DNA of 64,000 bases. Origin: an uncultured Pseudomonadales bacterium (lineage in GTDB: Bacteria; Pseudomonadota; Gammaproteobacteria; Pseudomonadales; Azotimanducaceae). The notes under the pieces were generated by a model. That model was given only the letters and a program-made list of their open reading frames with translations, had not been told where the DNA came from and did not search any database. A program made the translations under genes and the position numbers. Shown here piece after piece: positions 1 to 64,000 of the stretch. How positions within the stretch are numbered: the stretch's first letter is position 1; every line of letters begins with the position of its first letter. The stretch covers positions 3,286,001-3,350,000 of the forward strand of contig OY282455.1 in NCBI GenBank assembly GCA_958296195.1, in the 5' to 3' direction.

Positions 1-1
1 G

Positions 2-1267
2 CTGTTCTCCTCCGATTTTGACGGCCCCGTGAATTTCGTGGCCGGGTTCTTCTATCAGGATCGGTCCAGCACGTTCAGGCAGCGGGCGGTCCTTTCCCTA
101 CCCACCCCAGGGAAGAACGGCAGGGAATTGCTGAACGATCCCGAACCGTCCTTCGTCGTGGCCAACTTTTTCCCGCCGCCGATCAACAATGGCGTGATTT
201 TTGACGATCAGATCGAGCGGGACTTCACCAATACCGCCTTCTTTGGCGAGGTCAACTGGCAGGCCACCGAGCGCCTGGCATTGGATTTGGGCATCCGCTG
301 GTTCGAATTGAAGAACGAACTGCTCGAAACAAAACTGCAAAACCCCGATTTCACGATCCTGTTCCTGGGGCTGCCGGATGAAGGCGGGGTCGCCGGCAAG
401 TCGAGCTTCAGCGACACCATCTTCAAGGCAACGGCCTCCTACGACCTAGTTGAAGGCGTAAAGGCCTACGTTACCTTCGGCGAAGGCTTCCGCGAAGGCG
501 GGGTCAATCCCTTGCGAACCGCGGTGAACCTTCCGCAACAATTCGATTCAGACACCGTCACCAACTATGAAGCGGGTTTGAAAACCGAGCTGCTCGATGG
601 CCTGTTGGTGGTGAACACCGCCTATTTCTTCATTGAATGGGAAAATCTGCAAACTTTCGTGCCGGACCCGACCGGCCTGTTCGATCTCTTCCTGAATCTG
701 GAGGACGGCGGCGCCGATGTGCAGGGCTTTGAACTCGAGGCCACCTACTTGCCAAACGCCATCACCGGCTTGCAGTTGCAGTTCGGCCTGCAATGGACCG
801 ACACCGAGCTAACCGCCGATATTCCGGGTCTGGACGCGATGGGGAACTTGGTTCCCGGCGATCCCCTTACCACGGGGGTCGTTGGCGACCCTCTGGCGCA
901 GGTGGCCGACTGGACCTTAAGCGGCAACGCTCAGTACAACTTTCCGGCCTTCGGCGGCGAGGCGTTCGTTCTGGTGGATTGGTCCTACACCGGCGAATCC
1001 AATTCATCGAGCAGCCCCCGGTCTCCATACGGCGCAAAACTCGGCGACTTTCACTTGGTGAACTTGCGCTTGGGCCTCAGCGGCGAGGCTTGGGGCGGCT
1101 GGAGCGCAACCATCTACGCCAACAACCTGTTCGACGAGGACGGCTGGTTCTTCTATGAAGATCGAGCCGGAGACTTTGATCCCGAGCTCGGGGCGCTAAC
1201 CAACGGCCCGACAGTCATTACGACCTATCCGCGCACGGTCGGTCTGTCGCTGCGCAAGGATTTCTAG
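2..1267 (+). CDS. TonB-dependent receptor, C-terminal part (runs off left edge)
   Basis: This is the C-terminal beta-barrel part of an outer-membrane TonB-dependent receptor, which takes up a scarce ligand using energy passed on by TonB. The reading frame is open to the left edge, so the plug domain and signal peptide lie outside the window. What is visible is a long run of alternating amphipathic strands, the barrel motif YEAGLKTELLDG near residue 190 and a typical C-terminal ending PRTVGLSLRKDF with a terminal aromatic residue for Bam-mediated insertion. It resembles the complete receptor at 14230 in architecture. The substrate cannot be told from the sequence. Confidence 0.88.
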   Translation: MFSSDFDGPVNFVAGFFYQDRSSTFRQRAVLSLPTPGKNGRELLNDPEPSFVVANFFPPPINNGVIFDDQIERDFTNTAFFGEVNWQATERLALDLGIRWFELKNELLETKLQNPDFTILFLGLPDEGGVAGKSSFSDTIFKATASYDLVEGVKAYVTFGEGFREGGVNPLRTAVNLPQQFDSDTVTNYEAGLKTELLDGLLVVNTAYFFIEWENLQTFVPDPTGLFDLFLNLEDGGADVQGFELEATYLPNAITGLQLQFGLQWTDTELTADIPGLDAMGNLVPGDPLTTGVVGDPLAQVADWTLSGNAQYNFPAFGGEAFVLVDWSYTGESNSSSSPRSPYGAKLGDFHLVNLRLGLSGEAWGGWSATIYANNLFDEDGWFFYEDRAGDFDPELGALTNGPTVITTYPRTVGLSLRKDF

Positions 1268-1462
1268 CATTCCGCCGGACTTGCGGCGCCTCGGAATCGG
1301 TCAAGGCGGATTTGCCCAACGCGCCGGGCTTCCGCCACCGGGAGCGTTTCCATGCGAGTCCCGGCCTAAGACCGACAGGCTGCTGGTTGGGTCGCTTTCG
1401 GTGAACTCTAGGGAGGCATAAGTTAACATGCCGCCCTTTTGAGCAAAGGGGCGCGGAACAGG

Positions 1463-2689
1463 ATGCAGGACGCCTTCGGCAACCGGCGCTGGATCATGGC
1501 GCTGGCGGTGATGGGCGCCGCGTTGTTGGGCTTCAGCTTGGGCGTGTCGCTCACGGAGCGGCCCGAGGTGGTCAACGCCAGTTTCCTGACCAAGGTTTAC
1601 TACAGCTTGGGGCTGTTCGTGGTCGGCGGCTTGGACATCGGCACCCCAACGGGCGGGCCTCTGATTGGCCGCATCCTGCTGTGGAGCGCCTATTTCGGCG
1701 CTCCGATCCTCACGGCGTCGGCGGTGATCGACACCTTGGCCCGGGTGCTTTCCCCCGGCCACTGGCAGTTGCGGCGCATCAGCAACCACATCGTGCTGAT
1801 GGGCGGGGGCGGCATGACGGACAGCTACCTGCGGGTGCTGCGCAAGCACTTCCCGCGCAAGCGAGTGGTGGTGGTGCAGGAGCGCATCGAGTTCGTGCGC
1901 CGCCAGGAACTGGAGCAAACCTACGACGTCGCCATCGTCATCGGCGACCTCACCCATGACTTCATGCTCAAGGCGCTGCGCCTCGCCCACGCCAGCAAGG
2001 TGGTGCTGATGGGCGAGAAGGACTTTCACGCCTATGAAGCCGCCAGCAAGATACTGGCGCAATTCCCCCATTTGGCCAACAACATAGTGCTGCGCTGCCA
2101 CAACCTGCGCTTCATGCGCACCATGAACGAGACCGACCTAGCCCGCCGGCTGGTCGTCTTCAACGCCTACCACTTGGCGGCGGAGGGGCTGGTGCGGGAG
2201 CGGCTCATCACCCACTTCCGCAAAACCAAGGCACCGGATGCGGTGGTCATCGCCGGCTTCGGGCGTTTTGGGCAATCGGTGCTGGAGGAGCTGCAAAGCC
2301 ACGCCCAGGATCTGCTTTCCGTCGTGGCGCTGATCGATCAGGACGCCCACCGGCGGGTGCAGGTGGCGGAGGAGCAGCAGAAGATCGGCGGCGCCTACCG
2401 CAAGGAGATTCTGCAGGGGGAAATCTCCCACCCAGAGCTCTGGTGGCGGCTTGAGGCGGTCGTTGATCTCGACTCCGCCCAGCCGACGGTGATCTTCGGC
2501 ACCGGGGACATCGAGGAGAACCTGCGCGCCGCCATCTGGCTCAAGCAGCGGCATCCCAATGCGCTGGTGTTCGCCCGCACCGACGACGCCTCCAGCCTAG
2601 CCTTGGAGATCGGCACCGAGCGGGGCATCAACTACTTCAGCTTAAAGCAACTCATCGAGGACAACATCCCCGCGGAGTGGCTGAGCTGA
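1463..2689 (+). CDS. TrkA-N/RCK-domain membrane protein, ion-channel-like
   Basis: The protein has about 408 residues. Two hydrophobic segments (about residues 11-30 and 46-95) are followed by two Rossmann-type nucleotide-binding domains with glycine-rich turns VLMGGGGMTDSYL (near 111) and VVIAGFGRFGQSVL (near 260). This is the layout of RCK-gated potassium channels or TrkA-like regulators. The loop between the membrane segments reads VGGLDIGTP rather than the TVGYG potassium filter, so ion selectivity is unclear. The ATG at 1463 has AAGGGG upstream. An in-frame TTG at 1439 is possible but has no visible ribosome-binding site. The role in ion or pH homeostasis is inferred from domains only. 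Confidence 0.75.
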   Translation: MQDAFGNRRWIMALAVMGAALLGFSLGVSLTERPEVVNASFLTKVYYSLGLFVVGGLDIGTPTGGPLIGRILLWSAYFGAPILTASAVIDTLARVLSPGHWQLRRISNHIVLMGGGGMTDSYLRVLRKHFPRKRVVVVQERIEFVRRQELEQTYDVAIVIGDLTHDFMLKALRLAHASKVVLMGEKDFHAYEAASKILAQFPHLANNIVLRCHNLRFMRTMNETDLARRLVVFNAYHLAAEGLVRERLITHFRKTKAPDAVVIAGFGRFGQSVLEELQSHAQDLLSVVALIDQDAHRRVQVAEEQQKIGGAYRKEILQGEISHPELWWRLEAVVDLDSAQPTVIFGTGDIEENLRAAIWLKQRHPNALVFARTDDASSLALEIGTERGINYFSLKQLIEDNIPAEWLS

Positions 2690-2836
2690 GGGGCCGCTGG
2701 GCAACAGGAACAGGCCACTCATGTGCAGGAATGATCGAAAGTCCATGCTCACCCATGCGGCAAGCCGCTTGGCGATTCACCGGAACCGCCCAGCCAAAAC
2801 TGCGGGATGGCAGCCGAAATGCGGCAAAATAGGGTT

Positions 2837-3190
2837 ATGGCCCAGATAGTCGTTCGCGTTCTCATCACCGCCTTGGGCCTCTACATGGCGGCGGCGCTCA
2901 TACCCGGCATCGAGGCGGACAGCCCCGGCGCCTTCATCTGGGCGGCGATTGCGCTGGGCATTGTCAACACGCTGGTGCGCCCGCTGATCGTGCTGCTGAC
3001 ACTGCCGGTCAGCGTGGTCACCTTGGGCGGCTTCCTGTTGGTCATCAACGCCGCCATGCTGAAGCTGGCGGACTGGTTTGTGGATGGGCTGCATGTGCAG
3101 GGCTTCTTCAGCGCCTTGTTCGGCGCCCTCATCATCAGCGTCATCAATTGGGCCGTAAACTCCTTCGTCCGGTCCAAGGAAGACCGCTAA
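2837..3190 (+). CDS. Phage holin family IV-type membrane protein
   Basis: A 117-residue protein made almost entirely of four hydrophobic helices, with the conserved NTLVRPLIVLLTLPVSVVTL stretch typical of the Phage_holin_4_2 family (mycobacterial 4-TMS holin superfamily). Despite the family name, members are widespread chromosomal inner-membrane proteins of unknown function, and nothing nearby is phage-like. The ATG at 2837 starts directly before the first helix. An in-frame ATG at 2807 would add ten polar residues and seems less likely. It converges with the next gene, whose stop codon overlaps the end of this frame. Confidence 0.8.
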   Translation: MAQIVVRVLITALGLYMAAALIPGIEADSPGAFIWAAIALGIVNTLVRPLIVLLTLPVSVVTLGGFLLVINAAMLKLADWFVDGLHVQGFFSALFGALIISVINWAVNSFVRSKEDR

Positions 3191-3930
3191 GGACTCGGCC
3201 GGCGCCACCGCCAAGCGTCAACCAAGCCGGCTAGAGCGAGGATGACCAACAACAGCAGCAGGCGCAGATCGCCGAAGTAAAGGGCCGGCGCCATCGGCAC
3301 GGCAATGGTCTTCTCAAGAGCGGCGATCTTGAATTCGTGCTTGCCGGCAAATACCGGGTTCAAGGCGATCTCCATCAAGTCCCGACGGCTGCGGTAGCGC
3401 ACCACGCCAATGGAACCCCAAGTTTGAGCGCCCTCAATGCCGGCCAAGTCCATGGCTTGGAACACCGCCGGGCCGACCAAGGCCGGATGGCTGGCCCGCC
3501 GCAGCATGGCCGGCAGCATGTGCGCCATGTAGCGGTCCATCAGCGCCGCCGCGGGCTCACCGCCGAGGGCGGGAGGGCCACTGCTGGGGTCGTTTGGACC
3601 AGCAAGGACTTCGACCTCGGCTTCGGCGCCGGAAGGGATGTTGGCGGCGGTCTGAACGTCGGCGCCAGCGGCGCTGGAGCCGGCGAGCAGCAGCAGGTTC
3701 ACCATTAGAAACTGAGCGCCATCATCCTCCTTCATGAAGCGGCGCAGATTGGCGATCGGCGTCTCCGAACGGTCGTTTTGCCGCGCTTGGGCGGTGAAGC
3801 GGTCGATCTCCTCAGCGGACAGCGGTCCGGCGGTGTTGGTGTACCAAAAGCAGAACGCCGACCAAGCCAACAGCGGCCCGGCCCAAAGCCAGAACCGAGT
3901 GCGCCGCAGCATCTTTGAGAACATGGCCAT
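3187..3930 (-). CDS. Uncharacterised two-TM protein with ferredoxin-like (DUF1330-like) middle
   Basis: 247 residues. There is one N-terminal helix (about 10-30) and one C-terminal helix (about 222-240), with a soluble part between that contains QFLMVNLL, ALMDRYMAHMLPAMLRRASHPALVG and a W-x-x-VGVVRYRSRRDL segment. That pattern resembles the DUF1330/dimeric alpha-beta barrel proteins in which a small-molecule or structural role is suspected. The protein is probably anchored in the inner membrane with the middle domain in the periplasm. No catalytic residues can be assigned. It lies just downstream of the dehalogenase gene on the same strand and may be cotranscribed with it. Function unknown. 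Confidence 0.6.
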   Translation of the reverse strand: MAMFSKMLRRTRFWLWAGPLLAWSAFCFWYTNTAGPLSAEEIDRFTAQARQNDRSETPIANLRRFMKEDDGAQFLMVNLLLLAGSSAAGADVQTAANIPSGAEAEVEVLAGPNDPSSGPPALGGEPAAALMDRYMAHMLPAMLRRASHPALVGPAVFQAMDLAGIEGAQTWGSIGVVRYRSRRDLMEIALNPVFAGKHEFKIAALEKTIAVPMAPALYFGDLRLLLLLVILALAGLVDAWRWRRPSP

Positions 3931-3993
3931 GGGTTAATGCCTCTGCGCAGCGCCTGGTTGATAGGTTTGGGACGTCGTTTACCGCCGGCTCTT

Positions 3994-5013
3994 CTACCGC
4001 GGATTGTCCGCCATGAACTTGAGCACGGCTTCGGCCAACGGCCCCGGCGCCTGCTCCTGCAGGAAATGGCCGGCGCCCTTGATGGTGACGTGCTGCTGGC
4101 CCTGCGCCCCCGGCACTCGCTGCTGAAACCGCTTGTGCGCACCGGCGGTGACCGGGTCGCTGTCGCTGAACGCGGTTAGGAAGGGTTTTTCCCAAGCCTC
4201 AAATCGCTTCCAAGCGGCACGATTGGCGGGAATGGCTGGGTTGTCCGGGCGAATGGGCACGAGGCTTGGGAACTGACGGGCGCCGGCCTTGTAGCTTTCG
4301 TCCGGGAAAGGGGCGTCATAGGCGGCAACCTCGCCCTCGCTGAGCATGCCGTTGCAGGAAAAGTTGACCACGCCGCTGACGCTGAAGCCCGGGCTTTCGG
4401 CGCAGAACTTCACCCAATGCAGGAAGCCCATGCCGGACCTGTCGCCAACCATCGCCATGCCCATCTCCGGCACGCCGCCATGCACCGGCAGGGATTCGTA
4501 ATGCGCCGTCATCGCATCGTTGACGGCTTGGGCTGCGTCCCCCTCCAAGCCTTGGGCGTCGGGCAGGCCGGTGTTGGCGGCGACGATGCGGGCGAAGCGC
4601 TGCGGCAACTCCGCCGCCGCCCGCAGGCCGATGAGGCCGCCCCAGTCCTGGCACACCAGAGTGATGTCCTTGAGGTCCAGCTTCTCAAGCAGGGCCTTCA
4701 GCCAACCCACATGGTTGGCGTAGGTGTAGCTGGAGCGCTCGGCGGGCTTGTCCGACCTGCCGAAGCCGATGAAATCCGGCGCCACCACCCGGTGACCGGC
4801 CGCCGTGAACAGTGGAATCATCTTGCGGTACAGGTAGGACCAAGTGGGCTGACCATGCAGGCACAGGATGAGCTCCCCGTTGTGCGGACCTTCGTCCAAG
4901 TAGTGCATGCGCAAAACATCGCCGTCCCCGGCCGGCACAGCAACGTAGTGCGGGGCGAAGGGATGGCCTTCAAGCTGCGCGAAGCGGTCATCAGGGGTGC
5001 GTAGGGTCTGCAT
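3994..5013 (-). CDS. Haloalkane dehalogenase, DhlA-type (HLD-I)
   Basis: An alpha/beta hydrolase of 339 residues that hydrolyses carbon-halogen bonds of haloalkanes to alcohol and halide. The N-terminus MQTLRTPDDRF is characteristic of haloalkane dehalogenases. The oxyanion region is LHGQPTWSYLYRKM (about 52-65), which carries the HLD-I tryptophan but has Gln where DhlA has Glu. The nucleophile is Asp123 in QDWGG, followed by the halide-binding Trp124. The acid is probably the Asp in FSDSDPVTAG and the base the His in GAGHFLQE. An upstream in-frame ATG at 5049 is possible, but the chosen start matches family N-termini. Substrate range is not predictable, and marine organohalogens are one possibility. 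Confidence 0.85.
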   Translation of the reverse strand: MQTLRTPDDRFAQLEGHPFAPHYVAVPAGDGDVLRMHYLDEGPHNGELILCLHGQPTWSYLYRKMIPLFTAAGHRVVAPDFIGFGRSDKPAERSSYTYANHVGWLKALLEKLDLKDITLVCQDWGGLIGLRAAAELPQRFARIVAANTGLPDAQGLEGDAAQAVNDAMTAHYESLPVHGGVPEMGMAMVGDRSGMGFLHWVKFCAESPGFSVSGVVNFSCNGMLSEGEVAAYDAPFPDESYKAGARQFPSLVPIRPDNPAIPANRAAWKRFEAWEKPFLTAFSDSDPVTAGAHKRFQQRVPGAQGQQHVTIKGAGHFLQEQAPGPLAEAVLKFMADNPR

Positions 5014-5125
5014 GAGGCGCTCACTGCGATGGTGTTGAGGATTCGGCATGTTCACGCCTTGGCCCGCCACGGTCAAGGCCGCTGCGCTGCGGTGGACCTC
5101 TAGGTCAGCAGGGCCCACTCGGTTG

Positions 5126-6325
5126 TCAATTGGCCGCTTCGCCTCCGCCTACTACGACGCCTTGGTCCACCAACAGCCGCACATCGGCGGCGGAGTAGCC
5201 CAGCCCTTGCAGCACCTCCCCCGAATGCTCGCCCAAAAGGGGCGCCGCGGCCCTGATGCCGCTTGGAGTGTCCTCAAAGCTGGCGGGCGGGCGGGCCAAG
5301 CGGATCTGGCCGTGGCCGGCAAACTCGTAGATGCCGATGGTGTCGTTGACGGCGACCTGCTCGTGATCCAGCAGATCCATACGGGTCAGCAGAGGGGCTG
5401 AGGGCACGCCTTCGGCGTCCAAGCGGGCCAGAATCTCATCCCGCTCCCAGTGCCGAAGCTCCGCCGCGGTCAGCTTCTTGCGCACATCAACGTTGCGGAA
5501 GCGGTTCGCGGTGGTGGCGAAGCGTGGGTCCTCGATCCACTCCGGCTTGCGCAAGGCTTGGCACAGGCCGCGCCACTCCTGGTCGGAGACGGCCCCGGCG
5601 GTGATGTAGCCGGTGCGGGTCTCGTAGATCAGGTCCATGCTGCCGGATTGCTTGGCCACGTCCGCTTCATCGCCAACGAACACCAACCCGGACATGCCTT
5701 CCGGCCAGAAGAAGGCGATCATGGCATCGAGCATGGACAGGCGGATGTGCTGTCCCGCGCCGCTTCTTTCCCGGGCGAACAGGGCGGCGGACACGGCTTG
5801 GGCGGCGGTTAGGGCGGTGACCTTGTCGGCGATGATGATGCGGAACATCTTCGGGCGGTTGGTTGCCCGGTCCGCCTGAATGTCCGTGGCCCCGGACAGG
5901 GCCTGAATGACGGGATCATAGACCCGCTGGTGGGCGTAGGGACCGCGCTCGCCGAAGCCGCTGATGGAGACGTAGATCAGCTTCGGCGACAACGCCCGCA
6001 GCGCCTCCGCGCCCAAGCCAAGACGCTGCATGGCGCCGGGGCGAAAATTCTGCATGAGCACGTCGGCGGATTCGATGAGTTTGCGCACCGGCGCTACGGC
6101 CTCCGGCCTTTTCAAGTCGATGCACAGGGAGCGCTTGCCCCGGTTGCAGGCGAAGAAGCTCGCGGTCAGGCCGTTGCGCCGCCGGCCGATGCGCCGCGTC
6201 TCATCTCCGGCGGGGGATTCCACCTTGATGACCTCGGCACCTTGGTCCGCCAAGGTCGCCGCCGCCAAAGGCCCGGACACCATGGTGGTGAAGTCCACCA
6301 CCCGAACCCCCGCCAAAGGCCCCAT
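5126..6325 (-). CDS. CaiB/BaiF family (family III) CoA-transferase
   Basis: 399 residues, the usual length for family III CoA-transferases, which move CoA between carboxylic acids through a covalent aspartyl-CoA intermediate. The N-terminus LAGVRVVDFTTMVSGPLAA is the standard family opening, followed by QGAEVIKVE and NRGKRS. The presumed nucleophilic aspartate sits in the IIADKVTALTAAQAV segment. GGAGTTTTTA precedes the ATG, so the start is well supported. The gene lies upstream of the dehalogenase on the same strand with little space between, so the two may share a transcript. The acid substrate is unknown. Confidence 0.9.
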   Translation of the reverse strand: MGPLAGVRVVDFTTMVSGPLAAATLADQGAEVIKVESPAGDETRRIGRRRNGLTASFFACNRGKRSLCIDLKRPEAVAPVRKLIESADVLMQNFRPGAMQRLGLGAEALRALSPKLIYVSISGFGERGPYAHQRVYDPVIQALSGATDIQADRATNRPKMFRIIIADKVTALTAAQAVSAALFARERSGAGQHIRLSMLDAMIAFFWPEGMSGLVFVGDEADVAKQSGSMDLIYETRTGYITAGAVSDQEWRGLCQALRKPEWIEDPRFATTANRFRNVDVRKKLTAAELRHWERDEILARLDAEGVPSAPLLTRMDLLDHEQVAVNDTIGIYEFAGHGQIRLARPPASFEDTPSGIRAAAPLLGEHSGEVLQGLGYSAADVRLLVDQGVVVGGGEAAN

Positions 6326-6509
6326 TAAAAACTCCCCACCATCAAACTAATGAAACGCTCCCCCGTTGCCGTCCTCGTTCAAGAATGCGCAACAGCCAAC
6401 TCTCACCACCAGCGACGGCCCATCTTAGCCTATCGTGCGGCGCCCATTGGCAATGCGCATTGAGTTTGTACATGATTGAGGGGGATCAGTCGGCAAAACG
6501 GGGGCGACT

Positions 6510-7283
6510 ATGGGCAGAAACATCAGCGATGCGGTGCGTGAACTGTGCCTGTCCCCGCCCGCAGCCGAGGAGGTGCCTTCCCGGGGGTCGCCGGACTTTC
6601 GCGTCCACGGCAAGACCTTCGCCACCTACGTCATCAACCACCACGGCGACGGCCGCATCGCCCTGTGGCTGAACGCCCCGGACGGCGCCCAGGCCTTTTA
6701 TGCGGAGAACGAGCCGGAGCACTACTTCGTGCCGCCCTATGTGGGGCCAAGGGGATGGCTGGGGGTGCATCTGGACAAGGGGCTGCCTTGGAGCGCCATT
6801 GGCGAGCGGGTTTGGGAGGCCTACGCCAAGGTGGCGCCGCCCAAGTTGCGGCAACGGCTCGACCGGGCGCCGGAAATCGAGCCTCCCACCGACCCGCTGC
6901 CCATTGAGGCGTTCGACCCCTTGGCGCGGCCTAGGGCGCAGGCAGTGCTGGCTGAGTTGCGGGACATCTGCCTAGCCCTGCCGGAGACCACCGAAGGCGT
7001 TCAGTTCGGCAACCCGGTCTTTCGCGCCGGCAAGAAGGCCTTCGCGGGGGCACACAGCCGCGGCGGCCGGATCCGGCTGCAGTTCTGGGTGGGTGCCGAC
7101 CGCCAAGGGCCCCTCGCGTTTGATGAGCGCTATCGAATTCCGGCCTACATCGGGCACAACGGCTGGATGGAACTGGACGCCGAGGACTACGCCGACCGAC
7201 CGGAACTGGAGGCCTTAGCCTTGGACAGCTACCGCCACTTTGCGCTGCAGCGCATGCTGAAGGCGCTGCCGGCGCCCCCGTAG
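6510..7283 (+). CDS. Tandem MmcQ/YjbR-domain protein
   Basis: 257 residues made of two MmcQ/YjbR (DUF419) units, at roughly 1-115 and 135-250. Each has the family pattern: an opening helix (VRELCLSPPAAEE; LRDICLALPETTE), a short FRVHGKTFAT / FRAGKKAFAG strand, and a C-terminal PPYVGPRGWLGVHLD / PAYIGHNGWMELD segment followed by a tyrosine-containing helix. Single-domain members are about 115-120 residues, so this is an internal duplication. YjbR proteins have a double-wing fold and have been suggested to bind DNA. No function is established. It stands alone, divergent from the CoA-transferase gene. Confidence 0.82.
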   Translation: MGRNISDAVRELCLSPPAAEEVPSRGSPDFRVHGKTFATYVINHHGDGRIALWLNAPDGAQAFYAENEPEHYFVPPYVGPRGWLGVHLDKGLPWSAIGERVWEAYAKVAPPKLRQRLDRAPEIEPPTDPLPIEAFDPLARPRAQAVLAELRDICLALPETTEGVQFGNPVFRAGKKAFAGAHSRGGRIRLQFWVGADRQGPLAFDERYRIPAYIGHNGWMELDAEDYADRPELEALALDSYRHFALQRMLKALPAPP

Positions 7284-7361
7284 AGGGCGTTTGGCGGCGG
7301 CACCCACCTTCGGTATCATAGGCGGCGCTACGCCAACCCTGCTCAACTGCGAGGCCATTGC

Positions 7362-7682
7362 ATGCCCACCATCACCTACATGGAATTCGGCGGCGAAAAG
7401 CACGTCATTGAGGCTGCAAACGGCATCTCCGTCATGCGCGGCGCCATCGACAACGGCGTACCCGGCATCGACGCCGACTGCGGCGGCGAGTGCTCCTGCG
7501 CCACCTGCCACGTCATCGTCGCCGACGAATGGATGGGCGCGGTGGGGCCACCCGGCGAGGCGGAGGAGTCCATGCTGGACCTAAACCCGGAGCGGGAAGC
7601 CAACTCCCGTCTCTCGTGCCAAATTGAGGTCACCGACGCCTTGGACGGCCTAGTGGTGAATCTGCCGGAATTCCAGATGTAG
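7362..7682 (+). CDS. 2Fe-2S ferredoxin, putidaredoxin/adrenodoxin type
   Basis: A 106-residue electron carrier with the C-X5-C-X2-C...C cluster-binding pattern: Cys40, Cys46, Cys49 and Cys86 (DCGGECSCATCH and RLSCQIEV). Ferredoxins of this length and motif deliver electrons to cytochromes P450 or take part in Fe-S cluster assembly. There is no P450, ferredoxin reductase or isc gene in the window, so its partner is elsewhere. The C-terminal ending VVNLPEFQM is typical of the P450-type group. It converges with the restriction endonuclease gene downstream. Confidence 0.9.
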   Translation: MPTITYMEFGGEKHVIEAANGISVMRGAIDNGVPGIDADCGGECSCATCHVIVADEWMGAVGPPGEAEESMLDLNPEREANSRLSCQIEVTDALDGLVVNLPEFQM

Positions 7683-7708
7683 TCGGCGACAAGGAACCAA
7701 AACCCCCT

Positions 7709-8380
7709 TCATCCCGCCCATATATCCCCCTTCGACTCCCAATGGTTCCTGACGGCGGCGAATCGGTCAATTCTATCCCGAATTTTGATGATCTCCCTTG
7801 GGTAGAACTCGTCCATAGCGTCACATAGCTGCAGCATCCAGCGCCGACGCGAACAGCCATCCACAATACGGATGTCGTTGGAATTCGCTATTTGGATTTG
7901 CCCCCACCCCAATGCCCCTATGGTGAGGCAGTTCCAATCCAGAAATTCTATCGGCAGAAACAACACCTCCGAAACAATCGCTCTCGTTCCATCAATCGAG
8001 TACCTGACCATAATCAGGGAAAAAACATTAGTATCGGATTCGTAAAATCTTGCTAAACGCTCCACTGAGGTTAAATTGGGCATATTAAAATTAGTGTCCG
8101 CCCTATGTGTTTTAACATCAACGATAGAATAGAAGCCCTCTTTGTCCGTAAACGCCAAATCCGCCATGGCGCGGCGTGCGAAGTCGCTTGAATACTCACG
8201 ACACCAATTCCCTAGAAGCATATCGAACTTTTCCGCCACTAACGACTCAAGGGCGTCGCCGACCGCTCTTGGGCTGGACGCTGTTTTATCCGACAAAAAG
8301 CCTTGGGATGAGTTGATGTAGTCCTTAATCTTAGCGGCCACCCTAAGATAGTGTCCCCCATAGTAAAAACCCGACTTCAT
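7709..8380 (-). CDS. Putative type II restriction endonuclease
   Basis: 223 residues, starting at ATG 8380, which overlaps the stop of the upstream methyltransferase gene as ATGA. That coupling makes it the partner of an R-M pair. A PD-(D/E)XK-like signature is visible: ADLAFTDKEGFYSIVDVKTHR, with the acidic residue and the D-V-K motif in a beta-hairpin. No family name can be assigned from the sequence alone. It would cut DNA at the site protected by the methyltransferase. The region is visibly more AT-rich than the neighbouring metabolic genes, consistent with acquisition. Recognition sequence unknown. Confidence 0.7.
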   Translation of the reverse strand: MKSGFYYGGHYLRVAAKIKDYINSSQGFLSDKTASSPRAVGDALESLVAEKFDMLLGNWCREYSSDFARRAMADLAFTDKEGFYSIVDVKTHRADTNFNMPNLTSVERLARFYESDTNVFSLIMVRYSIDGTRAIVSEVLFLPIEFLDWNCLTIGALGWGQIQIANSNDIRIVDGCSRRRWMLQLCDAMDEFYPREIIKIRDRIDRFAAVRNHWESKGDIWAG

Positions 8381-9363
8381 GGAAACAATCCCGCTTGCCC
8401 CTCGCCGGACTTTGGTTTCTCGGGCTGACCGGACCCGGAGTTCCGTTCCCAAAACACTCCATCCGCATAGCCTTGTATTCCAGAGTCCTGCGTGGCGGCG
8501 GCAATACGCTTCATCGCCCAACATAGATACTCGGCATTGACGTCTATTCCACACCATCGCCTCGACAGCTTCTGCGCCACGACCGCCGTAGTTCCACTGC
8601 CGAGAAATGGATCGAATACGAAATCTCCCTTCCTCGAACTGGCCAAAATTAGCTTTGCGATCAGCTTCTCCGGCTTTTGGGTTGGATGATCGGTGTTTTC
8701 GGGCATGGACCAAAACGGCACGGTAATGTCAGTCCAGATATTCGATGGATAGGTGAGGCGATAAGCGCCGGCTTTCTCCTCCCACCAGTCCTTTGGCTTT
8801 CCATCGGCCTTGTATGGAGCAAGCACCTTGCGCTTTAGCTTTACCGACTCCACATCGAAATAGTATCGATCCGCATTTGTGCAGAACCAGACGTCTTCAG
8901 TGTTGTTCTTCCAGTTGGATTTTGCGCCCCTACCCTTCTCGCGCTCCCAAGTAATTCGATTGCGCACATGAAACTTCGACTCCAAAATCGGCTGAATCAG
9001 GGCGGATGTCCTCCAGTCTGAACACACATAGACAGTAGCATGTGGCTTTAACGTGGGAACAAGCAGACTAACAACCTTTTGAAACCATAGCCGATACTCT
9101 TCCTTGCCCTTTTCCTTAAAAACCTCTCCATTGAAGTTTTTGGATAGGTTGTAGGGAGGATCCAAAATCAGCAGATCGACGAACGCCGATGGGAGGTGCT
9201 GCACAACTTCAAAGACATCCCCTGCAATGAGTCGATCTGCAATTTCCCTCTCACCTACCGGCCTGCAAAGTCGCGTGAGGTGATGAGACAGCTGCAGGAG
9301 CTCTTCGTCAGTGCAGGATAGCGTGCGGTTTCTCGGGGCGCGTCTGTGCATCAGCGGAGGCAT
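8377..9363 (-). CDS. Site-specific DNA methyltransferase, beta class (N4/N6)
   Basis: About 328 residues. Motif IV LLILDPPYNLSKNF comes early (near 70) and motif I VFDPFLGSGTTAVVA comes late (near 265), with TQKPEKLI before it. That order defines beta-class amino-methyltransferases, which use SAM to methylate adenine N6 or cytosine N4. The target-recognition region lies between them (about 130-220). ATG 9363 is chosen over a TTG at 9378, and ATG 9351 is also possible. The gene is followed by, and translationally coupled to, the endonuclease. It starts only about 20 nt after the crotonase stop, so transcripts may read through. Confidence 0.9.
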   Translation of the reverse strand: MPPLMHRRAPRNRTLSCTDEELLQLSHHLTRLCRPVGEREIADRLIAGDVFEVVQHLPSAFVDLLILDPPYNLSKNFNGEVFKEKGKEEYRLWFQKVVSLLVPTLKPHATVYVCSDWRTSALIQPILESKFHVRNRITWEREKGRGAKSNWKNNTEDVWFCTNADRYYFDVESVKLKRKVLAPYKADGKPKDWWEEKAGAYRLTYPSNIWTDITVPFWSMPENTDHPTQKPEKLIAKLILASSRKGDFVFDPFLGSGTTAVVAQKLSRRWCGIDVNAEYLCWAMKRIAAATQDSGIQGYADGVFWERNSGSGQPEKPKSGEGQAGLFP

Positions 9364-9384
9364 CGTTGAGCGTATCAAGTCCTT

Positions 9385-10257
9385 TCATGCAGGGGGTTCC
9401 GCCTTGTGCTCCCCCGCTGACGGGTTCCCGCCTTTGGAGGTTGTGCGGTAGTCTCCGTAGGCGGCGTCGCGCTTGCTTAGGGCTTGGGTTAGGCCCTCGC
9501 GCATGTCGGCCAGGTGGGCTTGGGTGGATCGGGTGAAGGTGGCGAGCTGCTGCATCTCGGTGCCGGCGCGGATGCCGGCGCGGATGCCCATGGCGTCCAT
9601 CTGCCGATGCACGGCCCGTTTGTTGATCTGCTGCAGGTCGGAAGGCGTCATGGCCACCCTTGCGGCGATGTCCAACACCTGCTGCTCCAGTTCGGCGGCG
9701 GGGAAGGCGCGGTTGGCGAAGCCGCAGGCCGCCGCCTCCGCGCCGGACATGTGGTCGCCGGTCAGCATCAGTTCCATGGCGCGGCGCAGGCCGACGATCC
9801 ACGGGTAGAACTGATTGTCCGGCGGGCTGATGGCGCGCACCACCGGATAGCCGATTTTGGCGTCCTCCGCGACATAAACCAGGTCGCAAGCGGTGGCCAG
9901 TTCGGTGCCCCCGGCCAAGCAATAGCCATGCACTTGGGCGATGACCGGCTTAGCCAAGTCCCAAATCCTAAAGAAGCCCTCCACCACATGGCGCGGCCAG
10001 TTGCCAAGGCCGCCGGCGGTGTAGAAGGGCTGTTCCTTGGCGACGTTGGACTTGAGGTCATAACCGGCCGAAAAGCAGCTTCCGGCGCCGCGCACGATCA
10101 TCACCCGCACGGTTTCGTCCTGGTCCGCCGCCTCCAAAGCGCTGAACAATTCGCTGCGCAACTCGTTGGAAAGCGGATTGCGCTTGTCGGGGCGGTTCAG
10201 GGTGATGCGCCGCAGCCGCGGGCGCGGCTCGTCAACGATGATTTTTTGGTAGTCCAT
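9385..10257 (-). CDS. Enoyl-CoA hydratase/isomerase (crotonase) family protein
   Basis: About 290 residues with the crotonase fold. ITLNRPDKRNPLS opens the domain. The oxyanion-hole segment SCFSAGYDLK is near residue 60, and the second oxyanion peptide HGYCLAGGTELATACD is near 110. These stabilise an acyl-CoA enolate. The acidic residues of true hydratases are not obvious, so hydration, isomerisation or hydrolysis cannot be distinguished. ATG 10257 is preceded by GGGAG and is preferred over ATG 10269, which lacks a ribosome-binding site. It lies downstream of the LLM oxidoreductase gene on the same strand and close to CoA-transferase functions, consistent with degradation of an unusual acid. 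Confidence 0.88.
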   Translation of the reverse strand: MDYQKIIVDEPRPRLRRITLNRPDKRNPLSNELRSELFSALEAADQDETVRVMIVRGAGSCFSAGYDLKSNVAKEQPFYTAGGLGNWPRHVVEGFFRIWDLAKPVIAQVHGYCLAGGTELATACDLVYVAEDAKIGYPVVRAISPPDNQFYPWIVGLRRAMELMLTGDHMSGAEAAACGFANRAFPAAELEQQVLDIAARVAMTPSDLQQINKRAVHRQMDAMGIRAGIRAGTEMQQLATFTRSTQAHLADMREGLTQALSKRDAAYGDYRTTSKGGNPSAGEHKAEPPA

Positions 10258-10362
10258 AGATGCTCCCATGTGTGCCTAAGTAGGGCCGGTGGCGGCTATC
10301 CGGGTTGTTTTTGCCGAGAGCTGCCGTGGGTCGGCAGCTTTGTGGAGCGCCGCATGCGCCCG

Positions 10363-11370
10363 TTACCCCGGCCGGAACTGAAAACGGGCGGCGGTGAAGG
10401 CGTCATAGGTACGCTGCACCATTTCGGGAGACAGGCCGAGGGGGGCGACGATGTGGGTATGCACGCCGCCATCGGCTTTCGCCTGAATGCGCTCCCGTAT
10501 TTCGTCCTCGTCGCCGATGACGGCGATTTCGTCAATGAGCTCGTCACTTAAGGCGCCAGTGGTTTTGGCGCGGTCCTTGGCGGCCCAGCCCTCGGCGATG
10601 GCATCCGCCACCCCTCCGTACCCGGCCCAAGCTAGATAGCGGTTGTACACCGGGGTGGCGTAGTAGGGTGCGAAGGCGGCCCGAAACAGGTCGCGGGCGG
10701 CCGGCTTGTCGTCCGTGGCCAGCACCATGGCGCGGTTGACGACCTCCACTTCGCGCCAGTCCTTGCCGGCCCGCGCAGCGCCGATGCGCACATGCTCCAT
10801 CATCCTCGGCAAGGCGCTTTGCGGCCAGAGGTTGAAGATCACGCCGTCGCCAACCGCCGCCGCCATCTCGATCATCTTGGGCCGCAGGGCGGCGATGTAG
10901 ATGGGAGGCGGGTTCTCCAGCGGGGCTTGGCGGTAGCCGCGGCTGCTTAGGGTGACGCCGGAGAAATTGGACTTCTCCCCGGCGAGCATGGAGCGCACCA
11001 GTTGGGCGGTCTCCTTGACGCGGGTGACCGGCTTGTCCAACGGAATGCCGTTCCAAGCGCCCATGATGGTTTGGCTGGAGGAGCCGATCCCCATGACGAA
11101 GCGGCCCGGCAGCAACTGCCCCAAGACGTTGACGCTGGCGGCGATGACCGCCGGCGTGCGCGTATAGACTGGGGTGACGGCCACGCCGATGCGGATGGAC
11201 TGCGTGTGCTGGGCCACCGCCGCCGCCTGGGTGAGCGTGTCCGGCGCCCCGGAGTCGCTGAACCAAGCATCGGGATAGCCGTTGTCCTCCGCCCAGCGCA
11301 GCCGTTCGATGGTTTGCCGAATGTCCGGCCCGGCCGGCAAAGTGACCGCCATCCGCTTGGGTAGTGCCAT
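10363..11370 (-). CDS. LLM-class (luciferase-like) flavin/F420-dependent oxidoreductase
   Basis: 335 residues of the bacterial luciferase-like TIM-barrel family. Visible family traits are WAEDNGYPDAWFSDS near the N-terminus, the IRIGVAVTPVYTRTPAVIA stretch, LPGRFVMGIGSSS, and the C-terminal EIAVIGDEDEIRERI with a GVHTHIVAP strand. Many members of this sub-type use cofactor F420, others FMN, and the sequence does not settle which. AGGAGGAATCGATG gives a strong ribosome-binding site for the chosen start. It is upstream of the crotonase gene on the same strand. A role in oxidation of a secondary alcohol or alkyl substrate is inference. Confidence 0.87.
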   Translation of the reverse strand: MALPKRMAVTLPAGPDIRQTIERLRWAEDNGYPDAWFSDSGAPDTLTQAAAVAQHTQSIRIGVAVTPVYTRTPAVIAASVNVLGQLLPGRFVMGIGSSSQTIMGAWNGIPLDKPVTRVKETAQLVRSMLAGEKSNFSGVTLSSRGYRQAPLENPPPIYIAALRPKMIEMAAAVGDGVIFNLWPQSALPRMMEHVRIGAARAGKDWREVEVVNRAMVLATDDKPAARDLFRAAFAPYYATPVYNRYLAWAGYGGVADAIAEGWAAKDRAKTTGALSDELIDEIAVIGDEDEIRERIQAKADGGVHTHIVAPLGLSPEMVQRTYDAFTAARFQFRPG

Positions 11371-11578
11371 TCGATTCCTCCTATGCGTCCCGCCGCCGCA
11401 ATACTACCCCATAAGCTGCGAGCGGCGTTTACGCCGCTCCATTCCCACAATCCAGGCGCAAGCCGTGCCGTCCATCCTTGGCGCCAGCTTGGGCCTCGCG
11501 CCCTGATTGGGGCCGCCATAGGCGCAGCAGGGCCAACCCAGATGGAGCTAATAGATCCTAGTTGGACTGGTCGGCCAA

Positions 11579-12634
11579 TCAGTTGAATTCCGTGCCCCCC
11601 TTGCGCGTCAGGTAGTCTCCAGAGACGCTTTTTAGGATCACCCGGCCGAATTCCGAGGAGTCCCGCTCAACGACGGGGCGCACTACCACCCCTTCGCGCA
11701 GATGACCGCCGCCGAGGGCGGTGGCGCCGTCCGTGCAGTCGTTCAGCATGGCTTCGCTGAACGGGCCTCTATGGAGAACCGGCACCAAGGGGAACAGGTC
11801 GGCCAAGTGCTGCTCCAACTCATCCTGGGACAGGTAGCGACCTTGGTCAGGTTGACCGATGTGGGCGTCGAAGACGGCAAATGCCGGGTTGGGTTCGCCA
11901 TAGTGCAGGTCCTGCACGCCGCGCCCATAGACTTCGCCTAGGATGTAGAAAGGTTCGCCCCCGCTGGCCAAGCGAGCGCGGGCTTGCTCGAAGGCGGCCT
12001 CCTGCGCTCGCCAAGTGCGGACGTAGAGGTTGTTTTGGTTGGCGTCGTTCAGCTTCAGGCGCAGGCCCTTGTCGGACATGCCCTTGGAGGTGACGATGGG
12101 GCCGGGCCCCGGGTGCCAGCCCAAGCAGCACCAAGTGCCGTGCAGCTTCTCCGTGACCACCACGGGCTCCCCCTCCTGAAACTCGTGCGGGTACTTCTTG
12201 AAGTTCTCGATGTCGTAGTGGAGGGTTGCGCCATGAGCCGGAGCCACCTCCCCCTGCATGGCGATGGGGATCGGGGGTTCGTACTTCACCAACTCCAGCA
12301 AGGCGGTCACCTCATCCCCCTCCACCACCGGCTGATCGCGGATCCGTCCGTCGCGCACCGGATAGACCAGCCCTTGGGAGAGCACGCCGCGCAGCCGCAC
12401 CGCCTTGACGCGGTTGCGCTTCTTGCCGGCCAGGCGGCCCTCCAAGCCCAGATCGGCGATTAGCCAATCCGGGCAGACGGCGCCCTCGGGGATGTAGGCG
12501 GCCAAGTCCTCATCCACATAGGAACCCTTGGCGATGACGCTGCGAAAGCCGCCCACCACCGCCAACTCCAATCGATCCGCGTTCGGGTGCGGCGCCACCC
12601 GCAAGGCGTAGATTCGGGATTCAAAGGAAGCCAT
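11579..12634 (-). CDS. RNA ligase, Rnl5 / DRB0094 family
   Basis: 351 residues, close to the length of Deinococcus DraRnl. An N-terminal OB-like domain (about 1-120) precedes the nucleotidyltransferase domain. The adenylated lysine is Lys163 in TEKLHGTW (motif I, KxHG), with FYILGEVYG (motif III), EGVVVRPV (motif IV) and VILKSVSGDYL (motif V) following in order. Such ligases seal 3'-OH/5'-PO4 RNA ends using ATP, and DraRnl seals nicks in RNA duplexes. ATG 12634 is chosen because the longer frame upstream has no family similarity. No kinase or phosphatase end-healing gene is adjacent. It sits alone between long intergenic stretches. Confidence 0.85.
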   Translation of the reverse strand: MASFESRIYALRVAPHPNADRLELAVVGGFRSVIAKGSYVDEDLAAYIPEGAVCPDWLIADLGLEGRLAGKKRNRVKAVRLRGVLSQGLVYPVRDGRIRDQPVVEGDEVTALLELVKYEPPIPIAMQGEVAPAHGATLHYDIENFKKYPHEFQEGEPVVVTEKLHGTWCCLGWHPGPGPIVTSKGMSDKGLRLKLNDANQNNLYVRTWRAQEAAFEQARARLASGGEPFYILGEVYGRGVQDLHYGEPNPAFAVFDAHIGQPDQGRYLSQDELEQHLADLFPLVPVLHRGPFSEAMLNDCTDGATALGGGHLREGVVVRPVVERDSSEFGRVILKSVSGDYLTRKGGTEFN

Positions 12635-13021
12635 GACTGCTCCAAGATCAGTTGCGATGCGCCCATTATCCGGCATCATGCAAGCGAGGAGGCGCCGATG
12701 CGCCAAAGTCGCACGACAAGAACAGCGCTGTCGCACAAGCAACATCAAAGCGCCGTAAGGCCACTGCGAAGCGCACGGACGAATTAGGTAGGTCAAGGGG
12801 CGAGGAATCTTGGGAGTGTAGCAGTTTAACTTTTGCGGCGGTGGATCAATTTGACGAAAGCGGCAGCCGAGGCTTGCGGCGCCACAAGAAACGCCTTCGA
12901 TCCTTCGGCGGGTTGCGGACCGCAAACAGTGCAGCCGCCTAAAGAGAAGCGGCGATGACCGCTGGCGGGTGCGGCCCGCAGTGACTTCCCAGGCGAGCCG
13001 CAGAAAGGCTTGGCAACAAGA
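12635..13021. other. Intergenic stretch without a recognisable gene
   Basis: About 390 bases between the RNA ligase start and the AraC stop. A 29-codon basic ORF preceded by GAGGAGG begins at 12698, but it has no recognisable similarity and no supporting context, so it is not called. No tRNA fold, convincing terminator or repeat was seen by eye. Confidence 0.4.
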
Positions 13022-14014
13022 CTACTGGCAGCGCTTTTGCGTTGGCTGACCTGGCTCCGCGGCGCTGTTGAACTTGCGGCGATATCGTCCAGGGGACAAT
13101 CCGTAGCGCCGCTTGAAGTCTCGGCAAAAGTGGGAAATGTCGCTGAATCCCGCGTCGAACGCCACTTGGCTAAGCGCCACCGGCATGCTTTCCGAATCGA
13201 CGAGGGTGGCCGCGCAACGCTCTAAACGCATGCCCTTTATCCATTGGCCGGCCGAGATTCCCTCAGCGCGAAACAACCGATTGATTTGCCTTGCGGAGAC
13301 GCCGACCCGATCACTGATCATCTTGAGGCTCAAGTCGTCCCGATGCAGGTTGTCCAAAATGAATTGCTTTGCTAGCGCCAAGGTGTAGCCCTTGGTGGGC
13401 CGGAGCTGCCGTGGGCAGTTGGCAAGCTCCTGTGCAATAGCGTGAACGATCAGGTCGGCGATGCTCTCCGCATAGACGTATGTGGTGCGGGGCGGAAGAC
13501 CTGGGATGCGACGCGCAGTGGCGGTCAGCAGCCTGCCGACCAGTTCGCCGCCAAAGGTTCCGGCTCGCACCGGCTTCCCAACGACATCCGCAAGACTGTT
13601 TGACAAACTGCGCAGAGCGCTGCGCGGCAACCGCAGCGTGACGTGCTCAAAGCCGTCGCCAAGGGTCATTTCGTAGGGCAGCCGCGGCTCATAAAGAACG
13701 AAATCGCCCTCGCGCAAGATGGAGTCCTGCATGTTTTGGCTGTATTCCGCGCTGCCGCCCATTTGAAAAATCACCAGAAAGTAGTCATTGCGTACACGAT
13801 TGATCCGATCTCTCGCTCGGCCCACCCAATGCGGATCAGCGGCAAGCGTCGACAGGCTCATGCGGCCAAACGCATAGGTGTGGATAACGCCTTGGAAGTC
13901 GGCTTGGCGGTCCACCCGGCAGTCGATGTCGGCTACATGGTTGCAGACAAATCGCCGCCAAAACTCCACGCGCTGACTTCTGCGAACGGCGTCGGTGGTG
14001 AATGAAGCAATCAC
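13022..14014 (-). CDS. AraC-family transcriptional regulator
   Basis: 330 residues. The N-terminal part (about 1-190) has the AraC_binding_2 look (FWRRFVCNHVADID near 20, EGDFVLYEPRLPYEM near 105). The C-terminal 100 residues are a double helix-turn-helix, with SLKMISDRVGVSARQINRLFR as the first HTH and the conserved FDAGFSDISHFCRDFKRRYGLSP as the second. This architecture belongs to effector-responsive activators. It is transcribed away from the TonB receptor-amidase-VOC-FAH run, and the shared 215-bp intergenic region suggests that it controls that run. The inducer is unknown. Confidence 0.92.
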   Translation of the reverse strand: MIASFTTDAVRRSQRVEFWRRFVCNHVADIDCRVDRQADFQGVIHTYAFGRMSLSTLAADPHWVGRARDRINRVRNDYFLVIFQMGGSAEYSQNMQDSILREGDFVLYEPRLPYEMTLGDGFEHVTLRLPRSALRSLSNSLADVVGKPVRAGTFGGELVGRLLTATARRIPGLPPRTTYVYAESIADLIVHAIAQELANCPRQLRPTKGYTLALAKQFILDNLHRDDLSLKMISDRVGVSARQINRLFRAEGISAGQWIKGMRLERCAATLVDSESMPVALSQVAFDAGFSDISHFCRDFKRRYGLSPGRYRRKFNSAAEPGQPTQKRCQ

Positions 14015-14229
14015 TGCGGCTGGACCTTTCGGTGGGGGGCGGTCCCCTTGAACTTGGGCCTGTCAACGCCGCCTAGGCAGATCCCAAAAGGCGCAGCCAT
14101 GCCGATATGGGCATGTAAATGTCCCTTTTTGCCAAAAGAGGCGTCCAAATTCGCCAAGACGAACTGGGCGAACCTCATTGAGAATTCGCATTATGGGCCA
14201 GTTGGCTCGGTCGGACAAGGAGAGACCCC
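14015..14229. promoter_or_regulatory. Divergent promoter region between AraC regulator and TonB receptor
   Basis: 215 bases between two divergent starts. A good ribosome-binding site AAGGAGA at 14217-14223 lies 6 bases before the receptor ATG. The stretch 14105-14200 is more AT-rich than its surroundings and probably contains the operator and promoter. I could not define -35/-10 boxes or a direct-repeat AraC site with confidence. Confidence 0.5.
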
Positions 14230-16530
14230 ATGACGATGCAACCCATCGAATCATCAGCCGGCGCAACCGTCAAGGCCGGCGCCGCCCTGTGCCTATTGCT
14301 GGCGGCCTTGCCGGCGCACCGCGTTCAGGCCCAACAGGGCGATGGCCTTTCCGCACCCGTTCTTGAGGAAATTGTGGTGACGGCGCGCCGTCGCACGGAG
14401 AATCTCCAGGACGTGCCCTTGGCAGTAACGGCCTTGCAAGGCGAGGAGCTTGAACGCCGCGACATCGGCGACATAGCAGTGCTCAGCGACATGACGCCCA
14501 ACGTCACCCTAAAGCCTACCGCAAGCCTTAGCGGCGCCTCGAACGCCTCAGCGTTCTTCATTCGCGGAATCGGCCAAACCGATTTTGCGGTGACGACAGA
14601 TCCAGGCGTGGGCACCTATCTGGACGGCGTCTACATCGCACGCTCGGTCGGCGGCGTGCTCGATACCTTGGACGTCGAAAGCGTGGAGGTGCTGCGTGGC
14701 CCCCAAGGCACCCTGTTCGGCCGCAACACCATTGGCGGCGCCATAAACGTCAGGAGCCGGCGCCCAGGCAGCGAGCTGGCCGGCGATGTCGTCGCCACCT
14801 TCGGCAGCCGCGACCGGCGCCAGTTCGCCGGGGCCTTGGACCTACCGTTGAGCGATGCTCTATTGACGCGGGTTTCCTTCCTGTCAAAGGATCAGGACGG
14901 CTATGTGCAGCGTCTGGTCGCGTTCGACAATGGCGGCAATCTCGTCCCGACGGGAAACAAATCCAACGCCGGAACCCTAAGCGACACGCAGGGCGACAAG
15001 AATTCAACGACGATTCGCGCTGCGCTTGATTGGAACCCGTCAGATGCGGTTAACCTCTACCTGAGTTTCGACCGCACACGAGTGCGGGAGGACTCCGCTG
15101 CTTCAACCGCCGCGATCAGCAGCATTGGCGTGGTGCCGGTCAGCCCCCTGCCGCCCATCGACATTCCCGGCCTTGGGCTTGTGTCCCCAGGGGATCCCCG
15201 TCTGATCACCGAGGATCCAGACTCCACATACGCAACCGGACCCAACGGCACCATTCTGGACATCGACGGTGTTGCGCTGATAGGGACCTGGATGATCGGG
15301 AACGTCGAGATTCAATCGATCACCGCAAACCGCAAGACCGAGGGCGCTTTCAACCGCGACGGCGACGGAACCCCCTTTGCAATCGGGGAGCAGACCCGCA
15401 CGATCGACTACGAGCAGTTTTCCCAGGAGCTCAAGCTCACCGGAACAAGCAGCGACGCGCGGCTGAACTGGACCGCCGGCCTGTACTATCTTGATGAAGA
15501 GGCCACAGATCTGGTGTTCGTGTCGCTCGGCAATCTCTTTGGCCCACCGCCAAGCATTGACATTGACAATTTCGTCAACAACAAGTCCATCGCGGTCTAT
15601 GCTCAGGCCAGCTACGACCTAACCGAGAGATTCAGCGCGACAGCCGGCGCGCGTTGGACCAGTGACGACAAGAAGTATCGCACCTCGCAGGTCATTCCCG
15701 TCATTCCTCTGACGGTGGTGGACGCCGGCAACAGCAAGACCTTCGACGCGATCACCGGGCGGCTCAGTCTCGAGTTCGCTGTAAGCGACAACCACAGCGT
15801 TTACTTGTCCGGCGCCCGGGGCTTCAAGAGCGGCGGCTTCACGCCGCGCTATGTGGCGCCTGTGGCCGCGCCGCTGCCGTTTGCCGAGGAAACCGTGGAC
15901 ACCTACGAGATCGGCAGCAAATGGCAATCGGACGACAGGCGCTTGCGCATCAATGCCGCCGCCTTCCGGTCGCAGTACGACGACATTCAGTTGGTGCTGT
16001 TCGACACCTTCGGCGCACCCATCAATCAAAATGGCGGCGACGCGACCATCTCCGGCTTGGAGCTTGAAGTTGATTTAGTTCTCTCGGACTTCCTCCGCCT
16101 ATCAGGATCGGTGGGATGGCTCGATGCGGAGTTCGACAACGTCCTGCCGCCCACTGCCCTGCCGTTCCAGCCCATTACCGTGGATTCCGCCTTTCCCAAC
16201 GCGCCGGAGCTGCAAAGCATTCTGTCGCCGCAACTGCTGCTGCCCGCCGGGGAGGGTGTCGTTCGCCTGCAGGTTGACTGGATCTACTCCGACGACGTGC
16301 ATCAGACCTTCGAAAACGACCCAGAGCTGTTTCAGGACGCCTACAGCCTAATCGACGCCTCGCTGTCCTATGAAAACGAGCGCAATGGCTGGTCCATCAC
16401 GCTGGGAGCACACAACCTGACCGACAAGCGCATCATCACCAGCGGTGGGATCGGCCGAGCGCCAGGCTTTGGCGACGTCAATTACAACGCGCCGCGAGAG
16501 TGGTACCTGCGTCTGCGCAAGGGCTTTTGA
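14230..16530 (+). CDS. TonB-dependent receptor (complete)
   Basis: 766 residues. A signal peptide (about 1-35, KAGAALCLLLAALPAHRVQA) is followed by the TonB box region EEIVVTARRR, a plug domain (DVPLAVTALQ, FFIRGIGQTDF, VYIARSVGGV, VLRGPQGTLFGRNTIGGAINV) and a beta-barrel ending in YLRLRKGF. It imports a ligand across the outer membrane. Sequence style places it with the many sphingomonad/gammaproteobacterial receptors of unknown substrate rather than classical siderophore receptors. It heads a same-strand run with amidase, VOC and FAH genes (spacing 17, 6 and -4 nt), so its ligand may be the substrate of that pathway. The AraC gene is divergent. Confidence 0.95.
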   Translation: MTMQPIESSAGATVKAGAALCLLLAALPAHRVQAQQGDGLSAPVLEEIVVTARRRTENLQDVPLAVTALQGEELERRDIGDIAVLSDMTPNVTLKPTASLSGASNASAFFIRGIGQTDFAVTTDPGVGTYLDGVYIARSVGGVLDTLDVESVEVLRGPQGTLFGRNTIGGAINVRSRRPGSELAGDVVATFGSRDRRQFAGALDLPLSDALLTRVSFLSKDQDGYVQRLVAFDNGGNLVPTGNKSNAGTLSDTQGDKNSTTIRAALDWNPSDAVNLYLSFDRTRVREDSAASTAAISSIGVVPVSPLPPIDIPGLGLVSPGDPRLITEDPDSTYATGPNGTILDIDGVALIGTWMIGNVEIQSITANRKTEGAFNRDGDGTPFAIGEQTRTIDYEQFSQELKLTGTSSDARLNWTAGLYYLDEEATDLVFVSLGNLFGPPPSIDIDNFVNNKSIAVYAQASYDLTERFSATAGARWTSDDKKYRTSQVIPVIPLTVVDAGNSKTFDAITGRLSLEFAVSDNHSVYLSGARGFKSGGFTPRYVAPVAAPLPFAEETVDTYEIGSKWQSDDRRLRINAAAFRSQYDDIQLVLFDTFGAPINQNGGDATISGLELEVDLVLSDFLRLSGSVGWLDAEFDNVLPPTALPFQPITVDSAFPNAPELQSILSPQLLLPAGEGVVRLQVDWIYSDDVHQTFENDPELFQDAYSLIDASLSYENERNGWSITLGAHNLTDKRIITSGGIGRAPGFGDVNYNAPREWYLRLRKGF

Positions 16531-16547
16531 CCTAGGCGCCCGCCGCC

Positions 16548-17927
16548 ATGAACCGGATGCCATTGCCGGCCCTCGCGCAGGCCATCAGCAGCGCGTCGGA
16601 GCGGGCCAGCTTTGCGGAATCGGTGGCGGACAGGGTGGAGCGGGCCCATTCGCTCAATGCGTTCACCAGCCGCCTGACGAGCGACGAGATCATCAAGGCA
16701 ATCACCGCGCCGGCGGACGGCCCGCTAGCGGGAATTCCCTTTAGCGTCAAGGACAACATTCTGACCAAGGACTTGCCGACGAGTATCGGCACGGACCTTC
16801 TCCGAGAGTTCAAACCCGGTCGGGATGCGCGGCTCGTGGCCGATTTGCGCAGGCTCGGCGGCGTCCTCATCGGCAAGAACAACCTGCCGGAACTGTGCCA
16901 AAGCATGACCAGCAACAACCCAACCTTTGGTCCCGTGCGCAACCCCGTCAATCCCAACTGGATCGCCGGCGGCAGCAGCGGCGGCTGCGCCGCGGCGGTG
17001 GCCGCCGGCTTGGTTCCCTTCGCGCTGGCCAGCGACACTGGCGGGTCGGTCCGAATCCCGGCGGCCTTATGCGGCTGCGTGGGCTTTCGCCCAACAACCG
17101 GGCGCTATTCGACTGACGGTTTCGTGCCGGTGTCGCCAACCTTCGATGCGCCGGGTCTGATCGCACCTAGCAGCGCCGATGTCGAGTGGCTCGATCAGCT
17201 AATCGTCAACCCCGCGCAATCGACATCCGAACCGCCCCTCGACCTAGCCAATCTGCGGGTCGGCGTACCCCGCGAATACTTCTACGATGATCTCGCGCCG
17301 GTTGTGTCAAAGCGGGTGGGTAAAGTCCTTGCAGCGGCGCGTCACGCACGGATGACGCTGGTGTACGCAAACATGAGCGAAGTTGCGAAACTCAACACCC
17401 ATGTTGGCTTTCCGATAGCCTTCTACGAAATGCTGAGAGAGACCGCAATCTTCTTGGCTAAGGAGAAGGTTGGAATATCCTTGGAGCAGCTCATTGATGG
17501 AGTCAAGGGGCGGGTTGAACGCCAAGCGTTGTTGGCTCAGCTGGCGGAGCAAGCGATTGACCGGGCAACCTACGTTAGGGCGCTAACCGTGAATCTCCCG
17601 GAATACGTCGCCAAGATCGATGCGCATCTGGATGCGCATGGCTTGGACGCCATAGCCGTTCCGACAACCGCTCTGCCGGCGGTGGCTCATAGGTCTCCGG
17701 ATCATGACGGAGAACTCACCCACAATGGCAAAACGGCTTCCACTTTCCTAAGCTACGTCCGCAACACCGAGCCGTTCAGCAACTATGGCGGACCTTGCAT
17801 TACGATTCCGATCGGCCAGAAAGGCGGCTGCCCGGTGGGGCTGGAGTTGATCGGCCGGCGCCGCGGCGATGCGGCGTTGCTTGCTTTGGCTACCGCTATG
17901 GAAAGCACTCTGCAACCTCAAGGATAG
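16548..17927 (+). CDS. Amidase-signature family amidohydrolase
   Basis: 459 residues with the complete Ser-cisSer-Lys triad of the amidase signature family: Lys68 in PFSVKDNI, Ser143 in AGGSSGG and Ser167 in DTGGSVRIPA. The spacing between these residues equals that in fatty acid amide hydrolase. It hydrolyses an amide to acid and ammonia or amine. There is no signal peptide, so it is cytoplasmic. It is the second gene of the receptor-headed run, 17 nt after the receptor stop. Family members range from indole-acetamide and malonamide hydrolases to GatA. Absence of gatB/gatC and the catabolic neighbours argue against GatA. Confidence 0.92.
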   Translation: MNRMPLPALAQAISSASERASFAESVADRVERAHSLNAFTSRLTSDEIIKAITAPADGPLAGIPFSVKDNILTKDLPTSIGTDLLREFKPGRDARLVADLRRLGGVLIGKNNLPELCQSMTSNNPTFGPVRNPVNPNWIAGGSSGGCAAAVAAGLVPFALASDTGGSVRIPAALCGCVGFRPTTGRYSTDGFVPVSPTFDAPGLIAPSSADVEWLDQLIVNPAQSTSEPPLDLANLRVGVPREYFYDDLAPVVSKRVGKVLAAARHARMTLVYANMSEVAKLNTHVGFPIAFYEMLRETAIFLAKEKVGISLEQLIDGVKGRVERQALLAQLAEQAIDRATYVRALTVNLPEYVAKIDAHLDAHGLDAIAVPTTALPAVAHRSPDHDGELTHNGKTASTFLSYVRNTEPFSNYGGPCITIPIGQKGGCPVGLELIGRRRGDAALLALATAMESTLQPQG

Positions 17928-17933
17928 GACGCT

Positions 17934-18479
17934 ATGGACATCAAGCGCATTCATCACGTGGCCTATCGCTGCAAGGACGCAAAGGAGACCGTGGAGTTCT
18001 ATCAGCGGGTGCTGGGCATGGAGTTCAAGGTCGCTTTTGCGGAAGACCGGGTGCCTTCGACCAAGGCGCCGGACCCCTACATGCATGTGTTCCTTGATGC
18101 CGGAATGGGCAATGTGCTGGCGTTTTTCGAGTTGCCCACGCACCAGCCAATGGATCGTGACCGCAACACACCGGAATGGGTGCAGCACATCGCCTTTGAG
18201 GTGGAGAACACCGACCGGCTGCTGGCCGCCAAAGACCACATAGCAGCGGCAGGCGTCGATGTGCTCGGCCCGATCAATCATGGGGTGTTTCAGTCCATTT
18301 ACTTCTTCGACCCCAACGGCCACCGGCTTGAGCTGGCGGCAAATACGGGAACGCAGGAGCAAATGGCGGAGCTTAAGCGCGTCGCGCCGGCCATGCTCGA
18401 GGAGTGGAGCCAGACGAAAAGAGCGCCGCGGCACACGGCTTGGCTGCACGATCTGGAGTGGAAGGGCGGTGCTTCATGA
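17934..18479 (+). CDS. VOC-family (glyoxalase/dioxygenase fold) protein
   Basis: 181 residues with a single vicinal-oxygen-chelate module of about 130 residues: IHHVAYRCKDAKETVEFYQRVLGM at the start, QHIAFEVEN in the middle and FFDPNGHRLELAAN at the end. Two His residues and the Glu (HHVAY, HIAFEV, RLELA) are candidate metal ligands. VOC enzymes include dioxygenases that open aromatic rings and lyases or isomerases. The neighbouring FAH-family hydrolase would fit a ring-cleavage pathway. An AAGGA precedes the ATG, which lies 6 nt after the amidase stop. The C-terminal 35 residues are an uncharacterised tail. Confidence 0.87.
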   Translation: MDIKRIHHVAYRCKDAKETVEFYQRVLGMEFKVAFAEDRVPSTKAPDPYMHVFLDAGMGNVLAFFELPTHQPMDRDRNTPEWVQHIAFEVENTDRLLAAKDHIAAAGVDVLGPINHGVFQSIYFFDPNGHRLELAANTGTQEQMAELKRVAPAMLEEWSQTKRAPRHTAWLHDLEWKGGAS

Positions 18480-19486
18480 AGTTGGCGTCCCTCAAGGGAG
18501 GGCGCGACGGCAAGCTGGCGGTAGTGGCAAAGGACCTAACGCACTGCGCTAGCGCCGCTGCTGTCGCCCCGACGCTGCAATGCGCACTTGACAACTGGTT
18601 TTCCGTCGAAGCGGCTCTAAGGGAATTGGCGGCGGACTTGGAGGCGGGCCACGGGCCGGCGTTCCACCCAACGGCCTGTGCAGCGCCGCTGCCCCGCGCC
18701 TACCAATGGGTGGACGGCTCCGCCTACCTCAACCATGTCGAACTCGTGCGCAGGGCGCGGGGGGGCAAGATGCCTGAAAGCTTTCGGAGCGACCCGCTGA
18801 TGTACCAAGGCGGCGCCGATTCGCTGGTCGGGCCGCGGGCGCCGGTCGTGGTGGCCAGCGAGGCCTGGGGCATCGACTTTGAAGCCGAGGTCGCCGTCAT
18901 TACAGGCGATGTGCCCATGGGAGTGGCGGTTGAGGACGCGGCGTCCTATGTGCGCCTGATCACCATCGTCAACGACGTCTCCCTCCGCAACCTGATTCCC
19001 GGGGAGCTCGCCAAGGGTTTCGGCTTCCTGCAGTCGAAGCCGCCGAGCGCATTCGCGCCGGTCGCCGTGACGCCGGACGAACTCGGCGGCAAGTGGCGCA
19101 ACGCCAAGGTGCATTTGCCGCTGTGCTCCTACTTGAACAACCGACTCTTCGGCAGGCCCAACGCGGGAGTCGATATGCAGTTCGACTTTGGTCAACTCAT
19201 TGCCCACGCCGCAAGGTCACGACCGCTGGTCGCCGGCTCCATCATCGGTTCCGGCACCGTCTCCAACAAGCTCAAAGGAGGACCGGGGAAGCCGATTGCC
19301 GATGGTGGCGTAGGCTATTCCTGCATTGCTGAAATGCGCACGATCGAGACCATCAAATCGGGTGCGCCAAAGACGCCGTTTTTGAAGTTCGGCGACCGGG
19401 TGCGCATGGAGATGCTAGATGAAGACGGAGAGTCAATCTTCGGGGCCATCGACCAGGAAATACGGCAATATGAAGGCTTGAGCTAG
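18476..19486 (+). CDS. Fumarylacetoacetate hydrolase (FAH) family protein
   Basis: 336 residues. The start ATG overlaps the VOC stop as ATGA, so the two are translationally coupled. Family traits are ALRELAADLEAG near residue 45, WVDGSAYLNHVELVRRARG, GIDFEAEVAVITGDVP (acidic metal ligands), NDVSLRNLIPGE, SKPPSAFAPVAVTPDELGG and GSIIGSGTVSN. FAH proteins cleave C-C bonds of diketo acids such as fumarylpyruvate or fumarylacetoacetate. This one belongs to the longer group that resembles fumarylacetoacetases of homogentisate-type pathways. With the amidase and VOC protein it suggests degradation of an amide-bearing or aromatic compound. The exact substrate is inference. Confidence 0.9.
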   Translation: MKLASLKGGRDGKLAVVAKDLTHCASAAAVAPTLQCALDNWFSVEAALRELAADLEAGHGPAFHPTACAAPLPRAYQWVDGSAYLNHVELVRRARGGKMPESFRSDPLMYQGGADSLVGPRAPVVVASEAWGIDFEAEVAVITGDVPMGVAVEDAASYVRLITIVNDVSLRNLIPGELAKGFGFLQSKPPSAFAPVAVTPDELGGKWRNAKVHLPLCSYLNNRLFGRPNAGVDMQFDFGQLIAHAARSRPLVAGSIIGSGTVSNKLKGGPGKPIADGGVGYSCIAEMRTIETIKSGAPKTPFLKFGDRVRMEMLDEDGESIFGAIDQEIRQYEGLS

Positions 19487-19843
19487 TCCAGCAACGTCCA
19501 GCTTGTAATACCGGCCATCAAGGGCATAGTCCGCCCGCTCCCGCGCCTTCTGCAAGACGATGAACGTGCCGGCGAAATCGCGGACTTCCGGTGGGAACCT
19601 GTGCATTGCTTGACTGTTTCGACAGGCATTTTTCGCGTTTCCATGCTCCAAGGAGCGGTATATCTGATGCCAAGCATCGTTGTGCCCTTTGCCCATGAGC
19701 GCGTCGGCGACGGCGCGAGCCAAGCAGTGGAACACCGCGTAGTATGCAGTGCTGACAGCTCAGCGAAGGTTGGCCTGCGTGGGCCGCCGGGGGCTGAGTT
19801 CCGTCAGGCCGCGGGCGGTTGCTATCAAGTCACGCGAGTTCAC
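19433..19843 (-). pseudogene. HEPN-like protein gene with internal stop and lost C-terminus
   Basis: Reading on the minus strand from GTG 19843, 27 codons end in TGA (19760-19762). The same frame continues as AVSTAYYAVFHCLARAVADAL, the typical helix of HEPN-like proteins, down to 19433. The stop replaces what is probably an arginine codon (CGA to TGA) in QANLR-x-AVSTAYY. The C-terminus after RADYALDGRYYKLDV looks frameshifted and runs into the end of the FAH gene. HEPN proteins are often RNases paired with a nucleotidyltransferase or other partner. Here the gene appears inactivated. Confidence 0.6.
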
Positions 19844-20025
19844 GGCGCAAGCCCTCTAGCCACTCGTCCACGATCCCGCACAGCTCCCGTTACACCGCCA
19901 CTTCGTCGGCACCGTGACAGCACGGGCCAATCAACTCCGACTCTACCCTAAAACCAATCCCGAAGTCACTTTGGATGGGTGACGTCGTCCCGGGAAAACA
20001 GCACACTTTGCTCCGGCGTCGCCAT
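19830..20025 (-). pseudogene. Decayed upstream partner ORF of the HEPN-like gene
   Basis: An ATG at 20025 opens MATPEQSVLFSRDDVTHPK and then hits a stop. A shifted frame continues with FGIGFRVESELIG, another stop (TAA), and finally RELCGIVDEWLEGLRRELA, which ends at 19830 by overlapping the GTG start of the HEPN-like frame. The overlap is the normal arrangement of a two-gene cassette, but this reading frame carries at least one frameshift and one stop. I do not recognise the family. Confidence 0.4.
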
Positions 20026-20168
20026 ACAGCATGGGTTGACCATGCTCACTCCCATTGCCCCAGCCAAGCGACAAGGCTCGAGCGCTGAAAGTACCTGCGT
20101 AGCCCCCCTTCTACATCCCTTCGGGAAAATCCCGCATAATCGCCGCTCCGGGGAACAAGCCTATCCAC

Positions 20169-23100
20169 ATGCGCAAACTGCTCATCGCCAACCGCGGCGA
20201 AATCGCCATTCGCATCGCCCGCGCCGCCTTGGACGCCGGCCTGACCAGCGTGGCGGTGTACGCCCCGGAGGACGGCCAATCCCTGCACCGACACCGCGCC
20301 GACGAGGCCCTGCCCTTGGAGGGCCGCGGCGCCGGCGCCTATCTCGACATGGAGCAAATCGTCGCCTTGGCGCTGGCGCACGGCTGTGAGGCGGTGCATC
20401 CGGGCTACGGCTTTTTGAGCGAGAACGCCGAGTTTGCGGCGCGGCTGGAAGCGGAGCGCATCGTCTTGGTGGGGCCGACGCCGGAGACTCTCGCCACGTT
20501 GGGGAACAAAGCCAGGGCGCGATCCTTGGCGGCAAGTTGCGGCATCCCCCTGCTCAAGGGCAGCGATGGGCCGGTCGCCTTGGATGCCGCCGCCACCTTC
20601 ATGGAGGGCTTGAATGGCGCTCCCATCCTCGTCAAGGCCGTGGCCGGCGGCGGCGGACGCGGCATGCGGGCCGTGGAAACCCGCGACGCCCTTGAGGAAG
20701 CCTTCACAAGGTGCGCCTCGGAGGCGAAAGCCGCCTTCGGCAACCCCGACCTCTATGTGGAGGAGTATCTGCCGCAAGCCCGCCATGTGGAGGTGCAGCT
20801 GCTCGGCGACGGCGATGGCCTCAGCCATCTGTGGGAGCGGGAGTGCAGCATTCAGCGGCGGCGGCAGAAGATCGTGGAGACGGCGCCCTGCCCCAACCTG
20901 AATGAAGACTTGCGCCAGGCCCTTCTCGATGCCGCCCTGCGCTTGGGCGAAGCGGTGCGCTACCGGAGCGCCGGTACGGTGGAGTTTCTGGTGGCCGGGG
21001 AGCGCTTCGCCTTCATTGAGGCCAACGCTCGCCTGCAAGTGGAGCACACGGTCACCGAGGAGGTCACCGGCGTGGACCTAGTGCGAGCTCAATTGGAAAT
21101 CGCCAAGGGCAGGACCCTCGCAGACCTTGGCTTGACCCAAGACCAAATCCCAGCGCCCCGGGGGTTCGCAATCCAAGCCCGCATCAACATGGAGACCCTG
21201 ACCGCCGACGGCGGCGTCAAGCCCTCCAGCGGAGTGCTTGAAGCATTCGAGTTGCCCAACGGCCCAGGCCTGCGGGCGGACAGCTTCGGCTACGCCGGCT
21301 ACGCCACCAGCCCAGCCTTCGATTCCCTGCTGGCCAAGCTGATCGTCCATGCCCCCTACGGCGACTTCGCCGGCGCCGTCACCAAGGCGCAGCGGGCCTT
21401 GGAGGAGGCGCGCATTGCGGGAGTGGAAACCAATCTGGGCTTTCTGCGCAGCCTGTTCGCCGACGGGCGTTTTCGCAGCGGGCAGGTCCACACCAACTTC
21501 ATTGACGAGCATCTGACGGACTTCATAAGCGCCGCCCCCAAGGACAGCAGCGTCCTAGACCAACGCAAGACAACTGCCGGCGGAGCGGAGGTGGGTGCGG
21601 ACAGCCGCACAGGGCGTTCCGGCCAAAACGCATCCAGCGACGGCGTTGACGATGTTGCGGCCAGCGCCTTGGCGGGGGCCAAGATCGATGCCGTCGATCC
21701 CTTGGCGGTGCTGGACCATGGCAAATCCAGCGCCACGACCAGCATGGCGGCACCAGCAGTCCTAGCCTTGGTGGAGGAGGACTTGCCGCCCGGCGTCACC
21801 GCCATCCAAGCGCCGATGCAGGGCACCATCGTCAGCATTGAGGTCAAGGCCGGCGATGAGGTCTGGCTGGGCCGGCAAGTGGCCGTCATGGAGGCCATGA
21901 AGATGGAGCATCTGGTACCGGCCCAAGCCAGCGGCGTCGTGCAGCGGCTAGGGGTGCGCCTTGGCGACACCGTTTTTGAGGGCCATCCCCTGATCTACTT
22001 GGCACAAGCCGACGTCCCCGCCCCCGCAAGCGAAGGGGACCAAGGGCAGGACCTTGACCACATCCGCCCGGATTTGCAGGAGGTGCTGGAGCGCAAGGCG
22101 GCCGGCCACGACGAGAACCGTCCCGAGGCCGTGGCCAAGCGCCGCAAGACCAGCCACCGCACGGCCCGGGAGAACATCGCCGACCTCTGCGACGAAGGCA
22201 CTTTCGTCGAATACGGCAGCATGGTCGTCGCCGGGCAGCGGCGGCGGCGCAGCATGGAGGACCTGGTCAGGAACACCACCGGCGACGGCATGGTCTGCGG
22301 CCTCGCCCAAATCAACGGCCATCTGTTCGGTCCGGAGCGGGCGCGGGCCATGGTCATGTCCTACGACTACATGGTGCTGGCCGGCACCCAAGGCATCAAG
22401 AACCACGCCAAGAAGGACCGCATGTTCGAGTTGGCCGCCGCGCAGCGCCTGCCCACCGTTCTTTTCGCCGAAGGCGGCGGCGGACGGCCTGGGGACACGG
22501 ACGGCTCCGGCGTTGCCGGCTTGGATTGCTGGGCCTTCACCTATTTCGCCCGCCTGTCCGGCCTAGTGCCCATCGTCGGCATCACCACCGGGCGCTGCTT
22601 CGCCGGCAACGCCGTGCTGCTGGCCTGCTGCGACCTCATCATCGCCACCGAGGACGCCAACATCGGCATCGGCGGACCGGCCATGATCGAGGGCGGCGGC
22701 CTCGGCGTCTTCAAGCCGGAGGAAGTCGGCCCGATGTCCGTGCAGCGGGCGAATGGAGTGGTTGACATGGCCGTCAAGGACGAAGCCGAAGCAGTGGCGG
22801 TTGCCAAGCAGTACCTCTCCTATTTCCAAGGGCCGGCGCCGGAGTGGGAGGCGCCGGACCCGCGGGCGCTGCGCTTCATCGTGCCGGAGAACCGCCTGCG
22901 CTACTACGACATGCGTGAGGTCATCTCCGGCATCGCGGATCTAGGCTCCGTGCTGGAGATCCGCAAGGACTGGGGGCCGGGCATCTACACCGCCTTCATT
23001 CGAGTGGAGGGAGCGCCCCTCGGCGTCATCGCCAACAACCCCGGCCACCTCTCCGGCGCCATAGACGCCGAAGGCGCCGACAAGGGCGCCCGCTTCATGC

Positions 23101-23618
23101 AGCTATGCGACGCCTTCGACATCCCCATCCTCAGCCTGTGCGACTGCCCCGGCATCATGGTCGGCCCGGAGAGCGAGAAAACCGCCTTAGTGCGCCACGC
23201 CGGGCGCATGTTTGTGGTGGGCGCCAACATCGACGTGCCACTGATGACCATCGTCATCCGCAAGGCCTATGGCTTAGGCGCCCAAGCCATGGCCGGCGGC
23301 AGCTTCAAGGCACCCCTGTTCTGCGTGACCTGGCCCACCGGGGAGTTCGGCGGCATGGGCCTGGAAGGGGCGGTCAAGCTGGGCTACCGCAAGGAACTGC
23401 AGGCCATCAGCGACCCCACCGAGCGCAAGGCGGCCTATGAGGGGATGGTGGCGGACATGTACCAGCGCGGCAAGGCAACCAACACCGCCTCCCACTTCAA
23501 GGTAGATGAGGCCATCGACCCGGCGGACTCCCGCAAGTGGATCACCACCGCCCTAGCGTCCGCGCCGCAGCCGCCGCCCCGCCACGGCAAGAAGCGCCCC
23601 AACGTGGACACTTGGTAG
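20169..23618 (+). CDS. Single-chain biotin-dependent acyl-CoA carboxylase (BC-BCCP-CT)
   Basis: 1149 residues carrying a whole acyl-CoA carboxylase. A biotin carboxylase (about 1-450; ANRGEIAIRIARAA, HPGYGFLSEN, ATP-grasp loop GGGGRGM, EANARLQVEHTVTE) is joined by a low-complexity linker to a biotin carrier domain (about 536-610, biotinylated Lys578 in EAMKMEH). A carboxyltransferase of the AccD5/PccB type (about 640-1130) follows, with GGGGRPGD, GITTGRCFAGNAV and GGSFKAPLF. It adds CO2 from bicarbonate to an acyl-CoA using ATP. Multi-domain single-chain enzymes of this layout include long-chain acyl-CoA carboxylases with broad substrate range. It stands alone, with decayed DNA on one side and the accessory island on the other. 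Confidence 0.93.
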   Translation: MRKLLIANRGEIAIRIARAALDAGLTSVAVYAPEDGQSLHRHRADEALPLEGRGAGAYLDMEQIVALALAHGCEAVHPGYGFLSENAEFAARLEAERIVLVGPTPETLATLGNKARARSLAASCGIPLLKGSDGPVALDAAATFMEGLNGAPILVKAVAGGGGRGMRAVETRDALEEAFTRCASEAKAAFGNPDLYVEEYLPQARHVEVQLLGDGDGLSHLWERECSIQRRRQKIVETAPCPNLNEDLRQALLDAALRLGEAVRYRSAGTVEFLVAGERFAFIEANARLQVEHTVTEEVTGVDLVRAQLEIAKGRTLADLGLTQDQIPAPRGFAIQARINMETLTADGGVKPSSGVLEAFELPNGPGLRADSFGYAGYATSPAFDSLLAKLIVHAPYGDFAGAVTKAQRALEEARIAGVETNLGFLRSLFADGRFRSGQVHTNFIDEHLTDFISAAPKDSSVLDQRKTTAGGAEVGADSRTGRSGQNASSDGVDDVAASALAGAKIDAVDPLAVLDHGKSSATTSMAAPAVLALVEEDLPPGVTAIQAPMQGTIVSIEVKAGDEVWLGRQVAVMEAMKMEHLVPAQASGVVQRLGVRLGDTVFEGHPLIYLAQADVPAPASEGDQGQDLDHIRPDLQEVLERKAAGHDENRPEAVAKRRKTSHRTARENIADLCDEGTFVEYGSMVVAGQRRRRSMEDLVRNTTGDGMVCGLAQINGHLFGPERARAMVMSYDYMVLAGTQGIKNHAKKDRMFELAAAQRLPTVLFAEGGGGRPGDTDGSGVAGLDCWAFTYFARLSGLVPIVGITTGRCFAGNAVLLACCDLIIATEDANIGIGGPAMIEGGGLGVFKPEEVGPMSVQRANGVVDMAVKDEAEAVAVAKQYLSYFQGPAPEWEAPDPRALRFIVPENRLRYYDMREVISGIADLGSVLEIRKDWGPGIYTAFIRVEGAPLGVIANNPGHLSGAIDAEGADKGARFMQLCDAFDIPILSLCDCPGIMVGPESEKTALVRHAGRMFVVGANIDVPLMTIVIRKAYGLGAQAMAGGSFKAPLFCVTWPTGEFGGMGLEGAVKLGYRKELQAISDPTERKAAYEGMVADMYQRGKATNTASHFKVDEAIDPADSRKWITTALASAPQPPPRHGKKRPNVDTW

Positions 23619-23768
23619 GCACTTCGACGGCAACGAGGCCACCAAACAGAAAAATACCGAAAAAACTCATGACTCCATAAAATTGCGCAAGATTCTTTCC
23701 AAAGACGCTTCGCTCAAAACCACGCTGGATGGCATTGGAGATGATGTCACACGAAGTCGTAAAAGGAA

Positions 23769-24572
23769 TCACCGCTCAATGACCGGAAGCATGGCTTCCG
23801 AACACCGGAGATCCACCAGCCCCTGACCGAATTCACGGTCAATGCCCGGTGCGCCGATGTCCTGCGCACAGTGTTTCAGCACACGCACCACCTCCGCAGC
23901 GTCCTCATAGAGCTGAAAGAGGTGGAAGACCATAGCACTGAGTTTCGCGGTCGCACCGGAGGTGTGACCGATATCCAACACGGTGAAACAGTGTTCCATG
24001 AAATCACCGCACTTGTAGACATACCGATCCGGCACGATCGCGCCGGAGTGCCGGCGGATTGCCGTGGTCGCCATCAGCCCTTTCCCCGTGTTCAATGCGT
24101 CGCGCATCGCGTAGTAGGTTGTATGTTCCCAACCGCAGGCAGTGTCGGTGTCCAAACGCCATGTATCCCGATGGTGCGGGCCCTTGATACAGGGATCCGG
24201 TGACCCGTTGGTGAACTGCACATTCCCGGCACCGACCGGGACCACCAGGTTGAGCGACCGGAGCCGCGCGTCGTCACCCTCGTGGAACGCGCTGCTCACC
24301 GACCGGTTCACCACCAGGGTCTCGGCGCGCAGGGCGCGGTGCACGGGACGGAGGAAGCCTTTAAGGCCGACAACACCACCAGGCACGACGATAGCGGTTC
24401 TCGGCACCCCTTCTTCCCGTATATAGCCGAGCATGCGCTCCGCGTGCGAGCCGCTTAGGGCTTCACCCGCCGACAACTCCCATATCACCAGCTTCTTCCG
24501 GTGTCCGCCGGCCTCGGTAATGCGTTCCAGGAGGCCGAGCAGTCCGGGGAAGGTGCTCGTGTTCACAAACAC
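23769..24572 (-). CDS. Copy 1, part B: subtilisin-like (S8) C-terminal domain, probably inactive
   Basis: 267 codons, open from GTG 24572. The last 80 residues read like the end of an S8 peptidase: HTSGATAKLSAMVFHLFQLY (serine motif TSGA), then CAQDIGAPGIDREFGQGLVDL. An oxyanion-type Asn lies in VGAGNVQF. Where the catalytic Asp and His are expected, VFVNTS and SGSHAERM are seen, which suggests Asp to Asn and His to Ser. A Cys pair (KCGDFMEHC) may form a disulfide. Part A upstream is in another frame, because a 4-bp duplication (GTCG GTCG) lies at the junction. Removing it would fuse the two. Compared with copies 2 and 3 it lacks about 12 residues after VVPG. Confidence 0.55.
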   Translation of the reverse strand: MFVNTSTFPGLLGLLERITEAGGHRKKLVIWELSAGEALSGSHAERMLGYIREEGVPRTAIVVPGGVVGLKGFLRPVHRALRAETLVVNRSVSSAFHEGDDARLRSLNLVVPVGAGNVQFTNGSPDPCIKGPHHRDTWRLDTDTACGWEHTTYYAMRDALNTGKGLMATTAIRRHSGAIVPDRYVYKCGDFMEHCFTVLDIGHTSGATAKLSAMVFHLFQLYEDAAEVVRVLKHCAQDIGAPGIDREFGQGLVDLRCSEAMLPVIER

Positions 24573-26016
24573 CGACCGACGCCGGGAGCGTGGAGAGGTT
24601 CGTCAGATGGCCGGTGGGGGTCTCCATGAGGTTCATGACGGTGAGCTTTCGCTCATTTATCGCACCGATATCGGTGTAGCCGAATTCACTCATCCGGAGC
24701 CGCCACTTCCCGTCACCGTCGCCGAAAAATTGCTCCAAAAACGCCGCATCGGTGCGGCGCACCTGATGGCGTTCCAAATGGCCCGTACCGACCGATCTGG
24801 TGAGCGTCCCGGCATCATCCACGCCTTCAAAGTTCACATACGCCCGTTGATCGGACGCGTTGAGCGTCCGCACGATACTCCGCTGCGTCGTATTGCTCGC
24901 CGGATTGAAGGTGGCTACCTGGTAGTCAAGGATCCCGGCATGCACCGTATCGTGCAGCGCGGTCAGGAAGCCGTCTTTCTTGGTGCGCATGTAACTGAGC
25001 ACCCGTACGGTGCCGGTCACGGTCAGATGCCAGTCGCCGGTACCGTCGCCGATACCGGTGATCAACTTCCGGTCGTTCCCGTGCTCCAGATCATCGGCGT
25101 TGAAGTGTATCGCTTCATTTGCGCCGACGGAGAGCCGTACCGTGCCGCGTTCCGTGGCGGAGTCGTCAAATGCTCTGAAGATCACCGTCTGCTCCGTGTC
25201 CGTCTCGTTGATGATCCGGACGAAGCCCTGCCGGTTCTCCGAAGCCGCGGGGAAGAGGGGCACCAGGGTGGTGCCTGCCTCCGGCGCGGTGGAGAGGTTC
25301 GTCAGATGGCCGGTGGGGGTTGCCATGAGGGACATGACGAGGAGCGGTCGGTTCGCGGTCACCCTGAGGCGCCACTTACCCGCTCCGTCGCCGAGTCCCA
25401 TGGTTTCCAGTTCCTGTGCCGTGAACACGCGTGCCGCGTTGGCGGCGATGCGTGCCGTGACCGTGCTGCGTCCTGCGGTGCCCCGGTCATCGGTACCCGC
25501 GATAGTCGCTGACACTGCGGTGCCGGAAGGATTCACGATGCGCAGGATACTCCGCTGCCTCGTGTTGCTGCCGGGGTTGAAGATATGCACCCGATGGGTG
25601 CCGTCTTCGTCTCTGGGCACGGTGTCGTGCAGGGAGGTCAGAAAGCCGTCTTCTCTGGTCCGCATGTAGACGGGAGCCGTGAAGACGAGGTCACTGGTCA
25701 GTTCCAGCCGCCAGTCACCGTCGCCGGGACCGATGCCCGTCAGAATGCCCTTCGCCGTGTTGCCGTTCTCCAGGTCATTGGCGGTGAAGTGTTTGACTTC
25801 TTCGCCTGCCGCAAACGCTATGGTCTCCGTCCGCCGCACACCGGTGTCGGTGTAGGCGGTGATACGCAATACGCCGGCATGGGCATACGGGTTGATCACC
25901 CGTATGAAGCCCTGCCGATTCTCCGAAGCCGCGGGAAACAGGGGCACGGTCTGTGTCACTGCTGCCGCTTCAAACGCGAACAGCAGCGGCAGAATGCCTA
26001 CGGCAAATCGGCGCAT
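24463..26016 (-). CDS. Copy 1, part A: secreted protein with duplicated VPLFPAASENRQGF modules
   Basis: Start ATG 26016 opens a signal peptide (MRRFAVGILPLLFAFEAAA), so the product is exported. Two modules of about 230 residues follow. Each has a first half starting VPLFPAASENRQGF and a second half starting with FNP(G/A)SNT-RQRS, and contains GDGDWRLE, D-G-F-L-T-(S/A)-L-H-D-T and GHLTNLST. The modules look like all-beta adhesive or substrate-binding domains, and I know of no assigned function. The frame is intact down to LSTLPAS near 24600. The last 37 or so codons to 24463 are out-of-frame read-through into part B and not native sequence. This is the best preserved of the three part A copies. 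Confidence 0.65.
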   Translation of the reverse strand: MRRFAVGILPLLFAFEAAAVTQTVPLFPAASENRQGFIRVINPYAHAGVLRITAYTDTGVRRTETIAFAAGEEVKHFTANDLENGNTAKGILTGIGPGDGDWRLELTSDLVFTAPVYMRTREDGFLTSLHDTVPRDEDGTHRVHIFNPGSNTRQRSILRIVNPSGTAVSATIAGTDDRGTAGRSTVTARIAANAARVFTAQELETMGLGDGAGKWRLRVTANRPLLVMSLMATPTGHLTNLSTAPEAGTTLVPLFPAASENRQGFVRIINETDTEQTVIFRAFDDSATERGTVRLSVGANEAIHFNADDLEHGNDRKLITGIGDGTGDWHLTVTGTVRVLSYMRTKKDGFLTALHDTVHAGILDYQVATFNPASNTTQRSIVRTLNASDQRAYVNFEGVDDAGTLTRSVGTGHLERHQVRRTDAAFLEQFFGDGDGKWRLRMSEFGYTDIGAINERKLTVMNLMETPTGHLTNLSTLPASVGVCEHEHLPRTARPPGTHYRGRRTPEEAGDMGVVGG

Positions 26017-26496
26017 GGTCCTGTGCTCCAACCCATCCGAAGGCGCAGTGTACGGCGGCTTGAGGGTTAAGTGAATGGCCCCCCATGGAAGAAAGGCTTG
26101 CGCCGTGGGCTTTTCGCTGGTGTTTTTGTCTAGCGCGGGGTGTTTCTGCGGGTTGGGCCGGATAGGTGGACGCGCACAGCAACGGGCTCTGGATTCTGAG
26201 GGCTTTGGGGTCGTTTTGGGCTGTTCGAGCGTCGGCTCGCCCGCTTTGCCGCGGCCCAGACGAGCGGAGGTCGGGAGGCGGACACCGCACAGGACAGGGC
26301 TGGGGTGGGCCAGAGCGAGGGCCACCATCCATCTTAGGTGATGATCGAAAATAACAGGTTATAACCCATTGATAAAATTGACAATTTTGGTCGGTATCAA
26401 GGGCCTTCAAAAAGAAAGTAACCTAGATAAAACCTTTACTAATAATGATAACTATATAAAAAAATTACACTTTTCCGCCCCCAACCAATATCCCTA
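26017..26496. other. Intergenic region between repeat copy 1 and the RiPP-type cluster
   Basis: Two parts can be told apart. From 26017 to about 26340 it is GC-rich and carries the motif TTGCGCCGTGGGCTTTTCGC at 26098, which recurs at 36614 and 39527, plus a tail resembling the transposase remnant's 3' flank. From about 26340 the composition drops sharply to AT-rich DNA, marking the likely boundary of the acquired cargo. No gene was found. Confidence 0.55.
26098..26130 (+). repeat. Short dispersed repeat, copy a
   Basis: About 30 bases beginning TTGCGCCGTGGGCTTTTCGC and continuing GCTGGTGTTT. Nearly the same sequence occurs at 36614 and 39527 on the same strand. Copies a and c lie upstream of the part A genes of repeat copies 1 and 3, and copy b lies next to the transposase remnant. 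Confidence 0.55.
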
Positions 26497-26524
26497 TTGA
26501 CGCCGCACTCTCTTTTTATATCAT
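26497..26524 (+). promoter_or_regulatory. Sigma70-like promoter of the RiPP-type cluster
   Basis: TTGACG at 26497-26502 and TATCAT at 26519-26524 are separated by 16 bases, each one mismatch from consensus. The pair lies 32 bases upstream of the GTG of the small peptide gene, within AT-rich DNA. An ideal ribosome-binding site AGGAGG (26546-26551) follows, 5 bases before the GTG. Confidence 0.6.
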
Positions 26525-26556
26525 GCAACCATCATTAAGCCGAATAGGAGGCAAAC

Positions 26557-26736
26557 GTGAACGAAGCAACCATGGCCCTAAGAGCGACTGAAACTGACCT
26601 TCCCTTGGAGAACCTCGAAATTGATGTCAGTCAAATCCCCAGCCCTGCTCTTGCTAGGCTGGTCGAGGAGGTTAGGAACGAGGACCCTCTATTCCCGCAA
26701 GCCTATGACCGAGTCCACAATCGACACAACCGCTAG
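26557..26736 (+). CDS. Putative RiPP precursor peptide (cyclophane/triceptide type)
   Basis: 59 codons, too short for routine gene calling. GTG start with a perfect AGGAGG five bases upstream. The N-terminal part is acidic and helical-looking (ETDLPLENLEIDVSQIP, then ALARLVEEVRNEDPLFP), which suits a leader. The last eleven residues AYDRVHNRHNR contain three aromatic-x-Arg triplets in a row: YDR, HNR and HNR. Three-residue cyclophane (triceptide) enzymes join an aromatic ring (Trp, Phe, Tyr or His) to the third residue of such triplets, so this C-terminus is a fitting core. The radical SAM gene starts 26 nt downstream. No protease or transporter is nearby. The role is inferred from position, size and motif. 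Confidence 0.72.
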   Translation: MNEATMALRATETDLPLENLEIDVSQIPSPALARLVEEVRNEDPLFPQAYDRVHNRHNR

Positions 26737-26762
26737 GTGGAAGGTCTCAGGAGGGCCGAACT

Positions 26763-27914
26763 GTGTTGGAAATTAACACGGTCTTGGTGAAGGTGGCCAG
26801 CCGATGTAATATAAACTGCTCGTACTGCTACGTTTACAACATGGGAGATATGCAGTGGGCTAGTATGCCTAAGCATATCTCCCATGCGACGATAGTAGCC
26901 TTATCAAAAAATTTGAAAGCATTGGCCGATGCTCAAGGACGACGATTCGCGGTTGTATTGCATGGTGGAGAACCATTGCTACTAGGATACAAGAAGCTGT
27001 CATACCTGCTCCTAAGTCTGCGGAAGATTCTTTCCGCGGACTACTATCCGTTGAGCATTCAGACAAATGGCATATGTATAACTGATGATATTCTGGACCT
27101 TTGCTCAGAGCATCGTGTAAGCCTTAGCGTGAGTATTGACGGCCCCCAAAATGTCAATGACCGCCACAGGATAGATCATTTAGGCCGGGGAACTTATGCT
27201 CGAATTATCCGAGGCATCCAAAAACTCCGAGACCATCTGGACTCGGAATTTTTGTATGCTGGCATCTTATCTGTGATTGACCCCGAATCTGACCCAAGCG
27301 AGGTATATTCATCATTAAAGGACCTTGACGCTCCTAGTATAGACTTCCTATATAGGGACGGCAATCACACAGAGCTTCCTCCCGGAAAGAAGACCGTTCG
27401 ATCTACTGAATACGGCCAATGGTTAGTGGCTCTCTTGGGTGCATATCTAGCAGACCCTAATCCGCCCCGAATTCGATTCCTGGATGACATGATAAAACTG
27501 GTTCTTGGTGGTTACGGCACCAAGGAGGGGTTAGGATTTACTGATTACGGGATCATCATTATTGATACGGATGGATCCATATCAAAAAACGATACTCTAA
27601 AAAGCTCGTATAATGGCGCGGACCGCTTCTCTCAGCCCTGCTCGATTCACGCTCACAATCTTGTCGATATCTTGGACTCACCGGAATTTTCTGAATACCA
27701 CGCCTTGCAGAGGCCAACTGCCTCATCATGCCTCTCATGTCCGGAACTAAAGGTATGCGGAGGCGGAATGCCTCTGCATAGATGGAGTAAGCAAAATGGG
27801 TATGACAATCCGTCGGTCTATTGCGCTGACCAAATGATTCTTATTAGCCAAGTTCGACATCAGATTGGATTGATAACAGGCGAGAAATTGGAGTATGAGC
27901 GACCATCTTGTTGA
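26763..27914 (+). CDS. Radical SAM/SPASM peptide-modifying enzyme, cyclophane-synthase-like
   Basis: 383 residues. The radical SAM cluster motif CNINCSYCYVYN starts at Cys15 (CxxxCxxC), followed by HGGEPLLL and a TIM-barrel core (LSIQTNGICI, SLSVSIDGP). The C-terminal region has SPASM-type cysteines (CSIHAHN, CLSCPELKVCGGG, YCADQ) for auxiliary Fe-S clusters. The KVASRCNINCSYCYVYN opening is shared by the FxsB/GrrM/XyeB-like maturases that build cyclophanes on precursor peptides. GTG 26763 has CAGGAGGG upstream. The last 20 bases overlap the oxygenase gene, so the operon is tight. The predicted substrate is the 59-residue peptide encoded just upstream. Confidence 0.85.
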   Translation: MLEINTVLVKVASRCNINCSYCYVYNMGDMQWASMPKHISHATIVALSKNLKALADAQGRRFAVVLHGGEPLLLGYKKLSYLLLSLRKILSADYYPLSIQTNGICITDDILDLCSEHRVSLSVSIDGPQNVNDRHRIDHLGRGTYARIIRGIQKLRDHLDSEFLYAGILSVIDPESDPSEVYSSLKDLDAPSIDFLYRDGNHTELPPGKKTVRSTEYGQWLVALLGAYLADPNPPRIRFLDDMIKLVLGGYGTKEGLGFTDYGIIIIDTDGSISKNDTLKSSYNGADRFSQPCSIHAHNLVDILDSPEFSEYHALQRPTASSCLSCPELKVCGGGMPLHRWSKQNGYDNPSVYCADQMILISQVRHQIGLITGEKLEYERPSC

Positions 27915-28491
27915 CTTGCATATCTCCGGGCCGTTTGCCGACCCATTTAGTCATTTTCTATCACATAAAGTCTTTAAACCGGACGTGAGTCAAAGAATAT
28001 TGGCCTGGCTGGAAAACACCAGCCGCTGGAAGCTGGTGGAAACTAACTTTTACGAGCAATTTGAATTTAGTCTCCTGGACTGCTGCCCTCCCAAAGGCCT
28101 CGGGTTGCTGCGCTCACCTTTTTTCCTTAGGTCTCTAGGTAATCGGTTGGAGAAGTTGTTCAACACGAGTCTCGACGAACATCCCCATATCACAGCGCAT
28201 AAGTTGGTTCCAGGGCAAAGTATTAGGCTTCACAATGATTTCATTCCGGGGGGTGAAACTCATCGAGTTCTCATTCAACTAAATGGGGGCTGGAAGACCG
28301 CTCAAGGTGGGCTTCTGGTCTTTTTTGGCAGTGATTGTTCGGAGGATGTGCGTAAGATATTTCATCCTCGGCACAATAGCGCGATTGGATTTGCGATATC
28401 CGAGAGGTCTTACCACGCCGTATCCACCATCCACACAGGGGAGCGCTTTACACTCGTCTATTCCTTTTCCGAGAGATTGGCCGGTGCGTGA
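27895..28491 (+). CDS. 2-oxoglutarate/Fe(II) oxygenase, putative RiPP tailoring enzyme
   Basis: 198 residues with a double-stranded beta-helix pattern. The Fe(II) facial triad is His113 and Asp115 in RLHNDF, and His174 in ERSYHAVST. Arg184 in GERFTLVYSF is the probable 2-oxoglutarate anchor. HRVLIQLNGGW and GGLLVFF are core strands. Such enzymes hydroxylate unactivated carbons, and relatives act on peptides or ribosomal proteins. It starts within the end of the radical SAM gene (20-nt overlap) and overlaps the HExxH gene by 8 nt, which argues for a role on the same peptide. Prolyl-hydroxylase-like proteins are the nearest recognisable relatives. Confidence 0.8.
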   Translation: MSDHLVDLHISGPFADPFSHFLSHKVFKPDVSQRILAWLENTSRWKLVETNFYEQFEFSLLDCCPPKGLGLLRSPFFLRSLGNRLEKLFNTSLDEHPHITAHKLVPGQSIRLHNDFIPGGETHRVLIQLNGGWKTAQGGLLVFFGSDCSEDVRKIFHPRHNSAIGFAISERSYHAVSTIHTGERFTLVYSFSERLAGA

Positions 28492-29362
28492 TATTCAAAC
28501 CCAAGTTTTGTCTGTCGTGAACAAATATCCTAGTTGTCTGTGGACTCCAAGTCTCGCAAAACTGTTGGCAGAGCATAAACAACTAAGTCTCCTTCAACAG
28601 ATCGGAATGGCGATTGACGACTACGGGACCCATCGCCTATTAGTGGGCTCAAGTTCTAGCTCTCGAAGAGTTTTCGCTTCGGTGCCAATTTCTCGAACAG
28701 AAAATGACGGCCAGTCGAAGCAGGTTTTATCGATAGAAATTCTGCCAAAAGACGATCGGGAAAAATACCGAAAGCGTGGGCTAACGTTTTTTTCAGAGCA
28801 CGAGTTGGCTTGCTCGAAGGTACTTGAATGTTTTAGGGACGCTGTAGAAATCATGAATTTAATACCCCAGCTTGGAGAAACCATTGGTTTTCTGGCCAGG
28901 ATAGGTCACATGCTCAAGTCTGATGATGATGGTTCGGACATAAGTTACAGTGACCCTCTTGTTCCATTTTCGATTTGGGTGTCCGTCCCGCGAGGCAGAG
29001 TAGTGAACGATAGTTTGAGGGTGTCAGAATCCATCTTACATGAATCCATGCATCTTCAGCTAACCCTTATTGAAGGGGTTTTGCCGCTTATTCACTCTCA
29101 GGAACAAACCTTTTTCTCCCCGTGGAAAAAGGCATGGCGACCATCACTAGGTATCCTGCACTCCTTGTATGTTTTTCGTGCCATTGACCAATTTTTTGAG
29201 CGACTACTATCTCGTTCCATATGGGCTCCTGAGGATATTAGGCATATGGAGAGGCGCCGCATGCAAATTGGGCAACAAGTTTCGCAATTTGAGGGGACTC
29301 TCGATTCGTCAGACCTTACAGATGTCGGAAGGAATTTGGTGACAAGGCTACTGACTGTTTAG
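28484..29362 (+). CDS. HExxH-motif protein, putative 2OG-dependent peptide beta-hydroxylase
   Basis: 292 residues from GTG 28484, which overlaps the end of the oxygenase gene by 8 nt. The frame is open further upstream but there it only shadows that gene. The motif SILHESMHLQLTLIEG (His186 to His190) looks like a metalloprotease site. In RiPP clusters, however, HExxH proteins of this type, either stand-alone or fused to radical SAM cyclophane synthases, act as 2-oxoglutarate-dependent beta-hydroxylases. The downstream segment LGILHSLYVFRAIDQFF is also family-like, with a His that may complete the metal site. It is the last gene of the cluster. A protease role in leader removal is the alternative. 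Confidence 0.7.
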   Translation: MRDIQTQVLSVVNKYPSCLWTPSLAKLLAEHKQLSLLQQIGMAIDDYGTHRLLVGSSSSSRRVFASVPISRTENDGQSKQVLSIEILPKDDREKYRKRGLTFFSEHELACSKVLECFRDAVEIMNLIPQLGETIGFLARIGHMLKSDDDGSDISYSDPLVPFSIWVSVPRGRVVNDSLRVSESILHESMHLQLTLIEGVLPLIHSQEQTFFSPWKKAWRPSLGILHSLYVFRAIDQFFERLLSRSIWAPEDIRHMERRRMQIGQQVSQFEGTLDSSDLTDVGRNLVTRLLTV

Positions 29363-29422
29363 ACTGGAAGCGCACCTCTACTTCGACAGGCGGATGGCCG
29401 AGATCGCCCCCCGCAGGATACT

Positions 29423-30238
29423 TTAGGGGGAGTCTGGCCGGACGGGTGCTACGTCATCCGTGCCCCAGTCCGTCCTGCGAACTTCCTTGAGTTGCTTGGC
29501 AAAAGCGCTGTATTCCGCCTGATCGGAAACGGCGGCCCGAATTTCCTGGTTAGCCAGCTCAACCAGATCCTCGAAGTCCCCATTATTAGACATCTCATCT
29601 TTCATTTTGACTATGCAAAGAAAGGCACACAACTGCTGCAACCGCCCTTCCCGTTTGTCTCGTAAAGCATCTCGATTGAGGTCGAGGCAGTCAATGGTCT
29701 CCTTTCCCTGCCTTGTACGGTGGCCTATGACTGACCCAGAAAAATGGAAGTGTATATTGGGATCATCTATTGCTGGATGTACAAGCATCGGTTGCTCACA
29801 TTCCATAGGATCCTCGTGACTCCGAGCCCGATTGTCTTCATCTAGAAGAGGAAACAAATCGTTCTTTTTTGTATTGCAAACGGGACAGCACATAAGGAGG
29901 TTATCCCAATCATAAACTAACCAGTAATATCCCGGATATAGTTTAGTACATCCTTTCGATTGCCGTACGGAACCCTTTGGGCGATAATGTTCGATGTTTG
30001 GGTGGGCCGCAGGGCGAATCTTAGTTTCACAGTAGCAGCACTTTCCGTGTTGTGCGAGGAGTAGCTGTTCTCTCACCTCACTGTTTCCATAGATATTGGA
30101 GTCAAAATTAAACTTTTTGACGCCCGACCTGTAGTCTTCGCCAGTTTCAATGTAGGAATCACAGTCCTCCTTGATCCTCTGACCTCCCCTGCGCGAAAGC
30201 TCTGGCGGACCGCCGGACGGTTTTACGATCCTAATCAT
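29423..30238 (-). CDS. ptuB: HNH endonuclease of a Septu-like system (PtuB-like)
   Basis: 271 residues from ATG 30238 (GGGAG upstream). An earlier in-frame ATG at 30271 lies inside the ATPase gene. The zinc and HNH elements are visible: GKCCYCETKI, NIEHYRPKG with the catalytic His, and CCPVCNTKKND. The LVYDWDNLLMCCPVCN arrangement is that of the TIGR02646-type HNH proteins that accompany AAA ATPases in Septu and in retron-Eco8-like or related systems. It is expected to cut nucleic acid once the ATPase senses infection. It converges on the RiPP-type cluster, with 60 nt between stops. Confidence 0.82.
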   Translation of the reverse strand: MIRIVKPSGGPPELSRRGGQRIKEDCDSYIETGEDYRSGVKKFNFDSNIYGNSEVREQLLLAQHGKCCYCETKIRPAAHPNIEHYRPKGSVRQSKGCTKLYPGYYWLVYDWDNLLMCCPVCNTKKNDLFPLLDEDNRARSHEDPMECEQPMLVHPAIDDPNIHFHFSGSVIGHRTRQGKETIDCLDLNRDALRDKREGRLQQLCAFLCIVKMKDEMSNNGDFEDLVELANQEIRAAVSDQAEYSAFAKQLKEVRRTDWGTDDVAPVRPDSP

Positions 30239-30254
30239 TAGTAGCAGCACTCCC

Positions 30255-31637
30255 TCATTTTGTTTCTGCAATGATGGCCGCCGCTTTGCGTATTATTTCC
30301 ATAGCTTCCCGGTCCTCCCGAGTTTCGGCGGTTGGCAGGCTATCAAGTTCGTCCTCAATTTCGCTCAGCCGTATCTTATCTGTATCAGATAGGATCCGCT
30401 TGCTGCACAAATCGATCTTTTCATCGATAAGAGCTTCAACGTGAGGGCTTCGTGAGGAGGATAGGCCAAAAAGTGGGCTGGTGAGAATTTGGTCAACTCT
30501 CCACCCCTCAACGGCTTCTGGATTGTTTTCGATTACTACCTGCCCACACTCTTGCCGCAATACAACTAGATTAGCCCCTTTTGTCGCCTGAGCCATCAAG
30601 GGACTATGTGCAGTTGCAATAAACTGGATTTGAGGAAAAAGATCGGTCAAATTCTCAACTATACGCCGCTGCCATAGGGGGTGTAAATGAAGATCGATTT
30701 CGTCGATCATCACAATGGCAGGCTCAACTAGCGGATTATCGTTTTCTGGGTAGTACCGATATAGTCGAGTTGCGAGGTCCAGGACCCAAGCTAATGTTGT
30801 TTGGTAGCCTAGGCTTAGAGCAGAAAGTGGGATGGGGCCATAAGGAGTAACAAATCTAACACCACCGCCACTATTCTCATCCGGGATTCCGAGGCTCTTT
30901 AAGCTCTTTGGTCCCAAAATTTTTATATCTTCTGCATTCTTAACATCTGGAAGGATTGTAGCGAGCATTTCCTTTACCTTTTCTAGATGTGACGCGACTA
31001 CTTTTCTTTTGATGGAAGCGTAATCCAGGTCCAGTAGAATTTTTTCTGCGTCGTAGAGCTCTGTTGCTCCCGAAAAGAGAGAAGCTAGAGGGTCACGAAG
31101 TTCTGAGTTTTGAATATTGAGTCTGCCCATGCGCCGGTCTGCACCATAGGCAAAAATGGGCATGTCTTGGGGCGGAAATTTTAGCTCTCCGGGAAGCTCA
31201 CCAGACGGGTCGAAATTTGTTAACTTTTGATTGCTCCCCTCCATTTTGATACCTGTTTTAATTTCTAGCGCCTGCCCGTTTTCTGCTGTGTTAAGTTTTT
31301 GACCGGTACTCAATGTCGCCTTGATGTCGGCTTCTGCTGATTGCGCTACGCGAAGCAGTGAATCGAGCACTTTGTTTTCTTCTTCAGCTAGCGCGGGCTG
31401 AATATCTGTCGAGGCATCTTGGTCTTGGGAGTTGGTAGTTATTTTTAGAACAGGCCTCATCCAAGCTAGGCATTGGAGTAAAGTTGTTTTTCCAACGCCG
31501 TTGTCTCCCAAAAGCAGGGTCCATTGAGGTAAGCTACCGTCTGAGCCACACAGATCTAGAACTTGTCGTTCCCCAAAACAGCGGACATTCTCTAGTTCAA
31601 GAGATTTGTAGTAAATTAGTGACTGCGGATTTGCCAT
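30255..31637 (-). CDS. ptuA: AAA/SMC-like ATPase of a Septu-like system (PtuA-like)
   Basis: 460 residues. The opening KSLELENVRCFGE is typical of OLD/RecF/SMC-like ATPases. Walker A is GDNGVGKTT (44-52), a signature region SALSLGYQTTLAWVL lies near 275, and Walker B is IVMIDEIDLHLHP, followed by the D-loop/switch FIATAHSPLMAQ. The C-terminal domain beyond residue 400 is helical. Paired with an HNH gene 16 nt downstream, this is the two-gene Septu anti-phage architecture. There is no reverse transcriptase or ncRNA in the adjoining DNA, which argues against a retron. Composition is AT-rich like the RiPP-type cluster. Confidence 0.85.
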   Translation of the reverse strand: MANPQSLIYYKSLELENVRCFGERQVLDLCGSDGSLPQWTLLLGDNGVGKTTLLQCLAWMRPVLKITTNSQDQDASTDIQPALAEEENKVLDSLLRVAQSAEADIKATLSTGQKLNTAENGQALEIKTGIKMEGSNQKLTNFDPSGELPGELKFPPQDMPIFAYGADRRMGRLNIQNSELRDPLASLFSGATELYDAEKILLDLDYASIKRKVVASHLEKVKEMLATILPDVKNAEDIKILGPKSLKSLGIPDENSGGGVRFVTPYGPIPLSALSLGYQTTLAWVLDLATRLYRYYPENDNPLVEPAIVMIDEIDLHLHPLWQRRIVENLTDLFPQIQFIATAHSPLMAQATKGANLVVLRQECGQVVIENNPEAVEGWRVDQILTSPLFGLSSSRSPHVEALIDEKIDLCSKRILSDTDKIRLSEIEDELDSLPTAETREDREAMEIIRKAAAIIAETK

Positions 31638-31748
31638 GCCCAGCTCCTTAGTCTGCGGTTTGGTTGCTGATTATACTGGTTTTAGCCTGTGTCACCCTGC
31701 TTTTTCTGCCGTTTTACCTCTTGATGGGGGCGTTGAGGGGGCAAGGAA

Positions 31749-32582
31749 TCACCGCTCAATGACCGGAAGCATGGCTTCCGAACACCGGAGATCCACCAGC
31801 CCCTGACCGAATTCACGGTCAATGCCCGGTGCGCCGATGTCCTGCGCACAGTGTTTCAGCACACGCACCACCTCCGCAGCGCTCTCATAGAGCTGAAAGA
31901 GGTGGAAGACCATAGCACTGAGTTTCGCGGTCGCACCGGAGGTGTGACCGATATCCAGCACGGTGAAACAGTGTTCCATGAAATCACCGCACTTGTAGAC
32001 ATACCGATCCGGCACGATCGCGCCGGAGTGCCGGCGGATTGCCGTGGTCGCCATCAGCCCTTTCCCCGTGTTCAGCGCATCGCGCATCCTGTAGTAGGAC
32101 GGGTTCTCCCAACCGCAGGAGGTGATGGTGTCCGTCCGCCATTTATCCCGATGCTGCGGTCCCTTGATACAGGGAAAGCGCGGTGAACCGTTAGTGAACC
32201 ACACATTCCCGGCACTGACCGGGACCACCAGGTTGAGCGATCGGAGCCGCGCGTCATCGCCCTCGCCGAACCCGGGGCTCACCGACCGGTTCACCACCAG
32301 GGTCTCGGCGCGCAGGGCGCGGTGCACGGGGCGGAGGAAGCCTTTAAGGCCGCCAATCGCACTGTCTCTGTTGCTCGTCAACTCAGGACCGGGCACGACG
32401 ATAGTAGCGCTCGGTACCCCTTCTTCCCGCATATAGCCGAGCATGCGCTCCGCGTGCGAGCCGCTTAGGGCTTTACCCGCCGACAACTCCCATATCACCA
32501 GCTTCTTCCGGTGTCCGCCGGCCTCGGTAATGCGCTCAAGGAGGCCGAGCAGTCCGGGGAAGGTGCTTGTGTTCACAAACAC
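31749..32582 (-). CDS. Copy 2, part B: subtilisin-like domain, probably inactive
   Basis: 277 codons from GTG 32582. It has the same features as copy 1: VFVNTSTFPG at the start, SGSHAERM, the GNVWFTNG segment, HTSGATAKLSA and GAPGIDREFGQGLVDL. It carries an extra stretch GPELTSNRDSAIGG that is absent from copy 1. A patch of about 90 bases (NVWFTNGSPRFPC to CGWENPSYYRM) diverges strongly from copies 1 and 3, while both sides are nearly identical. The junction with part A carries one extra base, so the two frames are not fused. Confidence 0.5.
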   Translation of the reverse strand: MFVNTSTFPGLLGLLERITEAGGHRKKLVIWELSAGKALSGSHAERMLGYMREEGVPSATIVVPGPELTSNRDSAIGGLKGFLRPVHRALRAETLVVNRSVSPGFGEGDDARLRSLNLVVPVSAGNVWFTNGSPRFPCIKGPQHRDKWRTDTITSCGWENPSYYRMRDALNTGKGLMATTAIRRHSGAIVPDRYVYKCGDFMEHCFTVLDIGHTSGATAKLSAMVFHLFQLYESAAEVVRVLKHCAQDIGAPGIDREFGQGLVDLRCSEAMLPVIER

Positions 32583-32589
32583 CGAACGG

Positions 32590-34005
32590 CGTGGAGAGGT
32601 TCGTCAGATGGCCGGTGGGGGTCTCCATGAGGTTCATGACGGTGAGCTTGCGCTCATTTATCGCACCGATATCGGTGTAGCCGAATTCACTCATCCGGAG
32701 CCGCCACTTCCCGTCACCGTCGCCGAAAAATCGCTCCAAAAACGCCGCATCGGTGCGGCGCACCTGATGGCGTTCCAAATGGCCCGTGCCGACCGAGCTG
32801 GTGAGCGTCCCGGCATCATCCACGCCTTCAAAGTTCACGAATGCCCGCTGATCGGACGCGTTGAGCGTCCGCACGATACTCCGCTGCGTCGTATTGCTCG
32901 CCGGATTGAAGGTGGCTACCTGGTAGTCAAGGACCCCGGCATGCACCGTATCGTGCAGCGCGGTCAGGAAGCCGTCCTGCTTGGTGCGCATGTAACTGAG
33001 CACCCGTACGGTGCCGGTCACGGTCAGATGCCAGTCGCCGGTACCGGTGATCAACTTCCGGTCGTTGCCGTGCTCCAGATCATCGGCGTTGAAGTGTATC
33101 GCTTCATTCGCGCCGACGGAGAGCCGTACCGTGCCGCGTTCCGTGGCGGAGTCGTCAAATGCCCTGAAGATCACCGTCTGCTCCGTATCCGTCTCGTTGG
33201 TGATCCGGACGAAGCCCTGCCGGTTCTCCGAAGCCGCGGGGAAGAGGGGCACCAGGGTGGTGCCTGTCTCCGGAGCGGTGGAGAGGTTCGTCAGATGGCC
33301 GGTGGGGGTTGCCATGAGGGACATGACGAGGAGCGGTCAGTTCGCGGTCACCCTGAGGCGCCACTTACCCATGCCGTCGCCGAGTCCCATGGTTTCCAGT
33401 TCCTGTGCCGTGAGCTCGCGTGCCGCGTTGGCGGCGATGCGTGCCGTGACCGTGCTGCGTCCCGCGTTGCCCCGGTCATCGGTGCCCGCGATAGTCGCGG
33501 AGACCGCCCTAGCGGAAGGATTCACGATGCGCAGGATACTCCGTTGCCTCGTGTTGCTGCCGGGGTTGAAGATATGCACCCGGTAGGCGCCGTCTTCGTC
33601 TCTGGGCACGGTGTCGTGCAGGGAGGTCAGAAAGCCGTCCTGCCTGGTCCGCATGTAGACGGGAGCCGTGAAGACGAGGTCACTGGTCAGTTCCAGACGC
33701 CAGTCACCGTCGCCGGGACCGATGCCCGTCAGAATGCCCTTCGCCGTGTTGCCGTTCTCCAGGTCATTGGCGTTGAAGTGTTTGACTTCTTCTCCTGCCG
33801 CAAACGCTATGCGCTCCGTCCGCCGCGCACCGGTGTCGGTGTAGGCGGTGATACGGAGTGTGCCGGCCTGGGCATACGGGTTGATCACCCGTATGAAGCC
33901 CTGCCGATTCTCCGAGGCCGCGGGAAACAGGGGCACGGTCTGTGTCACTGCTGCCGCTTCACAGACCAGCAGCAGCGGCAGAATGCCCGCGGCAAATCGG
34001 CGCAT
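32590..34005 (-). pseudogene. Copy 2, part A: secreted module protein with a nonsense mutation
   Basis: The signal peptide and first module are open from ATG 34005 (MRRFAAGILPLL) to RLRVTAN. A TGA then follows at 33337-33339, where copy 1 has CGA (Arg). The second module continues in the same frame from VMSLMATPTGHLTN to the part B junction. The first piece could still yield a 222-residue secreted single-module protein. The second piece would need internal initiation. Confidence 0.75.
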
Positions 34006-34179
34006 GGCGGATTTTTCCATTGGTTGTTGAATTTGCCGTCCACGGCCTTGTCGGCGTTCGCTGCGCCGGTGGACGGGCTGCGGGGCTGAGTATATGCATT
34101 TCTCCGCCCCGTGCTACCATGAGGCGCATGACTGCACATGCGCACAACCAACTGCAGGTCGTTGACCAGAGGGGGCACC

Positions 34180-34467
34180 GTGGTCAGGTCTGACGTCGAA
34201 AGCAGGCCAAAGCCCGATCTCGCCAAGGTTGACTCGGTGCTTCAGTACGCACTGCTGGTTGCCGGGGAGCAGGACGACCACTTCGACCGGCAGTTGGGGC
34301 CGATCCACCTACTGAAATACGTCTATTTGGCGGACCTTGCCTATGCCGAAAAGCATTTGGGTCTTACCTATACCGGCATACCATGGAAATTTTATAAGTT
34401 CGGCCCTTGGTCCCAGATGGTTCATGATCGAATTGAACCAGCGCTTCATGCAAGTCGAAACCCTTAG
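34180..34467 (+). CDS. Truncated Panacea/SocA-like (DUF4065) N-terminal fragment
   Basis: About 95 residues from GTG 34180, or longer from an in-frame ATG at 34138. The segment LGPIHLLKYVYLADLAYAEKHLG followed by FYKFGPWSQMVHDRIEPAL resembles the start of Panacea-domain (SocA-like) antitoxins: K-L-x-Y-L-A-D and a G-P-W/F-x-x-x-V pattern. Known members are 140-200 residues, so the C-terminal half is missing. The frame stops at 34467, 41 nt before the convergent RES gene ends. It is probably a decayed or recombined remnant. Confidence 0.5.
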   Translation: MVRSDVESRPKPDLAKVDSVLQYALLVAGEQDDHFDRQLGPIHLLKYVYLADLAYAEKHLGLTYTGIPWKFYKFGPWSQMVHDRIEPALHASRNP

Positions 34468-34507
34468 AAAAAGTACAGGATGGGCATTTTAGCGGGGTTT
34501 CTGACCG

Positions 34508-35161
34508 CTAAGTAGCTTCCTTCAGAAATGTTTCCCTCGTTTGAGGATTGTAGGTTATCGATACGAATCCACCCTTAAGGAAGTTGCTGACTGCCCGCCT
34601 GGCAAACGCGGGCAAGTTTGTGCCGCCCGCGTTCCTCACCGACGGTGCCAAGAGTCCATCTAGACTAGCAGCCACGGCCTCGACGCCCAAATTGTTGCAG
34701 AACCGATAGTTATTGTCGTGCGTGAGGGCACGCCATTCCCGTTCGGCTTGCTTGGGCCGCAAGTCTTTCACGTTGCCGTTGAAATGGTACATAAAGCGCA
34801 AGTACCAAGCCGTTCGTGCATGAGTGGGCTTGCCAGAAACCTGTTTGGAAAACCATCGCTTAACTTCTGCTTCCGCCGTCGGAGCTTCCATGGCGCCATA
34901 AAGCACTGGGAAAGAGCCATCCGAAAAACGTGTGGCGTAGCGGGTTTTTGCCAACCGGGCCTTGGGCTTGAAAGCCTTGTCAACAAGAGCCTCTGGCTGG
35001 GTTGTGATGCCCCGGGCTTCCAGAAATTGTAGGGCTTCGTCAATGCCTCTTTCGTCAAGCCCCTGTGCCTGAAAAAATTCCGAGGATTTTGGAAGGCTTG
35101 CCAACCGAATCAACTCAGTCCGCTCGGTTCGGGTGGTAATCGACTTAAGCACACCTACCAA
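34508..35161 (-). CDS. RES-domain toxin
   Basis: 217 codons from TTG 35161, overlapping the antitoxin stop. A GTG at 35152 is an equal alternative. RES-type features are TRYATRFSDGSFPVLYGAMEAPTAEAEV (the R-x(n)-R-F-x-G and Y-x-A patterns, with the E of the TAEAEV helix) and the later GVEAVAASLDGL with a downstream Ser/Asn-containing loop. RES toxins attack NAD+ or modify metabolic enzymes and are held in check by Xre/ParS-type antitoxins. The adjacent upstream gene fits that role. This protein is longer than the typical 150-180 residues because of an N-terminal extension of about 60 residues. Confidence 0.72.
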   Translation of the reverse strand: MVGVLKSITTRTERTELIRLASLPKSSEFFQAQGLDERGIDEALQFLEARGITTQPEALVDKAFKPKARLAKTRYATRFSDGSFPVLYGAMEAPTAEAEVKRWFSKQVSGKPTHARTAWYLRFMYHFNGNVKDLRPKQAEREWRALTHDNNYRFCNNLGVEAVAASLDGLLAPSVRNAGGTNLPAFARRAVSNFLKGGFVSITYNPQTRETFLKEAT

Positions 35162-35769
35162 CCCGTTGCTGCTTCAATGTATTCCCTGACAAGCAGGAGA
35201 TTTTCCATGGACCCTTCCAGCAGGAGTTGCATTGGCACTTTGCCGTCCAATGGCTCATGTGGTTCCCGAAGCCACTCGTTCTCCACCTCCTCGTCTCGAA
35301 ACCATTCGGACAGCGTCATCCGCATCTGAATGAGGTAGGCGAGGCGGTCCTTGGCATCGCGTCCTCTAAGCGCCGTGCGCCCCGCAAGCACATCTGCGGC
35401 GTAGCCTTGGTCCGGCGGCTCCAATCCGAGTAAGGGAACGGCGTCTGCTTTATCCAGCCGCCAAGTTTCCAGAATCTTATTGATGAGCTGTATGGGGCCG
35501 GTCAATCTAGCGGCACCCGAGGGAGATGGCGTCACTGACGGTGAATCTGATGTAATTTTAAGCTGCCCAGTATGCCACGATACATCCATCCAACGGTGTG
35601 ACGGTGTCGGACTACCATGAACAGAGGAAGCGTGGCGGACGCCAATTGGTGCAGCTTCCTCGATTGAGTCGGAATACGAGTCGTTCAATGCATCGTAATC
35701 CCAGTCATACGAATACCCTTCATCCTGATTCCCAGGTTGTAGATACGCTGTTGCAGGTTCCATGCTCAC
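35155..35769 (-). CDS. Xre/MbcA/ParS-type antitoxin of the RES pair
   Basis: 204 residues. GTG 35769 overlaps the upstream stop as GTGA. The first 90 residues are acidic and low-complexity. The rest carries LINKILETWRLDKADAVPLLG (HTH-like region) and the C-terminal toxin-binding part with W-L-R-E-P-x-x-x-L-D-G-K-V-P-M-Q-L-L-L-E-G, the hallmark of the MbcA/ParS toxin-binding domain. It should neutralise the RES protein encoded immediately downstream and autorepress the operon. The acidic N-terminal extension is unusual. Confidence 0.75.
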   Translation of the reverse strand: MSMEPATAYLQPGNQDEGYSYDWDYDALNDSYSDSIEEAAPIGVRHASSVHGSPTPSHRWMDVSWHTGQLKITSDSPSVTPSPSGAARLTGPIQLINKILETWRLDKADAVPLLGLEPPDQGYAADVLAGRTALRGRDAKDRLAYLIQMRMTLSEWFRDEEVENEWLREPHEPLDGKVPMQLLLEGSMENLLLVREYIEAATGW

Positions 35770-36518
35770 TCTGCTTCCCCCATTCCAAAGAGGGGATTGG
35801 CCACGTCAAGGCCGATTCCGCTAAGAAAGGCCGACAACAAGAGCTCCATGTGCAGGAGCTTGTCCTTTAGATGTCGAAATGCCGTGTCCTCGTAGTACCA
35901 AAGGCGGCAGGTGACGGACAGTCCCAGCGGATCCTTCCCCCTTCCATGGGTGCCGAAGAAGGCTCTCCACTGCTCCTCGTCATTATTTGCGTCAAGAATC
36001 ACACGCGGGTAGATGCACACACTGCCGAAGGCATCCAGATCTCCCTTGAAACTGGGTTCCGTTACTTGGGATAGGTGTTGGTTTGCGTTCTTTGCTTCGT
36101 CATCCAGCCGAAGGGATAAGGTTGACTTGAACGCCGCTGTGCTCACTGTGACATTGGGGAAGACCCTTCTGAGTGTACGTTCGCTCAATGAAATGAAATT
36201 CCTGCAAATCGCGGCTTGCCTCGCACTTCGCAAAGACTTGAAACTTACGGCCAGCCTGTCCACAGTGACATCAATTAGCCCATACCCGCCGAACATGTCG
36301 ATCCCCACCTGTGGCTTGGAAAGCTGAGCCTCCTTGGATATCCACATGTCTTCCGAACGAATCGGATACTTGGGACTGACTTCATCATGCAAGCACCTCA
36401 ATACTTCGGGGCTGCGGTCAGCCAAGTCAAAGAGCGGAGCCGAGAAAACAGCCTCGTGCTCGACACCCACCTTTTTTATAGTCACTTGCATCGGGACCGC
36501 CTCCAATGTGGTCACCAT
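35766..36518 (-). CDS. Uncharacterised protein, first gene of the RES toxin-antitoxin operon
   Basis: About 250 residues from ATG 36518. An ATG at 36491 has an equally good GGAGG eight bases upstream and may be the true start. No catalytic motif is seen. The segment PEVLRCLHDEVSPKYPIRSEDMW and repeated R-L-x-V-S-F-K-x-L-R-S strands suggest a sensor or binding protein, loosely like the TIGR04255 group of sporadically distributed proteins. The stop overlaps the antitoxin start by 4 nt, so the three genes are cotranslated. It could modulate the toxin or be a third component. Confidence 0.6.
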   Translation of the reverse strand: MVTTLEAVPMQVTIKKVGVEHEAVFSAPLFDLADRSPEVLRCLHDEVSPKYPIRSEDMWISKEAQLSKPQVGIDMFGGYGLIDVTVDRLAVSFKSLRSARQAAICRNFISLSERTLRRVFPNVTVSTAAFKSTLSLRLDDEAKNANQHLSQVTEPSFKGDLDAFGSVCIYPRVILDANNDEEQWRAFFGTHGRGKDPLGLSVTCRLWYYEDTAFRHLKDKLLHMELLLSAFLSGIGLDVANPLFGMGEAE

Positions 36519-36613
36519 GACGCCTCCAGCTCGTTCATGGCCGCCAGCCCCGAGCACGACGCCAACAATAGGCTAAAATATGCAGGAACCAAGTGCAAGC
36601 CTTCCTGAGGGAG

Positions 36614-36646
36614 TTGCGCTGTGGGCTTTTTCGCTGGTGTTTCGGG
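36614..36646 (+). repeat. Short dispersed repeat, copy b
   Basis: TTGCGCTGTGGGCTTTTTCG followed by CTGGTGTTTCGGG. It matches the copies at 26098 and 39527 except for a few substitutions. Here it is not upstream of a part A gene but next to the transposase remnant, as if a fourth repeat unit had been lost or the element derives from the insertion sequence end. Confidence 0.5.
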
Positions 36647-36859
36647 CTGTTGCGGTGGAATTTCGGAGGTTGGCCGAGCGGGAAGGTGGTCGAGCAAGGG
36701 CTGGGTCGCTCATCTTCGGCGTTTTTTCGCTTGTTCGGGGCGTCTGGAGCGGGGAATTCACCGATTTGCCCGGCGCGCGGCCGAGCGGAGGCCCGAAGCG
36801 GGCTTCGAGAGGGCGGATTCGGCGCTTGCTTGGAGCTTTGGCGGCTTGGGGCGGCGCTC

Positions 36860-37060
36860 TGACGAGCGAGCGCATGCGTTCCGGCCCCCCCTCCTTGATG
36901 CTTCCCAGCGCCAACGCCATCATGATGGCCAGCGCCAGGCCGACGCGGGCGGTCATCTTGGCCTTGCCTCAAATGGTGTGGTGCTCGAGGTGGAGGACGT
37001 TGTCCACTCGGGACGGATCCAAGGGCCGCATCAGGGAGTTGCACTGCTCCGCTTGGTGGC
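36860..37060 (-). pseudogene. Transposase C-terminal remnant with internal stop
   Basis: On the minus strand the frame reads ...AYRHQAEQCNSLMRPLD, HLEHHTI, TGA (36969-36971), GKAKMTARVGLALAIMMALA and then GSIKEGGPERMRSLVRAP. The ALGxIKxGxPERMRSLV ending with an R/I-x-GKAK stretch before it recalls the C-termini of DDE transposases of insertion sequences. No family name can be given safely. The stop probably replaces an Arg codon. The 3' flank down to 36573 is low-complexity and resembles the DNA upstream of repeat copy 1. Confidence 0.5.
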
Positions 37061-37172
37061 GGTAGGCGCTTGCAGCGGCGCATCTCCGCGTCTCCCACTT
37101 GCCAGGAGTTGCGCACCTCCGGGTTCAGCCAATGGCCGGCAGATGTCGCGGGGTATGAGCGTACGGCAGGCA

Positions 37173-38003
37173 TCACCGCTCAATGACCGGAAGCATGGCT
37201 TCCGAACACCGGAGATCCACCAGCCCCTGACCGAATTCACGGTCAACGCCCGGTGCGCCGATGTCCTGCGCACAGTGTTTCAGCACACGCACCACCTCCG
37301 CAGCGCTCTCATAGAGCTGAAAGAGGTGGAAGACCATCGCACTGAGTTTCGCGGTCGCACCGGAGGTGTGACCGATATCCAATACGGTGAAACAGTGTTC
37401 CATGAAGTCACCGCACTTGTAGACATCCCGGTTCGGCACGATCGCACCGGACTGCCGGCGGATTGCCGCGGTCGCCATCAGCCCTTTTCCCGTGTTCAAT
37501 GCGTCGCGCATCGCGTAGTAGGTCGTATGTTCCCAACCGCAGGAAATGTCGGTATCTAACCGCCATGTATCCCGGTGATGCGGTCCCTTGATACAGGGGG
37601 TCGGTGAACCGTTAGTGAACTGCACATTCCCGGCAGCGACCGGGACCACCAGGTTGAGCGACCGGAGCCGCGCGTCGTCACCGTCGTGGAACGCGCTGCT
37701 CACCGACCGGTTCACCACCAGGGTCTCGGCGCGCAGGGTGCGGTGCACGGGACGGAGGAAGCCTTTAAAGCCGCCAAGCGCACTGTCTCTGTTGCTCGTC
37801 AACTCAGGACCGGGCACGACGATAGTAGCGCTCGGTACCCCTTCTTCCCGCATATAGCCGAGCATACGTTCCGCATGCGAGCCGCTTAGGGCTTTACCCG
37901 CCGACAACTCCCATATCACCAGCTTCTTCTTGTGTCCGCCGGCCTCGGTAATGCGTTCAAGGAGGCCGAGCAGTCCGGGGAAGGTGTTCGTGTTCACAAA
38001 CAC
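37173..38003 (-). CDS. Copy 3, part B: subtilisin-like domain, probably inactive
   Basis: 276 codons from GTG 38003. Features are as in copies 1 and 2 (VFVNTNTFPG, SGSHAERM, AAGNVQFTNG, HTSGATAKLSA, GAPGVDREFGQGLVDL). Part A upstream ends at TGA 37994-37996, so the two frames overlap by 10 bases. The junction here has five extra bases relative to the fused form. A few copy-specific substitutions (HKKKLV for HRKKLV, TLRAETL, IVPNRDVYKC) show it is not a very recent duplicate. Confidence 0.5.
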   Translation of the reverse strand: MFVNTNTFPGLLGLLERITEAGGHKKKLVIWELSAGKALSGSHAERMLGYMREEGVPSATIVVPGPELTSNRDSALGGFKGFLRPVHRTLRAETLVVNRSVSSAFHDGDDARLRSLNLVVPVAAGNVQFTNGSPTPCIKGPHHRDTWRLDTDISCGWEHTTYYAMRDALNTGKGLMATAAIRRQSGAIVPNRDVYKCGDFMEHCFTVLDIGHTSGATAKLSAMVFHLFQLYESAAEVVRVLKHCAQDIGAPGVDREFGQGLVDLRCSEAMLPVIER

Positions 38004-39447
38004 CGACCGTACGCCGGGAGCGTGGAGAGGTTCGTCAGATGGCCGGTGGGGGTCTCCATGAGGTTCATGACGGTGAGCTTTCGCTCATTTATCGCACCGA
38101 TATCGGTGTAGCCGAATTCACTCATCCGGAGCCGCCACTTCCCGTCACCGTCGCCGAAAAATTGCTCCAAAAACGCCGCATCGGTGCGGCGCACCTGATG
38201 GCGTTCCAAATGGCCCGTACCGACCGATCTGGTGAGCGTCCCGGCATCATCCACGCCTTCAAAGTTCACATACGCCCGTTGATCGGACGCGTTGAGCGTC
38301 CGCACGATACTCCGCTGCGTCGTATTGCTCGCCGGATTGAAGGTGGCTACCTGGTAGTCAAGGACCCCGGCATGCACCGTATCGTGCAGCGCGGTCAGGA
38401 AGCCGTCCTGCTTGGTGCGCATGTAACTGAGCACCCGTACGGTGCCGGTCACGGTCAGATGCCAGTCGCCGGTACCGTCGCCGATACCGGTGATCAGCTT
38501 CCGGTCGTTGCCGTGCTCCAGATCATCGGCGTTGAAGTGTATCGCTTCATTCGCGCCGACGGAGAGCCGTACCGTGCCGCGTTCCGTGGCGGCGTCGTCA
38601 AATGCCCTGAAGATCACCGTCTGCTCCGTGTCCGTCTCGTTGATGATCCGGACGAAGCCCTGCCGGTTCTCCGAAGCCGCGGGGAAGAGGGGCACCAGGG
38701 TGGTGCCTGCCTCCGGCGCGGTGGAGAGGTTCGTCAGATGGCCGGTGGGGGTTGCCATGAGGGACATGACGAGGAGGGGCTGGTTTGCGGTCACCCTGAG
38801 GCGCCACTTACCCGCTCCGTCGCCGAGTCCCATGGTTTCCAGTTCCTGTGCCGTGAGCACGCGTGCCGCGTTGGCGGCGATGCGTGCCGTGACCGTGCTG
38901 CGTCCTGCGGTGCCCCGGTCATCGGTGCCCGCGATGGTCGCTGACACTGCGGTGCCGGAAGGATTCACGATGCGCAGGATACTCCGCTGCGTCGTGTTGC
39001 TGCCGGGGTTGAAGATATGCACCCGGTAGGTGCCGTCTTCATCTCTGGGCACGGTGTCGTGCAGGGAGGTCAGAAAACCGTCCTGTCTGGTCCGCATGTA
39101 GACGGGAGCCGTAAAGACGAGGTCACTGGTCAGTTCCAGACGCCAGTCACCGTCGCCGGGACCGATGCCCGTCAGAATGCCCTTCGCCGTGTTGCCGTTC
39201 TCCAGGTCATTGGCGGTGAAGTGTTTGACTTCTTCGCCTTTCGCAAACGCTATGGTCTCCGTCCGCCGTGCACCGGTGTCGGTGTAGGCGGTGATACGGA
39301 GTGTGCCGGCCTGGCATACGGGTTGTTCACCCGTATGAAGCCCTGCCGATTCTCCGAAGCCGCGGGAAACAGGGGCACGGTCTGTGTCACTGCTGCCGCT
39401 TCACCGATAAGTAGCAATGGCAGAATGCCCAAGGCAAATCGGCGCAT
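37994..39447 (-). pseudogene. Copy 3, part A: secreted module protein with a frameshift after the signal peptide
   Basis: ATG 39447 opens a signal peptide (MRRFALGILPLLLIGEAAA) and the first VPLFPAASENRQGF segment. One G is then missing near 39309 (CCTGGCATA against CCTGGGCATA in copy 2), and the frame ends at 39250. The remaining modules are open in another frame from about 39300 to the TGA at 37994. The product is therefore probably not made in full. Confidence 0.75.
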
Positions 39448-39526
39448 GGTCCTGTGCTCCAACCCAAAAACACAACATCATAGTGGTTCGGACCCCCAAT
39501 GACCCAATTGCCTGGCGATGAGAGAC

Positions 39527-39560
39527 TTGCGCTGTAGGCTTTTTTCTTGGGTGTTGGGGT
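39527..39560 (+). repeat. Short dispersed repeat, copy c
   Basis: TTGCGCTGTAGGCTTTTTTC followed by TTGGGTGTTGGGGTGGTTCGG, about 80 bases upstream of the part A start of repeat copy 3. It is a degenerate match to the copies at 26098 and 36614. Confidence 0.45.
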
Positions 39561-39616
39561 GGTTCGGGGGTGTTTTCGTGGTGGGTTGGCTTGGATTTGT
39601 GGCCGCGTTGCGCACT

Positions 39617-40945
39617 TCAGGCCGTAGGCGACGGCAGGAGTTCGATCCAATGCACCACCGGCCGGTCGGCGGAGGCTAGGTGCATTTGGCAGCCGATGTT
39701 GGCGGTGGCGATGATATCCGGTTGCCCGGCAAGCAAACTCGCCAATTTGTTCCGCTTGAGCCGTTCGGCCAGTTCCGGTTCTAGGATCGAGTAGGTGCCG
39801 GCGGCGCCACAGCATAGGTGAGCATCCTTGACCGGCGCCAGTTCATAGCCGGCCTTGGTCAGGAGCCCTTCGACCAGGCCGTTGATGCGCTGGCCGTGCT
39901 GGAGGGTGCAGGGCGAATGCCAAGCGACCCGGCGCCACGTCGGCGCGGCGCCGCGAGAAGCGCTGGGATCGGCGGCGCGTGGGGACTCTTCGCTGTCAAG
40001 CTCGGCGACCACTTCCGCTAAATCCCGCATCATCGCTGCGGCCCGCGCTGCCTGGGCCGCATATTTGGAGTCATCGGCCAGCAAACGGCCGTAGTCCTTC
40101 AGCGTCAGGCCGCAGCCGCTGGCGGTGGAGACAATCCACTCCACTTGATCGAGAAGGGGCGTCAGGGCGTCTAGGTTGCGCCGCATCGCCCGGCGGGCTT
40201 GGCCCGTTTGGCCAAGATGCAAGTTCAGGCCGCCGCAGCACCCCTCCTCCTGGGCGGTGACCGTCTCCATGCCGCGGGCGTTGAGGTAGCGAACGACCGC
40301 GGTGTTGGTTGCGGGCGTGACGGTGCGCTGCACGCAACCCTCAAGCAGCAGGACGCGGCGGGCGGACGGTGCCGGAGCGGGCGCTTCGCTGTGCAACAAG
40401 CCTAGCTGGGGGCGCGCGGCAGCCGCCGGTGGGGACGACCGATGTTCATCGGCGGAAAAGACGGCAAGGCGCGATGGGCGGCGGGGCAAGGCATCCGCCA
40501 AGCCGCTGGGCAAAGCCCAACGAACCCAGCGGCCCAAGGCGGCCCAGCGGGGAAACCAGCGAATGCTGGGCGCTACCCGGCCCAACCAGCGGCGCACGAG
40601 TCCCTGCCAAAGGCTCCTTGCAGCCTGCCGCTCCACGACCTCGCGGCCTATTTCCAGCAGTTCGCCGTAAGCCACGCCGGATGGACAGGTGGTTTCGCAG
40701 GCGCGGCAAGTCAGGCAGCGGTCCAAGTGCGTTTGCGCCGTTGCGGCCCGGTCGGGGTCAGGTGCCTCCAGCAAGGACTTGATGAGGTAGATGCGCCCTC
40801 GGGGACCGTCCAGTTCGTCGCCTAGGAGCTGGTAGGTCGGGCAGGTGGCGTTGCATAGGCCGCAGTGAACGCAGCGGCGCAGTATCTCGTTGGCGCGACG
40901 ACCCGAGGGGCTGGCCAAACTCTCCTTGCTAAGTTGGGTTTCCAC
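39617..40945 (-). CDS. glcF: Glycolate oxidase iron-sulfur subunit
   Basis: 442 residues from GTG 40945. Two 4Fe-4S ferredoxin motifs lie near the N-terminus (CVHCGLCNATCP and CLTCRACETTCP). Two cysteine-rich CCG-type domains follow, with EEGCCGGLNLHLGQ near 255 and LCCGAAGTYS near 385. GlcF passes electrons from the flavin subunits to the membrane pool while glycolate is oxidised to glyoxylate. It is the last gene of a glcD-glcE-glcF set on the minus strand, about 80 nt after glcE. No glcC regulator or malate synthase is in the window. Confidence 0.93.
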   Translation of the reverse strand: METQLSKESLASPSGRRANEILRRCVHCGLCNATCPTYQLLGDELDGPRGRIYLIKSLLEAPDPDRAATAQTHLDRCLTCRACETTCPSGVAYGELLEIGREVVERQAARSLWQGLVRRWLGRVAPSIRWFPRWAALGRWVRWALPSGLADALPRRPSRLAVFSADEHRSSPPAAAARPQLGLLHSEAPAPAPSARRVLLLEGCVQRTVTPATNTAVVRYLNARGMETVTAQEEGCCGGLNLHLGQTGQARRAMRRNLDALTPLLDQVEWIVSTASGCGLTLKDYGRLLADDSKYAAQAARAAAMMRDLAEVVAELDSEESPRAADPSASRGAAPTWRRVAWHSPCTLQHGQRINGLVEGLLTKAGYELAPVKDAHLCCGAAGTYSILEPELAERLKRNKLASLLAGQPDIIATANIGCQMHLASADRPVVHWIELLPSPTA

Positions 40946-41027
40946 CTTATTCCCCTAGGAGCGCCCCCTGCCGCTCCTTGACCAATGGCGTTCGCAAACG
41001 AGTCTTCGCGGCGACGGTTGGCCGAGG

Positions 41028-42149
41028 CTAAGCGGCGAACAAATGCGAATTCAGCAGCCGTTTTGGGTCAAACGCCTGCTTGAGCCGGGCCGCTGCCGGG
41101 TTATTGAAGTTGGGAGCGGCGCCGGCCCTGACGGCAACGCCGCCAGCTTGCGCCGCATAAGCATGAACCGCATCAGGCGGCAAGTCGGTGCGCCACCAGC
41201 GGCGGGCGCCCGCCCATTCGATCAGGCATGGCTTGGGAGGAAGTTGCGCCGCTGGAGCGCAGTCGATTCGCCAGAGCTTGGCGGCGTCCGCCGGACTCTC
41301 CTGAAAACAAGGCAGCGCCCGGTTGCGGAGTTCCGCCCAGCCGCGCACGTCTGACGATATCTCTCCGCCAATGCACTCCGCCGCCGCGCCTACGGCCCGC
41401 TCCGGCCCGGACAGCCGAACGTTCAACACGCCATCCTGATGCCAAGTGCCCGAAATCGGCGCAAAGGTGCGCGCCCAGGTTCGCATCCAGTCCAAAGCAT
41501 CGCCGGCCATGCACTCCAAGCGGCAGTTTTTCTCCGCATAGGGTTGTGGAGCGAGACGTACGCTGACGGACAGCAGAACGCCTAGGCTGCCCCAAGCGCC
41601 CACTTGCAGACGGGAGAGGTCGTATCCCGCCACGTTCTTCATCACTTGGCCACCGAAGCGCAGGCGCTGGCCGAAGCCGTTGATCATTTCAACGCCCAGC
41701 ACGGCATCTCGAACCGAGCCGCGCCAAGGCCGGCCGGGGCCGCTCCAACCCGTGGCCACGGCACCGCCGAGGGTGCCGCCACCGCCAAGCAGCGGCGGCT
41801 CAAACGGCAAATGCTGACGATGCTGCTGCAACAGCGCATTGACGTCCTTAAGGGCTGTGCCGCAACGAGCGGTCAACACCAGTTCCTCGGGGCGGTAGTC
41901 GATCACCCCGGCGTGCTCCGCCACCGGCAGCGCCTCCACTGGCAAAGCAGATGCCGTCGGGCGCCCGCCCCCGGCAGCGGCTTGCCGCGCCTGCTCCCCT
42001 TGCCCTGGGCACTCTGCGAAACCCACAGAACCAAGGGGGCCGCCGCCAAGCCCTGCCTTGCTGCCGGCGCCGACAATTCTCAATGTGCGCCCTTCGGCGC
42101 CGGCGGTGCGCACCGCCTCCACAAGCTGCGCCGCAATGCCGTCACCCAT
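41028..42149 (-). CDS. glcE: Glycolate oxidase FAD-binding subunit
   Basis: 373 residues from ATG 42149. The longer frame upstream has no family similarity. The FAD-binding PCMH fold is visible: LRIVGAGSKAGLG near the start, LVLTARCGTALKDVNALL, FEPPLLGGGGTLGGAVATGWSGPGR as the flavin-binding loop, and GYDLSRLQVGAWGSLGVL. GlcE is the smaller flavoprotein subunit of the glycolate dehydrogenase complex. There are about 150 nt between the glcD stop and this start. Confidence 0.93.
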   Translation of the reverse strand: MGDGIAAQLVEAVRTAGAEGRTLRIVGAGSKAGLGGGPLGSVGFAECPGQGEQARQAAAGGGRPTASALPVEALPVAEHAGVIDYRPEELVLTARCGTALKDVNALLQQHRQHLPFEPPLLGGGGTLGGAVATGWSGPGRPWRGSVRDAVLGVEMINGFGQRLRFGGQVMKNVAGYDLSRLQVGAWGSLGVLLSVSVRLAPQPYAEKNCRLECMAGDALDWMRTWARTFAPISGTWHQDGVLNVRLSGPERAVGAAAECIGGEISSDVRGWAELRNRALPCFQESPADAAKLWRIDCAPAAQLPPKPCLIEWAGARRWWRTDLPPDAVHAYAAQAGGVAVRAGAAPNFNNPAAARLKQAFDPKRLLNSHLFAA

Positions 42150-42302
42150 TAACGCACCACGCCTCTCATGGAAAAGCGCACCCGTCGGGAACCGGCACAG
42201 GCGCTGGGTAATCCGCCGCAAGCAAGGATGCATGGCCAGCGCAGTTCGCGTTCCGGGGGCCGCCGAAGCACTGCCGGCAGCCCGTTGATGGGCGATGGCG
42301 CA

Positions 42303-43757
42303 TCAGAACCTCTCCATCTTGGCAAAAGGCAACTCCCCGCCATGCACATGCATGCCGCCGATTTCCGAGCAGCGGCTAAGGGTGGGAATGGCTTTGCCGG
42401 GGTTGAGCAGCCGTTGGGGGTCAAAGGCTTCCTTCACCCGCTCGAACTGGGCCAACTCATCGGGGCCGAACTGCGCACACATCTGGTTCAGCTTCTCCGC
42501 GCCGACGCCGTGCTCGCCGGTCACAGTGCCTCCGGCTGCGACGCACAGCTGCAAAATTTCACCGCCCAATGCCTCCGCCTTCTCCAACTGACCTGCTTGG
42601 TTGGCGTCATAGAGGATCAGGGGATGCAGGTTGCCGTCCCCGGCGTGAAAGACGTTGGCCACCGCCAAGCCGAAGCGTTTGGAGAGGCCGGAGATGCCGC
42701 CGAGCACCTCCACCAATGCGCCTCGGGGAATGGTGCCGTCCATGCAGTAGTAGTCCGGTGCGATGCGCCCCATGGCCGGAAAGGCGGCCTTGCGGCCGCG
42801 CCACAGGCGCTCCCGCTCGGCGGCGCTGTCCGCCTGTTGCACTTCGTAGGCGCCGGCCTCTTTGAACAAGCGCAAGGCGTAGTCACGCAAGGCCTGCACC
42901 TCGTCGCTGTCGCCATCGAGTTCGCACAGCAGAATGGCGGCGGCGTCGCGCGGATAGCCGGCCTGCACGAAGTCCTCCGTCGCCTGAATGGCCAAGGCGT
43001 CCATCATCTCCAGCCCGGCGGGAATGACACCCTCCCCGATCATCCGCGCCACCGCCCCAGCGGCGCCCTCCAAGCTGCGGAAGGCGGCCAACTGCACCAC
43101 TTTCTTCGGCGGTTGCGGCAGCAGGCGCACGGTCACCTCGGTGACCACCCCCAACATGCCCTCGCTGCCGCACAACAAAGCCAGCAGATCGTAGCCCGGA
43201 TAGTCGAAGCCCTTGCCGCCAAGCTGCAAGGTGTGCCCTTCAATGGTCTCCACCTTGAGGCCCAGCACGTTGTGGACGGTCAGGCCGTACTTCAGGCAAT
43301 GCACACCGCCGGAGTTCTCCGCCACGTTGCCGCCAATGCTGCACGCCAACTGTGAGGATGGGTCCGGTGCGTAGTACAGGCCATGCTCCGCCACCGCCTC
43401 GCTGATGGCTAGGTTGCGCACCCCCGGCTGGACGCGGGCGACGCAGTTCCCGACATCCACCTCCAGGATGCGGTTGAGCTTGGACAACCCAAGCACCAAG
43501 CCGCCGCGCACCGGCCGCGCCCCGCCGGAGAGCCCAGTGCCGGCGCCTCGGGGCACCACCGGCAGCCGCTGTTGGCGGCAAATGCGCAGCACCGCCCGCA
43601 CCTCCTCCTCCGTGCCAGGCAACGCCACCGCCCAAGGCATCTCCCGCAGCGCCGTTAGCCCATCCGTCTCATAGGGCCGCATGGCGGCCGGCTCGGCAAT
43701 CAGGGCACCCTTGCGCAGTGTGGTGCGCAACTGCTTCAGAACCGCCGCTTCGTTCAT
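42303..43757 (-). CDS. glcD: Glycolate oxidase FAD-linked catalytic subunit
   Basis: 484 residues from ATG 43757, matching GlcD length. FAD_binding_4 motifs are VVPRGAGTGLSGGARP near residue 75, QPGVRNLAISEAVAEHGLYYAPDPSSQ, GGNVAENSGGVHCLKYG and LLCGSEGMLGVVTEVTV. The C-terminal FAD-oxidase domain has NVFHAGDGNLHPLILYD and GGTVTGEHGVGAEK, with the HAGDGN and GEHG residues that bind the hydroxyacid. It oxidises glycolate (or D-lactate) and is the first gene of the operon. Glycolate is a common phytoplankton exudate and photorespiratory product, so an aquatic carbon source is plausible. Confidence 0.95.
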   Translation of the reverse strand: MNEAAVLKQLRTTLRKGALIAEPAAMRPYETDGLTALREMPWAVALPGTEEEVRAVLRICRQQRLPVVPRGAGTGLSGGARPVRGGLVLGLSKLNRILEVDVGNCVARVQPGVRNLAISEAVAEHGLYYAPDPSSQLACSIGGNVAENSGGVHCLKYGLTVHNVLGLKVETIEGHTLQLGGKGFDYPGYDLLALLCGSEGMLGVVTEVTVRLLPQPPKKVVQLAAFRSLEGAAGAVARMIGEGVIPAGLEMMDALAIQATEDFVQAGYPRDAAAILLCELDGDSDEVQALRDYALRLFKEAGAYEVQQADSAAERERLWRGRKAAFPAMGRIAPDYYCMDGTIPRGALVEVLGGISGLSKRFGLAVANVFHAGDGNLHPLILYDANQAGQLEKAEALGGEILQLCVAAGGTVTGEHGVGAEKLNQMCAQFGPDELAQFERVKEAFDPQRLLNPGKAIPTLSRCSEIGGMHVHGGELPFAKMERF

Positions 43758-43887
43758 GGCGGCAGTATGACACCACCAGCCAATTCCGTCGATTGACCCT
43801 GGGGAATTGCCCCAACCCAGCCACGAAACTTGCCGCCAAGGCCAACCTAGAGTTAGGCTTTCCCCAACGAGAGGCCAAATTGAGCAA

Positions 43888-44364
43888 ATGGGGCAAATCG
43901 AAAAACGTCTGCAGGATTTGGGCATCCAGCTGCCCAAGCCGATGAACATCGGCCCCCTGCCCTTTGAGTTGGTGCGCGTCCACGGGCGGCGAGCGGTTCT
44001 GTCCGGGCACCTGCCCTTGGATGCGGACGGCAAGATAGCCAAGCCGTTGGGCAAGGTGGGCACCGAGGTCAGCGTCGAGGAAGGCTACGCCGCCGCCCGC
44101 AAGGTGGGCTTGGGGCTGCTGGCCAGCTTGCAGCAGGCGTTGGGCGGCCTGGACGCAGTGGCCGGCTGGGTCAAGCTGTTCGGCATGGTCAATGCCGCCC
44201 CTGGGTTCAATGCGCTGCCTTCGGTGGTCAATGGCTGCTCTGAGCTGATTCTGGAGGTGTTCGGCCCGGACGTCGGCGCCCACGCCCGCTCCGCCGTGGG
44301 CCTGGCCGAGTTGCCTTTCGGGGCGCCGGTGGAGGTGGAGGGCGAGGTCCTCATCCACCTGTGA
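43888..44364 (+). CDS. RidA (YjgF/YER057c) family protein
   Basis: 158 residues from ATG 43888. The core pattern is VRVHGRRAVLSGHLPLDADGK, GYAAARKVGLGLLASLQQALGGLD, WVKLFGMVNAAPGF and GAHARSAVGLAELPFGAPVEVEGEV. The late Arg in HARSAV is the RidA active-site Arg. It belongs to the long YjgF subgroup (about 150 residues) rather than RidA itself, so deamination of imines is possible but not certain. The stop overlaps the dihydroorotase GTG start by 4 nt, so the two genes are coupled. Confidence 0.87.
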   Translation: MGQIEKRLQDLGIQLPKPMNIGPLPFELVRVHGRRAVLSGHLPLDADGKIAKPLGKVGTEVSVEEGYAAARKVGLGLLASLQQALGGLDAVAGWVKLFGMVNAAPGFNALPSVVNGCSELILEVFGPDVGAHARSAVGLAELPFGAPVEVEGEVLIHL

Positions 44365-45683
44365 GCAAGCTGCGCATCGTCAACGCCCGCATCGTCAACG
44401 AGGGCGCGGTCCGCGCCGGGGACTTGCTGATCGACAACGGCCGCATTGCCGCGGTCGGCAAGGCGCCGGATGGGAATTGCGCCACTCTGGACGCCGCCGG
44501 CGCCTACCTGCTGCCGGGCATGATCGACGACCAAGTGCATTTCCGGGAGCCGGGCTTCACCCACAAGGGGGACATCGCCAGCGAATCCGCGGCGGCGGTG
44601 GCCGGCGGCGTCACCAGCTACATGGAGATGCCCAATTGCAACCCGCTGACCATCAGCCAAACCACCTTGGACGACAAGCGGCGGCGGGCGGAGGGCCGCT
44701 CCCACGCCAATTTCGCCTTCTACCTAGGCGCCACCAACGACAACCTGGAGGCGATCAAGTCCGTTGACCCGGCCACAACCTGCGGCGTCAAGGTGTTCAT
44801 GGGGGCCAGCACCGGCAACATGCTGGTCGATGACCCCAAGGCGTTGGAGGGCATCTTCGCCTCCACGCCGCTCTTGATCGCCACCCACTGCGAGGACACG
44901 CCCAGCATTCTGGCCAACGAAGCCGCCGCCCGACAGCGCTACGGGGAGGACGTTCCCATGGCGGAACACCCGCGCATCCGCTCCGCCGAAGCCTGCTACA
45001 AGTCCTCCAGCCTAGCCGTGCAACTGGCCAAGCGGCACGGTGCCAAGCTGCATGTGCTACACCTGACCACGGCCCGGGAAATGGAGCTGTTCTCACCAGG
45101 GGACACGGCGGACAAGCGCATCACCGCCGAAGCCTGCGTGCATCACCTGTGCTTCGACGATGGCTGGTACGCCGAAAAGGGCACGGACCTAAAGTGCAAC
45201 CCGGCCATCAAGACCGCCGAGGATCGAGAGGCGCTGCTCAAGGCGGTCAACGAGGGCCGCATCGACGTCATCGCCACCGACCACGCCCCGCACACCAGGG
45301 AGGAGAAGGCCCGCCCATACCTGCAGGCGCCGGCCGGCCTGCCCTTGGTGCAGCACGCCCTGCTGAGCCTGTTCGAACACCACCGCGACGGCTTGCTGAG
45401 CCTGCCCAGCATCGTCCAAAAGACCGCCCACGCCCCCGCCCGGTTGTTCGGCGTGCGGGAGCGGGGCTTCATCCGCGAGGGCTACCACGCCGACCTAGTG
45501 CTGGTGGAGGAAGGCGAGACCGACGGCGGCGCCAACCTGTTCGCCAAGTGCGGCTGGAGCCCCTTCGCCGGCATCACCTTCAGCCACCGCGTCAAGGCCA
45601 CCTGGGTCAACGGAGCACTGCGCTACCTGGACGGCAAGCTGCTGCCGGGCCCTTGCGGCCGGCCGCTTGAATTCCTGCGCTAG
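44361..45683 (+). CDS. pyrC: Dihydroorotase, long type
   Basis: 440 residues. It catalyses ring closure of carbamoyl aspartate to dihydroorotate in pyrimidine synthesis. Metal-site motifs are GMIDDQVHFREPG near residue 55, GVKVFMGASTGNM (the region of the bridging Lys), LLIATHCEDT, LHVLHLTTA and IDVIATDHAPHT. The VHF arrangement replaces the usual HxH at the first site, as is normal in this dihydroorotase subgroup. GTG start overlapping the RidA-family stop (GTGA). No other pyr biosynthetic gene is adjacent; pyrH is 17 kb away. Confidence 0.92.
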   Translation: MSKLRIVNARIVNEGAVRAGDLLIDNGRIAAVGKAPDGNCATLDAAGAYLLPGMIDDQVHFREPGFTHKGDIASESAAAVAGGVTSYMEMPNCNPLTISQTTLDDKRRRAEGRSHANFAFYLGATNDNLEAIKSVDPATTCGVKVFMGASTGNMLVDDPKALEGIFASTPLLIATHCEDTPSILANEAAARQRYGEDVPMAEHPRIRSAEACYKSSSLAVQLAKRHGAKLHVLHLTTAREMELFSPGDTADKRITAEACVHHLCFDDGWYAEKGTDLKCNPAIKTAEDREALLKAVNEGRIDVIATDHAPHTREEKARPYLQAPAGLPLVQHALLSLFEHHRDGLLSLPSIVQKTAHAPARLFGVRERGFIREGYHADLVLVEEGETDGGANLFAKCGWSPFAGITFSHRVKATWVNGALRYLDGKLLPGPCGRPLEFLR

Positions 45684-45743
45684 GCTCATGTGCAGCGCCT
45701 TGCCCATTGAGGAAATCCTGCTAGGGTTGGCGGCCAACACGCA

Positions 45744-46322
45744 ATGTCGGGAAAAATGCAGCAGTTAGCGAATTTTCTACCCATTTTGGTCTTCGTCGGC
45801 GTGTTCTTCGCTGCCGACATCTATTGGGCCACAGGCGCCCTGATGGCGGCGGTGACGGTGCAGCTGGGCGCCTGCAAGCTGCTGGGCTGGCCCGTCGGGC
45901 GGGAGCTGAAGCTGACCTTTTGGGTCAGCATCCTGTTTGGCGGCCTGACCTTGGTGCTGCGGGACGAAACCTTCATTCAGTGGAAGCCCACGGTCATCAA
46001 CTGGCTGCTCAGCGCCGCCCTCATCGGCGGCCACTTCATGGGCAAAAACCTGATCGAGAAGGTGCTCGGCGGCCAACTGAAGCTGCCGCCGCCGGTGTGG
46101 ACGCATCTGAACTTCGGCTGGGCCGCCGGCTTCTTTTTGGCCGGGGCGCTGAACTTGGTGGTGGCCTACGGCTTCTCCATGGAGGTTTGGGTGAGCTACA
46201 AGCTAATAGGCGGCTTCGCTTTGACCTTCGGCTACATCATCCTGACGTTCGTTTACCTGCATCGGCTGGGGCTGCTGTCCGTGCCGGCCCCGACCAAGGA
46301 AGCGGCGGAAGCCAAGGAGTGA
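45744..46322 (+). CDS. yciB: YciB/IspZ-type inner-membrane septation protein
   Basis: 192 residues with five to six hydrophobic helices. Family signatures are NFLPILVFVGVFFAADIYWAT at the N-terminus, KPTVINWLLSAALIGG and NLIEKVLGGQLKLP near residue 105, and LNFGWAAGFFLAGALNLVVAY. YciB acts at the cytoplasmic membrane in septation and envelope maintenance through interactions with division and elongation proteins. It lies between pyrC and pdxJ on the same strand. The ATG has no strong ribosome-binding site, but the N-terminus matches the family. Confidence 0.93.
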   Translation: MSGKMQQLANFLPILVFVGVFFAADIYWATGALMAAVTVQLGACKLLGWPVGRELKLTFWVSILFGGLTLVLRDETFIQWKPTVINWLLSAALIGGHFMGKNLIEKVLGGQLKLPPPVWTHLNFGWAAGFFLAGALNLVVAYGFSMEVWVSYKLIGGFALTFGYIILTFVYLHRLGLLSVPAPTKEAAEAKE

Positions 46323-46385
46323 TTTTCCTCAATCCTCTCCGCTTCCCCCCTCCCCCTCCCCCGTGCAACGGATGAATTCAGCCCC

Positions 46386-47180
46386 ATGACCGCGCTGAGC
46401 GTCAACTTGAACAAGGTTGCCCTGCTGCGCAACGCCCGGGACGGTGATGCGCCAAGCCTAACCGACGCAGCCATCAGGGTGATCGAAGCGGGCGCCGACG
46501 GCATCACCGTGCATCCGCGCCCGGACCAGCGCCACATCAGGCCGGCCGACGTCTTCGACTTGGCCGAACTCTTGGAGGATCATCCCAGCATAGAGTTCAA
46601 CATCGAAGGCAACCCCTTCGCCGGCCCTCGGGACAACGGCTATCCCGGCTTTGACGCGCTCATTGAGCAAGCCAAGCCGCAGCAAGCCACCCTGGTGCCG
46701 GACAGCGACCAGCAGCTAACCTCCGATCACGGCTTCGACCTTAGCGGAAGCAATGCGGAGTTGATGGAGAAGATCAGGCACTATCGGGACGAGGGCGCCC
46801 GGGTGAGCCTATTCATGGATCCGGCGCCTGAGCAGATCGCCTTGGCCCGACCAATAGGCGCCGATCGCATCGAGTTGTACACCGGCCCCTTTGCGGACAC
46901 GGTGGCCGAATTCGGCATCGACCATCCGCGCAGCCGGGAAGCCTTGGCGACTTACCAAACCGCGGCGCAACAGGCGGCGAGAGCGGGCCTCGGCGTCAAC
47001 GCCGGCCACGATCTGGATCTGGACAACCTGCCCCTGTTCCGCAACATTGAGGAAGTGGCCGAAGTCTCCATCGGCCACGCACTCATCGCCCGCGCTCTCC
47101 ATTGCGGCTTGGCCGCGACCGTGCAAGCCTTCAAGCGGGCGTTGTGCGGCGGCCCGACGAATCCCGATGCCAACGAGTGA
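46386..47180 (+). CDS. pdxJ: Pyridoxine 5'-phosphate synthase
   Basis: 264 residues of the PdxJ TIM-barrel. LSVNLNKVALLRNARDGDAPSL opens the barrel. GADGITVHPRPDQRHIR gives the substrate-binding His/Arg cluster, FNIEGNP the catalytic Glu region, QATLVPDSDQQLTSDHGFD follows, and GLGVNAGHDLDLDNLP with VSIGHALIARAL binds phosphate. It condenses 1-deoxyxylulose 5-phosphate with aminoacetone 3-phosphate in vitamin B6 synthesis. That needs DXP, so the DXP pathway should exist even though dxr is not at its usual place in this window. Confidence 0.95.
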   Translation: MTALSVNLNKVALLRNARDGDAPSLTDAAIRVIEAGADGITVHPRPDQRHIRPADVFDLAELLEDHPSIEFNIEGNPFAGPRDNGYPGFDALIEQAKPQQATLVPDSDQQLTSDHGFDLSGSNAELMEKIRHYRDEGARVSLFMDPAPEQIALARPIGADRIELYTGPFADTVAEFGIDHPRSREALATYQTAAQQAARAGLGVNAGHDLDLDNLPLFRNIEEVAEVSIGHALIARALHCGLAATVQAFKRALCGGPTNPDANE

Positions 47181-47183
47181 AAA

Positions 47184-47906
47184 ATGATCGAACCCATTTC
47201 CTCTGCAAAAGTCAGCCATATCGATGGAAACCCCGGCGGGCGCACCAGCCGTTGGCGTGGCCGGCCTGGCTGCAAGGAGCAGCGCCCATCGAAAACCGCC
47301 GACATCATCAAGAACCTAGGCGAGCGGAGCGGCCTAGCCCGCTGGCTGCGCCCGCTGCTGGCCTTCTGCATCGCCGGCGGCGCGGCGACCGCCGAAGCTG
47401 AGGATGCACCCAGTGTGCGGCTGGACACCACGGCCGGGGAAATCCGCATTCAGCTGCTTCCGCACAAGGCGCCGCGCACGGTCGAAAACTTCCTGCAACT
47501 GGCGGAGGACGGCTTCTACGACGGCCTGATCTTCCACCGGGTGATCGCCAATTTCGTCATTCAGGCCGGCGGCTACGACGCCGCGATGAACTACCGCAAG
47601 CCGCCCCGCACCGTGGCGAACGAATCCTTCAACGGATTGCGCAACCGCCGGGGCACGGTGGCCATGGCCCGCTTGGCGGCGCCGGACTCGGCCGATGCGC
47701 AATTCTTCATCAACGTCAACGACAACACCCATCTTGACGCCAAGCCCGGACAACCCGGCTACACGGTGTTCGGCGAGGTTACAGCCGGCATGGACGCCGT
47801 GACGACCATCGAACTCAGCGACACCCAAGTCCGCGACGGCATGGCCGGGGTGCCCACAGCGCCGATCATCATCAATCGGCTAAGGCGCAGCCCAGACAAG
47901 GATTAG
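47184..47906 (+). CDS. Periplasmic cyclophilin-type peptidyl-prolyl isomerase
   Basis: 240 residues. A basic N-terminal region leads to a hydrophobic segment (LARWLRPLLAFCIAGGAATAEA, about 50-72), which is probably the signal sequence, so a start downstream of 47184 may be the real one. The cyclophilin domain follows, with IRIQLLPHKAPRTVENFLQLAE, YDGLIFHRVIANFVIQAGG, RNRRGTVAMAR, SADAQFFINVNDN and GYTVFGEVTAGMD. The F-H-R and Q-x-F residues of the active site are present. It catalyses prolyl cis-trans isomerisation of exported proteins. It starts 3 nt after the pdxJ stop. Confidence 0.88.
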   Translation: MIEPISSAKVSHIDGNPGGRTSRWRGRPGCKEQRPSKTADIIKNLGERSGLARWLRPLLAFCIAGGAATAEAEDAPSVRLDTTAGEIRIQLLPHKAPRTVENFLQLAEDGFYDGLIFHRVIANFVIQAGGYDAAMNYRKPPRTVANESFNGLRNRRGTVAMARLAAPDSADAQFFINVNDNTHLDAKPGQPGYTVFGEVTAGMDAVTTIELSDTQVRDGMAGVPTAPIIINRLRRSPDKD

Positions 47907-47991
47907 CCGCCCGCAGCGATCGAACTGGAGAGCAGCCGGGCGGCCTGGCTCGGCTGGCGGCAAGCGGCTTGGGGCAGTCCGCAGCCTAAGC

Positions 47992-48948
47992 CTAGGCCGC
48001 GGCGAACGTCCGCCGATGCCAGTCCGCCGTGCTGGCCAGCTCGGCCTGAAAGTCACTTCCCGGCTTGAAGCCAAGCTCCGTCCGTGCGGCCGAAATGTCC
48101 GCCAGGGTGTGGGGCACGTCGCCGATGCGGGAAGGGCGACGCTCCAACGCCAATTCCTTGCCCACAACCTGCTCGATGGCGGTCTTGACCTCTAGCAAGG
48201 TGTGGGCGCTGCCCCGGCCGATGTTCAGGGCTTCCGCCGCAAAACCCCGCTTTCTGGTCGCCGCCGCGACGTTGGCGCACACCACGTCGTCAATGAAGCA
48301 GAAGTCTCGGGACTGGCTGCCGTCTCCCTCAAGGTAGGGTTTGTACGATGGGTTGCCGAACAGGTGATGAAACCAAGCCGGCACCACCGTGGAGTAGGCG
48401 CCGCCGAAACGCCCCACCGGGCCGAAGATGTTGAAATACCTGAGGCTCACCACGTCAAGGCCGTACAGGCGGTGAAACATGTCCGCCCAGCCTTCGGCCT
48501 GCAGCTTGGCCAAGCCGTAGGGTGACTCCGGTTTGCAGGGATGCGTCTCAGAGGTCGGCAGCGCCACTCCTTCGCCGTAAACCGAGCTGCTGCTGGCGAA
48601 AACCAGCCGCGTTCGGTCAATCAACTCCGCCTTGAGAATGGCGTTCATCACGGAGATGGCGCCCACTAGGTTGGCGTCCGTGCTCAACATCGGCTGCTCC
48701 ACGGAAAAGCTGACCCGAGGCAGAGCCGCTAGGTGGATGACAGCCGTTGGCCTAACTTCCCGGAGCAGGCGGATCATCCAGTCAGCGTCCACTACGTTGT
48801 GAACATGGTACTGGACGCCGGGCACGGAATCCTCGGCTAAGCCGCTGGACAGATCATCGACTCCGACGACCCTTTCGCCAAGCTCGACCAACCGGCGGCA
48901 AGTGTTGTAGCCGATAAAGCCATTGCTGCCGGTCACTATGAACGTCAT
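47992..48948 (-). CDS. NAD-dependent epimerase/dehydratase (UDP-glucose 4-epimerase-like)
   Basis: 318 residues from ATG 48948. Extended SDR fold: FIVTGSNGFIGYNTCRRL binds NAD, VIHLAALPRVSFS follows, the active-site Ser lies in FASSSSVYG, and Tyr/Lys are in PYGLAKLQAEGW. RYFNIFGP is typical of sugar-nucleotide epimerases (GalE/WbpP-like). It probably makes a sugar nucleotide for surface glycans. It sits 90 nt downstream of a methyltransferase gene and, with it, occupies the place after lpxA where lpxB often lies. Confidence 0.85.
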   Translation of the reverse strand: MTFIVTGSNGFIGYNTCRRLVELGERVVGVDDLSSGLAEDSVPGVQYHVHNVVDADWMIRLLREVRPTAVIHLAALPRVSFSVEQPMLSTDANLVGAISVMNAILKAELIDRTRLVFASSSSVYGEGVALPTSETHPCKPESPYGLAKLQAEGWADMFHRLYGLDVVSLRYFNIFGPVGRFGGAYSTVVPAWFHHLFGNPSYKPYLEGDGSQSRDFCFIDDVVCANVAAATRKRGFAAEALNIGRGSAHTLLEVKTAIEQVVGKELALERRPSRIGDVPHTLADISAARTELGFKPGSDFQAELASTADWHRRTFAAA

Positions 48949-49041
48949 TCCTGAGCACCCCCCTGAGTCGGGTCCTGATCCATCATCAACGCAACTATAC
49001 CCAAGGCCGCAGCAACGCACCAAGCAACGGCGTCAGAAAGG

Positions 49042-49797
49042 CTACTTGACCGCAAGGAAGCCCTCCACCGGGATGTGCTTCATGATGGTCATCACATCCA
49101 CAAAGCCCGCCCTAGCCAAAAGATCCAGATTGCCTTGGGTGGAGAACGGCTCCAAAACGCCCTTCAAGCTGCGCGTCTTGTTGACGATTTCCTCCGCATC
49201 AAAACCGTTCTCCAGCTTGAAGTCCGTGTGGATGCCGGAGCAAATGTCCTGAAAGCGGGCGTCGGGCGCCCGCACCTTCTCGAACAGGATGAAGGCGCCG
49301 CCCCAGTTCAGCGCTTTGTAGATGCGGTTGAACAGCTCTTGGCGGATGCGCGGCGCCACGAATTGAACCGTGTAGTAGGCGACGACGAGGTCGGTCATTT
49401 CGTAGTCGAATAGGTTGATGTCCGCGCACACCAACTCCATGCCGGACAGCTCGCCCTGCTCAAGGCGGGCTTGCTTCAGCATGGCGGGCTCCCTGTCAAT
49501 GCCGATGCAGCGCACCCCCCGCTTGTCCCGATGGCGGTTGGTCAGTTTCGCCAAGAGGGTGGCGGTGCTGACCCCCAAGTCGTAAACCACGGAGTCCTCC
49601 TGCACGAAGTAGTCCGAGATGTGGCAAACGAGTTCGTGCCCGGCGTCGTAAAGCGGCACCGAGCGCCGCACATGGGCGGAGAAGGACTTGGCGACCTCTC
49701 CAGAGAAGCTCCAGCCGGCGTTGGCGGCACCGATGCCGTCGCCGACGCTTGTTGCTGCGGGGGGCCTAGACCCCAACGTCTTTCGTTGCGCACTCAT
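49042..49797 (-). CDS. Class I SAM-dependent methyltransferase, CmoA-like
   Basis: 251 residues. The SAM motif I region SVVYDLGVSTATLLAKL near residue 75, GIDREPAMLKQAR (motif II acidic residue), ELVCADINLFD and VVAYYTVQFVAPRIR are arranged as in CmoA, which transfers a carboxymethyl group to tRNA wobble uridine. The preceding SFSAHVRRSVPLYDAGHELV is also CmoA-like. No cmoB is present in the window, and the neighbour is an epimerase, so a glycan or other small-molecule substrate cannot be ruled out. The first 30 residues are poorly conserved and the real start may be internal. Confidence 0.75.
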   Translation of the reverse strand: MSAQRKTLGSRPPAATSVGDGIGAANAGWSFSGEVAKSFSAHVRRSVPLYDAGHELVCHISDYFVQEDSVVYDLGVSTATLLAKLTNRHRDKRGVRCIGIDREPAMLKQARLEQGELSGMELVCADINLFDYEMTDLVVAYYTVQFVAPRIRQELFNRIYKALNWGGAFILFEKVRAPDARFQDICSGIHTDFKLENGFDAEEIVNKTRSLKGVLEPFSTQGNLDLLARAGFVDVMTIMKHIPVEGFLAVK

Positions 49798-49856
49798 CGG
49801 TTCGCCAATTCACTCATTTTCCAGCAACCCCTACTTCCAGCTCGAGTCAGCGCCCG

Positions 49857-50699
49857 CTATTGCCGATGAGGACGGGGCCGCACGATGCCCTGCTCCGACG
49901 TCAACACGGATTCCACCAGCAAAGCGATTTCCGGGCAGCCCGGATGTTCGGCGGACAGGCGTCCGCAGGCCTCCTGCACCGTCAGCCCGCATCGATACAG
50001 AGTCTTGTAGGCACTGCGCAGCAAGCCTATCGTCTCCTCATTGAAGCCGCAGCGGCGCAATCCCTCCACATTCACGCCAACGGCGAGAGCGGGATTGCCG
50101 GCCACGGTGAAATAGGCCGGCACGTCCTTCAGCACCAAGCTCATGCCGGCGAGATGGGTGTGGGCGCCGATGCAGCGGCGCTGCGGAATCCCGACATAGC
50201 CGCCGAAGTTGGCGTGGTCGCCCACCACGCAGTGCCCCGAAAGCGAAGCATTGTTGGCCATAATGACATGGTCGCCCACCACGCAGTCATGGCCGATATG
50301 CACATAGGCCATGAACAACCCGTGGCTGCCGATGCGCGTGACGCCTTGGTCCTGAACCGTGCCCCGATGCACGGTGACGCCCTCTCGAAAGTTGTTGCCG
50401 TCGCCAACTTCAAGCCGGGTGGGTTCTCCCTTGTAAGCCAGAGCCGGAGTGTCCTCACCGATGCTGGCGAATTGGTAGATGCGGTTGTTGCGACCCATGC
50501 GGGTGGGGCCCTTGACCAAGGCATGGGGGCCGACGACGCAGCCGTCGCCAAGCTCCACGTCCGGGCCGATGACGCTCCAAGGCCCAACTTCGACATCAAC
50601 GCCCAGTTTGGCCGAAGGGTCGATGACGGCGCGGGCGTCGATCTTCAACGCACTGCCGGACACAGGCTGGTTCCCGACGGCCGGCACGGCCACTGGCAA
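49857..50699 (-). CDS. lpxA: UDP-N-acetylglucosamine acyltransferase
   Basis: 280 residues. Left-handed beta-helix hexapeptide repeats ([LIV]-G-x-x-x-x) run from about 20 to 200, e.g. AVIDPSAKLGVDVEVGPWSVIG. The catalytic His region is YVHIGHDCVVGDHVIMANN. The C-terminal helical part has NVEGLRRCGFNEETIGLLRSAY. LpxA adds the first 3-hydroxyacyl chain to UDP-GlcNAc in lipid A synthesis. It is the last recognisable gene of the lpxD-fabZ-lpxA order. lpxB does not follow. Confidence 0.93.
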   Translation of the reverse strand: MPVAVPAVGNQPVSGSALKIDARAVIDPSAKLGVDVEVGPWSVIGPDVELGDGCVVGPHALVKGPTRMGRNNRIYQFASIGEDTPALAYKGEPTRLEVGDGNNFREGVTVHRGTVQDQGVTRIGSHGLFMAYVHIGHDCVVGDHVIMANNASLSGHCVVGDHANFGGYVGIPQRRCIGAHTHLAGMSLVLKDVPAYFTVAGNPALAVGVNVEGLRRCGFNEETIGLLRSAYKTLYRCGLTVQEACGRLSAEHPGCPEIALLVESVLTSEQGIVRPRPHRQ

Positions 50700-50724
50700 G
50701 TTCGCGGGCTAGGTCGCATCACGC

Positions 50725-51171
50725 CTACAGCTTGCGGGCTACGCACAGGATGTCCGACTCGCAGGCGAGCTCCTCAGACACATAGGCGCGGCAGGAAAAC
50801 TTCATGAGCCGACTGCGCGCAACCAGAATTTCGCTCTCCATGTCCAAACGGTCGCCAGGGAGCACCGGGCGCTTGAAGCGCGTCTTGTCCGTGCCGGCCA
50901 AGTAGTAGATGGCGTCCTTCACGTCCTGATTCTTGGTGGCCATCGCCAGTACGCCCGACACCTGCGCCAGGGCCTCCACGATCAACACGCCCGGCATGAT
51001 GGGGCGGCCCGGGAAGTGCCCGCTAAAGAAAGGTTCATTGATGGTGACGTTTTTGTAGCCTTTGACGCTTGCCCCCGGACGCAACTCCGTGACCCGGTCC
51101 ACGAGCAGAAAGGGATACCGGTGGGGCAAATAGTCGAACAGGCGTTCTATGTCGATCATGGAGTCCTGCAT
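50725..51171 (-). CDS. fabZ: 3-hydroxyacyl-ACP dehydratase
   Basis: 148 residues from ATG 51171. ATG 51159 ([13 protein letters not shown]) is close to the usual family start and equally likely. The hotdog fold has [14 protein letters not shown], then the catalytic His/Glu stretch [22 protein letters not shown] and the [11 protein letters not shown] strand. FabZ dehydrates 3-hydroxyacyl-ACP in fatty acid synthesis and competes with LpxA and LpxD for the same acyl-ACP, which explains the conserved neighbourhood. Confidence 0.95.
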
Positions 51172-51226
51172 GGCGAAATCACGGTATCCAAACACAAAAC
51201 CCAGCTAGGACCGCTTCCCAAGCCGC

Positions 51227-52339
51227 CTAAGACTTCCGATCCTGCAAACGTTTTTCAAGCCGGGCCACCCGGCGCACAAGTTCATCAAGCCGCCGGAAGC
51301 GCAAGGCGTTGCGTTTCCAAGCCGCGCTGACGTCATGAATGACGCCGCCGGAATAAACGCCAGGCTTGTCGATCGACCTCGACACATGGGTGCAGCCGCT
51401 GACGGTGACGCCATCGCAAATGCGGATGGGCTTGTCGCCGCCAACGCCCACCATGCCGGCCAACACGCAGCCGCGCCCGATCTCCGTGCTGCCGACGATG
51501 CCAACGCAGCCGCAAATCACGCTGTGGGCGCCGATGCGGCAGTTGTGGCCGATCTGCACCTGATTGTCAATCTTGACGCCGTCCTCGATCACCGTGTCTT
51601 CGATGGCGCCCCGGTCGATGGCGGTGGCGGCGCCGACGCTCACGTCCCGGCCAATGCTCACGCCGCCAAGCTGGGCAATGGGCGTCAGAGCGCCGTCTTC
51701 GTCCCGAGCGAAGCCGAAGCCGTCCGCGCCGATGACGGCAGCGGCGTGAATGGTGGAGCCGGCACCCACTTTGACGTCATCGTAGAGGGTGGCGTTGGCC
51801 ATGATCCGCACACCTTGGCCGAGCCGGCAGCGGGCGCCAATGACGGCGTTGGCGCAAACGCGGGCCTCGGGGCCCACCTCGGTTTCCGGCCCCACCGTTA
51901 CGCCAGGGCCGATGTGGGCGCTGGCGTCAACTTGGGCGCTCGGAGCAATGCAGGCGCTGGGATGCACACCGGCGTTCAGGGCGGCGGGCCGCTCCCACAG
52001 GCGCGACGCTCGAGCGAACGCCAAATAGGGGTCAGCCACCACCAAGGCGTTGGTGGGGCAAGCAGCGACGTCCGCGCTGCGCAGGATGACCGCGGACGCC
52101 TGGGTGGCGGCCAAGCCCTCCCGATAGGCGGGGTTGGTCAGATGGGTGACTTGCCCCGGCTGCGCCGTGCGGAGGGCGCCCATGCCGGATATCGTCACGT
52201 TCGCGTCCCCGACCAGCCTAGCGCCCAACCGTTCGGCCAACTCACCGAGACAGAGGGAGCGCGTGGACCCGGACGACACTTGTGAACCGAAATGCCGGAC
52301 GCTTCGCCGCTGAACAGGCCGTGCCGGCGATGGGTGCAT
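51227..52339 (-). CDS. lpxD: UDP-3-O-acylglucosamine N-acyltransferase
   Basis: 370 residues at the annotated start. The first 25 or so residues are not family-like, so a downstream start near LCLGELAERLGARL is possible. The N-terminal uridine-binding domain is followed by hexapeptide-repeat beta-helix turns from HPSACIAPSAQVD onward. FGFARDEDG and KIDNQVQIGHNCRIGAHSVI include the catalytic His. A C-terminal helix (RLDELVRRVARLEKRL) closes the trimer. LpxD N-acylates UDP-3-O-acyl-glucosamine in lipid A synthesis. Confidence 0.93.
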   Translation of the reverse strand: MHPSPARPVQRRSVRHFGSQVSSGSTRSLCLGELAERLGARLVGDANVTISGMGALRTAQPGQVTHLTNPAYREGLAATQASAVILRSADVAACPTNALVVADPYLAFARASRLWERPAALNAGVHPSACIAPSAQVDASAHIGPGVTVGPETEVGPEARVCANAVIGARCRLGQGVRIMANATLYDDVKVGAGSTIHAAAVIGADGFGFARDEDGALTPIAQLGGVSIGRDVSVGAATAIDRGAIEDTVIEDGVKIDNQVQIGHNCRIGAHSVICGCVGIVGSTEIGRGCVLAGMVGVGGDKPIRICDGVTVSGCTHVSRSIDKPGVYSGGVIHDVSAAWKRNALRFRRLDELVRRVARLEKRLQDRKS

Positions 52340-52351
52340 TCGGCAAGTCGG

Positions 52352-52882
52352 TCACGACCCGGAGGGCGCGTCGGCTTCCCGCTTTTCGTTGAGCTTTTCG
52401 GTGACCCGACGAGTGATGTCGTGCTTGGGATTGACGTACCTGAGGCTGGCGCGCTCCAGCACCACATCATAGCCCTCAAGCTCAATGAGGTCCTTCAGCA
52501 CCGCGTTCACCTTCGGCGACATCACCTGCAGCAGGTCCTGACGCCGGTCCTCAAGGGCCTTTTGCAGCTTGTTGACCAAGAACTGATAGTCCAGCCGCTT
52601 GTCTTCAATGCCCTTCTCCAGCTTGCGCCTTTCAGTGGGGCTCATGACCTCACCATCGGTCTCCAGCTGCTCCTGCATTTTCTGGATTTCCTCGCCGAGG
52701 GCGTTGACTTCGCTCTCCTCCTTCTTGAGCTCCGTTTGTGCTTGCTCCAGCAGGGCTTTGGCCTCTTCGCTGGACACCAGCGCCCGCTGCGTGTCCAACA
52801 CCGCAATTTTCAACTCCGCCGAGGCGAAGGCGGAAGCGAGGCAGAGTCCCAACAGGGCCGATCGAACGAACCTTTTAGTCAC
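52352..52882 (-). CDS. OmpH/Skp-like periplasmic chaperone
   Basis: 176 residues with a signal peptide (MTKRFVRSALLGLCLASAFA, cleavage after SAFASA). The mature part begins ELKIAVLDTQRALVSSEEAKALLEQ and is followed by a long charged coiled coil (about 45-130), as in Skp, which holds unfolded outer-membrane proteins in its tentacles. It lies between bamA and lpxD as in most gammaproteobacteria. The C-terminal VGLEYDV-type strand reads LIELEGYDVVLERASLRYV. Confidence 0.9.
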   Translation of the reverse strand: MTKRFVRSALLGLCLASAFASAELKIAVLDTQRALVSSEEAKALLEQAQTELKKEESEVNALGEEIQKMQEQLETDGEVMSPTERRKLEKGIEDKRLDYQFLVNKLQKALEDRRQDLLQVMSPKVNAVLKDLIELEGYDVVLERASLRYVNPKHDITRRVTEKLNEKREADAPSGS

Positions 52883-52934
52883 GAAACAACTCCTTGCCGG
52901 CAGGGCATGGGCCTAACATCGGGCGCATTCTACA

Positions 52935-55328
52935 TCAGAACGTGCGGCCAAGCTCAAACTGAAAACGCTCCTCCTCGTCTATGTCCTTGGTGTTGAAGGG
53001 TCTGGCGATGCCGAACGACATGGGGCCCATCGCGGTGAGCCAAGTGACTCCGAAGCCAACGGAGTAGCGGAACTCATCAAGGTCGAAGCCGAAGCAGTTG
53101 ACGCTCACGTCCGGGCAATCGGTGTTGAAGACGTTGCCGGCATCGACGAACAGCACCGGGCGGAACTGCCGGTTGTCCTGCATGAAGGGGAAATTGAGGA
53201 TGATCTCCGCCGAAGCCTCCACGAGCAGGTTGCCGCCGAAGGGGTCGCCGCGGGGGCGTAGGAAGCCGGCCGGCAACTCCGTTCCCTCGCTGTCAACCGT
53301 CGGGTTGGTGGTGCGCGGCCCCAAGGTCGATTGCTCGAAGCCGCGGATGGAGCCGAAGCCGCCGGCGAAGAAGTGCTCGTAGAAGGGCAGCGAGTTGGTC
53401 TTGGCGTAGCCGTCCCCGTAGCCCACCTCCGTACGGATGCGCAAGGCCATGTTGCCGATGAAGGGGAAGTACTGCTCGCCTCGGTAGGTTATCTTCCAGA
53501 ACTCCAGGTCGCTGCCGGGAATGGAGGCTTGCAGGCCCAAGGACTGGGACCGGCCGCGGGTGGGGAACAACCCGCGGTTGAGGGTGGAGGACTGCCAACC
53601 CAGATTGAGCTTGAAGTTCAGGAAGTCGTCGCCGTTGTCTTGCAGGAATTCCGTGATCTCCTGAGCGGGGTAGCGGCCCTCCGTCAGGCTGGTCCTCTCG
53701 ACGGTGCCGCCGAAGCTGATTCGCTGGGTTTCGCCGATGGGAAAGCCGAAGGTGACGCCAACGCCCACGGCGTCCGTGCTGTAGCGGGCGATGTTGCGCT
53801 CATCGAAGTCCAGCCTTCGGAAGTAGGCGTTGAAGCCCCGGCTGATGCCGTCCAACGTGTAGTAGGGGTTGAAGTAGTTGAAGCTGGCCGACTTCTGGTA
53901 GCTGGATGCGGAAAGACCCAAACCCAAGCTGTTGCCCGTGCCGAACACGTTGTTCTCCTGATAGTTGCCGCCCACCACCAAGCCCCAGCCCTGGCTGTAG
54001 CCCAAGGTCGCGGAAATGCTGCCGGAAGGCTGCTCATCCACGTTAAAGGCCACATCGACCTGATCATCGGTGCCCGGCACCGCCGGCGTCTCCACGTTGA
54101 CCTCGCTGAAGTAGCCGAGGCGTTCGAGACGCACCTTGGACAGGTCGATCTGCGCCGTCGAGGCCCAACCGCCCTCCATTTGGCGCATCTCCCGACGCAT
54201 CACCTCGTCCTGCGTAATGCGGTTGCCGGTGAAGCTGATGCGGCGCACATAGGCGCGCTTGCCGGCGTCGATCATGAAGTTGACATCGACCAGGCCGTCA
54301 TCGCCCACCCTGGGCACACCGCCGGCCGAGGCGAAGGTGTAGCCGGCGTTGCCAAGGGCGGCCTCCAGGCGGTCCTCCGTCGCGGTCACCAACTGCTGGG
54401 AGAACACCTGCCCTTGGGCGACGAGCACCAGTGCCCGCAGATTCTCCGGGCGCACGTCGTTCAGTTCCCCAAGCACGTTGACCTCATCGATGACGTACTT
54501 GCTGCCCTCCTCCACGTTCATGGAGATATAGACTTGGCGCTTGTCCGGCGTGACGCTCACTTGGGTGGAGTTGATGTCGAACTCCACATAGCCGCGGTCC
54601 TTGTAGTGGGACTCCAGCTTCTCCAAGTCGCCGGAGAGCTTTTCGCGGCTGTACTTGTCGTTGTTGCGGAAGAACGAAAACAACGTCGGATGGCTGAGCT
54701 CCATCACATCCAGCAATTCCGCTTCGGAGAACGCCTCGGTGCCGACGATGTTGATGTGGCGAATGCCGGAGGTCTTGCCCTCCTCGATCTCGATGCTGAT
54801 CGCCACCCGGTTGCGCGGCAACTGCTCCACCTTGGTTTCGATGGCGGCGCCGTAGCGGCCTTGGGAGACGTACTGGCGCTCCAGCTCCAGGCCCATCCTT
54901 TCGAGCGTGGCCTGCTTGAAGATCTCCCCCTCGCTCAAGCCTTGCTGGGAAAGCCCTTCGAGGAGGGCCTCGGTCTTGATGGCCTTGTTGCCGTCGAGCT
55001 CGATGGACTCAATGGCTGGACGCTCCGCCACTGTCACCACCAACGCATCGCCGTCCCGCGCCATGCTGATGTCGTCAAAGTAGCCAGTGGCGAACAGCAG
55101 CCGAATGAGCTCGCGAACCGCCACTTCATCCACGGCATCCCCAACCTTGATGGGCAAGGTGTTGAACACCGTGCCTGCGGACACCCGCTGCAAGCCCTGC
55201 AGGCGGATGTCCGTAATGATGAAGGCGTCCGCCCCGGCCGGCGAGGCCGAAGCGAACAGCAGCGCCGCCATCAGCCCGGCCAGCGTTCGGGACAGGCTCA
55301 TTCGGGGCATTCTGCGGAGGGGCGGCAC
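52935..55328 (-). CDS. bamA: Outer-membrane assembly factor BamA
   Basis: 797 residues, the usual length. A signal peptide (LAGLMAALLFASASPAGA) precedes five POTRA domains (about 35-430; the first starts FIITDIRLQGLQRVSAGTVFN). The 16-stranded Omp85 barrel follows, with the conserved loop-6 motif GSIRGFEQSTLGPR and a C-terminal strand ending FELGRTF. BamA inserts beta-barrel proteins, including the TonB receptors of this window. The start could be any of three nearby ATG codons before the signal peptide. It follows rseP by 1 nt, with skp downstream. Confidence 0.96.
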   Translation of the reverse strand: MPPLRRMPRMSLSRTLAGLMAALLFASASPAGADAFIITDIRLQGLQRVSAGTVFNTLPIKVGDAVDEVAVRELIRLLFATGYFDDISMARDGDALVVTVAERPAIESIELDGNKAIKTEALLEGLSQQGLSEGEIFKQATLERMGLELERQYVSQGRYGAAIETKVEQLPRNRVAISIEIEEGKTSGIRHINIVGTEAFSEAELLDVMELSHPTLFSFFRNNDKYSREKLSGDLEKLESHYKDRGYVEFDINSTQVSVTPDKRQVYISMNVEEGSKYVIDEVNVLGELNDVRPENLRALVLVAQGQVFSQQLVTATEDRLEAALGNAGYTFASAGGVPRVGDDGLVDVNFMIDAGKRAYVRRISFTGNRITQDEVMRREMRQMEGGWASTAQIDLSKVRLERLGYFSEVNVETPAVPGTDDQVDVAFNVDEQPSGSISATLGYSQGWGLVVGGNYQENNVFGTGNSLGLGLSASSYQKSASFNYFNPYYTLDGISRGFNAYFRRLDFDERNIARYSTDAVGVGVTFGFPIGETQRISFGGTVERTSLTEGRYPAQEITEFLQDNGDDFLNFKLNLGWQSSTLNRGLFPTRGRSQSLGLQASIPGSDLEFWKITYRGEQYFPFIGNMALRIRTEVGYGDGYAKTNSLPFYEHFFAGGFGSIRGFEQSTLGPRTTNPTVDSEGTELPAGFLRPRGDPFGGNLLVEASAEIILNFPFMQDNRQFRPVLFVDAGNVFNTDCPDVSVNCFGFDLDEFRYSVGFGVTWLTAMGPMSFGIARPFNTKDIDEEERFQFELGRTF

Positions 55329-55329
55329 T

Positions 55330-56658
55330 CTACAGAAACCGCAGAAAGTCGTTCACGAACACCAGCGCCATCAGACCGCCGAGCAACACCACGCCCACCG
55401 AAGCGCCCACCGATTGCACCCTCTCCGGCACGGGCCGCCGCATGACGATTTCCGCCAAGCAGTAAGCCACATGCCCGCCGTCCAGCAAGGGAATCGGCAG
55501 CAGGTTCAGCACACCGAGGGATATGCTGAGCAGCGCCAAGATGCTCAAATAGGCGGTCCAGCCGACTTGGGCCGAGTCCCCCGCCACTTTGGCAATGGTG
55601 ACCGGCCCACCTAGGTTCCTAGGCGACAATTGCCCAAACAGCAGCTTGCCGAGATGGTCCAGCATCAGCGCCGAGGTGGCGAAGGTTTCCGCCACGCCCT
55701 CGCCTACGGCCTCAAAGGGACCATGTCGAACCCGCACCACGGGAGCGGCAATGCCAACAAAGCCCAGCTCGCGGCCGTCCTCCAGCCGCCGCGCCTCAGG
55801 CGTCACACGCGCTTCCAGCAACAGGCCGCCGCGCACGAAGGCCCATTGCATGGGCTGGCCCGGCGCAGCCTGCACCGCTTTCACCAGATCGGTCCAAGTC
55901 TCCATCGCAACGCCGTCTATGGACGCCACCCGGTCCCAAGGCCGAATGCCGGCGCGGTGGGCGGGATAGCCTTCCTGCACGGTCTCGATCACCGCCAAGT
56001 CCGCCGGCTTAAGGCCCAAGGCGGCGAACATATCCGGGTCCACCGCATCCCCCAACCAGTCCGTCACCGGCACTTCAATGATCCGCTCCTCATCGGCACC
56101 CAAGTCTCTGGCGCCGATGCCGATGACGGACGTGTCCCCCAGATGCTCCGCCAGCGCCATCCCGACTTGCCGCCAACTATTCACCGACTTGCCGTCAATG
56201 GAGACGATGCGCTGATAGTCCGGCAGGCCGGCCGCTTGGGCGGGGCCGGGCTGCTCCGCCCGCCCGACCATGGGCGGAATGCTGATGCTTCCGGCCAGCG
56301 CCAGCACGACGTAAACCAACAGGGCGAGAACGATGTTGGCGGCCGGGCCGGCCAAGGCGATGGCCAAGCGCCACCAGACGCTGAGCCGGTTGAAGGTCAG
56401 GTCCTCGGCGCCGACCTCCAAGTCCTTCTGCTGCGGGTCCCGCTCATCAAGCATGCGCACATAGCCGCCAAGGGGGATGGCGGCGATGGCGAACTCCGTG
56501 CCGCGGCGGTCCTTGCGGGACCAAAGCGCCTTGCCGAAGCCGACCGAGAACTTGAGGATCCGCACCCCGGACCAACGCGCCACCAAGTAGTGGCCGTACT
56601 CGTGGAAGGTCACCAGCACGCCCAGCGTGATGATGAACGCCAATGGATAGATCAGCAT
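55330..56658 (-). CDS. rseP: Site-2 intramembrane metalloprotease RseP
   Basis: 442 residues from ATG 56658. The zinc site FHEYGHYLVARWSG is in the first membrane helix. Two PDZ domains lie in the periplasmic part (near 120 and 220), and the third ligand region NLLPIPLLDGGHVAYC is in the third helix (near 390). RseP cuts RseA during the sigma-E envelope stress response and clears signal peptides. Only 90 nt separate it from cdsA, where dxr is normally found. Confidence 0.95.
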   Translation of the reverse strand: MLIYPLAFIITLGVLVTFHEYGHYLVARWSGVRILKFSVGFGKALWSRKDRRGTEFAIAAIPLGGYVRMLDERDPQQKDLEVGAEDLTFNRLSVWWRLAIALAGPAANIVLALLVYVVLALAGSISIPPMVGRAEQPGPAQAAGLPDYQRIVSIDGKSVNSWRQVGMALAEHLGDTSVIGIGARDLGADEERIIEVPVTDWLGDAVDPDMFAALGLKPADLAVIETVQEGYPAHRAGIRPWDRVASIDGVAMETWTDLVKAVQAAPGQPMQWAFVRGGLLLEARVTPEARRLEDGRELGFVGIAAPVVRVRHGPFEAVGEGVAETFATSALMLDHLGKLLFGQLSPRNLGGPVTIAKVAGDSAQVGWTAYLSILALLSISLGVLNLLPIPLLDGGHVAYCLAEIVMRRPVPERVQSVGASVGVVLLGGLMALVFVNDFLRFL

Positions 56659-56748
56659 GACCGCCGCATTGCGCAAGTTGGCGCCAATGTTAAACGATTC
56701 GCGGCCATGCGCCTATCAAGCCGCGGCAAACTTCCCGGCGGCGCCAAT

Positions 56749-57540
56749 TCAACCAGCCGACAACAGCAAGGCGAAAATCGGCAGCACCGCCAGCGCCGAG
56801 TCGACGCGGTCCAGCACGCCGCCATGCCCCGGCAGCAGGGTGCCCGAGTCCTTGGTTCCGGCCTCCCGCTTCAGCAGGCTCTCCAGCAAGTCGCCAAAGA
56901 CGCCAAGGGCAATCAACGCCAGCGTCAGGCCGGCCCAAAACCAACTCAGCCGCCCCCATGCGGCCAAGGCGCCGCCGCAAACCAGGGCGCTCAGCAAGGC
57001 CCCACCGGCAACGCCCTCCCAAGTCTTGCCAGGACTCAAGCGCGGCGCCAGCTTGCGCCGCCCCCATGCCCGGCCGGTGAAGTAAGCCCCCACATCCGCC
57101 ACTCCCACGAGCAGCAGCAACCAAATCAGCCAAGGCGCTCCTTGAGGCTGCTCCCGAATGACTAGGGCACCGACCCAAGCGCAGCCAATGACCGCAACGC
57201 CCAACACCGCCAAAACCCACTGCCGCCCCCAAAATCTTCTGCCAGCCGGATACGCCAGTATGACGGCCACGGCCACGGCCCAAACAACCAAGCCAAGCCA
57301 AGGCACCCAAGCCCGCGCCGCGGCGCTGCCGTAAGCAACCGCGAAGGCAACCACCACGGCAGCCACATAGAGCACCCGCCCACGTTTCGTCTCCAAGCCC
57401 GCGCAGCCGGCCCATTCCCAAGCCGCCAGCGCCCCGACAACGGCAAAGGCCGCAGCCAACCAAACCACCGGCAACAAATAAACGCCGGCCGCCACCGCCA
57501 AGGCCAAGCAAATTCCGGTGATGACGCGGTTTTTGAGCAT
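56749..57540 (-). CDS. cdsA: Phosphatidate cytidylyltransferase
   Basis: 263 residues with about eight hydrophobic helices. The signature S-x(2)-K-R-x(4)-K-D region appears as RLSPGKTWEGVAGGALLSAL with LKREAGTKDSGTLLPGHGGVLDRVDSAL, the conserved CDS-family end that carries metal-binding Asp residues. It makes CDP-diacylglycerol from phosphatidate and CTP. It precedes rseP on the minus strand. Upstream lies inserted DNA rather than uppS directly. Confidence 0.93.
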   Translation of the reverse strand: MLKNRVITGICLALAVAAGVYLLPVVWLAAAFAVVGALAAWEWAGCAGLETKRGRVLYVAAVVVAFAVAYGSAAARAWVPWLGLVVWAVAVAVILAYPAGRRFWGRQWVLAVLGVAVIGCAWVGALVIREQPQGAPWLIWLLLLVGVADVGAYFTGRAWGRRKLAPRLSPGKTWEGVAGGALLSALVCGGALAAWGRLSWFWAGLTLALIALGVFGDLLESLLKREAGTKDSGTLLPGHGGVLDRVDSALAVLPIFALLLSAG

Positions 57541-57587
57541 TCACCAACCTTTCCAACGTAGATTGGGCTGGCGCAGGCCGTAGTCAA

Positions 57588-58187
57588 TCAAGCGTTGGCG
57601 GCGCCATGAGAGGTATGGGCCGCACCGGACTCGAAGGGTTGGTAGGGCGCAGCGTTGGAGAGGGCCTTGTCCACATTGACATCGCAGACATGGCCGCAGG
57701 CCCGGCGGAACGGCCCGATGGGGTAAATGCTGTCGTGAGTGTAGGCACTGCGCACCAAGTCGTTGTGGCTGAGCAGGTCAACGACGCGAAGTTTCGGCGG
57801 CTCATCGGCCTCAATGGACAGCCGCCGTTGCCGAAAGCGAGAGAGGTCCTCACTGCTTAGGGCGGAGGAATCCGCTTCATGGGGGACCATGTCGGCCTCG
57901 AGATGCAAGAACCGACGCCCCAAGGCGGCGTGCAGGGTGGCCCGGCGCGATGTGCCGAAAACCAAGTCCACCGCAGCCAGCAGCGGCGGCACGGCGGCCA
58001 GCGACACGCCAACCCAGGTGTCGGAGTTGGCGAGGAGGGCGGCCACCGCCGATGAGCCGAAGATGACTTGCAGCGCGGCGATGCAGGTATGCCAAGCTTC
58101 AAAGTAGGACTGGCGGCGCTGGTGATAGCGCACCGAGCGCCGGACGCCGAACAATTGTTGGTAGAAGCCTCTGTATGTCTCGGACAT
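57588..58187 (-). CDS. Two-TM SLATT-like protein of unknown function
   Basis: 199 residues. A basic N-terminus (VRRSVRYHQRRQSYFEAWH) leads into two adjacent hydrophobic helices (about 33-52 and 56-75: IAALQVIFGSSAVAALL, GVSLAAVPPLLAAVDLVFG). A long cytoplasmic helical part follows with HAALGRRFLHLEADM. The two-helix hairpin followed by A-x-x-H-x-x-L-x-x-x-(F/Y)-x-x-L resembles SLATT-domain proteins, which are linked to membrane-acting conflict systems. That assignment is tentative. It lies in the insertion between cdsA and uppS, next to a small ORF and the HipA-like gene. Confidence 0.55.
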   Translation of the reverse strand: MSETYRGFYQQLFGVRRSVRYHQRRQSYFEAWHTCIAALQVIFGSSAVAALLANSDTWVGVSLAAVPPLLAAVDLVFGTSRRATLHAALGRRFLHLEADMVPHEADSSALSSEDLSRFRQRRLSIEADEPPKLRVVDLLSHNDLVRSAYTHDSIYPIGPFRRACGHVCDVNVDKALSNAAPYQPFESGAAHTSHGAANA

Positions 58188-58212
58188 GACGGGATTCTCC
58201 CTCCGGTAAGTA

Positions 58213-58425
58213 TCAGGAACCTTTCCCCTTAGATTTAGGCGGCGGCTCCGGTGGCATAGCGGTGTCCGTTACCTCGGTGCCCGCTACCTCGTAGTTTCTG
58301 GAGTTGTCCCTAACGACCTGTCCAACATCTAGATCCCGGGACTCGACGAGTCTTTGTCCAGCGAATTCCCGCGCATCGGGAGGCCGCGGCTTGGTCGGTT
58401 TGCTGCCTGAATCGCGCTTGGGCAT
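58213..58425 (-). CDS. Small polar protein upstream of the SLATT-like gene
   Basis: 70 codons from ATG 58425. The product is short, charged and proline-rich (KPTKPRPPDAREF, PPEPPPKSKGKGS) with no hydrophobic segment. It ends 25 nt before the SLATT-like start, so the two may be an operon. The ribosome-binding site is weak and I recognise no family. It could be a small partner or simply an open frame. Confidence 0.4.
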   Translation of the reverse strand: MPKRDSGSKPTKPRPPDAREFAGQRLVESRDLDVGQVVRDNSRNYEVAGTEVTDTAMPPEPPPKSKGKGS

Positions 58426-58667
58426 TGACTCGATCAACAAGATTCGCAAGTTGGCAAACACCTTAAAGGATGGCGACAGGGCGCACAAGGCAACTGGCGG
58501 CCCGTTCGTCGCACTGTTGCCTCCGCGACATGGAGACGCAGCGCACCTCCGCCGCAACCCTCGCCTTGAAGCTGCCGGAACTGAGCCAAACTTTGGCGAG
58601 CGCAAGCCATGCGATACTCTAGACGGCATTGCCGCCGGGGCGCATCCCAGACGCATAGGTCAAGCGC

Positions 58668-60065
58668 ATGAGCAAGTTGGGAATAGACATTCTGCTGCAC
58701 GAACAACGGCTGGCGCATTTGCCCTTGGCCCCCTCTCCCGGCGCAACCTGCGCCACCCATCTGGAAAGGGCGGGGACGCTGTCCTGCGCTTGGAGTGGCC
58801 CCCCAACCCGTGAAGCGCTGCTGACTTGGCTCAGCAACATCCTGCCGGAGAACGGGCGTGAAGCAGCTTGGCGGGAGCGCAGCCAACGCCGTCTCGAAAA
58901 CCACGGCGGCGACCCCTTTCTGCTCGGGCCTGCGCACCTAATTTGGGGAAACTCTGACGCGGAGTACCCCGGCGCCCTGTCTTTTGCAAGCTGCGGACAG
59001 GATGGGGCGCCCCTGCCCCCTTTCGCCGGCCCGCCGGAACTTCTGGCGGTGGACGACGAGCAGATAGGAAACATGCTGCTGCAGGCGATCATGGAAGTAC
59101 GGCGGTCAGGACCGCGCCGGCTTGCAACCGGCCCCGTAAACGCCGTGTCCTTGAGCGGCGTGCGCCCGAAAATTGGTTTGGCCCTCATCAAGGGCCAATG
59201 GCTCGCGCCGATGGGCGGGCACACCTCCACCCACATAGTGAAAGTTGAGGACGATCAGAACGTACTGCCGGGGGAAGCCTTGCTGGAGTCCGTATGTCAG
59301 CGAGCGCTGTCCTACGCCGGTTTACCCGCCGCGGACACCCGCGCAAGGATCTTTGGCAACGTTCAAGCGGTGGTCAGCAAACGTTCGGATAGGGCCGCTG
59401 ACCCCAAGACCGGCCGCATTGTGCGGCTGCACCAAGAGGAATGGGCGCAAGCCGCCTGCGTTCGTCCCTCGGACAAGTACGACACTCTCGCCGAACGTCC
59501 GCACTGGGGAGACTTGGCGGAACTGCTGCACACCCGCGCCAGCGACCCGACACGGGAGACTACGGCGCTGCTGCGCCTCTTGGTCGCAGCGGTTCTGCTG
59601 GGCCACTGCGATCTCCACCGGAAGAACATCGGCCTCCTGCACACTGACGAAGGCATAGTTTTAGCGCCGGCCTACGATGTGTCCAGCATAGCCGGCGTCA
59701 AGGGGTTCAGCGGACGCTTGGCGGTGGGCGTCATGGGCCAAAACGACCATGTGAGAGTGCATTGGGGCCATTGGCGCCGCCTCGCTGCACAGTGCGGATT
59801 ACCCCTAGAACAGGCCGACGCCGCAGTTCTCAGCGTGGCTAAGGCGTTGCCGGACGCCCTCTCCGAGGCTTGGCGGGCATCCTCTTCCGAGGATGAAGCT
59901 AGGGCTGACGTGCGCCAAGCCGGGGAGAGGCGGCTGAACGAAACATCCCGCCGCTTGAAAGCCAGGATTCACACTCTACTTGCGCACAAAGATGCACCCG
60001 AACTCCGCGACAGGTCCGCTGCAAACTCGCCCAGCACGGCTGTTGATTGCGATAAGAAGCGATGA
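58668..60065 (+). CDS. HipA-like kinase-domain protein
   Basis: 465 residues. HipA layout: an N-terminal region with an EALLTWLSNILPE stretch, then SLSGVRPKIGLAL (the S-x-A-G-x-Q-x-K-like ATP-loop region), THIVKVE, RSDRA, LHQEEWAQA, the catalytic loop LLGHCDLHRKNIGLL (near 310, in place of the usual GNxDxHxKN) and the metal-binding APAYDVSS. HipA kinases phosphorylate glutamyl-tRNA synthetase or other targets and cause dormancy. No HipB-type HTH gene is adjacent. It is oriented against all surrounding genes and interrupts the uppS-cdsA neighbourhood. Confidence 0.8.
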   Translation: MSKLGIDILLHEQRLAHLPLAPSPGATCATHLERAGTLSCAWSGPPTREALLTWLSNILPENGREAAWRERSQRRLENHGGDPFLLGPAHLIWGNSDAEYPGALSFASCGQDGAPLPPFAGPPELLAVDDEQIGNMLLQAIMEVRRSGPRRLATGPVNAVSLSGVRPKIGLALIKGQWLAPMGGHTSTHIVKVEDDQNVLPGEALLESVCQRALSYAGLPAADTRARIFGNVQAVVSKRSDRAADPKTGRIVRLHQEEWAQAACVRPSDKYDTLAERPHWGDLAELLHTRASDPTRETTALLRLLVAAVLLGHCDLHRKNIGLLHTDEGIVLAPAYDVSSIAGVKGFSGRLAVGVMGQNDHVRVHWGHWRRLAAQCGLPLEQADAAVLSVAKALPDALSEAWRASSSEDEARADVRQAGERRLNETSRRLKARIHTLLAHKDAPELRDRSAANSPSTAVDCDKKR

Positions 60066-60080
60066 CGCTGCGCCGCAACC

Positions 60081-60827
60081 TCATCGGCAGCCGAAGCGGC
60101 GTTTGCGGTCCTCGAAGGCGGCGAAGGCTTCGTAGAGGCAGGCTTCATCAAAGTCCGGCCAAAAGGCTTCGGTGAAGTAGAGTTCCGTGTAGGCGAAGTC
60201 CCAGAGCAGGAAGTTGCTGATGCGCTGGTCGCCGCCGGTGCGGATGCAGAGGTCCGGCGGCGGCAGGGCGCCGAGGGACAGGCGGGCAGCGAAGAGCTCT
60301 TCGTCAATGTCCTCTGGAGACATGCGGCCCTCGGCCACGGCTTGAGCGAGGGTGCGCGCCGCCTCGGTGATGTCCCAGCGGCCGCCGTAGTTGGCCGCGA
60401 TGTTGAGGGTCAGGCGGGAGTTGCTTCGGGTGAGGGCCTCCGCCCGGTTCATCTGCATCTGCAAGTCCGAGGGGAAGCGCGAGCGGTCGCCGACGATGTT
60501 CAGGCGCACGTCCCGCTTGTCCAAGTCCTCCAGGTCCTTCTCCAGTACGCCGCGCATCAGGTCGAGCAGGAGGCTCACCTCCCGCTTGGGCCGCCGCCAG
60601 TTCTCAGTGCTGAAGGCGAACAGGGTCAGGCACTGCACGCCGTAGTCCGCGCAAGCCTCCGCGATGCTGCGCACGTTCTTGGCCCCGGCGCGGTGCCCGG
60701 CCGCTCCCGGCAGATGACGACGTCTCGCCCAACGGTGGTTGCCGTCCATGATGATGGCGACATGCAGCGGCAAAGCCGCCGGCATCCGTTCAGCCGCGCT
60801 AAGCGTCGATTCCGACATCCTGCGCAA
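60081..60827 (-). CDS. uppS: Undecaprenyl diphosphate synthase
   Basis: 248 residues. The cis-prenyltransferase motifs are present: HVAIIMDGNHRWARRR (catalytic Asp), GHRAGAKNVRSIAEAC, LTLFAFSTENWRRP, LNIAANYGGRWDI and DLCIRTGGDQRISNFLLWD. It builds the C55 carrier lipid for peptidoglycan and O-antigen. ATG at 60815 (MSESTLSA) is an alternative start. It lies about 100 nt after frr in the usual order, but is then separated from cdsA by the inserted HipA-like and SLATT-like genes. Confidence 0.95.
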   Translation of the reverse strand: MRRMSESTLSAAERMPAALPLHVAIIMDGNHRWARRRHLPGAAGHRAGAKNVRSIAEACADYGVQCLTLFAFSTENWRRPKREVSLLLDLMRGVLEKDLEDLDKRDVRLNIVGDRSRFPSDLQMQMNRAEALTRSNSRLTLNIAANYGGRWDITEAARTLAQAVAEGRMSPEDIDEELFAARLSLGALPPPDLCIRTGGDQRISNFLLWDFAYTELYFTEAFWPDFDEACLYEAFAAFEDRKRRFGCR

Positions 60828-60926
60828 TTTCCTCCCTTATGCTCGTCCGCAAGCGATGCGGCTTTTGCTGCGGGCCAACTGGCCCGGAAACGCACACCCG
60901 GCTGCACAGTGGGCCAAACCCGCCAC

Positions 60927-61484
60927 TCACACCTCCATTAAATCCGCTTCCTTGGACTGCAAGGCTTGGTCCACTTCCCGGATGCGGCGGTCGGTAACGG
61001 CCTGCACCCTTTCCTCCCCTCGATGGGCGTCGTCCTTGGCCACCTCCTTCTCCTTCAGCAGTTCACGAATGTCGGCGATGGCGTCGCGGCGAACATTGCG
61101 CATGGCGATGCGGGCCGTCTCCGCCTCCTGCCGGGCCTGGCGGGCCAAATCGCGGCGGCTCTCTTCGGTCAACGCCGGCAGGGGAACGTGAATGACGTCT
61201 TGGGAAGTGGTTGGGTTTAAGCCGAGGTCGCTCTTCAGCAGCGCCCTTTCAATTTCTGGAATCAGGCTCTTTTCCCAAGGCGACACAGACAGGGTGCGGG
61301 CGTCCTCCACGTGCACGCTGGCCACCTGGTTCAAAGGCGCTTCGCTGCCGTAGTAAGGCACCCTGACGCTGTCCAGCAGGCCGGGGTGGGCGCGCCCGCT
61401 GCGAATTCTGGCGAAGGCACCTTGCATGGCCTCCAAGGTTTTGCCCATGCGTTCGTCGGCGTCCGCCGTGATTTCCCCAATCAT
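60927..61484 (-). CDS. frr: Ribosome recycling factor
   Basis: 185 residues, the expected length. Typical segments are MGKTLEAMQGAFARIRSGRAHPGLLD near the N-terminus, VRVPYYGSEAPLNQVASV, SPWEKSLIPEIERALLKSDLGLNP, VHVPLPALTEESRRDLA and IADIRELLKEKEVAKDD. RRF together with EF-G splits post-termination ribosomes. It lies 21 nt downstream of pyrH on the minus strand. Confidence 0.96.
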   Translation of the reverse strand: MIGEITADADERMGKTLEAMQGAFARIRSGRAHPGLLDSVRVPYYGSEAPLNQVASVHVEDARTLSVSPWEKSLIPEIERALLKSDLGLNPTTSQDVIHVPLPALTEESRRDLARQARQEAETARIAMRNVRRDAIADIRELLKEKEVAKDDAHRGEERVQAVTDRRIREVDQALQSKEADLMEV

Positions 61485-61505
61485 TTGCGTTCAACGTCCA
61501 TTCAG

Positions 61506-62240
61506 CTAAGCAGCCGAATCGGCCACGGCCGCCACGATTCGAGTGCCAACCTTCTCACCCTTGACGATTCGGGTCAATGCACCCGGCGTTGCAAGATCGA
61601 ACACCACAACGGACAGGGCATGGTCGCGGCATAGGCAAATGGCGGTTAAATCCATGACGCCAAGGTTCCGGGCCAAGACGTCATCGAAACTCAGGGCCTC
61701 AAAACGCCGCGCCGCCGGATCGATCAGCGGATCCGCCGTATAGACGCCATCGACTTTGGTGGCCTTGAGCACCGCATCCACGCCGAGCTCCACGCCGCGC
61801 AGGCAGGCCGCCGTGTCCGTGGTGAAAAACGGGTTGCCGGTGCCGCCGGCGATGATCACCACTTCTCCTCGGCCGAGGGCCACGCCGGCCTCGGCTGCCC
61901 CGTAACCCGGCAAAAAGCCGCCCACCGCAACGGCGGAAAACAGCCTGGCCGGGACCCCCGCCCGATCCAGGGCGTCCCCAATGGCAAGGCTGTTCATGCA
62001 GGTGGCGAGCATGCCCATTTGATCGGCCACCACCCGATTCATGCCGGCTTCCGCCAAACGGGCGCCGCGAAACAGGTTGCCGCCGCCGCAAACCAAGGCG
62101 ATCTGCGCACCCAGCTCCACGGCTTCGGAAACATCTTGGCACAGCCGACCAAGAACCGCCGGGTCAATGCCGAACCCCGGCGGCCCGGCCAAGGCCTCCC
62201 CGGACAGCTTCAGCAGCACTCTGGCAGGGGGCTTCGGCAA
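61506..62240 (-). CDS. pyrH: UMP kinase
   Basis: 244 residues, starting with TTG 62240 directly after the tsf stop. No ATG lies in a suitable place, and the TTG gives the usual [11 protein letters not shown] spacing. Family motifs are [61 protein letters not shown] and [14 protein letters not shown]. It phosphorylates UMP to UDP and is GTP- and UTP-regulated in bacteria. The rare start may lower its expression relative to tsf. Confidence 0.95.
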
Positions 62241-63161
62241 CTAGGCCGCTCCGCCGGCCGGCGCCGCCGAGCGGCCGACTTGGGCCGCAACTTCGGCGGC
62301 GAAGTCCTCCTCCGCCACCGCAATGCCCTCGCCCACTTCAAGACGGGCGAAACGCCGCGCCTGTGTACCCTTGGTGCGCAGCAATTCGCCGACTTTGAGC
62401 TGCGGATCCTTGACGAACGCCTGCTCCAGCAAGCTCACCTCGGCGAAAAACTTGCGCAGCCGGCCCTCCACCCGCTTTTGCACGACCTGCGGCGGCACCG
62501 ACTTGCCCTTCTCCGCCTCTTGTTCGGCCACTTCGGCGGCAGTTCGGGCGGTGACGATCTCCCGCTCCTTGGCCACGGTCGCCTCGTCTAGCTGCTCCGC
62601 CCGCACCACCAGAGGGGTTGGGTCATGGGCGGTCACATGCATGGCCAAGTCCCGGCCCAACTCGCCATCGCCAGCGGACAGCTCAACCAGAGCGCCTTTG
62701 CGCCGGTCATTGTGCAGATAGCTGCCGACGGTGCCGTCTTCGCTGGCTAGGTATTCGGCCCGCCGCACCTGGATGTTCTCGCCAATTTCCTGAACCAAGG
62801 CATCCCGCTCCGCATCAAAGGCGGCGGCCAGCTCTGCGGCGCTCCGCCCAGTCGCCAAGGCGGTGGCGGCAACGCGATCAACAAACTCGATGAATTTCGG
62901 ATTGCGGGCGGCGAAGTCCGTTTCGATGTTCACCTCGACCAATGCGGCTCGCTTGCCGTCCGCCGCCACCTGCAGCCCCAACAACCCCTGCGCGGCGGTG
63001 CGCCCGGACTTTTTGGCGGCCTTCAAGGCGCTCTTGCGGCGCAGGCCGTCCACCGCGGCATCCAAGTCGCCGCCGGCCTCCTCCAAGGCGGCCTTGCAAT
63101 CCATCATGCCGAGGCCGGTGAGTTCGCGCAGAGCCTTAACCTGCTTGGCTGAAACCGCCAT
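62241..63161 (-). CDS. tsf: Elongation factor Ts
   Basis: 306 residues. The N-terminal UBA-like domain has LRELTGLGMMDCKAALEEAGGDLDAAVDGLR, a strict signature for EF-Ts. The EF-Tu-contacting core has ETDFAARNPKFIEFV (TDF motif). The protein exchanges GDP for GTP on EF-Tu. It follows rpsB by 3 nt and precedes pyrH without a gap. The start ATG (MAVSAKQVKALRELTG) matches the family. Confidence 0.96.
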   Translation of the reverse strand: MAVSAKQVKALRELTGLGMMDCKAALEEAGGDLDAAVDGLRRKSALKAAKKSGRTAAQGLLGLQVAADGKRAALVEVNIETDFAARNPKFIEFVDRVAATALATGRSAAELAAAFDAERDALVQEIGENIQVRRAEYLASEDGTVGSYLHNDRRKGALVELSAGDGELGRDLAMHVTAHDPTPLVVRAEQLDEATVAKEREIVTARTAAEVAEQEAEKGKSVPPQVVQKRVEGRLRKFFAEVSLLEQAFVKDPQLKVGELLRTKGTQARRFARLEVGEGIAVAEEDFAAEVAAQVGRSAAPAGGAA

Positions 63162-63164
63162 GAG

Positions 63165-63959
63165 CTACCTCTCCCCACCGCTGAGCGCAAGCGCTCCAGC
63201 ACCCGCTTCTTCGACGAATTCTTCTGTGCCCAGCGCGCCGGTGGCTCTTTCCTGCCCCTCTTGAACGGCGTCCGCCACTGCGGTCAAGTACAGGCGAATG
63301 GCCCGAATGGCGTCGTCGTTGCCGGGAATGACGTAGTCCACGCCGTCGGGGTCGCTGTTGGTGTCCACCACCGCGAACACGGGTATGCCGAGCTTGTTCG
63401 CTTCGGTCACGGCGATCTGCTCGTGCTGAACATCAACCACGAAGATCGCATCCGGCAGACCGCCCATGTCCTTGATGCCGCCAAGGCTGCGGTCGAGCTT
63501 GGCCATAAGGCGGCTCTTTTGCAGCTTTTCCTTCTTGGTGATGGGGAGTTTGTCCAACTTGCCCTCGGTTTGCAGGCGTTCCTGCTCCTCCAGCCGTTCG
63601 ATCTCCAGCTCCAGAGCCTTCAACCGCTCGATGGATTGGCGAATGGTCTTGTAATTGGTGAGCATGCCGCCGAGCCAGCGCTGGTCCACAAAGGGCATGC
63701 CCACCCGGGACGCCTGCTCCCGCACCACCTTGGCCGCCGCCCGCTTGGTGCCGACAAACAGTATTTTCTTGCCGAGGGCCGCCAGCGTGCGAATTTCCGC
63801 CAACGCCCGCTCAAAGGCGGGCACGGTCTTCTCTAGGTTAACGATGTGTATCTTGTTTCTGGCGCCGAAAATGAACGGCGCCATCTTTGGGTTCCAGTAA
63901 CGGGTTTGATGGCCGAAGTGTACGCCTGCGGCCAACATGTCGCGCATGTTGATGTTCAA
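63165..63959 (-). CDS. rpsB: 30S ribosomal protein S2
   Basis: 264 residues. TTG 63959 is used as start, with GGAGG six bases upstream. The next ATG (63947) would be too far from the site. Motifs are [69 protein letters not shown] and [21 protein letters not shown]2 is added late to the small subunit and binds S1. The region upstream to the window edge is the start of the rpsB leader. Confidence 0.96.
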
Positions 63960-64000
63960 TTGTTGCCTCCGGGTTAAGCCTCCGCAGCCCCTTAAATCCA

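Follow-up and report, generated by a model that had tools for sequence, protein, structure and literature searches.

The window analysed here is a 64,000-nucleotide stretch of genomic DNA from an uncultured Pseudomonadales bacterium. Inspection of its letters and ORF list places four plus-strand open reading frames at 26557-29362, in the order yhhA-yhhB-yhhC-HExxH. An earlier note had described four packed or overlapping same-strand reading frames in this order, namely a 59-residue precursor, a cyclophane-type radical SAM/SPASM enzyme, an HxD...H 2OG-Fe(II) oxygenase and an HExxH oxygenase-type protein. Each of these assignments was borne out by profile search, in which all four proteins scored above the NCBIfam curated cut-offs. 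The genes and neighbouring features are the following.

23763..26035, no strand assigned: direct repeat copy 1, left cassette border, 92.7-94.7% identical to copies 2 and 3
26497..26524, plus strand: candidate sigma-70-like promoter, TTGACG-16-TATCAT (10/12 matches)
26557..26736, plus strand: yhhA, precursor peptide of 59 aa, with leader and C-terminal core YDRVHNRHNR (NF041705, 61.4 bits, cut-off 36)
26763..27914, plus strand: yhhB, radical SAM/SPASM three-residue-cyclophane-forming enzyme, 383 aa (NF041707, 505.4 bits, cut-off 445)
27895..28491, plus strand: yhhC, 2OG-Fe(II) oxygenase with HxD...H, 198 aa (NF041706, 234.1 bits, cut-off 150)
28484..29362, plus strand: stand-alone alphaKG-HExxH-type protein, 292 aa (TIGR04267, 77.6 bits, cut-off 40)
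29423..30271, minus strand: PtuB-like HNH endonuclease of a Septu-type pair, convergent and 60 bases past the cluster (PADLOC PDLC00339, E 1.4e-76; TIGR02646, 57.6 bits, cut-off 52.15)
30255..31637, minus strand: PtuA-like ATPase of the Septu-type pair (PADLOC PDLC00304, E 1.3e-146)
31740..34007, no strand assigned: direct repeat copy 2, right cassette border, from the repeat comparison

The yhhA gene starts with GTG, with AGGAGG 5 bases 5′ of the start; a gap of 26 bases separates it from yhhB, which in turn overlaps yhhC by 20 bases. The mechanical ORF of the HExxH gene begins at 28283, and we rejected the ATG there as the start on two grounds: the overlap with yhhC would reach 209 bases, and homologues in two other loci (L001 and L002) align from the GTG at 28484. 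This GTG is most likely the true start, which would give a protein of about 292 aa and a yhhC overlap of 8 bases. The single promoter proposed ahead of the cluster is plausible by its position only, as the number of promoter-type sites in the region (4 found versus 4.0 expected) is that of chance. Between 26300 and 29500 we found a single terminator-like site, which lies on the minus strand. Comparison with a congener locus (93.6% DNA identity) gave dN/dS values of 0.22 for yhhA, 0.18 for yhhB and 0.28 for both yhhC and the HExxH gene, which in this one pair points to purifying selection on all four genes, the substitution counts being small for yhhA (4 synonymous, 3 non-synonymous) and yhhC (6 and 6). 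Values for the neighbours in the same pair were higher: 0.44 for PtuA, 0.53 for PtuB and 0.47 for the repeat gene.

YhhB carries the CxxxCxxC motif as CNINCSYC, with more cysteines close to its C-terminus, and matches the sequence of the solved enzyme ChlB (9gm3) at E 4.2e-60. By profile score it sides with cyclophane maturases, and sulfatase maturase identity was rejected at 120.6 bits against a cut-off of 349.45, versus 505.4 against 445 for the YhhB model. Membership in FxsB (TIGR04269, 317.7/370 bits), XyeB (183.4/450) and GrrM (98.4/310) was likewise rejected. FxsB, XyeB and GrrM/OscB are, by name, radical SAM/SPASM cyclophane makers and match YhhB at E 9.3e-95 to 4.1e-28, but YhhB falls under all of their cut-offs. 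In YhhC the motif reads HND...H, and H113, D115 and H174 are invariant in 4 aligned sequences; its oxygenase activity is predicted from the family name, and a text search of the literature for YhhC returned only unrelated Lactococcus genes of the same name. The HExxH motif of the fourth protein is HESMH, and the HExxH, SPW, R219 and H226 are invariant in 10 of 10 aligned sequences. Among solved structures its closest relative by sequence is ChlH (8s5f, E 5.6e-14); its AlphaFold model, from a 3-sequence alignment, is poor (mean pLDDT 43).

We examined the distribution of this gene set in 11 yhh loci. YhhB scored above the cut-off by profile in nine of them (the window, G008, G184, G952, G1148, L036, L037, L039 and L055), L038 was counted through its YhhB annotation, and L056, an unannotated Rhizobium leguminosarum locus, was included because it has the YhhA core and falls next to L055 in the YhhB tree. 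A YhhB-like match was present in 150 plasmid records, and eight among the 20 listed were read (H1, H4, H7, H9, H11, H13, H14 and H15); H13 and H14 (L058 and L057) have no YhhA-like core and were left out of the counts. G557 (329 bits, below cut-off, no YhhA-like core) was dropped together with its two control stretches. Two of the five annotated plasmid stretches encode a Mov34/MPN/PAD-1 protein of a CBASS-type set. No relatives were found in 5 candidate stretches of viral contigs, and 17 matches were found in phage records, at most 27.3% identical among the matches listed (10 of 17).

The small reading frame proved to be conserved beside the radical SAM gene: all 11 loci carry the YhhA C-terminal core YDR[VMT]H[NH]RHNR adjacent to YhhB, although for the annotated plasmids this is to some extent circular, the name YhhA having been assigned by NCBI. 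The complete A-B-C-HExxH order, which the earlier note had proposed to seek in other genomes, occurs in 5 of the 11 loci, four of them independent: the window, G008, G184 (where yhhC scores 216.2 bits against a cut-off of 150, by tblastn and NCBIfam), G952 and G1148. A Vibrio locus has YhhC and the same core, but its 13 kb stretch gave no match to HExxH, and five alphaproteobacterial loci have HExxH with YhhC absent by tblastn. No residue clearly co-varied with the presence of YhhC or HExxH among the 11 peptides. In the YhhB tree the non-fused enzymes form one group (100/99) and the alphaproteobacterial enzymes another (100/100). The non-fused group has six rows, the five A-B-C-HExxH loci plus Vibrio, and within it lies a four-row subgroup (95/93) without G184 (L041 in the tree). 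This tree is small, contains no named non-peptide enzyme and drew a program warning of long branches, L036 and L041 among them.

How the cluster relates to known systems bears on the suggestion that its combination of enzymes was undescribed. That suggestion may hold for the pairing of YhhC with an HExxH protein in one cluster, for which we found no report in the literature searched, where the primary work on YhhB and ChlB/ChlH was represented by later papers. The remainder is less novel than first held, since YhhA, YhhB and YhhC are named NCBIfam families and both the YhhB chemistry and ChlB/ChlH are published. The window resembles YhhABC cyclophane RiPP loci (NF041705/NF041707/NF041706) in its precursor, radical SAM enzyme and 2OG oxygenase, all above cut-offs, in the Y.R/H.R spacing of the core and in the A-B-C order of the annotated Vibrio locus, but it adds a stand-alone HExxH gene overlapping the end of yhhC. 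A radical SAM enzyme and an HExxH protein acting on a single peptide have already been published as ChlB/ChlH (Morishita et al. 2024, as relayed in PMC12636437). The likeness here lies in the sequence matches of the two enzymes and in an HExxH protein predicted to work on a cyclophane peptide; ChlB and ChlH are, however, fused in one polypeptide, whereas the window encodes separate proteins at 26763-27914 and 28484-29362 and a second, unrelated oxygenase, YhhC. The alphaproteobacterial loci that pair yhhA with a YhhB::HExxH fusion (Rhizobium tumorigenes, R. etli, Novosphingobium and the unannotated R. leguminosarum) use the same enzyme families and a core, YDRMHHRHNRS, nearly identical to that of the window; unlike the window they have HExxH fused, no YhhC by tblastn, and GNAT and glycosyltransferase neighbours. 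Finally, PflC/PosC and PesO belong by name to the same broad alphaKG-HExxH oxygenase family, but are encoded with MNIO enzymes and not with a cyclophane radical SAM enzyme and YhhC, at least in the portions of the sources available. The parts are already known, and YhhC together with HExxH looks like a new variation.

We consider it highly probable that this operon makes a yhh-type triceptide (cyclophane RiPP) whose three-ring core is hydroxylated by the two kinds of tailoring oxygenase known, YhhC and the HExxH protein. The Tyr-Arg and His-Arg cross-links and the presumed 2OG dependence of the HExxH protein are taken from published relatives; we infer the ring number (up to three), the hydroxylation sites, leader binding, the order of steps and the biological role. 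For YhhB, bonds from Tyr C3 and from His C2 to Arg C-beta have been reported (Sugiyama et al. 2022, cited in PMC11002830), and the Y.R, H.R, H.R spacing of the core fits those cross-links. In the proposed pathway, YhhB would bind the N-terminal leader of YhhA and form C-C bonds in the C-terminal core YDR-V-HNR-HNR, giving three rings, each minus 2 H, at Tyr50-Arg52, His54-Arg56 and His57-Arg59. After ring formation, YhhC, a conventional 2OG-Fe(II) oxygenase, and the HExxH protein, a putative ChlH-like zincin-type 2OG-Fe(II) enzyme, would both hydroxylate the beta-carbons of core residues outside the cross-links. The likeliest sites for the HExxH protein would be Asp51 and the residues between linked positions, because ChlH is reported to modify Asp and His once the cyclophanes of its peptide are in place (PMC12636437). 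Leader removal and export would depend on proteins encoded elsewhere. As had been noted, there is no exporter gene among the cluster genes of the window.

Two other readings of the oxygenases deserve weighing. The HExxH protein might be mainly a processing enzyme that frees the ring-bearing core from its leader by oxidative or hydrolytic backbone cleavage, which would account for the absence of a protease from the cluster. According to PMC12636437, HExxH enzymes can also cleave backbones or hydrolyse peptide bonds; the relatives PflC/PosC cleave oxidatively, and PflC hydrolyses a peptide without a leader. In addition, no product named protease or transporter appears in any of the five annotated yhh plasmid stretches, whose gene tables are incomplete. 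We nevertheless regard this reading as unlikely, as the closest solved sequence relative, ChlH, is a hydroxylase of cyclophane peptides and the Vibrio locus has the same core with no HExxH match in 13 kb. The occurrence of YhhC only in Vibrio and of HExxH only in the five alphaproteobacterial loci could also mean that the two oxygenases are redundant, with one being lost from a locus transitional between the YhhC and HExxH-fusion types. This seems very improbable, given that four independent loci retain both genes, that both look constrained by the dN/dS of 0.28 each (one pair, small counts for yhhC), and that non-fused and alphaproteobacterial YhhBs are separate tree groups. Hydroxylation by both enzymes remains our preferred reading.

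The genomic neighbourhood suggests a link between yhh and phage defence. PtuA and PtuB lie adjacent as a Septu-type gene pair and score under the cut-offs of the retron Ec78 models (126/500 and 63.3/150 bits); these genes, 60 bases downstream of the cluster, were absent from the earlier note. The bacterial family of the window is represented by 206 genomes, of which 3 encode a YhhB scoring over the cut-off and 6 have a match to PtuB (PDLC00339, E<=1e-15). PtuB adjoins yhh in all three YhhB genomes, whose PtuB matches are also the strongest of the six (E 1e-75 or better). The hypergeometric probability of this co-occurrence is 1.4e-5, or 4.8e-4 with two congeners taken as one, figures that are only a guide because the PtuB model was picked after seeing the window. 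In G184, PtuA-PtuB-yhhA-B-C-HExxH occupy a single strand. More broadly, stretches of 13-19 kb around 6 of 10 independent yhh loci contain a defence or abortive-infection system: Septu at the window/G008, at G184 (with BREX BrxC) and at R. etli, AbiEi/AbiEii in G952, CBASS in Rhizobium L51/94, and short pAgo in Novosphingobium. Two loci are ambiguous, Vibrio with an OLD/AriA-like ATPase with kinase and phosphatase (E 6.5e-24) and R. tumorigenes with ParDE and Fic. No recognised system was found at the remaining two, G1148 and R. leguminosarum. A PADLOC mad3 match beside the G1148 cluster was identified by Pfam as the ATPase of an oligopeptide-type ABC transporter and was not counted as defence, and the R. 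leguminosarum flank gave weak matches only (ZacB and PbeA, E 6.4e-7 at best).

As a rough contrast only, since many models are redundant, matches were not assigned per protein and the first 25 families were listed, PADLOC (E<=1e-10) matched 212 families among 77 flank proteins of 10 yhh loci, 44 among 95 proteins of 10 same-genome or same-replicon control stretches, and 65 among 60 proteins of 6 other radical SAM-maturase loci. The yhh tally is inflated by the ABC ATPase of G1148, and its flank set stops short of BrxC in G184 and of PtuA in R. etli; stretches L066, L068, L070, L071 (2,450 bases), L073, L074, L042, L045, L047, L049, L054 and L091 are outside all three tallies. Among the matches listed, the other-maturase loci had the defence-type matches SoFic, methyltransferases and mad2, and the same-genome controls had reverse-transcriptase and DinG matches. 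Annotated toxin-antitoxin genes occur in both test (L037) and control (L063, HipA) stretches.

These neighbours raise the possibility that the yhh cluster, with Septu or alone, is an anti-phage or toxin-antitoxin module whose cyclic peptide stays intracellular. The adjacency of YhhB and PtuB in 3 of 3 genomes, the co-directional genes of G184, the systems beside 6 of 10 loci and the lack of an exporter gene in the window cluster all favour such a module. We hold it improbable all the same, for two of the ten loci have no recognised system and two are ambiguous, the neighbours are diverse, as cargo of shared islands would be, and control loci of other maturases likewise hold defence-type matches. 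Furthermore, Septu as so far described is not known to need a RiPP. Proximity of RiPP clusters to defence genes has also been reported in general (PMC11118758, PMC12715929). A more specific version, which we offer as a long shot, is that a doubly oxidised three-ring triceptide would be the intracellular part of a Septu-linked anti-phage cassette, in which yhh and PtuAB of matching subfamilies would travel as a unit, flanked in the window's genus by copies of a repeated gene, and the peptide would modulate or arm the defence.

We found no statement of a biological role for yhh peptides in the literature searched, and the position of yhh beside Septu or other defence genes, together with a window cluster without an exporter gene, is a concrete lead on peptide function. 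The cluster also offers a ready system in which to ask how a single small cyclic peptide is shared by two unrelated iron oxygenases; through natural relatives without YhhC or without HExxH, the site of each enzyme could be assigned by comparison.

The four-gene cluster claimed in the earlier note is real, and its interpretation there was correct in the main: all four products score above their NCBIfam cut-offs. yhhB and yhhC overlap by 20 bases, and yhhC and the HExxH gene by 8 bases given a start at GTG 28484, which homologues suggest. The locus of a congener (G008, a MAG named 'uncultured Pseudomonadales bacterium') has 93.6% DNA identity to that of the window, and dN/dS between the two is 0.22 for yhhA, 0.18 for yhhB, and 0.28 for both yhhC and the HExxH gene (few differences underlie the yhhA and yhhC values). 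The neighbours are higher, with 0.44 for PtuA, 0.53 for PtuB and 0.47 for the repeat gene.

Features of the yhh region in the window
26557-29362, one common strand: four genes
YhhA, precursor: 61.4 bits, cut-off 36
YhhB, radical SAM/SPASM: 505.4 bits, cut-off 445
YhhC, 2OG-Fe(II) oxygenase: 234.1 bits, cut-off 150
alphaKG-HExxH protein: 77.6 bits, cut-off 40
29423-31637: Septu-like PtuA/PtuB pair; best PADLOC models identical to those of the pair beside yhh in genome G184
23763-26035, 31740-34007, 37165-39466: direct repeats
34511-35769: RES-domain protein and Xre/MbcA/ParS-type protein (Pfam), next inter-repeat cassette

We read 11 yhh loci: those of the window, G008, G184, G952 (a Piscinibacter MAG) and G1148, and plasmid loci of Vibrio echinoideorum, R. 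tumorigenes, Rhizobium sp. L51/94, R. etli, R. leguminosarum (included for its YhhA core and tree position) and Novosphingobium. The small ORF is indeed conserved beside the radical SAM gene, its C-terminal core YDR[VMT]H[NH]RHNR adjoining YhhB in all 11; the core either ends the peptide or has G, S or GQ after it. Because the Tyr C3-Arg C-beta and His C2-Arg C-beta bonds described for YhhB (PMC11002830) fit this core, YhhA would carry three rings, Y50-R52, H54-R56 and H57-R59.

The closest solved structure by sequence is ChlB for YhhB (E 4.2e-60) and ChlH for the HExxH protein (E 5.6e-14). According to PMC12636437, ChlH depends on 2OG and adds hydroxyl groups to His and Asp of a peptide in which a cyclophane has already been formed. 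HExxH enzymes are also capable of backbone cleavage (same source), and a backbone-cutting enzyme is the main rival reading for this gene; ChlH, which the window's protein matches, acts on a cyclophane peptide. All 10 aligned HExxH sequences share HExxH, SPW, R219 and H226, and HxD...H is kept in 4 aligned YhhC sequences, the activity of YhhC being predicted from its family name. Given the likeness to ChlB and ChlH, the chemistry of ChlH and these conserved residues, the best reading is that YhhB would form the rings first, and that YhhC and the HExxH protein would then carry out two independent hydroxylations, in an order and at sites that we infer.

The same four-gene order was found in other genomes, being present in 5 of the 11 loci (window, G008, G184, G952 and G1148, the first two representing one lineage). 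The Vibrio locus has yhhA, yhhB and yhhC, with HExxH absent from the 13 kb read, and the other five have yhhA, YhhB and HExxH without YhhC (tblastn). Four of these five encode a YhhB::HExxH fusion; in L51/94 an IS21 element separates the two parts (L038 5989-10763, on pTi). A tree of 27 rows, with long-branch warnings, groups the six non-fused YhhBs together (100/99), apart from the five alphaproteobacterial YhhBs, which form a group of their own (100/100). At the four annotated alphaproteobacterial loci (all but R. leguminosarum), the HExxH part is followed by GNAT and glycosyltransferase genes, whose products might acylate or glycosylate the hydroxylated peptide. The R. tumorigenes plasmid also encodes another RiPP-type maturase (HxsB by annotation), which lies ~3.7 kb downstream of yhhB (L037 11834-13089). 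The system is sparse: of 206 genomes in the window's bacterial family, 3 have a YhhB above the cut-off, as does 1 of 369 in a class sample (the source's own), and YhhC was found in 1 of 398 of a phylum sample (again the source's own) and in 2 of 399 genomes around G952, itself included.

The PtuB- and PtuA-like genes lie convergent to the yhh cluster, 60 bases past it, and this yhh and Septu cassette is flanked by two of three direct repeats of ~2.3 kb each. Each repeat holds one gene, present in three copies in the window (the second with two in-frame TGA) and five in G008 (G008:C1 67450-90868); 8 of 9 genomes of the genus carry matches to its protein, as many as 32 in a single one, and the G008 copy matched no Pfam family at E<=0.01. 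The cassettes between copies differ in both genomes. For example, the RES/Xre cassette of the window is likely a toxin-antitoxin pair, and those of G008 hold yhh and Septu, a gene resembling SocA (21.4 bits, against a cut-off of 25.7), an AbiEii gene (46.3 against 22.5) and three genes close in size to those of the RES/Xre cassette. The region resembles an array in which defence and toxin-antitoxin cassettes can be exchanged; of seven inter-repeat or adjoining proteins of the other cassettes that were scanned, RES/Xre included, PADLOC matched none.

Within the stretches read, a recognised defence or abortive-infection system accompanies 6 of 10 independent yhh loci (Septu three times, CBASS, short pAgo and AbiE). 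Two are ambiguous, with an OLD/AriA-like ATPase, kinase and phosphatase in Vibrio and ParDE and Fic in R. tumorigenes, and two (G1148 and R. leguminosarum) showed none beyond weak matches. In G184, genes of the PADLOC subfamilies of the window's pair, PDLC00304 and PDLC00339, lie ahead of yhhA and on its strand, and BREX BrxC is close by. At E<=1e-15, PDLC00339 has matches in 6 of the 206 family genomes: all three with YhhB over the cut-off, where the genes are adjacent and the matches strongest, and G041, G115 and G190, without such a YhhB (hypergeometric 1.4e-5, or 4.8e-4 with congeners collapsed, for a model picked after the fact). Proximity to defence genes, or co-expression with them, is reported for RiPP clusters in general (PMC11118758 and PMC12715929), and therefore co-location on its own does not show function.

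Several neighbours were observed in passing. On Novosphingobium pLA4, yhhA/yhhB::HExxH has as neighbours a short prokaryotic Argonaute and its partner (E 2.1e-186 and 4.3e-188 by PADLOC; L039 2190-5098), and on the L51/94 pTi the yhh/IS21 stretch has a CBASS operon next to it, and also a SIR2-family gene. In G1148, the gene of an oligopeptide-type ABC transporter ATPase lies beside the cluster and convergent to the HExxH gene (L052 7766-8617); its product scores as mad3 in PADLOC and as ABC_tran with oligo_HPY in Pfam.

Our literature search, which lay outside most subscription papers, the primary YhhB paper included, found no description of YhhC and HExxH acting on one cyclophane peptide and, among the matches listed, no report linking Septu to a radical SAM enzyme and none linking triceptides to phage defence; given that scope, such absence is weak evidence of novelty. 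The cluster is of a kind already known, and the variant looks new.
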